From an uncultured Planctomycetaceae bacterium (lineage in GTDB: Bacteria; Planctomycetota; Planctomycetia; Planctomycetales; Planctomycetaceae), in assembly GCA_903858815.1 (NCBI GenBank), contig CAIOKE010000173.1:1-64000 (forward strand): a DNA stretch of 64,000 bases, given 5' to 3'. A program made the translations under genes and the position numbers. Shown piece after piece: positions 1 to 64,000 of the stretch (position 1 is its first letter; the number at the start of each line of letters is the position of its first letter). The notes under the pieces were generated by a model. The model did not search any database. It saw nothing but the letters and a program-made list of their open reading frames with translations, and was not told the DNA's origin.

Positions 1-55
1 CATCCAGCAACACGCAGCTGACCTGCATTCCGCATTTGCAGAAACACATGTCCTC

Positions 56-122
56 ATTCCGCAACACCCCACTGCGGTTCCCCCAGCCAAATGGACACGC
101 AACAGTGGATGGCCCCAGCAAA
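56..122. repeat. Direct repeat copy 1 (GTGGATGGCCCC core)
   Basis: This segment runs from ATTCCGCAACACCCCACTGC to the core GTGGATGGCCCCAGCAA. It matches the segment at 241-307 at most positions, giving a 185-bp spacing between copies. The core resembles the GGGTGGCCCC motif found elsewhere in the window (8.9, 12.06, 12.45 and 12.67 kb), so the two may be one family. Confidence 0.6.
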
Positions 123-240
123 TAGCCCCCTCAGTAGACAACCCCCAGTGGATGGCCCCATGAGTTGGCCCATCCACGATGATCACATCCAGCCACACGC
201 GACTGCCAGGCATCGTGCATTTACCGCTAACCATCCCTTT

Positions 241-307
241 ATTCCGCAGCACCCCACTACGGTTCAAACAGCCAGGTCGACACGCAACTGTGGATGGCCC
301 CAGCAAG
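241..307. repeat. Direct repeat copy 2 (GTGGATGGCCCC core)
   Basis: This is the second copy of the repeat at 56-122. It shares ATTCCGCA-CACCCCACT-CGGTTC, then ACACGCAAC and GTGGATGGCCCCAGCAA, with a few substitutions and a small indel in between. It is non-coding. Confidence 0.6.
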
Positions 308-618
308 CCTCGGGACAACAGTCTCGTCAACTGGCACCCAGCACCTGAACAATTCCCCACCTGTGCCCTCAATGCCACCAAAGAGCCAGTGCACGGCAGT
401 GACTGCACTCAGCATCCAGCCACGCGTTTCAGTGCTCACCTCCGCGACCGTACCGCAACGACTCACGCGTCGGAAATGACTCAGGCGTCTCACGCGACTC
501 ACGGCCGCAAAACGTATCCGCAACCCTGCGTTGACAAAAAACAACGACCTGTCTGATCATGAACGGGCAGAATCACTCAAGCACCAAAGCACTCACTCAC
601 CTGCCAACAGGTGACTCT

Positions 619-1608
619 TCAGAACTCAGCTACCCCTGATCCGTCGTGCCGGTTAATCAGCCGACGAAAAACATCCGCATCCAACTGACGGCTCAACCCA
701 CGAACACTCCCGTCCGCAACCAGAAAATTCACGTGATAGCTGTGCTTACTGGCAAATCCCCCGACCTCCAGAGCAAGACGAATCCGCTCCGCCGCCTGCT
801 GCTCGTCAGATTGATTCGATACAAGTTCATCCACCTGCTGTTTCAACTGGTTCCGTACCTGCTCCTGCCCCAACGGAAGACCATTTCGCAGCGTCCCACG
901 ATCACCAAAGATCCAGCCTGACCCACGCAACCGTTCCGAGGCTTCCCCCAGCAGCAGTGTATTTCCACTGCCATCCGGAATCGCCTCCAGCGACTCAGAA
1001 CTATTGGCGTACAACAGTCCGTCTGCATCCACGTCAATCGCCTTTTCACTGCTATGATGACACCCGGCATAGCTGGAAACACTCTCCGTCTGATTCCCGA
1101 ATGGCGACGAACTGCAACGCAGAACACTCAGCAAAGGGTGTTCTGGAATCCGAAACGGCAGGGCCGCCGACTCCACCTCACCAGGTCCCGCCCCCGAAAA
1201 CTCCCCTCGACCTGCTCCGCCACCCGGCACCTCAGCAGCCCGATCTTCACCCCGGCTGAAAGACCTTAATGGCTGCTCATTATCAATCCGCATGTAAATA
1301 GCCTGCTCACCCAGATACGGAAGAATCTGACCAATCCATCCGATACCTTCAGGAGCATTCAAGGGAATCACCGGCACCGCAGTCGTGACCGCACCTGATG
1401 GCAACGTCCGGAATACCGCCTGATACTGACCAAGCGCAACCCCCAGTTGCCGCAGATTGTTCTGACACTGCAGTCGCCGTGCCTGCTCCCTCGCAGCCTG
1501 AACCGCAGGCAACAGCAAAGCCACCAGAATGCAGATAATTACCACAACGCTCAACATTTCCAGGAATGTAAATCCTCGCCTGCTACCGATGATGCGGTTC
1601 GCTGTCAT
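619..1608 (-). CDS. DUF1559-type prepilin-like protein (divergent)
   Basis: The product is about 329 aa. Near its N-terminus is a type IV prepilin cleavage motif, SRRGFTFLEM, followed by a hydrophobic helix ending LLLPAVQAAREQARR, which is the signature of DUF1559 proteins. Such pseudopilin-like proteins should be processed by a prepilin peptidase and sit at the inner membrane or in a pseudopilus. The chosen ATG (1606-1608) overlaps the upstream stop as TGATG; a TTG two codons earlier is possible. It is the last gene of the secretion operon. The C-terminal DUF1559 signature, normally HTGG-x-F-x-x-x-DGS, is altered here to KHSYHVNFLVADGS. The call is by motif; the function of DUF1559 proteins is not established. 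Confidence 0.85.
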   Translation of the reverse strand: MTANRIIGSRRGFTFLEMLSVVVIICILVALLLPAVQAAREQARRLQCQNNLRQLGVALGQYQAVFRTLPSGAVTTAVPVIPLNAPEGIGWIGQILPYLGEQAIYMRIDNEQPLRSFSRGEDRAAEVPGGGAGRGEFSGAGPGEVESAALPFRIPEHPLLSVLRCSSSPFGNQTESVSSYAGCHHSSEKAIDVDADGLLYANSSESLEAIPDGSGNTLLLGEASERLRGSGWIFGDRGTLRNGLPLGQEQVRNQLKQQVDELVSNQSDEQQAAERIRLALEVGGFASKHSYHVNFLVADGSVRGLSRQLDADVFRRLINRHDGSGVAEF

Positions 1609-2549
1609 CACCAATCTCCCACAATCTGCAGGTCGGCCCGACTTCCAAGATGTGAATAAATCAGAGCATTAATGTTCTGGCTGACAAAGCGTACCGAACC
1701 GTCCGCCACCACAAACTGCACCCCACCGGTATGGTGCGAGCTGAATCCGCTGGTCGCCGTATCAGACGGAATCACAACTGCAGGTGGCTTTCCCCCGGCC
1801 ACGGGTTTCACGATGTCCCAGCTCCCATTGATCGCTGTACCCGTATTTCGCAACGTCGATCGATTACCGGAAATCCAGCCAAATTCCCCCGCCTCGGCCA
1901 CAATCTGCTTCTCACCAACAAGCAGCGTATTCGATGCCCCATCACGTATCTCCCGATACCTCACACTGCTGTTCAAAAACAGACAACCATCCCCATCACT
2001 GTCAATCGCCTTCTCTGTACCACTGAAGCACCCCGCATAACTGCTGTCACCAATGACACCACCCGCAGCCACCAGCGGTGGAGCAGGATCGCTGGGGCAT
2101 CGAAATGCTGCAATCCTCGAAGTGCGAACCGGAGTATTCGCAACGGCATATGCCCCCTGCGAAAAGTCAATCATCGAAAACAACATCGACTGCTCCATCA
2201 CTGGCAACACCTGAACCTGCCAACCCATCTGATAGCCCGTTTCCAGATTCCTGATCGGTCCTGCCACGTCCACCACACCTGGTGGCAGCATTTCAAATGC
2301 CATTTCGTAGTTATGCAGGGCAATTCCAATCTGCATCAGATTGTTCCTGCATTGAGTCCTCCGTGCTGCTTCACGAGCCTGCTGGACAGCCGGCAGCAAT
2401 AACCCCATCAGAATGGCGATAATCGCTATCACCACCAGCAGCTCAATCAATGTAAAACCGCGAATCGCACGCACCCCGACCAAAGTCGCTCCCCGACCCT
2501 CGACGCCTGAGTTGCAGATGACATCCGCTGGCCCGTTTTCAGTTTTCAT
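1608..2549 (-). CDS. DUF1559-type prepilin-like protein
   Basis: A 313-aa protein. A canonical class III signal, [18 protein letters not shown], begins about residue 30, followed by the DUF1559 hallmark [15 protein letters not shown]. The C-terminus carries the usual [17 protein letters not shown] block. The N-terminal 25-30 residues before the cleavage site are longer than in most family members. The ATG overlaps the end of the preceding gene (2539-2970) by 11 bp, implying translational coupling. It is probably processed by a prepilin peptidase and assembled with, or secreted by, the GspE/GspF machine encoded upstream, though that link is inferred from operon position. Confidence 0.92.
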
Positions 2550-2970
2550 TTTTCACACTCCTCTTTCCCGTCAGTCGACAGACGGCTGCCGTACTCAATT
2601 CCGCCGGGCTGCGCACCTGCACCGCAACATCAGCACCGGACACACTGATCTCAACACTCACTGTGTCGCAACGCTGCAACACGCCAGCACTCAGTACCCA
2701 ACGCCCCCCAGTCCAGCTGGAATCTTTCCGAACCCGCTGAATTCCATCCTGCAATGCAGCTTCCAGCAGAACTTCCAACTGGCCACGCAGCTGCAGCACC
2801 CGATCCTGATCCCACTGCTTTCGCACCCGTTCCACCTGCAGCGCAATCATCGCAGAGATCGCCAGCAGCACGACCATCGCCATCACCGCCGCAACGCCCC
2901 TGCGACAAGCCCCACGCCCCACCTTTCCGGCGGAATAAAATTCAGCGATCGCTACCGACTTCGCCTTCAT
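2539..2970 (-). CDS. Small single-helix protein, GspK/minor-pseudopilin-like
   Basis: A 143-aa protein with one hydrophobic segment (about residues 25-45: [20 protein letters not shown]) preceded by an Arg-rich stretch. This resembles the N-terminus of GspK/PilX minor pseudopilins (RGVA-LVMVL-type), but no Glu5 is evident. The rest has no recognised domain. The ATG overlaps the upstream stop as ATGA, and the downstream DUF1559 gene overlaps its end. The operon position among prepilins supports a minor-pseudopilin role; similarity alone is weak. Confidence 0.6.
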
Positions 2971-3572
2971 GTGGCCGCCTCCGTTCCAGCCACCGGTGAC
3001 CGGATCTGGATTTCAATCATACGCTCCCTCGAAAATCCCCGCGGCGACTCCGGAAGTGCAACCGATTCCGGCTTGTTCAGCACCGCCCCACCATCTCCCG
3101 CCTCCGGATAGCGAATGAGTGGTGAACCTTCGAAAACCCGGACCACACCGGTCCCCGCTGTTAAACTGCCAAATTCTACCCGAGTTCCTGCAGGAAAGAT
3201 GAAACGCTCACGTCGCGCCACAGTTTCAGATTCCCACTCCTCACGCTGAACAACCCCACGAAATTCACTCCACAGAATCTGTGTCCTGCCACTCGCTGAG
3301 ACAATCCGCCACTTCCCGTCGATGCTCTCTGACACTCCAGCGACTTCATCCGCCCGCAATTGCCGCTCCATCCGACGAAGACTGCTGAGCAACTGTGATG
3401 TAACACGCTCACTATGATCAACCCGAAACATCGCGTGCAGACAAACACCACATGTTCCCAGCAAGGTCGACAGGATCGACATCCTGATCATCATCGTGAT
3501 TAACGAGTACCCGGAACGCTCTCGCAGAACCGAAATGCGCCGAGACAACACCTCACCGCGAAACTGTTTCAT
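2967..3572 (-). CDS. Prepilin-like protein, GspJ/PilW-like position
   Basis: About 201 aa from the ATG at 3570-3572, chosen because it overlaps the upstream stop as ATGA; the open frame extends further but without coding character. An N-terminal RERSGYSLITMMIRMSIL segment looks like a degenerate prepilin cleavage and helix region (Gly, aromatic, Ser-Leu, then hydrophobic). The globular part (about 60-200) has alternating beta-type segments such as LRRMERQLRADE and IIRFPAG-like stretches, as seen in GspJ-type minor pseudopilins. The fifth-position Glu is replaced by Thr. It lies between two other prepilin-like genes of the operon. Confidence 0.6.
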   Translation of the reverse strand: MKQFRGEVLSRRISVLRERSGYSLITMMIRMSILSTLLGTCGVCLHAMFRVDHSERVTSQLLSSLRRMERQLRADEVAGVSESIDGKWRIVSASGRTQILWSEFRGVVQREEWESETVARRERFIFPAGTRVEFGSLTAGTGVVRVFEGSPLIRYPEAGDGGAVLNKPESVALPESPRGFSRERMIEIQIRSPVAGTEAAT

Positions 3573-3985
3573 GTGCCACCCCTCCCAGCCTCCGGCCAGA
3601 CAACCATTTCCACAGACTGACTCGGCAAACCCTCTCGGTCGGGACGCTCTATCGTCAGCCGGAACGCTCCTCCAAATGGCAAAAGTCCGTCCACTTCGGC
3701 TGACACCTCTCTCATCAGAATCGCGTCCGGGTAACGCTCCGAAAACCATTGGCTCAGCTCAACCTCGCCACTCGCCGCCCACCGCTGATTTCCCAGCTCA
3801 ATCAACGCCAATGTTTCAAAACGCCGACGATCCTGCTGTCTTAGAATTCCGGACATCGCGGGCCCCACACTCAGAGCAATCACTCCGGTAACGATGGAAG
3901 AGATGATGATGTCAGACAGCAGTGCACCCCGCCGGAGGAAATCCTGCCGACTCACTTCAGAATCCCGCAGCACAGCGTTTTTCAT
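3569..3985 (-). CDS. Prepilin-like protein, GspI/PilV-like position
   Basis: About 138 aa from the ATG at 3983-3985, which overlaps the upstream gene stop as ATGA. The N-terminus has RRGALLSDIIISSIVTGVIALSVGP, an arginine-flanked hydrophobic helix like that of minor pseudopilins, with an acidic residue (Asp) near the usual Glu5 position. The remainder is short and has no named domain. Gene order and coupling place it in the pilus-like operon. Its family is inferred from context more than from sequence. Confidence 0.55.
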   Translation of the reverse strand: MKNAVLRDSEVSRQDFLRRGALLSDIIISSIVTGVIALSVGPAMSGILRQQDRRRFETLALIELGNQRWAASGEVELSQWFSERYPDAILMREVSAEVDGLLPFGGAFRLTIERPDREGLPSQSVEMVVWPEAGRGGT

Positions 3986-5049
3986 GACAGATTCTCCAAT
4001 AGCCCTGTCAATGCCTGAAACACCGCCAGACAGTAGAACAGCACCACCACACCAAACCCCGCTGTGATCACAGGACTGCATAGACTCCGCAGACGACACA
4101 CACGTCGTCTTCTCGCCCTGTCAATACTGTCCGCCACGTGCTGCAACCCCCAGTCTGCATGCCCGCTGCGTGCCGCAGACTCCAGAAAACGCCGTTCGCG
4201 AGCCCTCGTTAATCCCGTAATCTCCAGCGCCTGATATAGGTCCTCCCCAGACAGAATTCGCTCCCGCAGATCCAGTACCCGAGTTGCAGTTCGGCCCGCT
4301 GGCAGCATCAGCACCATCGACTCCATCACTCGAGTCATCGGAGTCTTTGTCGTCACACCAGTCCGCAGCAAACGCAGAATCACCGGAGTCCAGTAGCGGG
4401 GCCATTGACACAGAATCGGCTGATAGCCCAGTCGCATCTGTCGGGAACAGCTTTTCCAGATCAACACCATCGCGTAAATCACACCACCAGCACAAGGCAG
4501 TACCAGCAGAGGCAGCAACCCCTCAAGTACATCCCATGCCCCCACAGCCGCCCCGGTCACGGACGGAAGCTCCGCGCCAAAACCCTGGTAAATTGCCTTC
4601 ATTTTCGGAACAATCCAGATACCAAGATAGGCCCCGATGACACACATCACCGTAAATACCGCCAACCCCCATAATACGACAGCACCGATCGTGGCATCAC
4701 TGCCATCACCACGAGACATGCGCCCGCTGAGTCGTCGAGATTCATCCAGTAGAACCTCCGTAAGTCCACTTCCACCCTCAGCCACCGCGATCGCAGCAAC
4801 CGTTGCTGGCGGCATGAATCCATCGATCAACATAAATGCCGAAGATAACGAGTGACCAGACTCCAGCAGCGATCTCAACTGCCGAATCGCCTCCCCCCAT
4901 TCACCCCGACTCTCCGACTCATGTGATCTCAGTGTCTCCAGCAGGACTCGAGCATCCCCGACAGCCCCAGCCAGCATCAGCAGCAATGCTGACTGTCGCA
5001 ATGGCTCAGGCCGATTCCGCAGATAAAACCAGTGCCGCAAATAGCCCAT
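3982..5049 (-). CDS. GspF/PilC-type inner-membrane platform protein (third paralogue)
   Basis: About 355 aa from the ATG at 5047-5049, which lies one base after the preceding stop. It has two GspF-like halves. The first is a helical cytoplasmic domain (LRSLLESGHSLSSAFM... AVAEGGSGLTEVL) with a membrane segment near GAVVLWGLAVFTVMCVIGAYLGIWI, followed by LEGLLPLLVLPCAGGVIYAMVLIW. The second cytoplasmic domain ends in a C-terminal membrane helix near VITAGFGVVVLFYCLAVFQ. GspF/PilC proteins form the platform that couples the cytoplasmic ATPase to pilin assembly. It is the most divergent of three tandem GspF-like proteins here. Confidence 0.82.
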   Translation of the reverse strand: MGYLRHWFYLRNRPEPLRQSALLLMLAGAVGDARVLLETLRSHESESRGEWGEAIRQLRSLLESGHSLSSAFMLIDGFMPPATVAAIAVAEGGSGLTEVLLDESRRLSGRMSRGDGSDATIGAVVLWGLAVFTVMCVIGAYLGIWIVPKMKAIYQGFGAELPSVTGAAVGAWDVLEGLLPLLVLPCAGGVIYAMVLIWKSCSRQMRLGYQPILCQWPRYWTPVILRLLRTGVTTKTPMTRVMESMVLMLPAGRTATRVLDLRERILSGEDLYQALEITGLTRARERRFLESAARSGHADWGLQHVADSIDRARRRRVCRLRSLCSPVITAGFGVVVLFYCLAVFQALTGLLENLS

Positions 5050-5050
5050 C

Positions 5051-6463
5051 TCAGCCTCCCGCAAACAGCGAAAACAGAGGCATATTGACCGAAAGACCAA
5101 CCAACACCTTCACCAGTGGCATCACCAGTAACAGATAAGCGATGACGGCAAAGCCACCTGTAAATAACACCACCGCAATCTCTGTGATAACCACAAAAAT
5201 TGCACCATGCCCCGTCGCCGCATTCTCCAGTACCTGTCCAAGGCCCGCAAAAACTTCCGCGGCTGACGCACTCTGCTGCTCTCCCACAGATTCACCCTGC
5301 TGCTGCTGCAGCACCGACACCGGCAGGCCATCAAAAGCCGCTGGAACTGACAAATGACTGCTCCCTGACTCAATCTGAGTCGCCAGTTGTTCACCCGCAG
5401 ACCGCAAATCACCTCGCGGACAACCAGCCACTGCAATCCTCAACGCGTCCGCCGGACCGGCATTATGCCGCAGCGGAATGCTCAGAAGATTGCAGAACTT
5501 TCCCTGAGACAGCCACTTCAGACTGGTACCCAGAAAAGGCAGACGATACAGCAGCGATGGTGCCTTCCCGGTCAGAATCAGAAACCCCAGCATCAGTACC
5601 ACGACGAAATATGTCAACAAACCCAGCACCACTGTCCACAAACCACGCCCCCGAATCCACAGACCCGCCGAAATCAAAACCTCAGAACCCCACGGCAACG
5701 CAACACCAAATCCACGCATAATCTCAGCTGCGACCACATTCACCGTGCCAAGAAATACAGCCACTGCACAAAGAGCAAATCCTCCGAGGAGCAACGGCCC
5801 CGTACTCTGAGCCGCTACACGGATATTGTGCAGAGCACTCTGATTTGCCACCCAGAGTAACTCCGCAAAAGAACGCGCTCGCACGCTCTCCGACAATTGC
5901 AGTTTCGACAACTGTCGCATTTCCCACGGCACAAGCTCGCCCAGTTGGGCCACATCGGAATCTCCGGATTCCAACTGCTGTGCATATCGTAAAAGCACAC
6001 TCCTCGGCCTTGAAATCAGAACCCTGTACAACGCCAGACGCAATAGCAGCCACGCGGCCGATACCCCCGCGCCCACCAGAAACCACAGCACCGGAACGAC
6101 ACCATATAACAGCCCAATCCCCAGCACCCCTGTCAACAGACCACTCAACAGCAATAACCATGAATGCAGAATCAGCACGGGATGCTCAAACGGCTCTTCT
6201 GCAATCGCTCGCACCGCCAGATGCACAGGCAAGTCAGTCAACATCGCCTCACGCAACCGTTCACCAATCCTCAATTGCAGCAATCGCGGCAACGGGCGAT
6301 GTCGCAGCGTCACAGAAGTATGCAGATCCAGACTCACTGCTGTTGTCAGCTGCAGTCCGCGCGACTGCAGGAGCACACTCAGTTGCGCTTCGTCCACGGC
6401 CTCCTCAACCCCATACACCGGAACACCACTCAGGTGTCGCGAACTGTATTGAAACACCGGCAT
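5051..6463 (-). CDS. GspF/PilC-type inner-membrane platform protein (second paralogue)
   Basis: About 470 aa from the ATG at 6461-6463, which starts two bases after the upstream stop; longer readings of the frame are non-coding in character. The N-terminal about 80 residues (MPVFQYSSRHLSG...) resemble the GspF N-terminal ring segment. They are followed by a first helical F domain, paired membrane segments (LLLLSGLLTGVLGIGLLYGVVPVLWFLVGAG), a second pair around residues 210-300, and a C-terminal helix (ITEIAVVLFTGGFAVIAYLLLVMPLV). It contains a Gln-rich loop (QQQQGESVGEQQS) in the second F domain. It is probably a platform component working with the neighbouring ATPase. Confidence 0.8.
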   Translation of the reverse strand: MPVFQYSSRHLSGVPVYGVEEAVDEAQLSVLLQSRGLQLTTAVSLDLHTSVTLRHRPLPRLLQLRIGERLREAMLTDLPVHLAVRAIAEEPFEHPVLILHSWLLLLSGLLTGVLGIGLLYGVVPVLWFLVGAGVSAAWLLLRLALYRVLISRPRSVLLRYAQQLESGDSDVAQLGELVPWEMRQLSKLQLSESVRARSFAELLWVANQSALHNIRVAAQSTGPLLLGGFALCAVAVFLGTVNVVAAEIMRGFGVALPWGSEVLISAGLWIRGRGLWTVVLGLLTYFVVVLMLGFLILTGKAPSLLYRLPFLGTSLKWLSQGKFCNLLSIPLRHNAGPADALRIAVAGCPRGDLRSAGEQLATQIESGSSHLSVPAAFDGLPVSVLQQQQGESVGEQQSASAAEVFAGLGQVLENAATGHGAIFVVITEIAVVLFTGGFAVIAYLLLVMPLVKVLVGLSVNMPLFSLFAGG

Positions 6464-6465
6464 CG

Positions 6466-7539
6466 CTACTGTCCTCCGACGATTGCCGCGACAGACAGAC
6501 CCTGAAACAGTTCCAGGACCGGCCAGAAAACCAGCAGGCTGTAGCCCAGCACACAACCTCCACCAATCACCACAAGCAGCACGGCGGGCATCAACAGACG
6601 CACCCACAGCAGACCACGCTCAAACCTCTGACGATAGAAACCAGCTGTCGCCTGCAGTCGCAGAACCAGCCGATCCTCCTGCCCAGCCGTCTGCAACAGA
6701 CTGACTCGCAGCAACGGCGGCAGACCGACAGAAGAACTCTTCTCTGAATCACAGGTCGCTCGCCCCTCCGATACCTCGCGAGCTAACCCGCTGCAGGCTC
6801 GCTCCAGACGCGGTGTGCCACAGGCAGCCCCAGCCAGCAGCAGCGCATCCGACAACGGTAACTCATGCTGCAGAAGCAGCCACAACATCCTCGTCAAATT
6901 ATAACTCTGCAGATCGCCAGCCATCGCCCCAAGACCGGGCAGACACAGCAACAGACGCTCAGGCCCGCCAAAAGACACCCTCGCAGTACGACCGGACATC
7001 ATCCAGTAAAACAGCAGAAAACCCAGCACCGCCGGGAAGACAAACACCCACCACGGATAATCAGAATTCAATCTCAGCAACCACGCCAATGCTGTTCCCG
7101 GCTGAACCCCAAGTCCATTCACGACGGATTCCTGATAACGTTCGAGAAATAACTGAGATCCCCCGCAAACCAACACCGAAGCAGTTGCCAGCACGGCAAG
7201 CGGATACGCAGCAGCCTCAGCGATGCGCGATCGCAGTTCAATCACATCCGATACATAGTCACTGAGCAACTCCAGAGTCAAAGCCGGACGACCGGATCGC
7301 AAACCCGCACCGACTGCAGCTGCCAGTAAACGACCCACACCCGCCGGAACTTCCCCAAGAATCGCAGCCAGAGATTCTCCCTGCTCAAGACGCTGAGCCA
7401 GTCGCTGCATGTATCCCTTCAGCCGGCTGCCATGACCTGCCGCAGCAAATGACAGACTGCTCTCAAGAGGTACCCCGGCTGACACCGCTCGTCGAACCTC
7501 GTCCGCTAAATCTTCGATATCCTGAAGCTGCAACTGCAT
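6466..7539 (-). CDS. GspF/PilC-type inner-membrane platform protein (first paralogue)
   Basis: About 357 aa from the ATG at 7537-7539; a TTG 18 bp upstream is an alternative. It is a classical two-domain GspF: F domain 1 (AGVPLESSLSFAAAGHG... GLRSGRPALTLELLSDYV), a transmembrane pair (AYPLAVLATASVLVCGGSQL and WWVFVFPAVLGFLLFYWMM), F domain 2 (LQSYNLTRMLWLLLQHELPLSDALLLAG) and a C-terminal membrane helix (LLMPAVLLVVIGGGCVLGYS). It directly follows the ATPase gene, the usual GspE-GspF order. It is the most canonical of the three GspF-like proteins. Confidence 0.88.
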   Translation of the reverse strand: MQLQLQDIEDLADEVRRAVSAGVPLESSLSFAAAGHGSRLKGYMQRLAQRLEQGESLAAILGEVPAGVGRLLAAAVGAGLRSGRPALTLELLSDYVSDVIELRSRIAEAAAYPLAVLATASVLVCGGSQLFLERYQESVVNGLGVQPGTALAWLLRLNSDYPWWVFVFPAVLGFLLFYWMMSGRTARVSFGGPERLLLCLPGLGAMAGDLQSYNLTRMLWLLLQHELPLSDALLLAGAACGTPRLERACSGLAREVSEGRATCDSEKSSSVGLPPLLRVSLLQTAGQEDRLVLRLQATAGFYRQRFERGLLWVRLLMPAVLLVVIGGGCVLGYSLLVFWPVLELFQGLSVAAIVGGQ

Positions 7540-7569
7540 GCGTAAACCAACGTACAAATAAAGCTGAAA

Positions 7570-8802
7570 TCAAGGAATATCCGCAGATAAACCACCGAAT
7601 ACACGCAACAACTCTTCTCGACTGGTGACTCCGTCCCGCAGTGCCAGCCGTGCCAACTCATGGAGCCCCAAAGCTCCCGATGCTGATGCCACCTCCGCAA
7701 GAGCACGAACGTCCGCTCGCCGCAGTATTGCCTCGGTCATCCCAGGGAGACTCGCAGCCAGACTCTCACACAAAACAATGCGACCCGCGTAGCCAGTGCC
7801 GCCACAAGTGCAGCCTTGCCCAACAGGAGTACTCCCGTTCGATCGTTTGTCTGAAGAACTCGTGATTTCAGCAGAATTTGTCGACGCCGGCCAGCAAGCC
7901 CCGCAGCGCCTCCGCAACAGACGCTGACTGGTCACCATCTGCAAAGCACTGCAGATCAGAAACGGTTCGAGTCCCATTTCCAGCAATCTTGCCAGAGCCT
8001 CAACCGCTGACCCCGCGTGAAACGTCGCAATCACAAGATGTCCCGTCAACGCCGCCTGAAACGTCGCCTCGGCAGTCGCCGGATCTCGGATCTCTCCAAC
8101 CAGAATCACATCCGGATCCTGTCGCATCATCGACTTCAAACCAGTCGCCAGATCAAAACCCGCTGCCGGTCGAACCTGCGACTGAGCCGCCCCGGGAATT
8201 GCCGATTCCACCGGATCCTCTATCGTCATCACACAACGAGCCCCACCGCTCTGCCGCAGAATCTCACGGACCAGCGCATACGCCGTTGTCGTTTTCCCGC
8301 TGCTGGACGGCCCGGTAACCAGAAGGACTCCTGAGGTTGACTGCAACTGCTGCCGCAAACTCTGCTCAGCAGCCTCCGACAGACCCAGTTGTGAAAGCAA
8401 CTGCCGCTCTGAATTCTCTCCAAACAGCCGAATGGCAACCTTCTCACCAAAGAGTGTCGGAAATGTCGAGACTCGCACCTCGGCAGCAGAAAACTCTGAA
8501 GCGACACGCCCCTCCTGCGGCAGATCCGTGCGGTACGTCAATAACCCGGAAATCACTTTCAGACGAGCAACCAGACGTGGCCCCAACTCTGAAGCAAACC
8601 CCGCAACCAGGTGCAGCACGCCATCAATCCGCCACTGCATCCTGAAAAATGTCTCTTCAGGCGTCAGATGTACGTCACTGACACGATGTAACGCCGCTTC
8701 CCGCAGAATTACGGCCACCAATTCAGAAGCCGAGACTTCCGCTCCACCAGCACACCCCGCAAGGGCAGCCGCAAAAGACTTTTCCAGCTCCCTCGTATTC
8801 AT
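7570..8802 (-). CDS. GspE/PilB-type secretion or pilus-assembly ATPase
   Basis: About 410 aa from the ATG at 8800-8802 (upstream GGGGAATCAGGAA on the coding strand); a GTG 51 bp upstream is possible. It has a short N-terminal part, then VSDVHLTP and FRMQWRIDGVLH (N2 domain), Walker A GPSSSGKTTT near 164-173, an Asp box IEDPVES, Walker B MRQDPDVILVGEIRD and a His box ALTGHLVIATFHAG. A CGAC pair and a later GCTCGGTGYAGR resemble the GspE tetracysteine zinc site, with one pair spaced C-x-C rather than C-x2-C. It is shorter than typical GspE (about 500 aa) because the N1 domain is missing. It is the first gene of the nine-gene operon and would power pseudopilus assembly at the cytoplasmic membrane. 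Confidence 0.93.
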   Translation of the reverse strand: MNTRELEKSFAAALAGCAGGAEVSASELVAVILREAALHRVSDVHLTPEETFFRMQWRIDGVLHLVAGFASELGPRLVARLKVISGLLTYRTDLPQEGRVASEFSAAEVRVSTFPTLFGEKVAIRLFGENSERQLLSQLGLSEAAEQSLRQQLQSTSGVLLVTGPSSSGKTTTAYALVREILRQSGGARCVMTIEDPVESAIPGAAQSQVRPAAGFDLATGLKSMMRQDPDVILVGEIRDPATAEATFQAALTGHLVIATFHAGSAVEALARLLEMGLEPFLICSALQMVTSQRLLRRRCGACWPASTNSAEITSSSDKRSNGSTPVGQGCTCGGTGYAGRIVLCESLAASLPGMTEAILRRADVRALAEVASASGALGLHELARLALRDGVTSREELLRVFGGLSADIP

Positions 8803-9298
8803 TTCCTGATTCCCCAAACCATGCACCGACGCCACTTCCCGGATCCACCCCACGGTTTCTAGTGCATGAAATTGTCAGCCGCAACCACAGCAAAGCAGCC
8901 TCCAACCAGAACCGGGTGGCCCCGCCGATTGTCTGTCATATTCTGCAATTCACGCCGGATTCGCAGATAAACGATTCCTTGACTGCAGGTGTTGCCGCAG
9001 CGCGACAAATCGTCACGTCTGACACTCCCTCACACAAATCTGACAACTAGTATACAGGGCGTCTTGTGTTACCCCCCGTGCTTAATATACTTCACACACT
9101 ACTCACTCCCGGATTGGCATCCGGAATTCACGATCCTGCATCGCCCTGAAATCTCTCACTTTGAAAGACTCAGGGAATCGTTACACTCCCGTTCTTCAGG
9201 TACGTCCTTCACGGCAGTAGGGAATCGGCCGTTATTTGGTTTTGGGATTCCTGAACACTATGTAATTCCGGAATCCTGTCTTTCAGGAGTTTTCTCCA
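8803..9298. other. Divergent intergenic region between secretion operon and recA
   Basis: No gene is seen. The region holds the 5' ends of both the minus-strand operon and recA. A GGGTGGCCCC motif lies at 8914-8923. A TTGACT near 8978 and CTAGTATACAG near 9048 are possible promoter or operator elements, but I cannot recognise a defined LexA box for this phylum. The recA ribosome-binding site (CAGGAG, near 9283-9288) is clear. Confidence 0.5.
8911..8923. repeat. Dispersed GGGTGGCCCC motif
   Basis: ACCGGGTGGCCCC is the core shared with the copies at 12.05, 12.45 and 12.67 kb. Here only the core is conserved; the ACAACCACT flank is not adjacent. It is non-coding. Confidence 0.4.
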
Positions 9299-10384
9299 AT
9301 GGCCGCAAAAACACCTCGTAAATCAACCCCCGCCAAGCCACAGAGCGAACAGCATCTCATGCTGGAAAATGCTGTCGGACAGATTGAAAAAATGTTCGGC
9401 AAAGGCTCCATCATGAAATTGGATGCCACCGAGCAGGTCGGTGGATTCCCCGGCATTTCTGCCGGGGCTCTGTCCCTCGACATTGCGCTCGGAGGCCGTG
9501 GCTTTCCTCAGGGGCGTATCATTGAATTATTCGGACCGGAATCCAGCGGCAAAACGACGCTCGCTCTGCATGCCATCGCCAGTGCTCAGAAAGCCGGGGG
9601 TATTGCTGCATTTATCGATGCTGAACATGCTCTTGATCCCCAGTGGGCCAGAAAGCTGGGAGTAAATCTTGAGGAGTTGCTGGTCAGTCAGCCTTCTTAC
9701 GGTGAAGAGGGACTGCAAATTGCAGAAATGCTGGTGAAATCCAACTCTGTCGACATCATTGTCATCGACTCAGTAGCCGCCCTCGTCCCGAAAGCGGAAC
9801 TGGATGGCGAGATCGGGGACTCTCATGTGGGCTTGCAGGCACGCATGATGAGCCAGGCAATGCGTAAACTCACCGGCGTCATTGCTCGAGCTCGGGCCAC
9901 CGTAATCTTCATCAACCAGATTCGCGAGAAGATTGGAGTGATGTTCGGTAGCCCTGAGACCACACCCGGCGGGCGGGCGCTCAAATTCTACAGTTCCTGC
10001 CGGCTTGATGTACGACGAATCAATCAGCTCAAAGAGGGCGAAAACACGATTGGCATGCGTATGCGAGTCAAGATCGTGAAGAACAAGGTTGCTCCGCCGT
10101 TCCGTGTGGCAGAATTCGACATGTACAGCACACACGGCATCAGCTACGAGGCCGACCTGCTGGATCTTGCAGCAGAAAATAAGGTTGTGGATCGTAGTGG
10201 CAGCTGGTTCACATTCGGCAGCACAAAGCTTGGCCAGGGACGGGATCGGGCACGAGTCTTCCTGGAAGAGAATCCCGCTATTGCGGCGGAAATCAAAGAA
10301 CGCGTACTGACAGTCAAAAACCTGAGCTCTGTGGCTGGTGTTGCAGCGGAAGCCGAAGCGGCGGCGGAAGCAGACGACGAATGA
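9299..10384 (+). CDS. recA: Recombinase A
   Basis: A 361-aa RecA, of normal length. RecA polymerises on single-stranded DNA, drives homologous strand exchange and stimulates LexA self-cleavage. Visible hallmarks are Walker [11 protein letters not shown] (about residues 80-89), the EHALDP loop, Walker [16 protein letters not shown], loop L1/L2 regions ([16 protein letters not shown] and [20 protein letters not shown]) and [14 protein letters not shown]. The C-terminus is acidic ([11 protein letters not shown]), as in other RecA proteins. The ATG has a strong CAGGAG ribosome-binding site ten bases upstream. It is monocistronic, with a strong hairpin just downstream. Confidence 0.98.
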
Positions 10385-10401
10385 ACCGCCTGTAACCAGA
10401 C

Positions 10402-10432
10402 GGCCATTCGCAGTCTCTGACTGCGAATGGCC
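10402..10432 (+). terminator. Hairpin after recA, likely terminator
   Basis: A perfect 14-bp stem (GGCCATTCGCAGTC with GACTGCGAATGGCC) with a 3-base TCT loop lies 17 bases after the recA stop. The U-tract is weak (CTCAGGACTTTCC), so it may be an inefficient or factor-assisted terminator. Confidence 0.65.
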
Positions 10433-10538
10433 TCAGGACTTTCCCGTCAAAGCAGTCTCATAGCAGTGTCATTGCCTGGAGCAAAAGTGGGCATGGAGGC
10501 ATAGTGGACCTCGCATCCTGACCAAAGGAGCATCTGCT

Positions 10539-11585
10539 GTGGCTCGAATTAATCGTCGCCTCGTCCTGTCAGAGACCGAAATCCAGACCGTAAAATGTGT
10601 GAACCGTTGTGTTCGCCGAGCATTTCTTTGTGGCGATGACCCCCTGACCGGGCGGAATCTGGACCATCGAAAAGTCTGGATCCGCGATCGATTGGCCTTC
10701 CTCGCCGGCATTTTTTCGATCGATATCCTTTCGTATTCTGTGCTTTCCGATCAGCTGACCCTGACACTTCGCAGCCGACCGGATATCGCTGGTCAATGGG
10801 ACGACCTCGATGTGGCGAAACGCTGGTGGAGGCTTTTCCCCCAACGGCGTCTTCAGGATGGCACTCCGGACCAGCCCACGGATCTGGAACTGCGGGTACT
10901 TGTCGCCAGAGTTGCAGAGTTGCGTCCCCGACTGTCCAGCATTTCGTGGTTCATGCGATGCACGTCTGAAGTCATTGCTCGCTGGGCAAACGCTGAGGAT
11001 CAGTGCACCGGGCGATTCTGGGAAGGTCGATTCAAATGCACAGTCCTGAATGACGAGGCCGCGATACTTGGCAGTTTAGTTCATGTCGATCTCCTCGCGA
11101 TCCAAAGGGGCTTCGCGAAATCGCCGGAAGAATCCACATTTACGGGCCTGAATGATCGTATCCGTGACGCACTGAATCAGTCGACACGAACTGCTGCAGC
11201 GAATACTGGACCTGAACAGCCTGTAGCTCGTTCCGCTGACTGGCTGTCTCCAATGAAAGGCAGTGATGCTCCGTCGGCATCGACTTCCGCCAGTGCATTT
11301 CCGCAACGGAGAGCCTCAGATCGCTGCTGCGTCGACGTTTCTCTCAACGACTACCGACATTTGGCCGAGTGGACTCTGGAATGCATCCGTGTTGGTGGAC
11401 CAATCTGCGTCCAGGAATTAGAGCCGCAGATCCTGCGGCGTTTGCAACTCGATGGCCCAGCGTGGCTCACACTGTTCAGTAGTTTCTCCAGACGTCGCAG
11501 GTGCTCCTTTCCAATAAATCAGATATTCCAGACCGGTGCCCCCGGCCCGGTTGCAGGAATCAGGGGAAACCCGATCGACCGTTAA
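10539..11585 (+). CDS. RayT/Y1-transposase-like protein with altered catalytic motif
   Basis: A 348-aa protein starting at GTG with AAGGAG eight bases upstream. It resembles planctomycete proteins of the REP-associated tyrosine transposase (IS200-like, Y1) superfamily. YSVLSDQLTLTLRSRPD aligns with the usual Y-x-VMSNH-x-H-LVLR-x-RPD, and DQCTGRFWEGRFKCTVLNDEAAIL followed by a V-DL segment matches the family's C-terminal half. The two HUH histidines are replaced by Gln and Thr (residues 72 and 74). The segment usually reading Y-VDLNP-RAG reads HVDLLAIQRG, so the conserved Tyr is also lost. The reading frame is intact with a good ribosome-binding site, suggesting a retained non-transposing protein. 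No flanking inverted repeats or REP sequences are evident. Confidence 0.7.
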   Translation: MARINRRLVLSETEIQTVKCVNRCVRRAFLCGDDPLTGRNLDHRKVWIRDRLAFLAGIFSIDILSYSVLSDQLTLTLRSRPDIAGQWDDLDVAKRWWRLFPQRRLQDGTPDQPTDLELRVLVARVAELRPRLSSISWFMRCTSEVIARWANAEDQCTGRFWEGRFKCTVLNDEAAILGSLVHVDLLAIQRGFAKSPEESTFTGLNDRIRDALNQSTRTAAANTGPEQPVARSADWLSPMKGSDAPSASTSASAFPQRRASDRCCVDVSLNDYRHLAEWTLECIRVGGPICVQELEPQILRRLQLDGPAWLTLFSSFSRRRRCSFPINQIFQTGAPGPVAGIRGNPIDR

Positions 11586-11797
11586 CTGCAGACACGTGGC
11601 TGGTGCAAACCTCCTCAACCTGCAACCGCTGCTGTCACACAGTCTGCCAACTGACAGATTCCGCTGGACGTTCAGACGGAACCCACTGTGTCCACGTGTT
11701 TTCTGCCTGCCGCGCACAGAATTCGCCCGCACCTCGTTGTGCTTGTCTGTCACACCCGCCCCGCTGCTGTGTGATCTGCCCACCACGAGTGAAAGTC

Positions 11798-11819
11798 ATC
11801 CGATGATCAATCATCGGAT
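11798..11819. repeat. Perfect palindromic hairpin
   Basis: ATCCGATGAT pairs exactly with ATCATCGGAT across a two-base CA loop. No T-tract follows on either side, so it does not look like an intrinsic terminator. It could be a protein-binding palindrome or a repeat remnant. Confidence 0.55.
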
Positions 11820-12044
11820 CCTCCTGCCGGCCAGTACGCTTTCCGCCCGCCCCAGCCATCAGACGCGCAGTTCAGAGCCGACTTCGCCAACATCAGCAGG
11901 CCACTACGCCCACGATCCGTATGCCTACTGCCACCGCATGGCACGGAACCATTTGCTTCCCCCCCCAAACAGACAAGCCGGTCGAGTCGCGTCATGCAGT
12001 ACCCCCTGCAACAACCTCCAGAAACGCCCCAAACATCGCATCAT

Positions 12045-12070
12045 CAACTACCCCTGCTGGGTGGCCCCTT
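12045..12070. repeat. Dispersed GGGTGGCCCC repeat copy
   Basis: CAACTACCCCTGCTGGGTGG followed by CCCCTT shares CAAC-AC-CTGCTGGGTGGCCCC with the copy at 12661-12683, with small changes. Orientation is taken as the plus-strand reading. Confidence 0.5.
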
Positions 12071-12441
12071 CTGTCCTGTCCCATTCCCTTAATGCGAATC
12101 ATGAATCTCGCCAAAGCCACTTCGCGATCAATCCGCACATCCACCACCATTGGATGTCCCCGGTATTCCGTATCACTGAGCGCACCAGAAACTCGCTCGA
12201 GGCTTCGTGTCAGATCCTTGCACGACGTCTTAAAAGCGATGCCTGTCACCGAGTCGTACGGTTCAATCAAACACTATCGAAGTGTCAGCGTTGTGGGAAA
12301 TCCTCAGGCGATTTCACCAAAATGCGGCACTGCCGGAACCAACCCCGCTCCGAAGATCCGCTTTGAGAGCCTTCAGCTGAATTACTGAGAATCCTCCAGC
12401 AACAGACCACTCACAGGCAGTAGTGTCCTCTGTTCAAGTGA

Positions 12442-12464
12442 ACAACCACTACCGGGTGGCCCCA
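12442..12464. repeat. Dispersed GGGTGGCCCC repeat copy
   Basis: ACAACCACTACCGGGTGGCC followed by CCA. It is identical to the copy at 12661-12683 except at two positions within ACTACC/ACTGCT. The spacing to that copy is 219 bp. Confidence 0.6.
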
Positions 12465-12660
12465 TTTTTGATGGCAAGCCTGAGGCCGGCGTCCCAAGGA
12501 CAGTCCTCAGTCATCAGGAAGAGGCAACAAGAGGTCCGTTGAGCACTCGTTATTGCGCAAGGTGTGCTCATTGAATCTCTTGTTGGCAGTTGCCCACCAG
12601 ACTGTTTGTTCAGGAAACACTGAGCGAGTCGATTACTAACTGCCGGCTGCTCTATATTCG

Positions 12661-12683
12661 ACAACCACTGCTGGGTGGCCCCA
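12661..12683. repeat. Dispersed GGGTGGCCCC repeat copy
   Basis: ACAACCACTGCTGGGTGGCC followed by CCA. It is near-identical to 12442-12464 over 23 bp, in the same orientation, and non-coding. Confidence 0.6.
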
Positions 12684-12828
12684 CGACAGTTCGCACACTG
12701 GTTGCCTGCGTACATGCCCCCACCCAAATCTCCCACCCCCACCCCACCAAATCCCGCAACACTCAAACACAACCCCACCCGCATTCCCCCCCACAAATAC
12801 ACAGCCCCTGACACCCGAACACCCAATG

Positions 12829-12855
12829 AAAAAGGGGCATCATTGCTGATGCCCC
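12829..12855 (-). terminator. Intrinsic terminator of the parvulin-like gene
   Basis: Read on the minus strand, a perfect 9-bp stem (GGGGCATCA with TGATGCCCC) and 4-base loop are followed by TTTTTCATT. It lies about 30 bases after the stop codon of the minus-strand gene ending at 12884, a textbook rho-independent terminator. Confidence 0.92.
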
Positions 12856-12883
12856 TCGTGAATTCTCGCGATTCAAAACAGAA

Positions 12884-13918
12884 TCACTGCTCTGTCGAAG
12901 ATGCCTGCTCCACCGCACCTCGAGATTCCCCTGTCAGGAAATTGTCGACACGAGCACTCTCCTGCAGCTTCTCAAATGTCTCACCGACCATCCGCTGCAC
13001 TTCTCGCTCCGTCAAATCGGCGTGCAACTGAGCCTCCACGTCCGCCATGTCATGCTCCACTGGTTCCGTCAGGCCCTCAAACTTCAGAATCGCATACTGA
13101 CTGGGGCCCACCTGCACTACGCCGGATAGTTCGCCAGGCTGCTTCACGCGAAAAGCTGCAGCACGCAGGTTTTCGTGAGCTCCCGAATTCCTGCGAATCG
13201 GAGGTATCACACCACCCAGAGCCCGACTGTTCGGCTCCATCGAATAATCGCGAGCCAGACTTTCGAAGTCGTCCGGATTGTTCTTAGCCTTTTCCCAGAT
13301 CTCAGTCGCTCGCCGCACGTTGTCGAGCACAATCATCCGCGCCTTGACTCGCGGACCATAATTGTCCTCATACGCCTCCTGAATCATTTCCCGTGTAATC
13401 GTCACATCGCGCCCCGCCAGTTTCCGCAAAGCCAGCATCGGCCAGATCACGTCGCGACGATACTGCTGCGGTGTCAGATTCCGTTCTGCCTCCAGCATCT
13501 TGTACCACTGGTCCAGAGCCAGTCCGAATTTCTTCGAAATCTCCAGAATCTCCTGATCCACTTCCGACTCAGTTACCGTCAAACCACGGCGCGAACATTC
13601 CTGCTGAATGATCACCCGATTGATCATATTCTCCAGCACTTCCCGCCCATGACGCTCAACACATTCGCGAGCCAGTGCATCCCACGTAATGGCCTCACCA
13701 TTCACTCGAGCATAGGATGGCCTCGTCGCATCGGGAGATTCGGCCGTCACATTCGCTCGCCCCGGTTGTTCCGCCGCCTGTCCACTCCGCGCACGCCACA
13801 CCTGCATGCCGACTCCGCCAGCCAGCAGAATCATCAAGGTGCCACCAAACAGCAGTCCGAAACGGCCGGGACGAGTCGCAGTGGGTGCAATAACAGGAGC
13901 TGGGACCTGGTCTTCCAT
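12884..13918 (-). CDS. Membrane-anchored parvulin/SurA-like protein (PpiC family)
   Basis: About 344 aa from the ATG at 13916-13918, preceded by CCGGAG eight bases upstream. A hydrophobic N-terminal segment (FGLLFGGTLMILLAGGVGMQVW, about residues 20-41) anchors it in the membrane with the rest outside the cytoplasm. A SurA-N-like helical region follows (VNGEAITWDALARECVERHG... LENMINRVIIQQE), then a parvulin domain (about 190-300: DFESLARDYSMEPNSRALGGVIPP, VQVGPSQYAILKFEG). The usual parvulin His positions, in A-x-HIL and Y-HI-K-type motifs, read ARMIV and QYAILKF, so prolyl-isomerase activity is doubtful. It is more probably an extracytoplasmic folding chaperone. It is divergent from gyrA, with its own terminator. 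Confidence 0.83.
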   Translation of the reverse strand: MEDQVPAPVIAPTATRPGRFGLLFGGTLMILLAGGVGMQVWRARSGQAAEQPGRANVTAESPDATRPSYARVNGEAITWDALARECVERHGREVLENMINRVIIQQECSRRGLTVTESEVDQEILEISKKFGLALDQWYKMLEAERNLTPQQYRRDVIWPMLALRKLAGRDVTITREMIQEAYEDNYGPRVKARMIVLDNVRRATEIWEKAKNNPDDFESLARDYSMEPNSRALGGVIPPIRRNSGAHENLRAAAFRVKQPGELSGVVQVGPSQYAILKFEGLTEPVEHDMADVEAQLHADLTEREVQRMVGETFEKLQESARVDNFLTGESRGAVEQASSTEQ

Positions 13919-14095
13919 GACGAGACTCCGGAGTTTCAGAAGAATGACCGCGGGCTGCCGTGACATCCTGAGTGGCAGCAAACACTACGCCCGACATCGC
14001 ATTGAACGTCAGGCCCCCCGCATCACGGCGTTATACGGGTTTTTTCAAAAAATCGTCAAGTTCGCTTTTTGGCTCAATCTCACATCAGTCAGTGT

Positions 14096-14123
14096 TTGAG
14101 AAACCGCCGTTTTCTGCTATACT
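14096..14123 (+). promoter_or_regulatory. Candidate sigma-70-type promoter for gyrA
   Basis: TTGAGA (14096-14101), a 16-base spacer and TATACT (14118-14123). It would give a transcript leader of about 105 bases before the TTG start of gyrA. Confidence 0.6.
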
Positions 14124-14235
14124 TCAGATTCGCGACAAGTCTGCCGTAAAGTGTTATTTCATCAAGTGTTACGCGTGGTGCCCGGACGCACCTCGAAAAA
14201 TCCCGCGGCAGACCACCAATCAGGAGTGCTTCAGC

Positions 14236-17031
14236 TTGTCTACAGACGGTTCTGCGGGCGATTCTTCAGCCTCAACTGATGTACGTGTGTTTCGGACCGA
14301 CATCCAGTCGGAAATGCAGACCAGTTACCTGACTTACGCGATGAGCGTGATCATCAGTCGGGCGCTGCCGGACGTTCGAGACGGCCTGAAACCGTCCCAA
14401 CGACGAATTCTTGTGGCGATGAACGACCTGAATCTCAGCCCCGGAGCCGGCCGCAAGAAATGCGCAAAGATCGCCGGGGACACCAGCGGCAACTATCATC
14501 CGCACGGTGAAGGTGCCATCTATCCGGCTCTGGTCCGAATGGCTCAGGACTGGGTCATGCGAGAAGTCCTGATCGACAAACAAGGCAACTTCGGTTCGCT
14601 TGCCGGATTGCCCCCGGCAGCCATGCGTTACACCGAAGCCAGGCTTTCAACCGCCGCCGCAGAGATGCTGCGCGATCTGGATCGAGAAACCGTCGATTTT
14701 GCGCCAACTTACGACAACGACAGACTTGAACCTGTTGTCCTGCCCGCAAGGTTTCCCAATCTGCTGGTGAATGGATCCAATGGTATAGCTGTGGGGATGG
14801 CAACCAGCATTCCGCCTCACAACATGGCTGAAGTCTGTGAAGCCGTCATTCGCGTGATTGATCGCCCCGACGTCACACTGGACGAACTTCTGGACGTCAT
14901 GCCCGGCCCGGATTTTCCGACCGGGGGAATTATCTGCGGCTGCATGGGCATTCGCCAGGCATATCTCACGGGTCGTTCCACGCTCACACTCCGGTCCAGG
15001 ACTCACTTCGAAACTGAAAAGAATTCCGACGTCATCGTGGTCACCGAAATCCCCTACATGGAGACTCGGGATCGCATCCGTGAAAAACTGGAACTGCTCG
15101 TCGCGGAAGAACGCATCAAAGGGATTTCGCGAATTGTCGACCTGACGGACCGCAACGTCCCCCCGTGGCAGGTACGTCTGCACATTGTGTTGAAACGCGA
15201 TGCCGATAAGGACGTGGTACTCAATCAGTTGTTTCAGTTTTCGCCACTTCAGGCAACGGTCAGCGTCATCCTGCTGGCGCTGGATGGAAACCGCCCGCAG
15301 CTGATGACCGTGCGTGTGCTGCTGGATGCTTTCATTCGTCATCGAGTGGACGTCATTCGGCGGCGTACCGAGTTTTTGCTCAGAGAAGCTCGAAAACGCA
15401 AACACACCGTCGAAGGTCTGCTGCTGGCTCAAACGGATATCGATCGCATCATCAAAACCATTCGCGACTCTGCCAGCCGTGCCGCAGCCAAAGATGCTCT
15501 GCAGCTGGTCGCAGTCCCGGCCCCGCTGGTCTCGCGAGCCCTCGGTGACTCCGGTTTTGCCTCATACGTTGCCGAAAACGGCGATGCCTCGGAGTACTTC
15601 CTGTCCGCGAATCAGGCTGAAGCAATTGTCTCGATGCAGTTGGGCTCACTGGCTAACCTTGAGCGTGAGAAGCTGGCGGCCGAGCACCAGCATCTGCTGG
15701 AAAACATCGCCGAATACCTGCGATTACTCTCAGACGAAGCCCATCTTCGCGCGGTCGTTCGCGGTGATATGGAAGAGCTGCGAGCCCGCTTCCCGGATCG
15801 TCGCCGCACCACAATCTCCGAAGAAGAGCTCGGCGACTACGACAAGGAAGCATTGATCGCTGAACAACCCATGGTCGTCACACTGTCACAGCGTGGCTAC
15901 ATCAAGCGAGTCCCACTGGACGTCTATGAGGCTCAGAATCGCGGTGGTAAGGGCATTCGCGGTGCTGCCACGGACGAAGAAGACCCAATCGCTCATCTGT
16001 TCGTCTCCAGTACTCACGATTTCCTGCTGTTCTTCACGGATCGCGGACGCGTCCATTGGATCAAGGTCTATGATCTTCCCATGCAGGCGCGCACGGGCAA
16101 GGGTCGAGCACTGGCGAACCTGCTGGAATTTGACGAGGGTGAGACGGTGGCCAACTGTTTCAACGTGCGATACTTCCCCGACGAAAAATATCTCGTTATC
16201 GCGACTCGTCAGGGCATCATCAAGAAGACAGCCCTGTCGGCCTATGGTCGACCGATGAAAGGTGGCATTATCGCCATTCGACTGGACGATGGCGATGCCC
16301 TGATCGATGTCCGCATTGTGGAAGGTGACCAGGATCTGGTGCTGTCAACATCGGGCGGCATGGCAATTCGTTTTAATCACGAAGATGTGCGTCCCATGGG
16401 CCGTGCCACGCGCGGTGTGAAAGGTATTACGCTGTCCCGTGATGAAACAGTTGTGGGGATGGTTGTCGCCGATTCTGATCGAACTCTGTTGAGCATTTGC
16501 GAGCAGGGGTATGGCAAGCGGACTCCATTCGGCATTGCTGAGCCAGCGTCTTCAGAGCAACCTCTTCCGGAAGATGGTATGGCTGTTGCCGAGGAGCTTG
16601 CTGTTCCCGACTCATCTGAGGAGGCCACCGATGAATCAACTCCGGGTGGCAACATGCGATATCGTCGTCAGCGGCGTGGCGGTAAAGGTCTGCGAGACAT
16701 CAAAACAACGACTCGTAACGGACGCGTTGTGGATGTCCTGTCGGTCGCCGATGATGATGAAGTTCTGATGGTCACATCGCGAGGAAAGATTCAGCGTGTG
16801 CGAGCGTCGGATATCAGTACCATCGGTCGCAATACACAGGGTGTTCGCATCATCCGTCTTGACGAAGGTGATTCACTGACATCCTGTGCAGTGATACCCG
16901 GAGATGTTGTTGTAGAGGCAGCGGCAAAGGCTGCGGCCTCTGCCGCAATTTCAGCGGCGCCCACTGGCGTTCAACCACCTGCAGCTCTGCCCGGGCCTGA
17001 AGTATCGCCAGAGGGCGATGAATCAACCTGA
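14236..17031 (+). CDS. gyrA: DNA gyrase subunit A
   Basis: About 931 aa. The start is taken as TTG 14236-14238, nine bases after AGGAG; the longer frame back to 13972 crosses the promoter and is non-coding. GyrA cleaves and rejoins DNA in the A2B2 gyrase that introduces negative supercoils. It shows [17 protein letters not shown], the breakage-reunion core, and the catalytic Tyr132 in [11 protein letters not shown]. The C-terminal beta-pinwheel starts about residue 545, with a GyrA-box-like QNRGGKGI near 567. Later blades carry an acidic insertion (about 765-805, rich in Glu, Ser and Pro) followed by a second box-like QRRGGKGL near 811. gyrB is not in the window. The 3' end overlaps the convergent methyltransferase gene by about 60 bp. 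Confidence 0.95.
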
Positions 17032-18077
17032 GCGGACAGGGGACGCCGTGCACTCACGGTTAATCCCTCGCCCTGACCACACCACGCCAGCACAATCGCA
17101 ACAGGCGCCGACAACAGCTGCAGGATCAGCCGGGGTTGCTCCGGATATCTCTGCAGCCACGCGCCTAAGCGACTGTGAGGCCGTATGCGGCGAAGGAGGT
17201 TTCCGATGCTGCCCCACAACCCGATCAAAGTCCGATGCTGCTCGATCGAGATTTCAGCAAATCCAGCCTGCTCCAGAATCAGGTGCAGACTGAGAGCATT
17301 GAAGTGCTGCAGATGACGGGGCAGGTCGAGGCAGTACCATGCTGACCCGAAGATCCTGGACTCAAGACATTCCGCATTTGGTACGCTGAAGATCAGCCGA
17401 CCGCCCGGCTTGAGAATTCTCCGCACCTCAGACAGGGTCTGCAGCGGTTGCGGGGTATGTTCCAGCACCATCCACGCAGCGACAAGATCAAGCGATTCAG
17501 AGCGCAGGTTGGCCGCTTCAAGGGTCGCTGTCAGCACCTGCAATCCGGCCGCGCGAGCAACTGCTGCCGGCCCCTCGCACATTTCGACTCCACTGACAGA
17601 CCAGCCCTGCGACTTCAGTTTCAACAGCCACGCGCCAGTAGCGCAACCCAGTTCGAGAGCCACTGGCGAAACTCCCGGAGCCGTCCGAATGGCCTCGGGC
17701 ACCGGCTGTGTTCGATCATCCATCAGCCAGTAGTAGAGACGCCTGAGTCCTGGCAGACGTCGCAATGGCAGCCACCGCAGATACCAGGGGGTGCTTTCGG
17801 CCGGCAGGCTGACAGCGCTGTCGGCTGAAGCTGCCGCAGAATTCGTCTGCAGTGCTGCAACAACAGCCTGATGCGGCGCATATCCCACGGGATAACAGTC
17901 TGCAAGACACTCGTCAGCAGGGCGCGGATTCAGATAGCGGTGATTGCAGCGATCACAGCGCACAACGGTAAAATGTCCCGGCAGGTGACAGCGAACGTCA
18001 GCAGAAGTCAACAGAGGCCGGTGGCTGACGTCGTGGCAAAGCGGGCAGGCGATGGATTTGAGCCTGAGCTCACTCAT
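16971..18077 (-). CDS. SAM-dependent methyltransferase with N-terminal zinc ribbon
   Basis: A 368-aa protein starting at ATG 18075-18077. An N-terminal CPLC...CDRC pair (about residues 11-44) suggests a zinc ribbon. A class I methyltransferase fold follows: motif [23 protein letters not shown] (motif II acidic residue), [16 protein letters not shown] (motif IV/post) and [13 protein letters not shown]. Proteins of this architecture (Methyltransf_11/23 with zinc ribbon) usually modify sugars or lipids in cell-surface pathways. The neighbouring flippase-like gene, on the same strand 63 bp upstream, supports a polysaccharide context by inference. The C-terminus overlaps the gyrA 3' end tail to tail. 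Confidence 0.85.
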
Positions 18078-18140
18078 GGTCGGCTCCTGAAAATCTGTCG
18101 GCCCGGAGGCTGACAGCAGACACGCCGGAGTCTGTTCGGG

Positions 18141-19571
18141 TCAATGCCAGTCACGCCGAGTCCTCCACCAGACCCGCAGCAGCAATGGAGTCTGAACAAA
18201 CGCGACAGCGGCAGCATATCCGACAGCGATTCCTTCGACACCATAGAACCAGCCCAGCGTCAGTTGAGCGATAGCGGTCGTCAGGTTGGAAGCCACCGAA
18301 GCGACCAGAAAAGGATCTCGCTTATGAGCTCTGACGTAAAGATTAGCACAAAGTCCTGGCTGATTTGCAAGAAATCCGAACGCCAGTGTGGCGGTCGCCC
18401 GTACCGGCAGCAGTCCGGCCGACAGTAATTCACCGAGACGCGTGCTGCTGCCCATCGCCAGCCAGACAATACCAGTCAGCCCCACAGCTGCAGCCGCCAT
18501 CAGAGCAATAGAGACTCGAGCACTGCGAAAGAAGATCTGATCGAGGACGTCAAAACGTCGCTCAGCAATCAGACTGCCGAACAGCGGCCGTCGTGTTTCG
18601 ACCCATGCAAGTGCCGCCCCCTGAGCCGCCGTCAGAATGCTCCACGTCATACCCAGTCTGGCAGCATCACCATCCGGCTGCCGGCGAAAGACGAACAGCA
18701 GTGGCAGTTGAATCGCCAGCCACAACATGATTCCCTGAATCGCAATTCGCCATTGCAGTGGAAGCACTTCCTGACGCCAGTCAATCCGCGCAGCGTCGGA
18801 GTCACCCGAGACGAATTCACTGAAAAACCGTCCGTAACGACGATGGATCAGCCAAAGATCGCACACCAGTCGAACAGTGGCCGACATGACGAGGGACCAC
18901 AAACCGAAGCCCGCCATCAAACAGCACCAGACGACCACTGTCCCACCAATCGCCTGCCAGAATCGAGTCCGATTCAGCAATTCCACCTGATGACACCCTT
19001 CAAGGATCGAAAGCCACGGCAGCTGTGTCAGCTGGATCGCCGTGATTGCCGTCAGCAGTAACCAGGGAAGCTGCCACGTCACTGTCGCGCGAGCACTGGT
19101 CGTGGACACCCCCACAGATTCCTGACTGCCAAAAAAAACGAGGCCGGAGGGAAACAACGCCAACAGAAAGATCAGTGCCGCAAGCCGATACCAACGCCCC
19201 ATCAGAACGCCAAGCGAGATCAGGCGGGCTTTTGAAGCTGGCTGCCCCAGCAGAATTCCCTGCTCCAGCCTCAAGCCAGCCCATTCATGACTGGCCATGT
19301 TGATGATCACGACATGCAGGCCCAACTCAATCAATACCTGCATCCCCAGCAGGCTGCTGAAGGCATAGTAGTAGTCACGTGTCGCCGGCAGCAGGCAGGC
19401 AATCAGCAGGATCTGTGTCACCGGCCCGGTGCAGACCTGCCAAACACGAGCGAGCACGGAAAACACAATCGCTCGATTCACCCCCACGACAGTCGGTGTT
19501 GCCACAGGATGGCCTGCGGAGTCCTCGCGGGGCAACGAGCGTTCTGCTGAGCACGGATCGTCGCTGATCAA
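18141..19571 (-). CDS. Polysaccharide flippase-like multispanning membrane protein
   Basis: About 476 aa, with at least ten hydrophobic segments (for example QILLIACLLPATRDYYYAFS, LAALIFLLALFPSGLVFFG and SIALMAAAAVGLTGIVWLAM) and basic cytoplasmic loops. This is the pattern of Wzx/MATE-MVF superfamily lipid-linked oligosaccharide exporters, with the characteristic YYYAFSSLLGMQVLIELGL near the N-terminus. The start is uncertain: a TTG at 19569-19571 gives the longest frame, and GTG codons about 25-30 residues in are alternatives. It is adjacent to a methyltransferase on the same strand, so an exopolysaccharide role is plausible. The substrate cannot be told. Confidence 0.72.
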   Translation of the reverse strand: MISDDPCSAERSLPREDSAGHPVATPTVVGVNRAIVFSVLARVWQVCTGPVTQILLIACLLPATRDYYYAFSSLLGMQVLIELGLHVVIINMASHEWAGLRLEQGILLGQPASKARLISLGVLMGRWYRLAALIFLLALFPSGLVFFGSQESVGVSTTSARATVTWQLPWLLLTAITAIQLTQLPWLSILEGCHQVELLNRTRFWQAIGGTVVVWCCLMAGFGLWSLVMSATVRLVCDLWLIHRRYGRFFSEFVSGDSDAARIDWRQEVLPLQWRIAIQGIMLWLAIQLPLLFVFRRQPDGDAARLGMTWSILTAAQGAALAWVETRRPLFGSLIAERRFDVLDQIFFRSARVSIALMAAAAVGLTGIVWLAMGSSTRLGELLSAGLLPVRATATLAFGFLANQPGLCANLYVRAHKRDPFLVASVASNLTTAIAQLTLGWFYGVEGIAVGYAAAVAFVQTPLLLRVWWRTRRDWH

Positions 19572-19877
19572 CCTGAGTTGCTCCGATAGCGAGCACAGTG
19601 GAGGAAATCGCAGAACATGGCGATGACTGTAACGCAGTCACCCCTGACCAGACAATACGCGAAGTCCATTCTGAATCGCTGAAAAAGATGTCAGTCTGCA
19701 GCGAATTTCAGCCTGAAAACTTCATGTGCCCCAACAGTTCCGGACCTGCAACATCAGAAAAACGCTGAAAAACACCAACTACCGGCTATCTCCCCACGGA
19801 TTACTCACATCTGGAACACTTTTTGCTCCTGAGCTCAAAAGTCAGATTCTGAACTCCTTTTAGTACGCTTGTATCCC
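19572..19877. other. Intergenic region, nothing recognised
   Basis: A divergent intergenic stretch of about 300 bp between the flippase-like gene and the ATP-grasp-like gene. No gene, clear promoter pair or hairpin is visible. Confidence 0.5.
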
Positions 19878-21071
19878 ATGCCAGTCCTGACTCGACCTGA
19901 ACAGTCGGCGTCCCTCGAGACCCGGCAGTTGACCAACATGAACAAACCCGGCACGGACGTCTGGCAACGTCTGCAGGCGGGACTTGAGCAATGGTTTCAG
20001 GCGACCGCAGCCTTCCTGAATTGCCTTGCAAGTGGTCGCAGGCTCCCCACCGAAATTGAGCGTCTCCTGAGCCCGCATCAACAGCAGCAGTTGCATGAAT
20101 GGCGACGTCGCTACTGTCTGATCAGTCACCGCCCAGTAACGTGGGCGTGGCCAGCAGCAGTGGACGTCCAACTGCACGTCGATGGTTCGCTGCAGATCAT
20201 GGACTGTGATTTTTCAGTCCCTTCGGGACTGGACCGTTTATGCAGTTCCGGCATTCACAGTGCATCTGAAACGAGGGCTCTGATTCTGAATCAGCTGTTT
20301 GGCTGCGGCCAGAACCTGTGGAGCGGTCGGCGAGCCGTGCTGCTTGACCCGGACTCAACCGGCACATCACGACTCAGTAATGAGTTTCTGTCGTGGTTAC
20401 TGGATGTACCACTGGTGACAGCAACGGACCTGACCATCGATCGCAACGAATTACTGCTGCAGAATGGTCGCAGCCATCAACCTGTTGATTTGATCATCCG
20501 CCGAGTGGATGATGATTTGCTGGACCCTAATTGTGGTCGACCGGATTCGCTGACTGGAGTCCCGGGCATTGTCAGACACTGGCAGGAAGGAAAAGTGTCG
20601 ATCCTGAATCCACCAGGAACCGGCCTGCTGCGTCATCGCAGCATGCTGTCTCTGATCCCCGAGTGTATTCGTGTTTTCCATGCACAGCAGCCACTGCTGG
20701 ACCTCGTGCCAACCCTGAGCCTCGAGCACACAGAAGTGCGGGCAGGAGTTTTCAGAGACGCGGATCACTACGCAATCCGCCCGGATGACCCATTACATCC
20801 GGCTCGACCGTGGTTCGGCAGTTCCACGAACTCCGGATCACTGGATGTGCTGCGTCAGCGAGTTGAGATGAATCCGGCCCGCTGGGTTGCCCGTCCCCTG
20901 CAACTGGAGAACTCCGGACGTACCAGCCTGCGTCTGTTCGGCACACTGCAGCACAGTTTTCGTCTGCTGCCGGCCGCTCTGATGCGTCCCTGTGAACCCG
21001 ACGGTGGAGCCACCACGTTGATCAACAGTGACACGCGAACGGCGGTAGCATGGCAGGAATCGGGCTTTTGA
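19878..21071 (+). CDS. Circularly permuted ATP-grasp-like protein (CP_ATPgrasp family), short
   Basis: About 397 aa from ATG 19878 (a TTG three codons earlier and an ATG at 19939 are alternatives). The central block VDLIIRRVDDDLLDPN, RPDSLTGVPGIVRHW and NPPGTGLLRHRSMLSLIPECIR matches the circularly permuted ATP-grasp type-2 signature (typically IYRRIDDDFLDP... SLLGVPGL... ANA-G-GVADDKA-YAY-P). The DGSLQIMDCDFSVPSGL segment also fits. It is shorter than usual (about 480 aa), and the D-K of the GVADDKA segment reads LRHRS, so ATP or ligase chemistry may be altered. The partners usually found beside it (alpha-E protein, transglutaminase) are absent. The substrate is unknown. Confidence 0.65.
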   Translation: MPVLTRPEQSASLETRQLTNMNKPGTDVWQRLQAGLEQWFQATAAFLNCLASGRRLPTEIERLLSPHQQQQLHEWRRRYCLISHRPVTWAWPAAVDVQLHVDGSLQIMDCDFSVPSGLDRLCSSGIHSASETRALILNQLFGCGQNLWSGRRAVLLDPDSTGTSRLSNEFLSWLLDVPLVTATDLTIDRNELLLQNGRSHQPVDLIIRRVDDDLLDPNCGRPDSLTGVPGIVRHWQEGKVSILNPPGTGLLRHRSMLSLIPECIRVFHAQQPLLDLVPTLSLEHTEVRAGVFRDADHYAIRPDDPLHPARPWFGSSTNSGSLDVLRQRVEMNPARWVARPLQLENSGRTSLRLFGTLQHSFRLLPAALMRPCEPDGGATTLINSDTRTAVAWQESGF

Positions 21072-21090
21072 AGTGCGTCGAAGGGTTCGT

Positions 21091-22524
21091 TCAGGAATTC
21101 CAGAGTGCCGTGACCGGGATGCCGTCATCGACGACGGGGACTGGCCTGTTTTCCGAATTGGGAACTCGTAATTCCGGATCAATTCCCATCGCATAGTAGA
21201 CGGTCGCCGCGAGGTCCTCTGGACGCACGGGCGTATCGACAGGAAACGCAGCATCCCTGTCCGACGCACCGTATAATGTGCCCCCGGGAATACCGGCTCC
21301 GGCAACAAGTCCGGAAAACAGAGTACTCCAGTGATCGCGGCCCCACTGCGGATTGGCCTTCGGAGTGCGGCCCATTTCGCCGACAGCAATCACAAGCGTC
21401 TCCTGCAGAAGTCCGCGTTCATCAAGATCTGCCAGCAGGGCAGAGCAGGCCTGATCAAACGTGGGCAGCAGGTTACGTCTGACATCATCACTGTTGCGGT
21501 GAGAATCCCAGCTGTAACCATCGACACAGTCATAGTGCACCGTGACATAACGCACACCGGCTTCCACCAGACGCCGTGCCATCAAAGCAGACTGACCGAA
21601 CAAGTGACGACCATAGCGTTCCCGCACCGCAGCAGACTCAGCTCTGATGTTCAGTGCGGCACGAGTTCGAGGCGATGTCATCAGCGAAAAAGCTCGCTGT
21701 CGAAATGCGTCAAATCCATCCGCCCTGCCGGAACGCTCAACGGTCTGCCGCTGCAGATCGAACTGCTGCAGCAGCGACTGACGTCGCTGCAGACGCACAT
21801 CCGAGACATCAGCAGGAGGCTTGAGATCTGCAATCTGGAAGGAGAGTTCATCATCGGTACATTCACGCCAGTACGGATTGTCCTGAAGGTCACGTTTCTG
21901 AATGGAAGTTGTCAGTGGGTTGTAGCGAGGACCCAGCCAGCCCGCGTGTTCTCCCGGTCGAGGATACTGTCCCTTTTCCTGCAGGGCCCCGAGGGAATTG
22001 GGAAGGACCATGTAGGATGGTAATTCGGCACTGAGTCCTGCACGCTGCTGGTCCGTATATTCCACGATAGCACCCATGGATGGCCAGTCTCTGGGTGTCG
22101 GAGCAAAACCACCGCCGATCGGAACATGCCAGCGTTTCCCGGTCTGCAGATAATGCCCTCCGCCACTGTGATCATTGAATGAATGCGAAAAGTTGCGCAC
22201 CACACAGTACTTGTCTGATACCGCAGCAAGTCGCGGCAGATACTCGCTGATCAGCAGCCCGGGTGTGCGACAGGCCGCCGGTCGAAACGGACCGCGAATC
22301 TGTTCAGGAGCATGGGGTTTCAGATCAAACGTTTCAAGTTGACTGGGGCCACCGAACAACATCAGAAAAATGACGGACTTAGCCCGTGTCTGAGGCTGTG
22401 AGACCGTCGTTGCTGCCAGCAGCCGGGGTAGTGAAAGGCCGAATAACCCGGTACCTGCCGAAAGGATGCAACGGCGAGTCGAGCCATCACAGACGGAACG
22501 CGGATTGCCATAGATGGACAACAT
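21091..22524 (-). CDS. DUF1501 family protein (sulfatase-like fold)
   Basis: About 477 aa from ATG 22522-22524. The N-terminal RRCILSAGTGLFGLSLPRLLA is a Tat-like signal, followed by KSVIFLMLFGGPSQLETFDLKP and the DUF1501 core HSFNDHSGGGHYLQTG, VTVHYDCVDGYSWDSH, VIAVGEMGRTPKANPQWGRDHW and DLAATVYYAMGID. Conserved Asp and His residues resemble metal ligands of the alkaline phosphatase/sulfatase superfamily to which DUF1501 belongs. In Planctomycetota these proteins occur next to DUF1549/DUF1553 cytochromes, as here with the divergent gene at 23258. It is probably exported. The substrate is not established, although polysaccharide degradation is often proposed. Confidence 0.93.
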   Translation of the reverse strand: MLSIYGNPRSVCDGSTRRCILSAGTGLFGLSLPRLLAATTVSQPQTRAKSVIFLMLFGGPSQLETFDLKPHAPEQIRGPFRPAACRTPGLLISEYLPRLAAVSDKYCVVRNFSHSFNDHSGGGHYLQTGKRWHVPIGGGFAPTPRDWPSMGAIVEYTDQQRAGLSAELPSYMVLPNSLGALQEKGQYPRPGEHAGWLGPRYNPLTTSIQKRDLQDNPYWRECTDDELSFQIADLKPPADVSDVRLQRRQSLLQQFDLQRQTVERSGRADGFDAFRQRAFSLMTSPRTRAALNIRAESAAVRERYGRHLFGQSALMARRLVEAGVRYVTVHYDCVDGYSWDSHRNSDDVRRNLLPTFDQACSALLADLDERGLLQETLVIAVGEMGRTPKANPQWGRDHWSTLFSGLVAGAGIPGGTLYGASDRDAAFPVDTPVRPEDLAATVYYAMGIDPELRVPNSENRPVPVVDDGIPVTALWNS

Positions 22525-22710
22525 CTGAGCACTCCGGTGGTACGGCGACGAACACAAACAACGGGGGAAAACCGGCTGGCGACACGATGCCCCGATCCGG
22601 TCAGAAACCCCGTTATTCTGCACAGCCAGCAGCCGTCCTGCAATATCCCCATCGCAGAATCCGGTGATGGCTGTCAACTTTGTGCAGCGATTGAAGCGAC
22701 CGCGACAGGC

Positions 22711-22950
22711 TTAACGCGGTCGATGGCGCGGATGGGTCCCTCGAACACGCATCCGCTGCCCCCGGTCATCCATCGTCCACCGAGATGGATCCAGATCCTC
22801 GCAATACAGATTATCCAGCCGCGGTGTGGCACGCAGCCCGTCGGAAACGTCATCGATTGCAGCAAAGGCAGAGTCACTGCCGGGAAAACACTGGCAGCCT
22901 GACAGTACAGCCGGCAGCAGCACCAGTAATCCAGCAAGAGTCTTCCGCAT
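22711..22950 (-). CDS. Small putative lipoprotein
   Basis: About 79 aa from the ATG at 22948-22950; another ATG six codons upstream is possible. MRKTLAGLLVLLPAVLSGC is a lipoprotein signal with lipobox LSGC, and the mature protein would begin with a second Cys two residues on (CQC). The mature part has SAFAAIDDVSDGLRATPRLDNLYCEDLDPSRW and a very basic C-terminus. No known domain. It lies between the divergent DUF1501 and DUF1549/1553 genes, so a role near them is possible but unproven. Confidence 0.6.
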   Translation of the reverse strand: MRKTLAGLLVLLPAVLSGCQCFPGSDSAFAAIDDVSDGLRATPRLDNLYCEDLDPSRWTMDDRGQRMRVRGTHPRHRPR

Positions 22951-23257
22951 TCCGACACCCTGGTTCATGAGACAATATCGTATCTGAAGATGGGCACCAC
23001 CTCGTTTCGTTATCGGCCAACGGCAGCCGAATCACGTCGATCAGCAGCTACACAAATTGCGCAGATGGAAAAGTCGGAATCCCCACCGGGTTCCACCTCG
23101 AAGACGCTCCGGCGGAAGTTGCCGATCGGGTCCTGGCAGTGGCAAGCACTGGCTGCCAGCGATACACTGTTGAACGGAATCACATCAGACGCTGGTTTCG
23201 CGGGACGACTGTGGGGTATCCGCGATCCGTAATGGTCGTATGCCTGGAGTTGCAGCG
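22951..23257. other. Divergent intergenic region
   Basis: About 300 bp between the minus-strand lipoprotein and the plus-strand DUF1549/1553 gene. It contains the ribosome-binding site of the latter (GGAG at 23246-23249). A short open frame at 22990-23232 lacks a start signal and I do not call it. Confidence 0.5.
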
Positions 23258-26200
23258 ATGGGGCAGATTGACACGGCAATTCTGAGATCAGGCATTGTGT
23301 GCCTCGTGTCAATTCTGTTGCTGAGACACGGTGGTGTTGTGTCCGCAGCACCTGACGACTATGCCAAAGTCCGATCGGTTCTGCGTGATCGCTGTTTTGC
23401 CTGTCACGGGGCCCTGAAACAGGAGGCTGGGCTGCGACTGGATACCGTCAGTTCCATGCTGAAAGGCGGTGACAGCGGTGCCGTTCTGAAAGCCGGAGAT
23501 GCAGCCACCAGCCTGCTGGTGCAGCGTACGGAGTCCTCAGATCCGGCACAGCGTATGCCTCCGGAAGGCGAACCTCTGAAACAGGCCGAACTGGCTGCTC
23601 TTCGCGCATGGATTTCCGCCGGCGCTCAGGCTCCTGCTGACGAACAGGCAGAAGAAGATCCCCGCAATCACTGGTCCTTTCTGCCTCCCGTGCGCCCCGC
23701 TCTTCCGCAGAATACTGACAGTGCGTGGGTCAGGACGCCTATCGATGCATTCATCTCGGCTGAACATCGTCGGAATGGACTGACACCACAGGCGGCCACA
23801 GACCGATTAACGTGGCTGCGGCGCGTGACACTTGACCTCACAGGCCTGCCTCCAGGCACGGCAGAGCAGGCGATGTTTCTGGCAGATGAATCGCCCGAAG
23901 CATGGGACCGCGTCGCAGATCGCTTGCTCGCCTCGCCTCAATACGGAGAACGCTGGGGACGTCACTGGATGGATATCTGGCGGTACAGTGACTGGTGGGG
24001 TCTTGGCGCTGAAGTACGAAACTCACAAAAGCACCTCTGGCACTGGCGGGACTGGGTCGTGGAATCCGTGAATCACGACAAGGGTTATGACCAGATGCTG
24101 CGTGAGATGCTGGCTGCAGATGAACTGTATCCGGACGATATGGATCGCCTGCGGGCCACCGGTTTTCTGGCGAGACAATACTTCAAATTCAACCGCACCA
24201 GCTGGCTGGATGAAACCATTCAGCACACCTTCAAAGCCATGCTGGGGATGACCTTCAACTGTGCCAAGTGCCACGACCATAAGTACGACCCGCTGTCACA
24301 GCAGGAGTACTATCAGTTGCGAGCATTTTTTGAGCCCTATCAGATACGAACGGAATCTGCCGGAGGGATACTGGATTTCGAACAGGACGGCATCCCCAGA
24401 GCCTTCGACTGCAACCTGACGGCAGAAACGTGGATTCATCTGCGTGGAGACGATCGCAGCCCGGACAAAAGCCGACCGATCGTGCCCACGATACCTGCCT
24501 TCCTGTCTGTTCCCCTGGCACCGATTGAGCCAGTCAGGCTGCCACCAGAGGCGATTCAGCCCGCGTTACGTGCTGAGGTTCTGCGGGCTCTGAGACAAAA
24601 CGCTGCCGACGGAATTGTTCGCGCTGAGAAAGCGATGGCATCCGCAGAAGAACAGCAGGCGAACGTGCTGCAGGAAGCAGCTGCAGCGACAGAGCCGAAA
24701 CCTGCCGAGGAGCAGTCAGTGTTACTGGATGAGCGTTTCACAGAATGGCCTGCGGAGCGCTGGAAAGTCTCCGGCGGCACGTGGGCTCGAGTCGCTGACG
24801 GTCTGCAGCAGTCGCTCGTTGGATCCGAGGAAGCATTGCTGCAGTTACAGCAACCGATTCACGGAGACTTTGAGGCCACGCTGGAATACACGCCGATCTC
24901 GGGAGATCTCTGGAAATCGGCAGGCCTGCATTTCGACACAGAAAACGGCGATCGTGTTACTGTCTATCTCAGCAGTTACGCTGAGGGCCCCAAGGTGCAG
25001 ATTGCATGGCGACAGGGCGGAGTTCAGGACTATCCGCAGGATGCGCTGCAGCAGCGAAAAGTGGATCTGAATCAGCGTCACCGGTTGACGGTGCGAGTGC
25101 GTGGACAGCAGCTGAATGTACTGGTCGATGACGAACTGGCACTGGTCAAAGTCCTGCCGTTTGCTCGACGCAACGGAGGCTTTGAACTGATGGCCTTTGA
25201 CTGCGCGGCCATTTTTCACCAACTGTTGGTAAAGACCTTGCCGGCAGGTGTGCGGATGCAGGGTGACGCTTCGGTTCAGCTCAGCCCGGCAGCTGCAGCA
25301 GCGGCAGTGCATGCCGCAGAGCTGCAGCTGAAGAAGGCCAGAGCAGAGGCTGAGTTGATTGATCGGAAGGCCGCAGCGGAGCTGGCAGCGGTCGCTTCAC
25401 CAGAAGACGCAGCCACCGTGGCCGCAGTCACCACTGCAGCGATCGAGGCGGAACGAGCCGTGGCAATCCTCGCGGCAGAAGCCGCAGTCGCCGAGTCGAA
25501 GCGAGTGCTGCTGGCAGCGGTCCCGGAAAAAGTGGCTGAACTGTCGAAGGCGGTTGAAAAATCTGAGGCAGAGCTGAAAGCAATTCACTCGGCAGCTCTT
25601 CCGGCAAAATGGACGCCCCTTGTCGGGGCTCTGAAGACACTGGAAAGCAACCTTGAATCAGAAGACTCACGACGGCGCCCCTTCCCGCAGACCAGCACAG
25701 GACGTCGTCGGAATCTGGCCGCATGGATCACACATCCGCAGAACCCATTGACGGCTCGAGTAGCGGTGAATCATGTGTGGGTGCGGCATTTCGGGCGCGG
25801 CCTTGTGCCAACGGTTTTTGACTTCGGCCGAAAAGGTGCTCGCCCAACGCACCCGCAGCTGCTGGACTGGCTGGCAGTTGAACTGGTTGAACACAACTGG
25901 AGCCTGAAACATCTGCATCGAATGATCGTTCTTTCATCAACCTACAGGCTGTCATCTTCGGCACTGAACGGGGCCCCGGCAACTCTCGCTGCAGACCCGG
26001 AGAATCGCTGGTACTGGCGCAGTAATCCCGTGAGGCTGGAGGCACAGAGTGTTCGTGACAGTCTGTTGTCACTGTCCGGCAACATTGATCTGACCATGGG
26101 TGGACCACCAGTACCTGCCGGCGATGACTCATCACGTCGACGCAGCCTTTACTACTTTCATTCCCATAATGAATATCAGAAATTTCTCTCGATGTTCGAT

Positions 26201-26572
26201 GACGCCAGTGTCCTTGAATGCTACCGGCGTGATGACAGTATCGTGCCCCAGCAGGCTCTGGCTCTGGAAAACAGTCCACTGGCCCAGCGAACGGCGACCG
26301 GGATTACTCAGCGGTTGATGACTGACATGCGTTTGGCTGCACCAGATGCAGACGCTGTCAGAAGCGTGCATTCGGACGAGGACTTTCTGCGGCGAGGTTT
26401 CCGCCTGATTCTGTGCTGTGAGGCAACGCAGGCCGAACTGACGGCCGGTCTTGAGTTTCTGCGACAGATGCGAACCGAGTCAAAGGGCTCAGACGAAGAA
26501 GTCGCTTTGCAGGCTCGCACCGCTGTGATCCTTGCCCTGCTGAATCACAATGATTTCATGACAGTGCGGTAG
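23258..26572 (+). CDS. Planctomycete cytochrome c (PSCyt1), DUF1549 and DUF1553 protein with an internal LamG-like domain
   Basis: About 1104 aa from ATG 23258, eight bases after GGAG; an ATG six codons earlier is weaker. A signal peptide (SGIVCLVSILLLRHGGVVSAA) precedes a c-type heme motif CFACHG near residues 48-53 and a PSCyt1 pattern (GGDSGAVLKAGDAATSLLVQR, MPPEGEPL). DUF1549 follows (PIDAFISAEHRRNGLTPQ... LDLTGLPP... WGRHWMDIWRYSDW... CAKCHDHKYDP). Residues about 490-650 form a laminin-G/DUF1080-like beta domain (LDERFTEWPAERWKVSGGTW... LTVRVRGQQLNVLVDDELALV). An Ala/Glu-rich coiled coil then leads to DUF1553 (NPLTARVAVNHVWVRHFGRGLV... STYRLSS). It is probably a periplasmic electron-transfer or hydrolytic partner of the neighbouring DUF1501 protein. 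Confidence 0.93.
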   Translation: MGQIDTAILRSGIVCLVSILLLRHGGVVSAAPDDYAKVRSVLRDRCFACHGALKQEAGLRLDTVSSMLKGGDSGAVLKAGDAATSLLVQRTESSDPAQRMPPEGEPLKQAELAALRAWISAGAQAPADEQAEEDPRNHWSFLPPVRPALPQNTDSAWVRTPIDAFISAEHRRNGLTPQAATDRLTWLRRVTLDLTGLPPGTAEQAMFLADESPEAWDRVADRLLASPQYGERWGRHWMDIWRYSDWWGLGAEVRNSQKHLWHWRDWVVESVNHDKGYDQMLREMLAADELYPDDMDRLRATGFLARQYFKFNRTSWLDETIQHTFKAMLGMTFNCAKCHDHKYDPLSQQEYYQLRAFFEPYQIRTESAGGILDFEQDGIPRAFDCNLTAETWIHLRGDDRSPDKSRPIVPTIPAFLSVPLAPIEPVRLPPEAIQPALRAEVLRALRQNAADGIVRAEKAMASAEEQQANVLQEAAAATEPKPAEEQSVLLDERFTEWPAERWKVSGGTWARVADGLQQSLVGSEEALLQLQQPIHGDFEATLEYTPISGDLWKSAGLHFDTENGDRVTVYLSSYAEGPKVQIAWRQGGVQDYPQDALQQRKVDLNQRHRLTVRVRGQQLNVLVDDELALVKVLPFARRNGGFELMAFDCAAIFHQLLVKTLPAGVRMQGDASVQLSPAAAAAAVHAAELQLKKARAEAELIDRKAAAELAAVASPEDAATVAAVTTAAIEAERAVAILAAEAAVAESKRVLLAAVPEKVAELSKAVEKSEAELKAIHSAALPAKWTPLVGALKTLESNLESEDSRRRPFPQTSTGRRRNLAAWITHPQNPLTARVAVNHVWVRHFGRGLVPTVFDFGRKGARPTHPQLLDWLAVELVEHNWSLKHLHRMIVLSSTYRLSSSALNGAPATLAADPENRWYWRSNPVRLEAQSVRDSLLSLSGNIDLTMGGPPVPAGDDSSRRRSLYYFHSHNEYQKFLSMFDDASVLECYRRDDSIVPQQALALENSPLAQRTATGITQRLMTDMRLAAPDADAVRSVHSDEDFLRRGFRLILCCEATQAELTAGLEFLRQMRTESKGSDEEVALQARTAVILALLNHNDFMTVR

Positions 26573-26957
26573 TGACATGCAGGGGCAGGTTCTGCGCGGA
26601 CACAAAAACGGCTCAAAGCAAAATCAGGTGCACATCTGCAAACTGCATTAACGCAGGTGTTAATCCGGATTTGTTCCTGAACGGATAGCTTCAGGGATCA
26701 GGGGTTTCTTCTGCCGCAGCTTGTGTCTTGACGACGAACCGGCAGCGCAGGCAGGAGCGCGGAGGAATTCCTGTTCGGGCCTTGCAGGACTTTTGTGGTT
26801 TAAAGAGGGCCTGCCAATTCGCAACCGTCAGTTGACGCCGGCCTGTCGCCTGGGACCACCGAACATCAGTTCGATGACGACCAACGACAATACATGTCCG
26901 CTTACGCTGACAACTTGCCCGAGGGAATACTGAGCACTTCATTTTACGTCGAGCCCC
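26573..26957. other. Intergenic region, nothing recognised
   Basis: About 385 bp between the convergent DUF1549/1553 and HTH-protein genes. No gene or repeat recognised apart from the terminator that follows it. Confidence 0.5.
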
Positions 26958-26989
26958 AAAAAAAGGGACCTGCGATCAACGCAGGTCCC
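26958..26989 (-). terminator. Intrinsic terminator of the HTH-membrane protein gene
   Basis: On the minus strand, GGGACCTGC pairs with GCAGGTCCC around a 7-base loop and is followed by seven T residues. It lies about 30 bases past the stop at 27019. A strong rho-independent terminator. Confidence 0.93.
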
Positions 26990-27018
26990 GAGTCCAACAG
27001 GGGCGGCAGACTGGAAAG

Positions 27019-28347
27019 TCAGAACATGCTGCCAATCGTATCAAGAATTGCTGAAGCTGGTGCCGCAGCATCAGGCTGCGTCCAGATCCACATTGTGCGG
27101 ATCAGTTCAACACCCACAACGGCACAGGCGACAGACAGGATTGCGGAGAAGCCAATCATGGCTTTGACAGCTACGCCCCAGTCAACATCTGCACGACGGA
27201 CGTAGACCGCAGGACCGCCGGAAACCGTATTGGTTCCGACCTCAAACCCTTCTTCATCACCTTCGCCAGATTCGGCATCGTACTCGTCGTAAGACTCTTC
27301 TTCGTACGATTCGCTGTCATCGTAGGATTCTTCCACAACCTCTTCATCATCGTCCGAGGCAGCAGGAATCGTCCCGGCAGCGATTGTCTTGGAATCTGCC
27401 AGATCATCATCGAATGTCAGAACACTGGTGCTTGTACCGACAGTGTCATCATCGTCAAGACCAGCCAGTTCAAATTCACTTTCGCGACCCACGACCTGCG
27501 AGGGCACTTCCAGTTCTGTGGTTGCGCCGGAGTCAGCCAGAGCCTTACGAGCCCCGGGGATAGCCTGCATCGGCATCGTGCGACTCATGTCAGCAGGAGC
27601 CGGGCTGGGGGCATCGAGGTCGAGGTCCAGAGAAATTCCGGAGTCACCAGCATCCAGCGAAATGCCGCTGTCGTCAGCCTTCGTCTGGCTGTCAAAACTT
27701 TCCAGACTGATACCGCTGTCATCTGCGGACAGACTGATACCACTGTCCACTTCAGCGAGCAGATCAGCGCCGGAATTCAACCGGGCACCGCTGCCAGCCA
27801 CTTCAAGGCTGATACCACTGTCGTCACCCGCCCTTGTGGACGAGCTTCTGGGTACGAGTTTCAAATCACTGTCAGGTGGTGCCAGCCGAATATCGCTGTC
27901 CGTCCGCCCTGGCTCTGCGGAGAGCTTGACATCACTGTCGCTGTCGCTGCCCAGAATGTCAGCACTAAACAGCTTCACGTCGCTGTCTGAATCCGGAACG
28001 ATTGTTCTTTTTTCAAGTTTCGGACCCGAATCACCGCTGAGACGCACATCGCTGCCGGAATTGACGAGATCCCCAAGATCATCGTCACCGGGATCGGCCA
28101 TCAGACGCACGTCACTGTCTGACGAAGCGAGGTCAATTGCCCCATCGGCACTGAGCATTGGCATGTCAGGAGAGGAATCAGCCTGCCGGGAACGACGAAA
28201 TTCGTCAATATCCTGTTCCCGGAATTTCCAGCTGCCACGGTCCTGAAAACCGCGCAGGTCACCCTTCTCACGGGCACGCCTGACAGCGTCCACGGACATG
28301 CCCAGCAGACTGGCTGCTTCTTCAAGGCTGAGGTATTTCTTTGCCAT
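27019..28347 (-). CDS. Excisionase-type HTH protein with Ser/Asp repeats and a C-terminal membrane anchor
   Basis: A 442-aa protein starting at ATG 28345-28347. Residues about 5-52 form a MerR/excisionase-like helix-turn-helix (LSLEEAASLLGMSVDAVRRA, GSWKFREQDIDEFRRSR). Residues 70-260 hold two related short repeats: six of the type SDSDVRL/SDSDVKL/DSDIRL and five DSGISL, spaced irregularly in acidic sequence. A very acidic stretch (about 335-370, rich in Glu, Asp, Ser and Tyr) follows. A single hydrophobic helix (AMIGFSAILSVACAVVGVELI, about 396-416) lies near the C-terminus, with a short tail. This predicts a cytoplasmic DNA- or ligand-binding head tethered to a membrane by a long disordered linker. 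It has a strong terminator and is monocistronic. Related planctomycete proteins are, to my knowledge, functionally uncharacterised. Confidence 0.88.
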   Translation of the reverse strand: MAKKYLSLEEAASLLGMSVDAVRRAREKGDLRGFQDRGSWKFREQDIDEFRRSRQADSSPDMPMLSADGAIDLASSDSDVRLMADPGDDDLGDLVNSGSDVRLSGDSGPKLEKRTIVPDSDSDVKLFSADILGSDSDSDVKLSAEPGRTDSDIRLAPPDSDLKLVPRSSSTRAGDDSGISLEVAGSGARLNSGADLLAEVDSGISLSADDSGISLESFDSQTKADDSGISLDAGDSGISLDLDLDAPSPAPADMSRTMPMQAIPGARKALADSGATTELEVPSQVVGRESEFELAGLDDDDTVGTSTSVLTFDDDLADSKTIAAGTIPAASDDDEEVVEESYDDSESYEEESYDEYDAESGEGDEEGFEVGTNTVSGGPAVYVRRADVDWGVAVKAMIGFSAILSVACAVVGVELIRTMWIWTQPDAAAPASAILDTIGSMF

Positions 28348-28859
28348 GATCCGGAAGTCTCCAAAGGAGGGCCACCCAGGCCATCAATACAGGAATACGA
28401 GACGCGAACAGGGGAGCGTGAGAAACGTAAACCCAATGAGCTGAGTCACTGCTGAGGTGCAACGTGGGAACGGCCGCCGGATGGATGGGCCGCACTCAAA
28501 TCTTCGCTCAACGCCATATCCTGCGCATTTTTCCTCTTTCGTCAAATTTTATAGCTCAGCAGGGGCAACGCAAGTGAGATGTTGTGAAGAGTCAACGAAT
28601 CGTGCCGGTTTTGACGGCTTTGCTACAAACCAATCCCGTGGCAAAACCTGCAGAATGTGAGTTTCCGCAAGACAGCGAACCTTGACCGTTGGCAGACCGA
28701 GAAACCCTCGAAAACGCATTTCGCAGGAATTTCCTGTTTGATTCCCCGAAATTTCTGCGTTAATACGGTATGAACATGTCATGAATTTCACGTTTTCCCG
28801 GCGAACACTGGTGCGACGGGATATTATTCTCGGTTTTTTGCTCTGATTTGGAGGTGCTC
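28348..28859. other. Divergent intergenic region upstream of a DUF1559 gene
   Basis: About 510 bp without a gene. It contains the candidate promoter at 28738-28766 and the ribosome-binding site of the following gene. A TTGACC near 28682 is another possible -35 element without an obvious -10. Confidence 0.5.
28738..28766 (+). promoter_or_regulatory. Candidate sigma-70-type promoter of the DUF1559 gene
   Basis: TTGATT (28738-28743), a 17-base spacer and TAATAC (28761-28766). It is followed by about 90 bases of leader to the GTG start. Confidence 0.6.
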
Positions 28860-29954
<1,095 letters not shown>

Positions 29955-30007
29955 TCTGCTGAACAGCCCACGAACCACAACTTCTGCTCTCTGTGGTCGT
30001 ACGAGAC

Positions 30008-30040
30008 AAAAGCTGCAGGCTCTGCCTGCAGCTTTTTTTT
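30008..30040 (+). terminator. Intrinsic terminator of the DUF1559 gene
   Basis: AGCTGCAGGC and GCCTGCAGCT form a perfect 10-bp stem with a TCT loop, followed by eight T residues. It lies 54 bases after the stop codon. Confidence 0.95.
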
Positions 30041-30067
30041 GGATCAACACGAATTCACGTCCACACC

Positions 30068-30609
30068 TGCCGGTTGCAGTTTGATGGGGTTGGCGAAAAA
30101 CTCACGGGATACTGCTTCCGTGTCAGGAAAAACATAACCGCTCAGACGCAATCGACAACACCCGTCAACTGACGCTAACGGCTCGCCAGTGGGGGGGCTT
30201 GAACGCGGTAGACGACGAGGGCTGAAGCCCATGCCACGACCACCGAGCACCAGTTCGGTGACGATGCTCCCCTTTACCTGGTGGTTATCAGCCCAAGGAA
30301 TGGCAGAGCGACGGGCAAACGTGCGCCGCGTGGCGGCTTTGAGTGGGCAACAGGTGGCCGGGCAGGAATGATGCGAGGGACAAAAGTCGTAGTCTGGGCT
30401 TTAGCCTGGGCTCGAACTTCTGGTCACCCTTGAAATCCCCAGTGTTCTTTAAACGATGGGGCCGAGCAGGAATGCTCGGGCTACCTTTTGTGCTCGGCGT
30501 CAGGTATGCCCGGGCTGCAGTTGTCGGCGAACAACGACCACTGCACACGGGCAATTGACTTCGGCTCGGCAGGAGCCTCGCCCTCCCGAGGGGAACTCCG
30601 GCGTGCACT
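30068..30609 (+). repeat. Half-kilobase dispersed repeat, copy A
   Basis: A non-coding segment whose reverse complement recurs at 48160-48578. Shared blocks in order include GTTGCAGTTT, GGGTTGGCG, CGCTCAGACGCAA, GGGGGGCTTGAACGCGGT, GGGCTGAAGCCCATG, CCGAGCACCAGTT, GGTGACGATGC, GAATGG, GACGGGCAAA, GGCCGGGCAGGAATG and GACTTCGGCTCGGCAGGAGC. Copy A carries an additional roughly 130-bp segment (about 30370-30500) absent from copy B. Several blocks are internally palindromic (for example GGGCTGAAGCCC, CCGAGCAGGAATGCTCGG). It fills the gap between the DUF1559 gene and the isomerase gene. Confidence 0.8.
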
Positions 30610-30687
30610 TGCACGATCAGCCGCTTCTGGCTTACCATGTCCGCCAATAAACAACAGCTTTTTGAACGGCGTTCAGGAGTGCAGGGT

Positions 30688-31539
30688 ATGTCAAGCTGGG
30701 AGATCGGGGTTTTTGCATCGATTGATGCTGGCCTGGGAGTTCATCTGGAAGTTGCTCAGGAACTGGGTGTTCCGACCATTCAGGTGCATGCTCCCCACGC
30801 TGGAACTCGCAACCCTGGCGCAGCCGCAGCATTCCTGAAACGCTGTGCCGCCGCTGGCATCCGTGTCACCGCTGTGTTTGGTGGCTTTGAAGGTGAAAGC
30901 TATGCTGACATTGCCACCACGGCTCGCACTGTTGGCCTCGTCCCTGAAGCAACTCGGGCAGCCCGTCTGCAGGAGATGAAGGAAATCAGCGACTTCACAA
31001 AACTGCTGAATTGCAGCACTGTGGCCCTGCACATTGGCTTCGTCCCTCACGACACATCCAGCGACAGCTATCGCGATCTGCTGAACACCACTCGAGAACT
31101 GCTCGATCACGTCAAGGCCAACGGCCAGCAGCTCAATCTGGAAACCGGGCAGGAGTCTGCCGATCATCTGCTGCAGTTCATTGCTGATGTGGATCGCGAC
31201 AACCTGTTCATCAACTTCGACCCGGCCAACATGATTCTGTACGGAACAGGTGAACCGATCGAAGCCCTGCGGAAGGTGGGTCGGTATGTCCGCAGCATTC
31301 ACTGCAAGGACGCCCGCTGGGCAGCTCCGGAAGTCCGAGGCACAGCATGGGGCCAGGAGGTTCCGCTGGGTGATGGTGACGTGGGCATGGAGCGATATCT
31401 GCGTACACTGCAGGAAATCGGTTACACCGGTCCCCTGACGATCGAGCGCGAGATTCCTCAGGATCGCGATCGGCAGAAGGCCGACATTGGCCATGCGGTC
31501 TCGCTGCTGCAGACACTGCGAGCCGAGATCTGCGGCTGA
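30688..31539 (+). CDS. Sugar phosphate isomerase/epimerase (AP endonuclease 2-like TIM barrel)
   Basis: About 283 aa from ATG 30688, nine bases after AGGAG; upstream in-frame ATGs lie in the repeat and lack a ribosome-binding site. Barrel strands and likely metal ligands are visible: VPTIQVHAPH, VTAVFGGFEGESY, ALHIGFVPHD, QLNLETGQESA (Glu), INFDPANMILYG (Asp), YVRSIHCKDARW (His) and LTIEREIP (Glu). This is the xylose-isomerase-like pattern seen in inositol and sugar catabolic enzymes. It ends 22 bases before the FhcB gene, on the same strand. The substrate cannot be told from sequence. Confidence 0.88.
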   Translation: MSSWEIGVFASIDAGLGVHLEVAQELGVPTIQVHAPHAGTRNPGAAAAFLKRCAAAGIRVTAVFGGFEGESYADIATTARTVGLVPEATRAARLQEMKEISDFTKLLNCSTVALHIGFVPHDTSSDSYRDLLNTTRELLDHVKANGQQLNLETGQESADHLLQFIADVDRDNLFINFDPANMILYGTGEPIEALRKVGRYVRSIHCKDARWAAPEVRGTAWGQEVPLGDGDVGMERYLRTLQEIGYTGPLTIEREIPQDRDRQKADIGHAVSLLQTLRAEICG

Positions 31540-31561
31540 ACACACCGTGACTGACCCTGCG

Positions 31562-32854
31562 ATGACGAAGCCTCGCACCGACACGCTGCTGACGAATATC
31601 GCCTGCACTCGCTGTGGCTGCGTCTGTGACGATCTGCAGGTGGAAATCCGTGATGGCGCGATTCACCGCATCCAGCCCGGCTGTGCTCTGGCTGAGGAAT
31701 GGTTTCGGCAGGCGGGACAACCTGCCACAGCAGCGCCGGCAGAAATCGATGGTCAGCCGGCTGCGCTGACCGATGCCATCCAGCGTTCTGCAGAGTTGCT
31801 GCAGTCAGCAAAATTGCCATTATTCTTCGGCTTATCCCGATCCAGCACAGATGGTCAGCGGGCGGTCTGCGAGCTGGCTGATCAGCTTGGAGGCATCATC
31901 GACACAACTGCCTCGCTGGGGCACGGCCCGTCAATCGTGGCATTTCAGTCAGCAGGAGAATCCACATCAACGCTTGGCGAAGTGCGGCATCGTTCGGACC
32001 TGATCATTTACTGGGGCTGTGACCCGCTCCGAACTCACCCACGTCACATGCAGCGACTGGTGGATGCAGGTGGCCTTGCAGTTCCTGAGGGTCGAGCCGG
32101 GCGTCATGTGGTTGTGGTGGACAGTCAGCGCACAGTGACGGCAGACCGAGCCGACCAGTTTCTGCAGGCAGAAGCCGGCAGTGACCTCGAAATCTTCAGT
32201 GCACTGCGATTGCTGCTGACTGGACGCCAGCTCCGCACCAGTCACGTGGGTGGCCTGCCACAGGATGTTCTGCAGCAGCTGGCGGAACGCATGAAGGCTG
32301 CTCGCTACGGCGCCGTCTTCTTTGGCGTCAGCATCGCACAGGGACGTTGTGGACATGCCACAGTGGAAGCACTGCTGCGGCTGGTCACCGATCTGAATCA
32401 ATGGACTCGTTTTGTAGTTCGCCGGATGCGAGTTCCGGGTGATGTCACGGGTGCGGACAGTGTGTTGTGCTGGCAGACGGGCTTCCCATTCAGTGTCAGC
32501 CTGACGCGGGGTTTTCCGAGGTACGGTCCGGGGGAGTATTCTGCAGAGAACCTGCTGGCGGCGGGGGAACCCGACTGCGTTGTGCTGGTCGGTGGTGAGC
32601 GAGTGCCCCGATTCTCTGCTGCTGCTCGACGGCATCTGGACAAGGTTCCTGTGATTCTGCTGGATCCGTCATTCGCGGAGGTGCATGTACGTCCGGCTGT
32701 GCGATTTCGGACCGCTGTGTATGGAATTCACCGCCGTGGAACGGCTTATCGCATGGATGAAGTACCGATCCCGTTGCGACAGCTGCTGCCCAGCGATCTA
32801 CCTTCCGACGACGAAGTTCTGCGGGCTGTGCGTGCTCATCTTGACCAGCTGTGA
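31562..32854 (+). CDS. fhcB: FhcB/FwdB-like subunit (formyltransferase/hydrolase complex)
   Basis: About 430 aa from ATG 31562; a GTG at 31547 is possible. It resembles formylmethanofuran dehydrogenase subunit B, a molybdopterin-oxidoreductase-fold protein. The N-terminal CTRCGCVCDD fits the family, and GGIIDTTASLGHGPS (residues 111-124) corresponds to the site where formate dehydrogenases carry V-U/C-HGPS. The metal-binding Cys/Sec is Gly120 here. DLIIYWGCDPLRTHPRH is also typical. This fits FhcB of the tetrahydromethanopterin-linked C1 pathway, whose complex acts as formyltransferase/hydrolase rather than a tungsten or molybdenum dehydrogenase. The other subunits (FhcA, FhcC, FhcD) are not adjacent in this window. 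Confidence 0.87.
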   Translation: MTKPRTDTLLTNIACTRCGCVCDDLQVEIRDGAIHRIQPGCALAEEWFRQAGQPATAAPAEIDGQPAALTDAIQRSAELLQSAKLPLFFGLSRSSTDGQRAVCELADQLGGIIDTTASLGHGPSIVAFQSAGESTSTLGEVRHRSDLIIYWGCDPLRTHPRHMQRLVDAGGLAVPEGRAGRHVVVVDSQRTVTADRADQFLQAEAGSDLEIFSALRLLLTGRQLRTSHVGGLPQDVLQQLAERMKAARYGAVFFGVSIAQGRCGHATVEALLRLVTDLNQWTRFVVRRMRVPGDVTGADSVLCWQTGFPFSVSLTRGFPRYGPGEYSAENLLAAGEPDCVVLVGGERVPRFSAAARRHLDKVPVILLDPSFAEVHVRPAVRFRTAVYGIHRRGTAYRMDEVPIPLRQLLPSDLPSDDEVLRAVRAHLDQL

Positions 32855-33012
32855 AGCCCGGTATTTTGACAGCACAAGACCTGGAAACGTCCACCTTTCC
32901 CGGAGTTTTGTGGATTCCTTGCCCTTGGCGCTGTTAAGATGGAAACACCTGCCCGTTGCTTTCCCACCTCGTCAGTCCGCTGACTTCTACTTCCCTGCTC
33001 GGATGTCTCAGG

Positions 33013-35694
33013 ATGAAGCCGTCGTTTGCTTGTTCAGCGTGTGGCTTTCGATTTCGCGCGGACGGCAGATACATTGGCCGCCGCGTGCGATGCCCGAATT
33101 CCGCCTGTGGTCAGGCAGTTCTTCTGCAACCTCTCAGCGAATCGGCCGTGCAGCCTGCAGCATTGCACTCTGATCTCAGCAATGCAGTCAGGGTGACTCC
33201 TGTTCCCCGCAGCAATCCCGGTCGCTGGCCACTGGCTGTGCTTGGCATCGCTGCGATGGGAGGCATATCGCTGCTGGTGCTGCAGGTGGCACAGTTCTGG
33301 CTGACTCCGGCAAAGTTGCAGGCTGCCTCCAGCCAGCCTGCAGTGTCCAGTCCGGCTGAACCTCAATTGACGGCCGAACAGATTGCTGCTCAGCAGCAGG
33401 CAGCAGCTCAGGCAGCCCATGAGAAAGCTCGCAGGGACAAGCTTGATCAGCAGGTCATACCTTACCTGAAACAGTACTGCATTGACTGTCATGGTGAAGA
33501 GAACCAGGAAGCCGGCATCGTGGTGCATGATCTGCGGGCACCTCAGGATTTCCTTGCCGACTTTCACCGCTGGGAGCGCGTGTATCGGATGATTCATGCG
33601 GGTGTAATGCCACCGGCCGATCACACAGCGTTGCCAGCCGCTGAACAGCAGCAGGCCGTGGCGAAGATTCTGCACTCGGAACTGTATGAATTCGATTGTC
33701 GCATTGTTCGCAGTCCGGGGCGTTCCACACTTCGTCGACTGAATCGGGCCGAGTACAACAACACGATCCGCGATCTGTTTGGCCTGCAGATCACTCCGGC
33801 AGACCGATTTCCTCAGGATGATGTGGGCGAGGGATTTGACAACATCGGAGACGTTCTCAGTGTGCCTCCGCTCCTGATGGAAAAATATCTGGACGCTGCC
33901 GAGGAGGTCGCCGCAGCCGTTATCGATCTGCGGGATTTTTCGAAGGGTGTGACCCAGACCTTCACTGCAGATCTGCTCAGAAATGGCGACAACAAGCCGG
34001 GTGTTGACGACAGGGGCTACGCGTGGCTCAGCACCAATGGTCGCCTCAGCACCAGACTCTCAGTGCCTGCTGATGGTCGTTATCGTATTCAGTTGGATCT
34101 CACGGCGACTCAGGCTGGTGACGAATTTGCCAAAGCGGCGATTGTTGTTGATGGTCAGTCGGCGAAGGAGGCCGAGGTTCCCGGTCTGCGTCGTGAGCAG
34201 GAGCTTGACCAGACGGTCGAACTGAAGGCTGGTGAACATGAAATTGCCGGCGAGTTTCTGAATGACTTTTATGATCCGGCAGCACCCGAGCGTCGTCGTG
34301 ATCGTAACCTTGGCATCCGCAGGATTGTTGTCACTGGTCCCGAGGGTGGCGGTGTCGAGCTCTGGCATGAGACTCACCGGAAGTTTGTGACCAGTCGTCC
34401 AGCCGAGGGCAAGTCGGCGGCTCAGGCTGCCGACGAGGTTCTGCGTCCGTTCCTGAGACGTGCTTTTCGCCGTCCTGTGACGTCGGACGAGCTGCAGCGT
34501 TATACGGGACTGGTTGAGCGCACGATGACCGAGCTCTCAGAAACCTATGACTATGGGTTATATGTCGCACTGCAGGCTGTGCTGGTATCACCCGACTTTC
34601 TGTTTCGGGTGGAGGCAGACCCGCCGGCGGATGCAAAGGATCGGGCGCTGAGCCCCTTCGAAGTGGCCTCGCGACTGTCCTATTTCCTCTGGAGTTCAAT
34701 GCCCGATGAGGAATTGCTGCAGCTGGCGGAAGCGGGACGGATGCTGGAACCGGACGTTCTGCGACAGCAGGTGCGGCGCATGCTGCAGGACCCGAAGTCC
34801 GAGGCACTGAGTCGCAACTTTGCGGCCCAATGGCTGAACCTGCGAAATCTGGCAGACGTGCGGCCGAACCCGGAAGTCTATCCGGACTTCGACAACGCAC
34901 TGAGACAGTCCATGTCTCGTGAAACAGAACTGCTGTTCTCGACGATCACTCGAGAAGACCGTTCCATCGAAGAATTCCTGACAGCAGATTACTCGTTTGT
35001 GAATGAACGGCTGGCGCGACATTATGGAATTGCAGGGGTCACCGGCGAAGAGTTTATCCGGGTCTCGCTCGCTGGGACTCAGAGGGCCGGTGTTCTGACG
35101 CATGCCAGTATTCTGACACTGACCTCAAATCCTGGTCGTACCAGTCCGGTGAAGCGGGGTAAGTGGATTCTGGAGAACATTCTTGCTGAAGTGCCTCCGC
35201 CGGCTCCGGCCGGTGTGCCTCCTCTGGAAGAAGCCGGCAAGGATGTCTCCGGGCTGAGCCTTCGTGAGCGGATGGAACTGCATCGGAAAGACCCCGCCTG
35301 TGCGGTTTGTCATCGGATTCTGGATCCGCTGGGGATGGGTTTTGAGAACTTTGACGGCACGGGACGGTGGCGTGATCAGGACGCAGGAAAAGCTGTGGAC
35401 GCATCGGGCGAGCTGTTCGGAGGGGACCGATTTTCGGGCCCCGGCGAGCTGCTGGGGATCCTGAAGGCTCGAAAAGAACGCTTTTTCCGTGCTTTTTCGG
35501 AAAAAATGCTGATTTATTCGCTTGGCCGTGGCCTTGAGTACTATGACAGGTGTGCTGTTGAGGATGCTCTGATACAGCTGAAAAACAACGGATATCGCTT
35601 TTCTGCTCTGGTGGAAGCGATCGTGACATCCGATGCATTTCTCAGGCGGGCTGGACGCCGGGATTTGGCACCTGAGGTCGGATCCGGAGGCTGA
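33013..35694 (+). CDS. Zinc-ribbon, membrane helix, planctomycete cytochrome c and DUF1587/1592/1588/1585 protein
   Basis: About 893 aa from ATG 33013. Residues 7-32 form a zinc-ribbon-like CSACGFRF...CPNSACG. A membrane helix follows (WPLAVLGIAAMGGISLLVLQ, about 72-91), then an Ala/Gln-rich linker and a c-type heme motif CIDCHG (156-161) with a later MPP. The next domains match the planctomycete set: LRRLNRAEYNNTIRDLFGL (DUF1587), a carbohydrate-binding-like beta domain (about 320-440), FLRRAFRRPVTSDELQRY (DUF1595), ALQAVLVSPDFLFRVE and LSYFLWSSMPDEELL (DUF1592), KRGKWILENILAEVPPPAP and DPACAVCHRILDPLGMGFENFD (DUF1588), and FSEKMLIYSLGRGLEYYD (DUF1585). It forms a pair with the DUF1552 gene downstream. 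Its position suggests a periplasmic redox or degradative role; biochemical function is unknown. Confidence 0.92.
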   Translation: MKPSFACSACGFRFRADGRYIGRRVRCPNSACGQAVLLQPLSESAVQPAALHSDLSNAVRVTPVPRSNPGRWPLAVLGIAAMGGISLLVLQVAQFWLTPAKLQAASSQPAVSSPAEPQLTAEQIAAQQQAAAQAAHEKARRDKLDQQVIPYLKQYCIDCHGEENQEAGIVVHDLRAPQDFLADFHRWERVYRMIHAGVMPPADHTALPAAEQQQAVAKILHSELYEFDCRIVRSPGRSTLRRLNRAEYNNTIRDLFGLQITPADRFPQDDVGEGFDNIGDVLSVPPLLMEKYLDAAEEVAAAVIDLRDFSKGVTQTFTADLLRNGDNKPGVDDRGYAWLSTNGRLSTRLSVPADGRYRIQLDLTATQAGDEFAKAAIVVDGQSAKEAEVPGLRREQELDQTVELKAGEHEIAGEFLNDFYDPAAPERRRDRNLGIRRIVVTGPEGGGVELWHETHRKFVTSRPAEGKSAAQAADEVLRPFLRRAFRRPVTSDELQRYTGLVERTMTELSETYDYGLYVALQAVLVSPDFLFRVEADPPADAKDRALSPFEVASRLSYFLWSSMPDEELLQLAEAGRMLEPDVLRQQVRRMLQDPKSEALSRNFAAQWLNLRNLADVRPNPEVYPDFDNALRQSMSRETELLFSTITREDRSIEEFLTADYSFVNERLARHYGIAGVTGEEFIRVSLAGTQRAGVLTHASILTLTSNPGRTSPVKRGKWILENILAEVPPPAPAGVPPLEEAGKDVSGLSLRERMELHRKDPACAVCHRILDPLGMGFENFDGTGRWRDQDAGKAVDASGELFGGDRFSGPGELLGILKARKERFFRAFSEKMLIYSLGRGLEYYDRCAVEDALIQLKNNGYRFSALVEAIVTSDAFLRRAGRRDLAPEVGSGG

Positions 35695-35826
35695 GGGCTG
35701 GTCTTGGGGCAATCGATACCTTATGCTGGGAAACTGATCAGGTCGCCTGCAAGCGAGCAGAACAGTCCCGGCGGTTGTCGTCGGTGTGTTTGGTGATTCG
35801 CAACGTGTCTCATCGGGAATGGTCAG

Positions 35827-37155
35827 ATGATTCGCAAAACGACAAATCGGCGGACAGTGCTGCAGGCGGCTGGCCTCAGTTTGACATTACCTTTCCTTGA
35901 GTCGCTGCAGACGCGGGTGCAGGCGGCAAATCGCCACGAAACTCGTCCTCTGCGAATGGCCTGTCTGTTCTTCGCCAACGGGGCGATTATGGACAAGTGG
36001 CGACCGACGGGTGAGGGGTCTGAGTTTCAGTTTGGTCCCACGCTTGAGCCTCTGGCGGGCGTCCGCGACCATCTGCTGGTTCTCGAAGGACTCACTCAGC
36101 ATCATGCTCGCGCCAACGGCGATGGCCCTGGCGATCACGCTCGGAACGCCGGTGCCTTCCTTACCGGGGCTCAGCCGAAGAAGACGTCCGGTGCGGACAT
36201 CCGCGTTGGCCAGTCGATTGATCAGGCGATTGCCGAGCGTATTGGTCACCAGACGCGACTACCGTCGATTGAACTGGGGATCGATCGTGGTCGGAATGCG
36301 GGCAGCTGTGATTCCGGTTATGCCTGCAGTTATTCATCAAATATTTCGTGGAAGACCGCGACGACTCCGTGCCTGAAAGAGTCCAATCCGCGAGCGGCGT
36401 TTGAGCGTCTCTTCGGGACGCCGCAGCAGGCGGCCGACATGCAGCGACGGATTCGCAATCGTCGCAGCATTCTGGACTTCGTCGGGGCCGATTCGCAGCG
36501 ACTTCAGCCTGTGCTCAGTGGGGCCGATCGCCAGAAACTGGATGAGTACTTTACCAGTGTGCGGGATGTTGAGCGGCGTGTCGAACGGGCTGCCGAGCAA
36601 CCTCAGCAGATCCCCGAACTGGAACTTCCGGAAGGGATCCCAACCGAGCTCACGGAACACATCAACCTGATGTTTGACATCCTTGTGCTGGCCTTCCAGA
36701 CGGATTCGACTCGCGTTGCCACGATGATGCTGGCCGATGCGGGTAGCAATCGCACGTATCCTGAGGTGGACGTGCGGGACGGGCATCATGAACTGTCGCA
36801 TCATCAGAATGATGCGGCAAAGATGGAGAAGATTGCCAGAATCGACAGGTATCTTGTGGAGCGATTTGCCACTTTCCTTGGACGACTCAAATCCATTGAT
36901 GAAGGTGGCAGCAGTCTGCTGGATAACAGCATGATTCTGTACGGCAGTGCGATTTCGGACGGCAACCGTCACAACCACGACGACCTGCCCATTCTGCTGG
37001 CTGGTGGTGGTGGTGGTACGCTGAAATCCGGGCGTTACCTGAAGTACGAGAAGGACACACCGCTGAACAACCTGTTCCTCTCAATGGCTCATCGTATGGG
37101 AGCTCCGCTGGATTCCCTGGGAGACAGTCGCGGACTGCTGACGGGACTTGACTGA
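35827..37155 (+). CDS. DUF1552 family protein
   Basis: A 442-aa protein starting at ATG 35827. The N-terminal MIRKTTNRRTVLQAAGLSLTLPFLE is a twin-arginine-like signal. The body shows the DUF1552 pattern: RPLRMACLFFANGAIMDKWRP, LEGLTQHHARANGDGPGDHA, SIDQAIAERIGHQTRLPSIELG, DSGYACSYSSNISWKT, MFDILVLAFQTDSTRVATMMLAD and GHHELSHHQND. DUF1552 belongs to the same superfamily as DUF1501. It lies 132 bp downstream of the DUF1592-group cytochrome gene, the standard planctomycete pairing, and both are probably exported and act together. Confidence 0.93.
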   Translation: MIRKTTNRRTVLQAAGLSLTLPFLESLQTRVQAANRHETRPLRMACLFFANGAIMDKWRPTGEGSEFQFGPTLEPLAGVRDHLLVLEGLTQHHARANGDGPGDHARNAGAFLTGAQPKKTSGADIRVGQSIDQAIAERIGHQTRLPSIELGIDRGRNAGSCDSGYACSYSSNISWKTATTPCLKESNPRAAFERLFGTPQQAADMQRRIRNRRSILDFVGADSQRLQPVLSGADRQKLDEYFTSVRDVERRVERAAEQPQQIPELELPEGIPTELTEHINLMFDILVLAFQTDSTRVATMMLADAGSNRTYPEVDVRDGHHELSHHQNDAAKMEKIARIDRYLVERFATFLGRLKSIDEGGSSLLDNSMILYGSAISDGNRHNHDDLPILLAGGGGGTLKSGRYLKYEKDTPLNNLFLSMAHRMGAPLDSLGDSRGLLTGLD

Positions 37156-37200
37156 TTCCGTCCTCGGTTTTTATCCGTGAAATTCCCGGGATAACAGGAC

Positions 37201-38616
37201 ATGGGGGTAATTCAGTTTCATGTACAGCGACCTGACCTGCTCGCCAGAGCAGGTGGCTGTTCCATGATGGACTTCCTGATGTACGACGGACGGATCTCTC
37301 CGGCTGACGTAACACTTCAGGGAGACCGGCTGATCTGCCGTCGTTCGGTTTCGGAAAGTGGTCAATTTCGCCTCTCGTGGCCGCGTTTCAACGGCTCCAG
37401 TCAGGTCGTCCACAGCACCAGTCTGCGTGAGCAGCCCGATCCGTATGAGCTGGAACTGGAGCTGGCGCGAGGGCAGCTATCGCGTCTGCGAAATCAGTTT
37501 TCGATCTGGCATGGATCCGGCCTCCAGAGTTCCGCAAAGCTTGACGAACTGATTCGTGAGTCTCATCGGTCTTTTCGAGCGGCGGCCTTACGCGCCGAAG
37601 TCCCGGAAACATCCGCGGCGGCTGCCGTGTTGTCGATGGAGCTTTCAGCTCAGGCCACTGACATGCTCTGCGAACACTATGTCACTCAGAGAATTGAATT
37701 CCGTCGCCAGCGTGCCACTCGTATTCCCGTTCTGCTGGGCTGTCATCTGAATCAGATTCCGCAGCAGGAATCCGAATTTCTTAGAACATTCAATGCGATT
37801 CAGGTGGCTGCTGACTGGAGTGCGATTGAATCCGAAGAGGGACAGCATGCGTGGGAACGCATCGATGCTCTTGTCGACTGGGCACAGGAACGACGACTGT
37901 TCATGACGGGTGGACCGCTGCTTGATCTGACTCGCAATGGACTGCCTGCATGGATGCAGCGATGGAGTCGCACCCGGCAGAACCTGCAGAGCTTTGCCGC
38001 TGATTTCGTGGAAACCGTACTCGGCAGATATCTCGGACGAATTCGGCACTGGGAGGTGATCACCGGTGCAAATCGTGGCGGGGCATTCGGGATGTCAGAA
38101 GAAGAGCGAATCAGTTTCACCTCCGCAGTCCTGTCTGCAGTTCGCGGACTGGACGATACGCTTCAGGTCAGTCTGAGGGTTGTGCAACCCTGGGGAGAAT
38201 ATCTCGGCGAAGTCCCCTGCAGCCTCTCACCCATCCAGTTCTTTGACACGCTCAGACGCTGTGGAATCCGAATTGGAGAAGTGAACCTTGACCTGCGTCT
38301 GCCACAGTCAGGATCGCAGTTTCTCCGCCGAGACTCGCTCAGTCTGTCGCAGTTGATCGATCACTGGTCGCTGTTTCAGATTCCATTGAACATCATGATT
38401 ACGATTCCTCCACTGCTTCAGGACGAGGATGCTCAGACACGCAATGACTGGCTGCGCAGTGTGATGCTGATGTGCCTGTCGAAAGAGCGAGTCACGGGCC
38501 TCTGGCTGTCTGACTGGCAGTCAGAGGTTCCGGGTGCGGGACTTCTGGATTCTGACGGGCAACCGGACAGCAGTCTGCAACTGTTGCAGAAGCTGAACCG
38601 GGAATTCCTCTGGTAA
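37201..38616 (+). CDS. GH10-like protein lacking catalytic glutamates
   Basis: A 471-aa protein starting at ATG 37201. An N-terminal carbohydrate-binding-like beta region (about 1-90) precedes a TIM-barrel-like region resembling family 10 glycoside hydrolases: FNAIQVAADWSAIESEEGQHAWERIDALVDWAQERRLFMTGGPLL. Where GH10 xylanases have W-x-VVNE, this reads HWEVITGAN (Gly289 at the acid/base Glu). Where they have the nucleophile TEL-D, this reads VNLDLR (Asn362). Proteins of this type are often called endo-1,4-beta-xylanase in planctomycetes, but xylanase activity seems unlikely here. There is no signal peptide. It may be a sugar-binding or structural protein. The alignment was made by eye. Confidence 0.65.
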   Translation: MGVIQFHVQRPDLLARAGGCSMMDFLMYDGRISPADVTLQGDRLICRRSVSESGQFRLSWPRFNGSSQVVHSTSLREQPDPYELELELARGQLSRLRNQFSIWHGSGLQSSAKLDELIRESHRSFRAAALRAEVPETSAAAAVLSMELSAQATDMLCEHYVTQRIEFRRQRATRIPVLLGCHLNQIPQQESEFLRTFNAIQVAADWSAIESEEGQHAWERIDALVDWAQERRLFMTGGPLLDLTRNGLPAWMQRWSRTRQNLQSFAADFVETVLGRYLGRIRHWEVITGANRGGAFGMSEEERISFTSAVLSAVRGLDDTLQVSLRVVQPWGEYLGEVPCSLSPIQFFDTLRRCGIRIGEVNLDLRLPQSGSQFLRRDSLSLSQLIDHWSLFQIPLNIMITIPPLLQDEDAQTRNDWLRSVMLMCLSKERVTGLWLSDWQSEVPGAGLLDSDGQPDSSLQLLQKLNREFLW

Positions 38617-38654
38617 ATCTGAGTATGGGATGGTGGTGTCAGGTGTGGCGTGTG

Positions 38655-40532
38655 ATGGCGTCTTTCCGTCAGGCAGCGATTCGGCTGCTGTTCGGCCTGT
38701 TGTGGCTGCTGGCTGCTTCCGCTCCGGTGGTTTCAGCATCTGAAACATCGCCGGCCGTGAATCGAAGTCAGCATCCGATTTCGATTACCGAAGCCAGCAT
38801 GTTCGTGACTCGTACATCCGCCCGAACAAGGCTGCAGATGTTTGCTGAGGACCTCGTGCTGTTTCAGGGGCTGGAGCCCGACGCAGCAGACCGCATCTCA
38901 GCAGCTGACCTGCGCCGTGGCCTTGAGGACCACAAAGCGTTTCTGCTCGAAAAATTTGTTGTGCGGGATGCCAATGGTGAACGACTGACTGGCCGTATCA
39001 CCGACCTGAAGCCATTTGAGATTCCGGTCGACGGAATTCCGTCCACGGAAATGATGAAACACTCGGCAGTTTACGAGATTGAACATGCCTTCAATGCGCC
39101 ACCTGAATTCCTCACGATTCAGCAGGACATTGCAGACGAAAACTTTATTATTCCCAGCGAGATGAGTCTGCATGTGCATCAAAGTGGCACCGCACTCAAC
39201 TATGCAGAGCGTCTGCTGCCCGGAGCCTCCACAACCGTCCGCTTCGACTGGGATGCTCCGTTGTCCGAGGATGCGTCAGACAGCGAATGGGAACTGTGGT
39301 TTGAAAAGCAGCGTGAGAAGACGCTGGGAATCACCAGCTACAGCAGCGTCTACTCGTTCGTCTATCTGGAACCTGCCGAGGTCCGTCATGAGCTGCTGAT
39401 TCCTCTGGCAACTCTGGGCACGATCATTCAGCTCAGACATCAGGATCCCTCATTTGTGGATGTGCCCGAGCAGGAACAGATCCGGTCAGACATTCAGAAG
39501 TGGCTGGAAAACCAGAATCCCGTACTGATCAACGGTCAGTCGGTCAGCCCGCTGTTTTCTCGTATTGATTTTTACTCACTCGATCTTTCTGACTTCGCAG
39601 CTCAGGCCGAACCGCGGCGAGTCAGCATGGCCAGCGGGCGAGTGGGCATCATTCTGACCTATCGACCGGTGGACGGGGTTGTCCGCGACGCCGCGCTGAC
39701 GTGGAACCAGTATTACTCGTCTATGACCAAAATCCCGGCTGTCGTCATTGCCGGTCCGGACAAAGTTGAGCGATTCGAATTCTCACGTTTCAACAAGCCC
39801 GAAGAAAACACCCTGAAATGGGCCTGCCCTGCAGACCAGTTGCCGCAGCCAGTCGCTCCTGCCCCCGTTCAATTGCCTGCACCGGATCGCTTTCGAATTC
39901 CTGTTGCAGGACTGTTCCTGCTGTTATGCGCAATCGGAACACTGTGGCTTGTGCCTCGACGAACTGCTCAGAGCCCTTTACGGTGGGGCATTTTCGGTAT
40001 GACTGCGACAGCCGGACTGGCTCTGCTGTTTCTGCCACTGGGTGCCCTCGAATTCGATCACCCGTGGAAGCGACCGGAAGTTTCTGCTGCAGCTGCCAGT
40101 GAAGTTGTGCAGTCACTGCATCGAGGTATGTACAGGTCGCTGGATTTTGGAACCGAGGACCGCATTTTTGATGTGCTTTCGACGACCGTCGACGGACCAT
40201 TGCTTGAACAGTTGTACCTGCAACTGATGGACAGCGTGCGTGTGCGAGAGCAGGGCGGAGCAGCCGCACGTATTCGCAGTGTCGATTACGAGCTGACCGA
40301 ATTGTTGCCACGTGGAACTGGTTCCGACACCCCTCAATATCCGGGTTTTTCCTGCCAGGTCCGCTGGGTGGTTGCCGGAACAGTCGAGCACTGGGGGCAT
40401 GTGCACGAGCGTCAGAATCTGTTCGACGGACGACTGACTGTGGAGCCTCGCGACGGCGAATGGAAAATTACTCGCATGGATATCCTCGGGCAGGAACAGA
40501 AATCCGCCCGCACAACGCTGCGAAAATTCTGA
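38655..40532 (+). CDS. Unrecognised exported or membrane protein
   Basis: About 625 aa from ATG 38655, chosen because it directly gives a signal peptide (AAIRLLFGLLWLLAASAPVVSASE); an ATG ten codons upstream is also possible. The large N-terminal part (about 40-400) is extracytoplasmic, with several beta-type segments such as LSEDASDSEWELWFEKQREK. Two membrane helices follow near 430-455 (FRIPVAGLFLLLCAIGTLWLVP) and 465-485 (GIFGMTATAGLALLFLPLGAL). The C-terminal part (about 500-625: SLHRGMYRSLDFGTEDRIFDVLSTTVDG, RWVVAGTVEHWGHVHERQN) would be on the same side as the N-terminal region. I do not recognise the family. It follows the GH10-like gene by 38 bp and probably shares its transcript. Confidence 0.7.
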   Translation: MASFRQAAIRLLFGLLWLLAASAPVVSASETSPAVNRSQHPISITEASMFVTRTSARTRLQMFAEDLVLFQGLEPDAADRISAADLRRGLEDHKAFLLEKFVVRDANGERLTGRITDLKPFEIPVDGIPSTEMMKHSAVYEIEHAFNAPPEFLTIQQDIADENFIIPSEMSLHVHQSGTALNYAERLLPGASTTVRFDWDAPLSEDASDSEWELWFEKQREKTLGITSYSSVYSFVYLEPAEVRHELLIPLATLGTIIQLRHQDPSFVDVPEQEQIRSDIQKWLENQNPVLINGQSVSPLFSRIDFYSLDLSDFAAQAEPRRVSMASGRVGIILTYRPVDGVVRDAALTWNQYYSSMTKIPAVVIAGPDKVERFEFSRFNKPEENTLKWACPADQLPQPVAPAPVQLPAPDRFRIPVAGLFLLLCAIGTLWLVPRRTAQSPLRWGIFGMTATAGLALLFLPLGALEFDHPWKRPEVSAAAASEVVQSLHRGMYRSLDFGTEDRIFDVLSTTVDGPLLEQLYLQLMDSVRVREQGGAAARIRSVDYELTELLPRGTGSDTPQYPGFSCQVRWVVAGTVEHWGHVHERQNLFDGRLTVEPRDGEWKITRMDILGQEQKSARTTLRKF

Positions 40533-40555
40533 GCGCCACCAGTCACCGTCTCAGC

Positions 40556-40825
40556 TCAGACCACCAGCGACGGATCTTCTGACTGATCATCATCGCCCGG
40601 CTCCTCGTCGCTGGCAATGACGAATTCTTCACCGTTGACCAGCACTGAATCCCCGGCACGCAGTTTTCGCCCGCGGCGAGTTTCCACGGCACCATTGACC
40701 TGCACGGCACCCGACTGAATCAGTCGCTTGGCTTCTCCGCCCGAACTGACCACCTCTGCCAGCTTCAGGAATTGATCCAGTTCGATGTAGTCAGCGGAAT
40801 GACGACCCTCAGTTTCAGAATTCAT
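40556..40825 (-). CDS. S4-domain RNA-binding protein (YbcJ-like)
   Basis: An 89-aa protein starting at ATG 40823-40825. The body is one S4 domain: YIELDQFLKLAEVVSSGGEAKRLIQSGAVQVNGAVETRRGRKLRAGDSV. This matches the small YbcJ/RlbA-like RNA-binding proteins thought to act in ribosome assembly or RNA quality control. The C-terminal tail is acidic (SDEEPGDDDQSEDP). It lies 31 bp downstream of dus on the same strand, so the two are probably cotranscribed, and convergent with the gene at 38655. Confidence 0.9.
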   Translation of the reverse strand: MNSETEGRHSADYIELDQFLKLAEVVSSGGEAKRLIQSGAVQVNGAVETRRGRKLRAGDSVLVNGEEFVIASDEEPGDDDQSEDPSLVV

Positions 40826-40855
40826 GAGTTTTCCGACAGCAGGTGGAGAGAGAAA

Positions 40856-42115
40856 TTACCATTGTGCATTAGGACCCCGGGGCACTGGAATTTCGGCGTC
40901 AGTCAGAATACCAGTGCGATTTCCGTCCACCGGCCCCTCACTGCGAATCTGCTCCAGCAGCCGCGACATTTCCTCCGGGGACGACGCTGACTGAAAGTTG
41001 CCTCGCAGTTTCCTGCGAACTCGCATGCCCTTCAGATACCAGTGGGCCATTTTGCGAAACAGCACGATCGCTCGTTCTGCTGAATGACGCTCGGCAAGAA
41101 ACTGATACTGAGACAGCATCAGTTCCAGTCGCTCGTCAAACGTTCCGGCTGGTGCATAATACCCTGTCTGTTCCCACTGCACCAGCTGTCGAAAAATCCA
41201 GGGGTTGGCCAGTGCTGCGCGGCCGATTGAGACCGCATGGCAGCCGGTTTCACGCAGCATCCGGGCTGCATCAGCAACGTTTCGCACATCCCCATTGCCG
41301 ACAATCGGAATGTTGTGCACTGCTTCCACAACCGCGCGGATACCGGGCAACGAGACGGTGCCGCTGAAACCCTGTTCGCGCGTGCGTCCGTGAATGGCGA
41401 CCGCCGCGACTCCAGCCTGCTCAAACTCCCTCGCAAAAAAAGGGGCTGTCAGATTCTGAGCATCCCAGCCCAGACGCATCTTGACCGTAACCGGCACTCG
41501 CACAGCTTCGACAACGTGACGCACAAGACTGACAGTGCTGGTCGTGCTGCACATCATCCCCGCGCCTGCACCGGCACCGGCTATTCGGTTGACCGGACAC
41601 CCCATATTAATGTCGATCGAATCCACACCCAGCTCCACAAGCAGCTGGGCAGCATCGGCCATCACAGAGGACTCAGAACCAAAAATCTGCACGGCAAACG
41701 GACGGTCTTCCGGATGCGATTCCACCATCTGCATCGTACGTTCATTGCGGGTCACCAAAGCCCGCGCATTGACGAGATCGGTCGTGGCCAGACCAACCGA
41801 GCCAATCCTGCGAACGATGCGCCGAAAGGGCAGGGTGGTAAAGCCCGCCAGTGGGGACAACAGATAACGGGACTGCAGAGCCAGAGCACCATAGCTGACC
41901 GGCCCGCGAAATTCCGGTCGCGGAACAGCCGTACTGCCCGCATGCGGGTTTTCCGCTGAAGATTGAAAGACGTCTGACACGGCGCTGTAAATGGAGACTT
42001 TTCCTGAGAAATCCTGAGGATTGTGAGTGAACCCGACCGGCTGCGGACTGTCAGCAGCCTGACAGGTCACCGTGTCCGTGGCGGCCATTCTGTTCGAAAA
42101 AGCGTCGGGATCCAT
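40856..42115 (-). CDS. tRNA-dihydrouridine synthase
   Basis: A 419-aa protein with ATG at 42113-42115; an internal ATG nine codons on is possible, and the first about 75 residues are a non-conserved extension. The Dus core starts at LLSPLAGFTTLPFRRIVRRIG (FMN binding) and includes RPFAVQIFGSE, the active-site Cys in DINMGCPVNRI, the glycine-rich AGAGAGAGMM, VTVKMRLGWD, AIHGRTREQGFSGTV and IPIVGNGDV, with a C-terminal helical RNA-binding part (HWYLKGMRVRRKLRGNF). It reduces specific uridines of tRNA D-loops using NADPH and FMN. It is closest to the DusB type by motif. It is divergent from the HNH nuclease gene. Confidence 0.93.
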   Translation of the reverse strand: MDPDAFSNRMAATDTVTCQAADSPQPVGFTHNPQDFSGKVSIYSAVSDVFQSSAENPHAGSTAVPRPEFRGPVSYGALALQSRYLLSPLAGFTTLPFRRIVRRIGSVGLATTDLVNARALVTRNERTMQMVESHPEDRPFAVQIFGSESSVMADAAQLLVELGVDSIDINMGCPVNRIAGAGAGAGMMCSTTSTVSLVRHVVEAVRVPVTVKMRLGWDAQNLTAPFFAREFEQAGVAAVAIHGRTREQGFSGTVSLPGIRAVVEAVHNIPIVGNGDVRNVADAARMLRETGCHAVSIGRAALANPWIFRQLVQWEQTGYYAPAGTFDERLELMLSQYQFLAERHSAERAIVLFRKMAHWYLKGMRVRRKLRGNFQSASSPEEMSRLLEQIRSEGPVDGNRTGILTDAEIPVPRGPNAQW

Positions 42116-42349
42116 CGTTTTCTTTGAAATTCGGGGATTTGCCGACGGGTGATAAAGAACGTTTCGGCGAGAACCCGGACCACCTGTGACAAATTTTCAT
42201 CAGAGACATTGGCTTTTCTCGCCTCACACCAATTATGCTGCAGCAGTCCCATGCTCACAGTTGGTGGTTGTTGTCGTAGTGCACTCAGTGCACAGTCAAT
42301 GCATCAGTCGAGGGGGCGACAGGCCCCTGCGTACAGGCAGGAGACCATA

Positions 42350-42949
42350 ATGGCGATGACTGTTCTCCAGCGACCAACGCTGGTGCTGAACCGAAACTGG
42401 CAGCCGGTGGCTGTGTCCACCGTCGCTCGTTCCCTGATCAAGGTCTGGAACGAGTCCGCCAGAATTGTCGACCCGGCCAGCTATCAGCAATACACCTGGG
42501 AAGACTGGTCCCAGCTGCGTCCGGAAGACGGTGATCCGGTCATTCGAACTCAGTGGATGACACTGCGGGTTCCCGAAGTCATCACGCTGACACGATATGA
42601 TCGCCTGCCAATCAAAATCGTGGCCTTCAGTCGCCGCAACGTATTCAAACGAGACGGCTACACCTGCCAGTACTGTGGCTGTCGCCCGGGCAGTGAAGAA
42701 CTGACCATTGACCACATCGTCCCCAGATCTCACGGCGGTGTCTCCAGCTGGACAAACTGCGTGCTCGCCTGCATCGACTGCAATACTCGCAAGGCAAATC
42801 GAACGCCCGAGCAGGCCAGCATGCCTCTGCGACAGAAGCCGATTCGCCCCATGTGGAATCCGCTCTATGCACCCCACGGCGTCCGCATTGAAAGCTGGTC
42901 CAGGTTTGTCAGCGAAGCTTACTGGAATGTGGAACTGGACGAAGACTGA
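42350..42949 (+). CDS. HNH endonuclease family protein
   Basis: About 199 aa from ATG 42350, seven bases after AGGAG; the longer frame upstream is non-coding. An N-terminal VLNRNWQPVAVSTVARSLIKVW segment is typical of a widespread bacterial HNH subfamily. The HNH motif is RDGYTCQYCGCRPGSEELTIDHIVPRSHGG...NCVLACIDCNTRKANRTPEQA, with two zinc-binding CxxC pairs and the catalytic DH. Stand-alone proteins of this type are of unknown role; there is no restriction or phage context here. It is monocistronic with a strong terminator. Confidence 0.92.
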   Translation: MAMTVLQRPTLVLNRNWQPVAVSTVARSLIKVWNESARIVDPASYQQYTWEDWSQLRPEDGDPVIRTQWMTLRVPEVITLTRYDRLPIKIVAFSRRNVFKRDGYTCQYCGCRPGSEELTIDHIVPRSHGGVSSWTNCVLACIDCNTRKANRTPEQASMPLRQKPIRPMWNPLYAPHGVRIESWSRFVSEAYWNVELDED

Positions 42950-42987
42950 CGGCGGAGTGCCGATTGCACCGGTTATGCCATGATTCA

Positions 42988-43020
42988 AGCCCGGCGGAAG
43001 ACTCCGCCGGGCTGTTTTTC
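42988..43020 (+). terminator. Intrinsic terminator of the HNH nuclease gene
   Basis: AGCCCGGCGG pairs with CCGCCGGGCT around a 6-base loop, followed by GTTTTTC. It starts 39 bases after the HNH gene stop. Confidence 0.92.
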
Positions 43021-43159
43021 ATTCCCTGTCGCAACAGCTTTCCCGGGGAACCGGCTTTGTTCGATCGGCAGTGTGGAAATGCCTCTGATTCCCAGTAGAA
43101 TCCGACAAACTTCGCTCTGACGCACCCGACTCCCTGGCCCCTGCACAGATCTCCCATTC

Positions 43160-46936
<3,777 letters not shown>

Positions 46937-47021
46937 GGTTGAATTGACGTCAGAGACAACACTGCAGCCGAGGCACAAATGGTTGCAGTCAATGTGAGGT
47001 GCCGCCACAAGGAGCTCCCGA

Positions 47022-48062
47022 ATGTTACATCGGTCACTGCGGCGAAACACAGCCGTTACGAATCTGCTGTTGTTGTGGTGTCTGCCGCTCTGGCTGTGCT
47101 CCGCGACCGCAGATGAACCGAAAGTCAACCCGTCAAAGAAGCCTGCTGCGGGGACACCGGCAGTCCCCCAGCCAGCACCGGACGATCCCGCTGCGCCACA
47201 GCCCGTGCTGAAGCCCCTGAAGCCACTGCCCGAACTGCTGCAAAAGGAAGTAGCTGGCAGGACAGCACTGAATCCGGAAGGCACGGTCTTTCTGGATGCC
47301 GCCGGAAATCGTCTGCTGCTGCGGGCTGAAGTGGCCTGCCCGGACTGTATTCTGGAAATGGCACTGGTACCCGAAGGCAATCGCGAACACGAGACCATTC
47401 TGCGGATCCGCTCAAAGGCATTCGTGATCCATGCCGGGTTGCTGGCGCTGGGACTGCAGCCCGGAAAACCAGCCTCATTCTCGCCCGAATTCAAGGCCCC
47501 ATCCGGTCCTGTGATTCAAGTGACTGCCGTGTGGCTGAATGACCGTGGTGAACGTCAGCAGAGACCTCTGCAGGAATGGATTCGTAATAACACGCATCGC
47601 TATCACGCTGCAGCCATGCAGGGCCCCCCACCAAACCTTGAACTGCCCTACAAAGCGCTGCGGTGGGATAAATTCAACAAGGAGATTCTCTGGTACGGCC
47701 CAATGTCGGACGAAGACCGCAATGACCTGCTCAGCAAATGGGACCACGAACCCTATCAAGCGGCAATTCGCCGATTTCACGAAGCCGGGCAGTCACGGCC
47801 AATGCAGGCGGAATTCGTGTTTGCCGGCAGCTCCATGTTCCGCGATGAGGAAACAGGGCGTGAGTACTATCAGGCCGAGGGCGGGCACCTGATCTGCACC
47901 TCAAATTTCCCCGATGCCCTGCTGGATATTCGCGAGCAGAGCTCTGCGTCTGATGGAGCCCAGAGCTATGAAGGCTGGACTGAACGCATCCCCCCGGAAG
48001 GCACGCCTGTGCTGCTGATCCTGCAGGCTGCCCGTCGCGAACAACCCACACCTGCAAAATAA
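47022..48062 (+). CDS. YdjY-domain exported protein
   Basis: A 346-aa protein starting at ATG 47022, seven bases after AAGGAG. It has a signal peptide (TNLLLLWCLPLWLCSATADE) and a Pro-rich linker (about 35-75). The YdjY-like domain (about 85-200) contains the CLE-type segment CPDCILEMALVPEGNREHETILRIRSKA, followed by HAGLLALGLQPGKPASF and VWLNDRGERQ. The C-terminal part (about 230-330: FVFAGSSMFRDEETGREYYQAEGGHLICTSNFPDALLDI) is also typical of these planctomycete proteins. Function is unknown. It lies 85 bp after metH on the same strand and may be cotranscribed, but I infer no functional link. Confidence 0.87.
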   Translation: MLHRSLRRNTAVTNLLLLWCLPLWLCSATADEPKVNPSKKPAAGTPAVPQPAPDDPAAPQPVLKPLKPLPELLQKEVAGRTALNPEGTVFLDAAGNRLLLRAEVACPDCILEMALVPEGNREHETILRIRSKAFVIHAGLLALGLQPGKPASFSPEFKAPSGPVIQVTAVWLNDRGERQQRPLQEWIRNNTHRYHAAAMQGPPPNLELPYKALRWDKFNKEILWYGPMSDEDRNDLLSKWDHEPYQAAIRRFHEAGQSRPMQAEFVFAGSSMFRDEETGREYYQAEGGHLICTSNFPDALLDIREQSSASDGAQSYEGWTERIPPEGTPVLLILQAARREQPTPAK

Positions 48063-48137
48063 AGCTCTATGTAAAATGCTGTGCGCGATGTTGCTGTGCC
48101 GTCTGACTGTTGGTGATACTTCACCACCGAAGGACAC

Positions 48138-48162
48138 GGTGGTCAGTGGTCAGTGGTCAGTG
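48138..48162. repeat. Short tandem GTCAGTG repeat
   Basis: GTGGTCAGTGGTCAGTGGTC followed by AGTG is three to four tandem copies of the 7-mer GTCAGTG, located exactly at the edge of repeat copy B. It could be a target-site or slippage product. Confidence 0.6.
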
Positions 48163-48578
48163 CACGCGATGCTCCCCTTGGGAGGGCGAGGCTCCTGCCG
48201 AGCCGAAGTCAACTGTCAGTGTTCAACTATCGTTGTTCGCCCACAACCGTAGCCCGGGCATTCCTGCCCGGCCGCCTCTTACCCACGCAAAGCCCCAACG
48301 CGGCCCACCTTTGCCCGTCACTCAACCATTCCGTGGGCTCACAACCACTCAGCAAAGCGGTGCCTCCGCATCGTCACCCAACTGGTGCTCGGTAGTCGTA
48401 GCATGGGCTTCAGCCCGTATCGTACACCGCGTTCAAGCCCCCCAACGGCCAGCCGTCAGCGTCAGCTGACGGCTGTTGTCGTTTGCGTCTGAGCGATTGT
48501 GCTCTTCCTGGCACGCAAGCAGGATCCAGTGCGTTTTGCGCCAACCCTATGAAACTGCAATCTGCCGCTGCTTACAGG
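48160..48578 (-). repeat. Half-kilobase dispersed repeat, copy B
   Basis: The reverse complement of copy A (30068-30609). Read on the minus strand it starts with GATTGCAGTTTCATAGGGTT and ends with GACTTCGGCTCGGCAGGAGC, then CTCGCCCTCCC. Shared blocks are near-identical, but a roughly 130-bp segment of copy A is missing. It is non-coding. Its palindromic sub-blocks (GGGCTGAAGCCC; GGCCGGGCAGGAATGCCCGG) could fold as hairpins. Confidence 0.8.
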
Positions 48579-48603
48579 ATTTTTCACAGATCCGCAAATG
48601 AAG

Positions 48604-48628
48604 CGAGCCCGCGAGAATCGCGGGCTCG
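48604..48628 (-). terminator. Hairpin, possible terminator of the outer-membrane protein gene
   Basis: CGAGCCCGCGA and TCGCGGGCTCG form a perfect 11-bp stem with a GAA/TTC loop. Following T residues are few on either strand. It lies 34 bases beyond the minus-strand stop at 48662. Confidence 0.6.
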
Positions 48629-48661
48629 ACTCAGTATTCACACCAGATTCACAAACTCAAC

Positions 48662-50014
48662 TCAGTAGCGGAAAACACCACCGAAACTGAATCCCTGAGC
48701 AAAGAAGAAGTCATCCATGATGGTACGTTCGTGAATGTTCGGAGCAGCGACTCCGCCCAGTGCTGCTGTCGTCGAATCCCACTCAATGTTGTCCTGTGGT
48801 CGAGTCACCGAGGTGATGCACAGGAAGTCATAACCACCGAATACTGAGAAATGCGGGCTGAGATTGAACTCGGCCAGCAGATTCAGCTGAGAGGCTGTTG
48901 AGAAGTCAATCGAATCGTTCTGCGTCACCACAGACGCCAGACTGTTAGGACTGGAGTTGACGGTCGACTGATAGTCATTCAGACCAAACATGACTCGCGG
49001 AGTTGCACTCAATGACATGTACTTGCTGGTCAGGGCAAGTCGACCACCAAACTCAGGACCATAGATGTTATTGACCGTAGACGATGTAATACTGGTGAAG
49101 CGATTCGGGACGATCGCTGAAACATTATCATAATCGCCGTAGGTACCCGTCAGATTGAATCGCTCATCCAGATTCAGATAACGGAAGCCACCCAGCCACT
49201 GCCAGGATGGGCCTGCACCACCAGGAGCATTCCGGGATGTCAGAAAGGCCATCTCTGCTCCCCAGACCTGACTACCCATACTCATAGACAACGAATCATT
49301 GAACACCAGAGCATTCGCTCCGGCAATGTCCTGCACCACGCCATTGGTCGTCAGGGGTACAGCGTAGTTCGGAGCAAACGGCATTTTACCTGGCAACAGC
49401 GGGACCTGTGACAGACCCAGTTCCGGATCAATCGTCGGATCAATCTGAGCTCGGCCAATTCGAGGTGCGGCCAGATCACCGTAATCCCGAATTGCGGTCT
49501 TCTGACCCGTTCCGAAAAAACTGAGTTCCATTTCGCCGTCCTGCAGGGCAACACCCCACGTACCGCGAATGCCCTGCACACCATCCAGATTCAGACCATC
49601 ATAAGTCGGAATCAGAGTGGCACCAGCCGGAGTTCCTCCGGTCAGGTTGTCGTTGTAATCAATCGGAACATTCCGGCCGTCCGAAACCCCAGGCAGAGGC
49701 CCATTGTTCAGCCCTGTCACAGGTGCTCCAACAAATCCACTGCCGAGATCTCCGAAGTCCATGTACATGAACTCCAGACGCAGCCAACTCTGCTGCACGG
49801 TCTCGCTCAGAAACCGCTCAATCGGTCGAGACTCATCCCACAGCGAATAATCGCCGGTGATCTCGTGCTGAAGCTGGGGTGTGGACGAATACTGCGGCGC
49901 ATAGATGACCGGCTGAGGTGGTCCGGCCGGAGCATGCTGGGCATGAGCAACACAGGGGACCGCCAGCAGGGCCAGGGCCGCAGACAGGAATCGACGCAGG
50001 TTCGGACGGATCAT
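48662..50014 (-). CDS. BBP7-like outer-membrane beta-barrel protein
   Basis: About 450 aa from ATG 50012-50014, chosen because it gives a clear signal peptide (MIRPNLRRFLSAALALLAVPCVAHAQ); the frame upstream is non-coding. The mature part has an N-terminal Gln/Pro-rich stretch, then alternating amphipathic beta-strands with many aromatic and Gly residues (RLEFMYMDFGD, GIRGTWGVALQDGEMELSFFG, WQWLGGFRYLNLDERF, PEFGGRLALTSKYMSLSATPRVMFGLNDY). It ends in an aromatic residue (FSFGGVFRY), as expected for an outer-membrane barrel. The ordering matches the BBP7 family expanded in Planctomycetota. Function is unknown; it is a probable abundant porin-like protein. Confidence 0.87.
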   Translation of the reverse strand: MIRPNLRRFLSAALALLAVPCVAHAQHAPAGPPQPVIYAPQYSSTPQLQHEITGDYSLWDESRPIERFLSETVQQSWLRLEFMYMDFGDLGSGFVGAPVTGLNNGPLPGVSDGRNVPIDYNDNLTGGTPAGATLIPTYDGLNLDGVQGIRGTWGVALQDGEMELSFFGTGQKTAIRDYGDLAAPRIGRAQIDPTIDPELGLSQVPLLPGKMPFAPNYAVPLTTNGVVQDIAGANALVFNDSLSMSMGSQVWGAEMAFLTSRNAPGGAGPSWQWLGGFRYLNLDERFNLTGTYGDYDNVSAIVPNRFTSITSSTVNNIYGPEFGGRLALTSKYMSLSATPRVMFGLNDYQSTVNSSPNSLASVVTQNDSIDFSTASQLNLLAEFNLSPHFSVFGGYDFLCITSVTRPQDNIEWDSTTAALGGVAAPNIHERTIMDDFFFAQGFSFGGVFRY

Positions 50015-50214
50015 TCGAGCCGGACCTTTTTTCAAAAGGCAGAAGTACGAGGATCGTGCCTGAAACACGATCTGCTGTCGTCGATATCGTCCCGTTCCAA
50101 CTTTGAACTTTGCTCCAATTAATCTGATCGGGCGGATTTTGACGGTTGCACGGAATACTCCTGCCTTCCCGCATTTTCCACGTTGAATGCGGCAAAAACT
50201 GCCGCAAAACGCGT

Positions 50215-53200
50215 TCAATGAAAGTCCCGCGAACGATTGTCCAGGTCTTTCAACAGTTCACTCAGGTCATCCAGTCGCTCGCAAACCACGTGAATGATGT
50301 CCCCCTCCCGCTGCAATCGGCCCGTCGCCAGCAACACCCCGGCAAATCGCGCGGCCGGCCGAAAGGCCTGCCAGACATTCGGATAAATCACCAGATTGGC
50401 CGCTCCAGTCTCATCTTCCAGCGTCACAAAAGTAATCCCGGCGGCCGTTGACGGACGCTGCCGCATCAGCACCAGGCCCGCAACCCGGACTCGCCGATCG
50501 ACCTCCAGAACCGCCAGCGATTCCGCCGTCACGGCCCGCAGCTCGTTCAGTCGCGTCCGCAGAAATGACACCGGATGCCGACGCAGCGATAGACCGGCAG
50601 TCGTGTAGTCAGCGACCACTTCATCCTGAGCACTCATCCGCGGCAGGTCAGGCAGTGGTTCAAGGTCGTCATAGTCGTCCCGCGCATCCATCAGTGGAGC
50701 CGTTTCACGAGCCGGCAGAGATTTCCAGAATGCACTGCGACGATCGATCTTCAGAGACGCCAGTGCGTCTCCGCGGGCCAGCACCTGCAGCGCCTGTCGC
50801 GGCAGACCGGTCCGCTTCGCAAAATCCTCAAAGCTGCGGAATGCCCCGCCACGCTTTCGAGCCTGCTCAATCTGTCTGGCATACGGTTCCGAAAATCCAC
50901 GCAACAATCGCAGCCCAAGACGCAACCCCAGTGACTCATCCCGATGCCGATACGGATTCCCGCGAGTCGCTTTCGCACTCGGCTCCAGCGTACAGTCCCA
51001 GTCACTGTATGACACATCCATCGGCAGCACGCCAACACCATGCTGCCGAGCATCACGCACCAGCTGTGCAGGTGCATAAAATCCCATCGGCTGACTGTTG
51101 ATCAGTGCCGCTGCAAAAACCGCCGGATGATGCCGCTTCAGCCACGCTGACACATAAACCAGCAGAGCAAAACTGGCAGCATGCGACTCCGGAAACCCAT
51201 ACTCCCCGAATCCACTGATCTGCTTGAACACTCGCTCCGCAAACTCCTGCTGATACCCCCGCTCCAGCATCCCCGCCACAAGTTTTTCATGGAAGCGAGC
51301 GATTACCCCCGTCTTCCGCCACGCCCCCATCGCACGACGCAGCTGATCCGCCTCACCCGGTGTGAATCCCGCGGCCACAATCGCCAGCCGCATCGCCTGC
51401 TCCTGAAAAATCGGAACCCCCAGAGTCTTGTGCAGCACCTGACGCACCTCAGGATTCGGATAGTCCACCTCCTCCTCTCCCGATCGACGACGCAGATACG
51501 GATGCACCATGTCACCCTGAATCGGACCCGGGCGCACAATCGCCACTTCAATCACCAGATCATAAAAACATCTCGGCTTCAGTCGCGGCAACATGCTCAT
51601 CTGAGCACGACTCTCAATCTGAAACACTCCGACCGTGTCCGCCTGACTGATCATATCGTACACGTCAGGATCCTCAGCCGGCACGTTCGCCAGTGTCAGC
51701 CGCCGCTGATGATGCAGTTCCACCAGATCAAATGCCCGCCTTATACAGCTCAGCATGCCAAGTGACAGACAGTCCACCTTCAACAGGCCCAGAGCGTCCA
51801 GATCATCCTTGTCCCACTGAATCACAGTCCGGCCGGCCATCGCAGCATTCTCCAGCGGCACCAGCTCATTCAAGGGTCCGCGGGACATCACCATGCCACC
51901 CGGATGCTGCGAAAGATGTCGCGGAAAGGTCAGCAGAGATCTCAGCAGATCCAGGATTCGACGCCCCAGCAGCGATTCCGGGTCCAGACCGCCCTCCTGC
52001 AGTCGCATCGGTAACTGCTCCTCACTGTCCACATGCTCCAGCTGACCGGCCAGCCGATCAACCATGTCGGCAGACAGTGCCATCGCCCGGCCAATATCCC
52101 GAATGGCAGAACGTGGTCGATAACTGATCACGGCCGCCGTCATCCCGGCTCGCTCTCTTCCGTAACGTTCGAAAATGTACTGCAGCACCTCCTCACGACG
52201 CTCATGCTCAAAATCCACATCAATATCCGGTGCCTCGTTGCGTTCCCGACTGACAAATCGCTCAAACAGCACATCAATCCGACCGGGATCCACCGATGTG
52301 ATACCCAGACAGAAGCAGACCACCGAATTGGCAGCTGAGCCCCGCCCCTGACACAGAATCCCCCGCTCACGAGCAAATCTCACCAGATCATAAACCGTCA
52401 GAAAATACGCCTCATAATGCAACTCCTCGATCAGCCCCAGCTCGTGCCGGATCATCCCGCGAATCCGCTCCGGTACACCCTGCGGATAACGCTCCGCCGC
52501 CCCGCTCCACGTCAGATTCCGCAAATGCTCCACAGGACGCAGACCAGCCGGTACCAGCTCCTCCGGATACTCATACTTCAACTCCGTTAACGAAAAACGA
52601 CACTGCTCCGCGATCTCCAGTGTCCGCTCCAGTAATTCCCGCCGACCACCAAAAACTCTCAACAGCTCATCCACCGGCTTCAGATACCGCTCGCCATTCG
52701 GGAACAGCTCGTGCCCCAGTTCCTGCAGCGCACTGCGATTGCGAATCGCCGCTACCACATCCTGTAACGCCCGACGCCGCGGAGCATGAAAGTGCACATC
52801 ATTCGCCGCCGCAATCGGCAACTCTGCAGCACGACACTGCTCCAGCCAGTGGCTCAGTCGCTCACGGTCCCGCGGACCCGCATGCAGCTCTGCCAGCGCA
52901 CTACAGCGCCTGCCAAACAGACTGCGAATCATCTCCAGCGTCCCGCTCGGCAGCTCACTACCGGCTCCCGGCTGATAACGACGCTCGTAACGCTGTCGAG
53001 TTTCCGTGGATAAAGGCAGACAGCAGAACAGATCGCCCGAGTATTCCGCGACATCCGCCATGCGGATCTGACACTGCCCCTTTTCCGAACGTCGCCGCCC
53101 AACCGTAATCAGCGTTGATAAACGGCCATACCCCGCACGACTTGTCGGCAGCAGTACCATCGTCGGCCCGTCCTCCGGGACGATCTCCGCACCCACAATC

Positions 53201-53493
53201 AGCCGGACTCCCGCCTCCCGAGCAGCCACATGAGCCCGCACAATGCCGGCCAGAGAATTGCGATCCGCAATCGCCAGCGCCGAATATCCCAGCTGCCGAG
53301 CCTGCGCGAACAGCTCGTCAGCATGCGATGCCCCTTCCAGAAACGAATAATTACTGCGACAGTGCAGTTCCGCATAAGGTGGCAGCACCGGAGCAGTGTC
53401 GCCCGCACCACCATAATAAACCGCCGACAGCTCACGCGGATCGCTGATCTGCGTAGCTCGAGTTCGACGTTTGGCGGGAGGTGGATCAGGCAT
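50215..53493 (-). CDS. dnaE2: Error-prone DNA polymerase III alpha-like DnaE2
   Basis: A 1092-aa protein starting at ATG 53491-53493. The PHP domain is at the N-terminus (AELHCRSNYSFLEGASHADEL, ALAIADRNSLAGIVRAH, NDVHFH). The polymerase core includes RGSAANSVVCFCLGITSVDP and the metal-binding PDIDVDFEHERREEVLQYIFERYG. It continues with MVMSRGPLNELVPLENA, QWDKDDLDALGLLKVDCLSLGML, GVFQIESRAQMSMLPRLKP and GDMVHPYLRRR, and ends in an OB-fold (VRVAGLVLMRQRPSTAAGITFVTLEDETG). This distinguishes DnaE2 from replicative DnaE1 by length and motifs. It serves damage-induced translesion synthesis, usually with ImuA/ImuB and LexA control; neither partner gene is adjacent here. Confidence 0.95.
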   Translation of the reverse strand: MPDPPPAKRRTRATQISDPRELSAVYYGGAGDTAPVLPPYAELHCRSNYSFLEGASHADELFAQARQLGYSALAIADRNSLAGIVRAHVAAREAGVRLIVGAEIVPEDGPTMVLLPTSRAGYGRLSTLITVGRRRSEKGQCQIRMADVAEYSGDLFCCLPLSTETRQRYERRYQPGAGSELPSGTLEMIRSLFGRRCSALAELHAGPRDRERLSHWLEQCRAAELPIAAANDVHFHAPRRRALQDVVAAIRNRSALQELGHELFPNGERYLKPVDELLRVFGGRRELLERTLEIAEQCRFSLTELKYEYPEELVPAGLRPVEHLRNLTWSGAAERYPQGVPERIRGMIRHELGLIEELHYEAYFLTVYDLVRFARERGILCQGRGSAANSVVCFCLGITSVDPGRIDVLFERFVSRERNEAPDIDVDFEHERREEVLQYIFERYGRERAGMTAAVISYRPRSAIRDIGRAMALSADMVDRLAGQLEHVDSEEQLPMRLQEGGLDPESLLGRRILDLLRSLLTFPRHLSQHPGGMVMSRGPLNELVPLENAAMAGRTVIQWDKDDLDALGLLKVDCLSLGMLSCIRRAFDLVELHHQRRLTLANVPAEDPDVYDMISQADTVGVFQIESRAQMSMLPRLKPRCFYDLVIEVAIVRPGPIQGDMVHPYLRRRSGEEEVDYPNPEVRQVLHKTLGVPIFQEQAMRLAIVAAGFTPGEADQLRRAMGAWRKTGVIARFHEKLVAGMLERGYQQEFAERVFKQISGFGEYGFPESHAASFALLVYVSAWLKRHHPAVFAAALINSQPMGFYAPAQLVRDARQHGVGVLPMDVSYSDWDCTLEPSAKATRGNPYRHRDESLGLRLGLRLLRGFSEPYARQIEQARKRGGAFRSFEDFAKRTGLPRQALQVLARGDALASLKIDRRSAFWKSLPARETAPLMDARDDYDDLEPLPDLPRMSAQDEVVADYTTAGLSLRRHPVSFLRTRLNELRAVTAESLAVLEVDRRVRVAGLVLMRQRPSTAAGITFVTLEDETGAANLVIYPNVWQAFRPAARFAGVLLATGRLQREGDIIHVVCERLDDLSELLKDLDNRSRDFH

Positions 53494-53732
53494 ACTGGCA
53501 ACCAGCCAATTTCGGCAGGCAGAAATTCAGATCACAAATACCGCGAATTGCAACAAAAATCCGGAAAAAACGACAGCCTGCCGGATGCCGAGATTCTGCT
53601 GCAGACAAAGGACTACCCACGGAATCGCAAATCCCTGTTCACACAGGATTTCCAGCAACAGCCTCGCTTGTTCCGAATGCCCCCTCAATTGTAGACTTCT
53701 GCAGAAGAATTGCGCTGACAGGGAGGTGTGGA

Positions 53733-54893
53733 ATGAGCGTTCTTTGGGCCTTGGCGGCCGCAGCAACATTTATGCTGTTCTGGATCTATGGCGGATATGG
53801 CGGCTTCCTGCAGCTTCTGCACAGACTGCATCGCCACCACCGCACACCTCCCGCCGAACCTGCCCCCGACCAATGGCCCCACGTCACCCTACTGCTGACC
53901 GTTCATAATGAATCCAAAGTGATTCGTCAGCGACTGGAGAACCTGCTCGCCCTTGACTACCCCACCGAACGCCTGCAGATCGTTGTCGCTTCAGACGGGT
54001 CCACAGACTCCACCTGCGAAATTGTCAGCTCCTTCGCTGACACGCGGATTCGACTGTTGCAGTATGCAGGACTCGGGAAAACCGCCGCTCAGAACGCTGC
54101 ACTGCAGGAGATCACATCGGAAATCGTGGCGTTCACCGATGCAGATATCATCTTCACCCCATCCTGGCTCAGGCAGATCGTTCGACATTTTCAGAATCCC
54201 GAAGTTGGTGCCGTTGATGGACGACTGTGTTACGGCAGTCCGGCCATCGCTCAGGTCCAGGCCAGCCAGGGACGTTACTGGCTGTACGAGATGAAACTGC
54301 GACGACTGGAATCGCAACTGGGAATTCTGGCCGTGCTGTCAGGTGCCGGGTTTGCCCTGCGACGGACAGCCTTCGTCCCGATGGATCCGGCCATTGGTGA
54401 GGACTGTATCGTGCCTCTGGATGTGGTCAGCCAGGGACTGCTGGTAATTCACGACCCTGACGCTCTGCACTATGATGAATTTGAAACTGACACGGGCGTC
54501 ACAATGCGCCGTCGAGTGCGAATGACCCTGCGTAACTGGCAGGGCACATGGCAGCGAAGTCGACTGCTGAACCCTCTGCGGCATCCGGGTTACGCATTCG
54601 CCCTGTGGTCCCACAAGATCCTGCGCTGGCTGTCACCCGTTTTTCTGCTGACTGCTGCGGGATCTGCCGCCGGACTCCTGCTGCTGCAGGTCACGATCCC
54701 GCGACTGCTGCTGGCAACCCCCTATGCAGCTCTGTTTGCCGCTGCCGCCTTCCATTGGTTGTTTGAACGCCGTCGACGCCTGCTGCCAGGAACCGGTGCA
54801 GCCTATAGTTTTGTTCTGGCCAACACCGCGTTTATTATTGGCGTCGCCAAAGCCGTCGCCGGCTGGCAGATTCGTGCCTACCGCAATACCTGA
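53733..54893 (+). CDS. Membrane-anchored family 2 glycosyltransferase
   Basis: About 386 aa from ATG 53733, seven bases after GGGAGG; the frame upstream is non-coding. An N-terminal membrane helix (WALAAAATFMLFWIYGGYGGFLQ) is followed by a GT2 catalytic domain: HVTLLLTVHNESKVIRQRLENL, VVASDGSTDSTCEI (nucleotide binding), VAFTDADIIF (DxD metal site), AVDGRLCY, GFALRR, EDCIVPLDVVSQG and a R-x-x-RW-like RNWQGTW. Three C-terminal hydrophobic segments complete a processive-synthase-like topology (BcsA/HAS-like). It probably makes or extends a cell-surface polysaccharide. It is divergent from dnaE2 and followed 18 bp later by the M3 peptidase gene. Confidence 0.9.
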   Translation: MSVLWALAAAATFMLFWIYGGYGGFLQLLHRLHRHHRTPPAEPAPDQWPHVTLLLTVHNESKVIRQRLENLLALDYPTERLQIVVASDGSTDSTCEIVSSFADTRIRLLQYAGLGKTAAQNAALQEITSEIVAFTDADIIFTPSWLRQIVRHFQNPEVGAVDGRLCYGSPAIAQVQASQGRYWLYEMKLRRLESQLGILAVLSGAGFALRRTAFVPMDPAIGEDCIVPLDVVSQGLLVIHDPDALHYDEFETDTGVTMRRRVRMTLRNWQGTWQRSRLLNPLRHPGYAFALWSHKILRWLSPVFLLTAAGSAAGLLLLQVTIPRLLLATPYAALFAAAAFHWLFERRRRLLPGTGAAYSFVLANTAFIIGVAKAVAGWQIRAYRNT

Positions 54894-54911
54894 AAAATGT
54901 GTGAGGTTTTC

Positions 54912-57035
54912 ATGATCAGCAAACCCCTTTTGTTTCTGGCTGCCTGTATGACTGCTGCTTCCTGTATTTCTGTGGCCACTGCCGGGGATCTGCCGCCCGA
55001 CAATCCATTCTCCAGCCCCAGTCCACTTCCCTTCCAGACTCCCCAGTTTGACCGCATTCGCGACGAGCATTTTCGTCCCGCGTTTATCGAAGGCATGCGG
55101 CTGCAACTGGCAGAAATGGACGCCATCACAGCTCAGACGGCTGAACCCACCTTCGAAAACACCATCACTGCCATTGAAAAATCCGGAGCCCTGCTGACTC
55201 GCGTCCGCAATGTGTTCTCCAACCTCACATCATCACACAAAAACGACGCCCTGCAGGCCATCGAAACCGAACTGGCGCCGCTGCAGGCTGCTCACTCTGA
55301 TAACATCCTGCTCAATCGACGCCTCTTCGCTCGCGTCAGTTCGCTGTGGGATCGTCGCGATGCACTCGGACTCACGACCGAGCAGCAGGAAGTTCTGAAA
55401 CAGCACTACGAAGGGTTTGTCCGGGCTGGTGCCAGACTGACCGATGAGCAGCAATCCCGCATTCGGGCCCTCAACGAAAAGATCTCGCTGCTCGAAACAA
55501 AATTTGAAGAACATCTGCTGGCACTGCTGAAGGAACGCGCTGTCATTGTCGATTCCGCAGCCGAACTGGACGGCATGTCCGAACTCGACATCTCCGCAGC
55601 GGCCGAAGCAGCAAAAGCACGCGGACTTGATGGCAAATACCTGCTGGAAATCTCCAACACCACCCGCGTGCCAGTCCTCACATCACTCAACAACCGCAGC
55701 GTGCGCCAGAAAGTCTGGCAAGCCTCAGCACTACGCGGACTGGGACAGAACGGCGGACTGGACAATCGCCCGCTGGTACTGGAACTGGCAAAGCTGCGAG
55801 CTGAACGTGCCCAGCTGCTGGGCTTCAAAAGCCATGCAGCCTTCAAACTGCAGAATCAGATGGCACAAACTCCGGAAGCCGCGCGAAAAATGCTGACGGA
55901 TCTGGCACCCGGTGTCATGGAACGAGTACGGCAGGAAGCCCATGATCTTGAACAGATTATGGCAACTGGACAGGCCCAACACGAACTGGCCCCATGGGAT
56001 TGGGAATACTACGCCGAAAAATTACGGAAATCCCGCTTCGACGTGGATGAGTCACAGGTCAAACCCTTCTTCGAACTCAACTCAGTACTGGAAAATGGTG
56101 TCTTCCATACCATGAATCTGCTGCACGGAGTGCAGTTCCGGGAACGCACTGACCTGCCGATCTTCCATCCGGATGTGCGAGTCTTTGATGTGTTCGAAAA
56201 GGATGGGAAACAAATCGGACTGTTCTTCTTCGATCCATTCCGGCGGGAAACCAAACGGGGCGGAGCTTGGATGAGCTCGTTTGTGGATCAGTCCGGACTG
56301 CTGCAGGAACGCCCGGTCGTTGTCAACACCCTGAATATTCCACGACCCGGAGCCGGTGAACCGGCACTTGTCAGCTTCGACAATGTCGTCACGTTGTTTC
56401 ACGAAATGGGACACGGTCTGCATGGCTTGTTTTCTGACGTCACCTACCCATCCGTAGCTGGCACCAATACCCCGCGCGACTTTGTCGAGTTCCCCTCGAC
56501 ATTTCAGGAAGACTGGGCCATTCAGCCAGCAATCCTTGCAAACTATGCTCGCCACTACAAAACGGGTGAAAAAATCCCCGCAGAACTGCTGGAACGAGTT
56601 GTGAGAGCCAGCCGCTTCAACCAGGGTTTCGACACACTGGAGTACCTCGCTGCAGCCATCCTTGACCTCGAATGGCACAGCCTGAGTCCGGATCAGATCC
56701 CGACGGATGTGGAAGCCTTTGAAGCAGCCACACTGAAGAAATACGGAGTCGATCATCCGGCTGTTCCACCGCGTTACCGCACGACCTACTTTGCCCACAT
56801 CTGGTCCGGTGGCTACTCCTCCAGTTACTACGCCTACATCTGGAGCGAAGTGCTTGCAGCCGATGCGTTTGCATGGATGCAGGCGAATGGTGGACCGACT
56901 GCGACCAACGGCGAAAAATTCCGTCGCGAAGTCCTGTCACGTGGCAGCAGTCGGGACCCTATGGAATCCTACAAAGCCTTCCGAGGAGGCCCGCCGACAG
57001 TGGACGGCCTGCTGATTCGTCGTGGACTGAAATAG
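54912..57035 (+). CDS. M3 family zinc oligopeptidase
   Basis: About 707 aa from ATG 54912, five bases after GAGG. An N-terminal signal (PLLFLAACMTAASCISVATAGD) contains possible lipobox cysteines, so the protein is periplasmic or a lipoprotein. Residues 35-480 show the thimet-oligopeptidase/Dcp pattern (TPEFDxIRDEHFRPAF-like start, AWDWEYYAEKLRKSRFDVDE). The zinc site TLFHEMGHGLHGLFS lies near 494-508 (HEMGH at about 497-501), followed by DFVEFPSTFQEDWA with the third ligand Glu. The C-terminus (FAHIWSGGYSSSYYAYIWSEVLAADAFAW) is the typical end. Length matches the family (about 680-720 aa). It degrades short peptides. Confidence 0.95.
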   Translation: MISKPLLFLAACMTAASCISVATAGDLPPDNPFSSPSPLPFQTPQFDRIRDEHFRPAFIEGMRLQLAEMDAITAQTAEPTFENTITAIEKSGALLTRVRNVFSNLTSSHKNDALQAIETELAPLQAAHSDNILLNRRLFARVSSLWDRRDALGLTTEQQEVLKQHYEGFVRAGARLTDEQQSRIRALNEKISLLETKFEEHLLALLKERAVIVDSAAELDGMSELDISAAAEAAKARGLDGKYLLEISNTTRVPVLTSLNNRSVRQKVWQASALRGLGQNGGLDNRPLVLELAKLRAERAQLLGFKSHAAFKLQNQMAQTPEAARKMLTDLAPGVMERVRQEAHDLEQIMATGQAQHELAPWDWEYYAEKLRKSRFDVDESQVKPFFELNSVLENGVFHTMNLLHGVQFRERTDLPIFHPDVRVFDVFEKDGKQIGLFFFDPFRRETKRGGAWMSSFVDQSGLLQERPVVVNTLNIPRPGAGEPALVSFDNVVTLFHEMGHGLHGLFSDVTYPSVAGTNTPRDFVEFPSTFQEDWAIQPAILANYARHYKTGEKIPAELLERVVRASRFNQGFDTLEYLAAAILDLEWHSLSPDQIPTDVEAFEAATLKKYGVDHPAVPPRYRTTYFAHIWSGGYSSSYYAYIWSEVLAADAFAWMQANGGPTATNGEKFRREVLSRGSSRDPMESYKAFRGGPPTVDGLLIRRGLK

Positions 57036-57204
57036 ACAGGCAGAACGTGCCAGAACCGCTGCATTCGTGCAGCCAGTTTCGCCGCGTTGTCTCAAAATCC
57101 CGTACAGCCCCCAGTGTCGCAGAGTCGCGACCCTCGGGGCCTTTTTCTGCGCCGCAAACCAGCACGTTGCCGCCCCTCGGGAAACTGGGGGGGGGGGACT
57201 GGCA

Positions 57205-57300
57205 GGGACACACCAACATTGCGATGAGCTGAAATGTATCGCTGTTGCCGGAATTCAACATCCCCCAACCGTCGGCCTCTCGTCGAAGTGGTGTGTCCCC
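57205..57300. repeat. Palindromic unit 1 (about 96 bp)
   Basis: It starts with GGGACACACCAACATTG and ends with GTCGAAGTGGTGTGTCCCC. The outer arms GGGACACACC and GGTGTGTCCC are exact inverted repeats. The interior holds TGAAATGTATCGCTGTTGCC and GAATTCAACATC, also partly complementary. Confidence 0.8.
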
Positions 57301-57342
57301 ACGGTCCGGATCAGCTGCAGACGATCGTCCGTTCAAAGTTGC

Positions 57343-57405
57343 GGGGACACACCAACTCGCTGCCGACAACCGGTTGCGGGCCGCGGGAGGCCGCGGGGAC
57401 ACACC
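57343..57405. repeat. Partial palindromic unit (left arms only)
   Basis: A GGGGACACACCAAC arm at 57343-57356 lies close before the left arm of unit 3 at 57395. No matching right arm is nearby, so this is a truncated unit. Confidence 0.6.
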
Positions 57406-57492
57406 CACATTGAGATTGGTTGAAAATGCATCACTGTTGACGAAATTCAACACCAGCCAACCGTTGGTCTGTCGTCAACGTGCTGTGTCCCC
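57395..57492. repeat. Palindromic unit 3 (98 bp)
   Basis: GGGGACACACCCACATTGAG to CGTGCTGTGTCCCC. The interior GATTGGTTGAAAATGCATCA ... ATTCAACACCAGCCAACC is nearly identical to unit 7. Inner arms GATTGGTTGAA and TTCAAC-CCAA(T/C)C also pair. Confidence 0.85.
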
Positions 57493-57516
57493 ACGCCCCG
57501 AAGGCGGGAGGGCAGC

Positions 57517-57527
57517 GGGGACACACA
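57517..57527. repeat. Isolated left arm
   Basis: GGGGACACACA, a single arm of the array family 29 bp before the next full unit. Confidence 0.5.
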
Positions 57528-57545
57528 TCGAAAACTGAGGGCAGT

Positions 57546-57639
57546 GGGGACACACCCATACCGAGACTTCGAAAAACAACCGCAGGTGCTGCAATTCCAC
57601 CGCCAACACCCGATACCCCATCCAAAATGGCGTGTCCCC
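57546..57639. repeat. Palindromic unit 5 (94 bp, variant interior)
   Basis: GGGGACACACCCATACCGAG to AAAATGGCGTGTCCCC. The interior (GACTTCGAAAAACAACCGCA) differs from units 1, 3, 6 and 7 but recurs in part at 57850-57880, so there are two interior subtypes. Confidence 0.75.
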
Positions 57640-57709
57640 ACGACCCGACCGCTGCGAGCGCATGAATTGGCGTGTCCCTGGGATCAGCGATAGCTGAGTC
57701 GCGAGGAAC

Positions 57710-57806
57710 GGGGACGCACCCACCATTGGATTGGGTCAAATGCATTACTGTTGCAGGAATGCAACATCAGCCCACCGACGGGCTGTTGTCAAAGTGCTGT
57801 GTCCCC
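57710..57806. repeat. Palindromic unit 6 (97 bp)
   Basis: GGGGACGCACCCACCATTGG to GTGCTGTGTCCCC. Its interior (ATGCATTACTGTTGCAGGAA, GCAACATCAGCCCACCG) is the same subtype as units 3 and 7. Confidence 0.8.
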
Positions 57807-57848
57807 ACGGTCGGCGCACACGGTGGCGCACACAGAAAGGCGTGGCCG

Positions 57849-57880
57849 GAACACACGCATACCGAGACGTCGAAAAATGG
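57849..57880. repeat. Partial unit of the unit-5 subtype
   Basis: GAACACACGCATACCGAGAC followed by GTCGAAAAATGG matches the left part of unit 5 (CATACCGAGACTTCGAAAAA) with a changed arm and no right arm. Confidence 0.6.
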
Positions 57881-57893
57881 AGCGGGCAGGAGC

Positions 57894-57991
57894 GGGGACA
57901 CACCCATATTGAGATTGGTTGAAAATGCATCACGGTTGCAGGATTTCAACATCAGCCAATCGTCTGGATGTCGTCGAAGTGGTGTGTCCCC
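57894..57991. repeat. Palindromic unit 7 (98 bp)
   Basis: GGGGACACACCCATATTGAG to CGAAGTGGTGTGTCCCC. Perfect outer 11-bp arms. The interior GATTGGTTGAAAATGCATCA and TTTCAACATCAGCCAATC gives a second inverted pair, so the unit can fold into a long imperfect hairpin. Confidence 0.85.
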
Positions 57992-58008
57992 ACGATCGCC
58001 GTCCAAAG

Positions 58009-58057
58009 TGGTGTGTCCCCACGCCCCCGGAGGACCGCGCGAAGTGGTGTGTACCCC
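58009..58057. repeat. Two trailing right arms of the array
   Basis: GTGGTGTGTCCCC at 58008-58020 and GTGGTGTGTACCCC at about 58044-58057 are right-arm sequences without left arms, closing the array. Confidence 0.6.
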
Positions 58058-58722
58058 AGGGTTGGAAAACGACGTTCGTTCCCGGCGGATTTGCCATGTG
58101 CAAGCTGGTAGCGAGCGAGGTGGGTGGGAGTGCGTAGAGAGGGAGACGGCCACAGAGGATTATCGATTGACTTGTTCAATCAGGCGGCTGTTGGATCTGG
58201 CTGGAATCCCAGCCTGTCAGATACCAGTTTCAGGCGGCCACCATGGGGTGTCGCGGGACCAGTTTTCAGTGACGAAGTCGCCAAGGAGAAAACTGATCAA
58301 ATGAACAGAGCTATGCCTGAGTCAACGTTTGTTGGAAGATTCTGGAAATTTTTCTTTTCTTCGGTCTCGATTTCTCAACGCTTAGATTGACAATTCAAGG
58401 TGACATCTGCATCCTGCGCAAAGTGTTCAGTGTCACGTCCCAAGCTGCCTCTATTTTCCTCGTCATTAACCAAAAACGCCGCATTTTTGCAGTTCCCGGT
58501 CGTGATAAACGATCGATAGACGAAACGGACGCAAAATGGCGGTGTGCGGTTGGGCAGTGCCTGCATGCTCAGCCGTGTTCTGTTGTCCTGTTCTGGTTCT
58601 ATCCTGTCTGTACAAGATTACCCTGGCCCTGAAGTCTGTGCCTCGCACGCTTGTTCTGGTCGTCAGTTCAGGTCTGGTAAGTTCTAATTTCCAGTCTTTT
58701 TTGTTTTCAGGGAGACGTCAGC

Positions 58723-59754
<1,032 letters not shown>

Positions 59755-59797
59755 TCACTGGCGGCTTTGCCGAATGCTGAGTTGACTGGAAAATCGC

Positions 59798-59832
59798 AGA
59801 ACCGCTGCAGTCACTGCTGCAGCGGTTCTTTT
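59798..59832 (+). terminator. Intrinsic terminator of the DUF1559 gene
   Basis: AGAACCGCTGCAG and CTGCAGCGGTTCT form a 13-bp perfect stem with loop TCACTG, ending in TTTT. It lies 43 bases after the stop. It may only partly terminate, given the following same-strand genes. Confidence 0.85.
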
Positions 59833-59873
59833 CATACGCAGGATAGCAGTGGTTTTGAGCCGGAGGATGAACA

Positions 59874-60368
59874 ATGAGGATCTCACGACGCGGTGCAGTC
59901 GTTTTCAGTACAGTGGGTTTGGCCGGATTACTGGCTGGTTGCGGAGGTGGTGCAGCCACACCAGAGACCATTCCTGTGACGGGCGCAGTGATGTACAAAG
60001 GCAAGCCTGTCGAGGGTGCCGAAGTCGCCTTCTGGGGCCCCGGCGCACCACGTGCAGCCACGGGCATTACAGATGCCGAAGGCAAGTTTTCACTGTCGAT
60101 GTTTGATATCAACGATGGTTGTCTGGCTGGCGAAAACGTCGTGACCATCAGCAAGATGGACGGGGCAAAAGCGGCATCGGGGCCAACCCCTGAGCAGATG
60201 TTGCAGGATCCGATGGCGCTGGCGAAAGCGGCGGCCGCTGCCGCCAGCAATAAGGATTCGGGACCGAAGTCCGCAATTCCTGAAAAATACGCAGACCGCA
60301 AACTCAGTCCGCTCAAGGAAAATGTTTCAACCAGCAATAACAAGATTGTCTTCAATCTGGCTGACTGA
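59874..60368 (+). CDS. Carboxypeptidase-regulatory-like (transthyretin-fold) lipoprotein
   Basis: A 164-aa protein starting at ATG 59874, seven bases after GGAGG. The signal RRGAVVFSTVGLAGLLAGCG contains lipobox LAGC. Residues 35-90 form a CarboxypepD_reg-like beta domain (VTGAVMYKGKPVEGAEVAFWG, ATGITDAEGKFSLSMFD). An Ala/Lys-rich helical stretch and a final beta segment (TSNNKIVFNL) complete it. Such small lipoproteins usually follow DUF1559 genes in Planctomycetota, as here. Role unknown; its stop is 31 bp before the GTG start of the TPR gene. Confidence 0.88.
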   Translation: MRISRRGAVVFSTVGLAGLLAGCGGGAATPETIPVTGAVMYKGKPVEGAEVAFWGPGAPRAATGITDAEGKFSLSMFDINDGCLAGENVVTISKMDGAKAASGPTPEQMLQDPMALAKAAAAAASNKDSGPKSAIPEKYADRKLSPLKENVSTSNNKIVFNLAD

Positions 60369-60399
60369 AATTGACCTGCAGAGCACCCGGAGCACTCCC

Positions 60400-61593
60400 G
60401 TGCGACGATACTGGCTGCTGATTGCCACTCTTGCTGTTTTGACCTGCGGGACGGTTGCCGTGCTGATGCTGCGGCAACCGTCCCTTTCTATTGATCGCCT
60501 CGTGGCAGCAGCCGATGCCGGTGACCTCGATGTGGTAACTCCCGCAATCCGCCACTATCGCGCACAACCGGACGGAAAGCCGTCAGCAGACCTGCTTGAG
60601 GCCATTCTGCTGCTTCGTGGCGGACGACTGGAAAAATCACTGTCCCTGCTGGCGAACGTGGACCAGGAGGGTCCGCTGCGGCATGTGGTCATGCGATTCG
60701 CCGGTGAATGTCTGCATCGCCTGCAACGGCTCGGAGAAGCCGCACGCATCCTCGAAGTGCTCGTTCGTGAACAGCCGAACAACGTGGAAGCTCATCGGTG
60801 GCTCGGGGCCACATGGTATGACCTTGGTGCCTACAACGCCGCAATTGCGGAACTGGAAGCTGTCACTCGACTGGCACCTGAAGATTATCGACCGCATCAT
60901 CTGCTGGGAATCATGTATGCCGATTTCGAACAGCATGCAGAGTCCATCCGCGAATTCACAGCAGCCTTGAAGGGCGCACAGGATCCTGCCCTGCGAGATT
61001 CGATGCTGCTGGAACTGGCCAAAGCCCATGCAGCGCTGCACGAGTATCAGCAGGCCAGCAAGTGCCTCGACCAGGCTGCTGAATCCGGTACCGCTGCCAG
61101 ACTCAGAGCAGTCTGTCTGCTGGCCGAAGGCCGCCCGGAAGAAGCAACGGAACAGGTGCAGCGTGCGAAAACACTGGGTGAAGATTCTCCTGAACTGGCC
61201 GTGCTGGAATCCGAGTTGCTGGAACAACAGGGTACGGCCACCGCAGCCGAAGCAGTTCTGCAGCATGCTATTCGTCGCTGGCCGGCCTGGGCTGGACTCT
61301 ACTATCGACTGGGTAACGTGCAGAAACAGCTGGGGCAGGATCAGCAGGCAAATGCCACTCTGCAGACATGGCAGAAGTATCGCGACCTCGCCTCAGAACT
61401 GACACAGCTGAACCTGAAAGCCATCGAAGAACCGTTCAATGCGGAGATCCGTGACCGCTTGGCAGTGATCTGCTCGGAACTGCAGAAACCAGAACTTGCT
61501 GAAATGTGGAAAACCGCCGCAGCCGCCTGTCGTCAGGGAACTAACAACGCACCCCAGACAGGGCCGGCAGCAACTCAGCCACCCGAGGGCTGA
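60400..61593 (+). CDS. Membrane-anchored TPR protein
   Basis: About 397 aa from GTG 60400, nine bases after GGAG; the longer frame overlaps the lipoprotein gene and lacks coding character. An N-terminal membrane helix (YWLLIATLAVLTCGTVAVLML) is followed by about eight tetratricopeptide repeats (for example AEAHRWLGATWYDLGAYNAAIAELEAVTRLAPED-type units from about 130). It is probably extracytoplasmic, providing a protein-binding scaffold. It is the last gene of the DUF1559-lipoprotein-TPR set. The binding partner is unknown. Confidence 0.85.
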   Translation: MRRYWLLIATLAVLTCGTVAVLMLRQPSLSIDRLVAAADAGDLDVVTPAIRHYRAQPDGKPSADLLEAILLLRGGRLEKSLSLLANVDQEGPLRHVVMRFAGECLHRLQRLGEAARILEVLVREQPNNVEAHRWLGATWYDLGAYNAAIAELEAVTRLAPEDYRPHHLLGIMYADFEQHAESIREFTAALKGAQDPALRDSMLLELAKAHAALHEYQQASKCLDQAAESGTAARLRAVCLLAEGRPEEATEQVQRAKTLGEDSPELAVLESELLEQQGTATAAEAVLQHAIRRWPAWAGLYYRLGNVQKQLGQDQQANATLQTWQKYRDLASELTQLNLKAIEEPFNAEIRDRLAVICSELQKPELAEMWKTAAAACRQGTNNAPQTGPAATQPPEG

Positions 61594-61799
61594 CGTTCGT
61601 GAGCTCTGTCGGCAGGTTCCCAGAGCTTCGCCCGACCAGGCATTGACACGCCAACGACGATGTTCTCCAGTATTATTTGCGCACTCATTATGGCTATCAC
61701 CCTCCCGGGTACGCTGTCACGCCCCCTCGGGTCGGCGAAGTGTCGGTGCGTGCCCCAGGAGTTGGAGATCCACCATTCGCTGCGGGATCACAACGACAA

Positions 61800-64000
61800 T
61801 CAACGACTCTCAAGCTGCTGTCGCAGACGATACAACTCCTGCAACGCCTGCATCGGTGTCAGGTGATCCACCTGAATCCTGCGCAACTCATCCACCAGAG
61901 GATCCTCGGGCAGTTCAAACAAGGCTTTCTGCTGCCGTTTCTGAGGACTGGTTTCACGCTGCGGCACTTTGGGACGACCGTCCGCCTGCAGATGATCCTG
62001 TTCCAGTGTCTTCAGAATCGATGTGGCACGTTCCGTTACCCCCCGCGGTACCCCGGCGATGCGGGCCACATGAATCCCGTAGCTGCGTCCTGCCGCACCT
62101 GAAACGATGCGATGCAGGAACACCACATCATCATTGCTTTCTCTGACAGCCACATTCCAGTTGGACGCCTGACTGAGTGTCGTAGTCAGATCTGTCAGTT
62201 CGTGATAGTGCGTGGCAAACATGGTACGACAGCCGATCTCGTCATGCAGATGTTCGGTGATCGCCCAGGCCAGCGAGATTCCATCATAGGTACTGGTACC
62301 ACGACCAATTTCATCAAGGATCACCAGACTGCGAGCTGTGGCGGAATTCAGAATCCGTGCCGTCTCGGTCATTTCCACCATGAATGTGCTCTGGCCACGT
62401 GCCAGTTCGTCACTGGCTCCCACTCGGGCAAACACACGATCTGCCAGCCCGACTCGTGCAACTCGCGCAGGTACGAATGAACCAATCTGGGCCATGATTG
62501 TGATCAATGCGGCCTGCCGGATGTAGGTGCTCTTTCCGGCCATGTTCGGACCGGTAATGATCTGCACTCGTCCGGCCGAGGGTCGTCCCTCTGACTCCGC
62601 AGAAACTCCCAGCAGCACATCATTCGGCACAAATTGTCCCGGTGGCAGCAGACGATCCAGCACCGGGTGGCGACCATCACGGATTTCCAGCGTAGCGGAT
62701 TCCAGCAGCTCGGGCCGACAATATCGGGCTGTGCCGGCAACTTCTGCCAACCCGGCAAGGACATCGATTTCCGCCAGCGCCTCGGCCGTTCTCAGCAGTT
62801 GCGGCACCCACGCCAGCACCTGCTCACGGAGTGCCGAAAACAGCTCCAGCTCAAGCGCCAGGGCCCGATCTTCCGCCCGCAGAACCTTGTCCTCGTACTC
62901 CTTCAGTTCCGGAGTGATGAAACGCTCCTGATTCTTCAGCGTCTGCTTGCGAATGTAGTCCGCCGGGACTCGATCACGGTTCGCAGCGGTCACCTCCAGA
63001 TAAAACCCGAAGACACTGTTTCGTCCGATCTTCAGACTGCTGATTCCGGTTCGCTCAATCTCTTTGGCCTGATATGCGGCCATCCAGCGTTCGCCACCGC
63101 GTTTCAGATCCCGATACTCATCGAGGGCCGCATTGAAGCCTTCACGAATGACACCCCCCTCGACCGCGGTTGCCGGCGGATTCTCAACAATTGCGGCTGT
63201 GATCGCCGTATGCACCTCCGGACACAACTCGATACGCTGCTCCAGCATCTGCAGTCTGGCGGAATTCCTGGCGGTCAGCCGAGCCCTGAGTTTCGGAAGT
63301 TGTTCCAGCGTCCGCGCGAGACAGACCAGATCCCGCGGACTGCAACGCCCGGTGGCCACACGAGACGTCAAACGCTGCAGATCCCATGTCTGCTTCAGCT
63401 GCGTCCGCAGATCATCACGCAGACCTGAATCCTCCAGTAACTCTGCAATCGCATCCTGTCGCTGACCAATCTGCTGCAGATCCAGTAATGGACTGGACAG
63501 CCATTCGGCCAGCAGACGCGATCCCATGGGAGTACAGGTTTCGTCAAGAACCCCCAGCAATGTGTATTCACGACGGCCGTCACGAATTGTCTGAGTCAAC
63601 TCAAGACTGCGACGCGTCGCCTCATCAATCACCAGATGTCGACCGCGACGAAAATATTCCAGTCGCACAATATGCGGCAGAGCCGACCGTGACGTTTCGC
63701 GAACATAATCCAGCAGAGCCCCGGCGGCCGTGACTGCCGAAGTCTCCTCAACATCAAATCCCTCCAGCGTCGCCGTGCCAAAGTGCTCGTTCAGCAGACG
63801 CCGAGCTTCGTCACGAGCAAAACACCAGTCCGGTCGAGTCGTAATAACAAAACTCTGCCCCTCCATGCGCCGGCTGGACAACGGCCCATCATCCGCAGCA
63901 GCACTTTCCGGCAACAAACACTCCGCCGGACGGATTCTTGCCAACTCATCTGCCAACTGCGATGGCTCAAGGTCTGTCAGCTGAAAACGGCCAGTCGACA
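61800..64000 (-). CDS. mutS: DNA mismatch repair protein MutS (5' end cut by window edge)
   Basis: Partial: 732 codons plus stop are visible, and the frame is still open at the window end ([19 protein letters not shown] at the edge), so the mismatch-binding domain I lies mostly beyond 64000. Connector, lever and clamp domains are present ([46 protein letters not shown]), then the ATPase: Walker [15 protein letters not shown], signature [15 protein letters not shown], Walker [23 protein letters not shown] and ATHYHEL. MutS recognises mismatches and recruits MutL. The C-terminus ends with the usual dimerisation helices. No nearby mutL. Confidence 0.97.

Follow-up and report, generated by a model that had tools for sequence, protein, structure and literature searches.

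The array of palindromic units of about 97 bp that lies between a peptidase M3 gene and a DUF1559 gene in the 64,000-nt stretch of planctomycete DNA analysed here (the window) is one local form of an 11-bp word, GGGGACACACC, which is dispersed over the genome in arrays between genes, most spacers being peculiar to one locus. The places of these arrays turn over between species, and in four array loci shared by two species the word is better kept than the linkers around it. We give an even chance to the reading that GGGGACACACC is the recognition word of a putative sequence-specific protein and has been multiplied by local duplication, which makes it the most likely of the explanations weighed below.

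All 14 words GGGGACACACC found in the window at up to one mismatch, 7 of them exact, lie within the array (Table 1) and none occurs elsewhere in the 64,000 nt, compared to a mean of 1.5 and a maximum of 6 words in shuffled versions of the window, none of 100 shuffles reaching 14. The words follow one another in the orientation + - + + - + + - + - + - - -, and five facing pairs of 94-98 bp each make up the units u1, u2, u3v, u4 and u5, which the initial annotation had located correctly together with the extra lone arms. Its two interior subtypes were likewise recovered: the interiors of u1, u2, u4 and u5 are 0.71-0.82 identical to one another and 0.45-0.55 identical to that of the variant u3v. 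The terminal inverted repeats, described there as exact, are indeed exact in u5 over 11 bp and in u1 over 10 bp counted from position 57205, but the other units differ by one or two bases (mismatches between arms over 11 bp: u1 1, u2 1, u3v 1, u4 2, u5 0). Across the units of the window, 18 of 22 arm columns are invariant versus 25 of 76 interior columns (p = 5e-5). The intergenic region (57036-58722) holds 0 predicted promoter sites and 4 terminator sites, shuffled sequence giving 0.3 and 1.9, respectively. A run of 11 G residues (57187-57197) directly precedes the array.

Table 1. Features of the word array in the window and of the genes on either side.
Feature	Position	Strand	Remarks
Peptidase M3 gene, upstream neighbour	54897..57035	+	also borders the locus in G007 and G010, without array
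Array, 14 words GGGGACACACC	57204..58056	.	up to 1 mismatch, 7 exact
u1, head-to-head unit	57204..57300	.	first arm AGGGACACACC
Lone exact word GGGGACACACC	57343..57353	+	
u2, head-to-head unit	57395..57492	.	
Lone word GGGGACACACC, 1 mismatch	57517..57527	+	
u3v, head-to-head unit, variant interior	57546..57639	.	
u4, head-to-head unit	57710..57806	.	
u5, head-to-head unit	57894..57991	.	sole unit with an exact 11-bp inverted pair
Lone exact word GGGGACACACC	58010..58020	-	
Lone word GGGGACACACC, 1 mismatch	58046..58056	-	
DUF1559 gene, downstream neighbour	58723..59754	+	N-terminal methylation motif

At the level of the 11-bp arm the array belongs to a dispersed repeat family, as had been surmised: GGGGACACACC has 175 exact copies in the 6.39-Mb genome of this species (G000), versus 1 copy of the reversed word. 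Since 9 of the 20 word clusters in the regions fetched from this assembly (99.4% complete, 373 contigs) are no more than 130 bp from where a contig stops, the true number of words may be higher. The unit of about 97 bp, by contrast, is no dispersed repeat. Searched against the genome, a 100-bp query built on u5 matched at full length four times, always in the window array, and its 13 other matches were pieces of 16-29 bp. The initial annotation had held that units occurring nowhere else and varying randomly between strains would be simple local duplications rather than a repeat family; because the arm is dispersed and the unit only local, the answer to its genome-wide search divides, the unit being a duplication and the arm a family.

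The words stand close together in intergenic arrays: 119 of the 122 exact words in the 20 regions fetched from G000 (out of the genome total of 175) have another word at most 400 bp away. When the stretches that follow words were grouped by sequence (68 stretches of about 120-260 bp each, some of them extending into flanking DNA, both strands counted), they fell into 35 groups, 31 confined to one locus and 4 found across loci. The largest group, with 15 stretches at six loci (L048, L052, L057, L059, L062 and L064 of G000), is a word-bounded spacer family of about 140 bp that carries a second word, GGGGCCACCCAC, and has a GTTG..CAAC-like centre; its consensus fold is weak (-9.6 kcal/mol). A rough tally of the gene context of 29 arrays gave 12 between divergent, 10 between tandem and 7 between convergent genes.

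Spacing and orientation of the words differ from array to array as well. Facing words are spaced about 86-87 bp head to head in the window, 110 bp in C215 and about 62 bp in C10 and C121. Words in direct orientation have their spacing peaks at 19-20 bp (G000), at 19, 23 and 34 bp (the congener G003) and at 14 bp (the congener G007), the latter with further runs at 18 and 29 bp. Back-to-back word pairs, 21 bp from start to start, were seen twice in G003 and once in G016 (both exact; L242, L227). Six genomes together have 49 arrays of four words or more, of which 32 are one-way and 17 mixed (one-way arrays: 10 of 17 in G000, 6 of 8 in G003, 10 of 10 in G007, 1 of 8 in G008, 4 of 4 in G016 and 1 of 2 in G010), so that facing words in a palindrome are just one of the layouts in use.

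These arrangements bear on the proposal that the units are MITE-like, or relics of a TIR transposon with 11-bp inverted ends, which we consider quite improbable. The words of the window do face each other, with 0-2 mismatches between what would be the terminal inverted repeats, and word orientation is mixed in 7 of 17 arrays of G000 and in 7 of 8 arrays of G008; yet most arrays are one-way, the interiors differ between arrays, and the bases flanking the five window units are identical at 0, 0, 0, 2 and 0 positions, that is, the search for target-site duplications suggested by the initial annotation detected none. Nor did a transposase recur among the families scanned at the loci. The 401 ORFs in 60 array loci include 12 families that occur in at least three loci, the widest in seven, and a Pfam scan of one protein each from 10 of these 12 (DUF1501, PQQ, DUF1549/1553, DUF58, MoxR-type AAA, MMPL, sulfatase, alcohol dehydrogenase, beta-lactamase and DUF1552), the remaining two being ORFs overlying the arrays and a 1305-aa protein, identified neither a transposase nor a recombinase.

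We regard it as very improbable that the fold of the 97-bp unit acts as a functional structured RNA or hairpin unit, another of the options initially put forward. Folded singly as DNA, the units are more stable than their shuffles, although the effect is modest (z = -0.78, -2.58, -1.48, -1.99 and -2.54), and a consensus fold contains 2 of 30 pairs that are changed on both sides. Against this, a three-helix model has 0 such pairs versus 0.9 in shuffles, the covariation term is a penalty (+3.56), region 57036-58722 has no Rfam match at E ≤ 1, and the genome search found the unit interior only in the window array. Covariation does not support the hairpin. The conclusion that the layout is neither that of a CRISPR array nor a known REP layout was upheld.

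Arrays of the word are present in this species and in five congeners. Among 98 relatives, high counts of the word are confined to the same genus (G003 105, G007 100, G008 44, G016 35 and G010 14); G012 has 6 words on six contigs, and the counts range from 0 to 3 in the remaining 11 congeners and from 0 to 7 in the 81 genomes outside the genus. The word places of G007 are those of the public record set 'Planctomyces sp. isolate F1-20-MAGs055', and a contig scan with a 14-base form of the word returned at least 115 stretches, the sole record with more than one match, among the 80 matches listed, being that of G007. In an enrichment analysis of 11-mers, GGGGACACACC or a version of it displaced by a single base ranked first in G000, G003, G007, G008 and G016, whose samples were drawn around arrays, and no comparable enriched word was present in the samples of G004 and G009 (two of the G009 contigs having been selected for GGGGCCACCCAC). 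In G010, GGGGCCACCCA and heptamer-like repeats outrank the word, the heptamer-like AGTGGTCAGTG and AACTGAAAACT being among its most enriched 11-mers. Another sequence, GGGAGGGCGAGGCTCC, is enriched in the samples of G000, G010 and G004 and has two exact copies in the window (30572-30587, minus strand, and 48180-48195, plus strand), where 0.04 would be expected with up to two mismatches.

The sister word GGGGCCACCCAC is itself repeated, with 21 exact copies in G000, 7 in G010, 4 in G009 and 13 in the more distant G071; copies were seen at L235 in G010 and at L241 and L269 in G009. A further related word, GGTGCCACCCA, occurs in G003. Viral carriers were also considered, and five IMG/VR contigs with two close words and one with the sister word, judged by eye, do not resemble the arrays. 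A high-GC IMG/VR contig (L334) has three evenly spaced words and is probably unrelated.

At the two loci compared, array places turn over between species. The two congeners nearest by M3 protein (91%), G007 and G010, have both genes of the window locus and no array between them, homology ending at the M3 stop codon and restarting at about 58315, ahead of the DUF1559 gene. Similarly, at locus L245, where G003 and G016 have an array in common, seven other congeners with a match beside it (G000, G005, G007, G008, G009, G010 and G012) had no copy of the word in the pieces compared, even when one mismatch was allowed. As congeners that do bear arrays are without one at these two places, no single place is needed. 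A counter-case to turnover is provided by G003 and G016, which have five arrays in common.

Distribution within the genus also bears on the BIME-like reading, according to which the words are REP/BIME elements that owe their movement to a Y1 (RAYT) transposase since lost from this species. Of 18 genomes of the genus, 12 carry Y1 genes, including the array-bearing G003, G008 and G016, but none was found in G007 or G010, and a search of the G000 assembly (99.4% complete, 373 contigs) with PF01797 had no match at E ≤ 0.001, while the word-free G001 and G004 have 19 Y1 genes each. The word is absent from all ten Y1 loci examined (L077-L086), and hairpin-type repeats of other sequence, identified by eye with the gene of L078 taken on the wrong strand, adjoin most of these ten congeneric genes. 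Presence of Y1 in the genus does not follow the word, and we rank this reading as extremely improbable. IS110-type recombinases, considered by analogy with the neisserial dRS3 repeat and set aside, number 0 in G000, G010 and G016 and occur in 7 of 18 genus genomes, including G003, G007 and G008.

Conservation of the word was assessed in five orthologous arrays of one species pair (G016 and G003). In the two longest matches, 17 of 18 exact and fully aligned words are identical in the second genome (197 of 198 bases), and in the opposite direction 14 of 16 words are (170 of 176 bases), compared to linker identities of 738/1063 and 604/781 positions and flank identities of 3360/3973 and 3576/4289; only 180 of 1492 linker 11-mers are identical. 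Position by position, 17-18 of 18 bases agree across the word itself, versus 10-15 of 18 at adjoining positions. As aligners pull words together, we repeated the alignment with all words masked. In the first masked alignment, 13 of 24 exact words were in register with a word, and all 13 of these were exact, but the 20 aligned words taken together were identical at 170 of 220 bases, no higher than the linkers (891 of 1103). Because masking leaves the register of the words loose, we changed the test to whether the site indicated by the linker alignment had an exact copy no more than 12 bp away. By this measure, four loci gave an exact copy for 13 of their 14 words, where sites chosen at random in the array would be expected to give 4.2, and for 59 of 583 linker 11-mers. 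The fifth locus (L248/L261), which is rearranged, had 3 of 9 words versus 3.2 expected and hence no excess, and over all five loci 16 of 23 words had a copy (expectation 7.5), as did 61 of 1175 linker 11-mers. For this species pair, better conservation of the word than of its linkers is thus clear in four shared loci and absent in one, and because the masked test supports it in four loci and fails in one, we left our weighting of the readings unchanged.

That the word is kept while the DNA around it drifts between two species suggests that some protein may read it, but no protein that binds the word was found, and tandem slippage or another homogenising process could also account for the likeness of the words. 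A protein that reads the word, selection in preference to a homogenising process, a route to new loci and a role for the arrays are all inferences. On this recognition-word reading, GGGGACACACC would be read, in this genus of planctomycetes, by a putative protein that binds or processes DNA in a sequence-specific manner, and the intergenic arrays would grow by duplication of the word together with neighbouring DNA, such that each locus would acquire its own spacer and its own period. Selection would keep the word while the spacers vary, and the 97-bp palindrome would be one local unit in which two words happen to face each other. We would guess that the arrays provide a many-site binding platform, in gene control or chromosome organisation.

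Ranked next, and possible if on balance unlikely, is a selfish satellite, in which an enzyme would nick, cleave or cross over DNA at the word and the resulting breaks or exchanges would drive tandem duplication and spread to new loci with no gain to the host. Several of our observations are in keeping with it: the word is common to the arrays while periods and spacers are not, array places turn over between species, and one word-bounded spacer family recurs in six loci. It also has a precedent in dRS3, some copies of which are described, in the available text of PMC3898611 and PMC3046118, as sites for a neisserial filamentous phage. On the other hand, the scanned recurring families of the 60 loci include no recombinase or transposase, G000 has no IS110, and the words are not decaying like linkers in 4 of 5 shared loci. 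A further and rather unlikely possibility is a drive-like system, in which a dedicated putative protein would both multiply the word and keep it intact without a transposase of known type. Word-bounded pieces would then be duplicated and moved between arrays, sister proteins of shifted specificity would act at the related words GGGGCCACCCAC and GGTGCCACCCA, and the staphylococcal STAR elements may be of the same kind. The 11-bp core and a species pair with diverged spacers give an edge to the conserved sequence, and the purpose of such repeats can then be put to a binding experiment in which the bait is defined.

Among the matches listed in our literature searches, no paper describing these words was found, their letters turning up in unrelated papers, and nothing useful emerged on minisatellite cores. 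Of known systems, prokaryotic satellite families resemble the present arrays in that tandem repeats of one family are scattered in one species (as described in the available part of PMC6749651), but here the 11-bp word alone is common and the repeat unit varies by array. REP/BIME elements with RAYT are likewise short, clustered and intergenic repeats in both orientations (available part of PMC3733652), although the present word does not have the form of a tagged hairpin and the search of G000 found no Y1 gene. Closer are the NIMEs of Neisseria, composed of dRS3 and RS units, where, according to the accessible portions of PMC3898611 and PMC3046118, units of about 30-160 bp are delimited by a short repeat and make up intergenic arrays as long as 2.7 kb. 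Unlike the present word, dRS3 is described in these sources as a 20-bp inverted repeat, ATTCCC(N8)GGGAAT, a subtype of which is a target of filamentous phage, and we found no phage or recombinase linked to GGGGACACACC. At 2 mismatches, the window contains the dRS3 core once versus 2.2 expected, and the consensus of the STAR elements, T(G/A/T)TGTTG(G/T)GGCCC(C/A), twice versus 4.1 expected; with neither core above chance in the window, the array is alike in kind to these systems and not a member of them. It is STAR elements of staphylococci that offer the fullest likeness, being described in the available text of PMC3532100 as direct repeats of a short GC-rich core in intergenic DNA, with spacers distinct to each locus, loci that depend on the species and uneven abundance among species. 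The core here is GGGGACACACC rather than the 14-bp STAR consensus, and some of our arrays have facing words. The function, mechanism and spread of STAR are not known according to its authors, who suggest purifying selection in the same portion of their text. What the arrays have in common with a STAR-like kind of repeat is a short core in intergenic arrays, spacers that are distinct to their locus (31 of 35 groups) and loci that differ between species.
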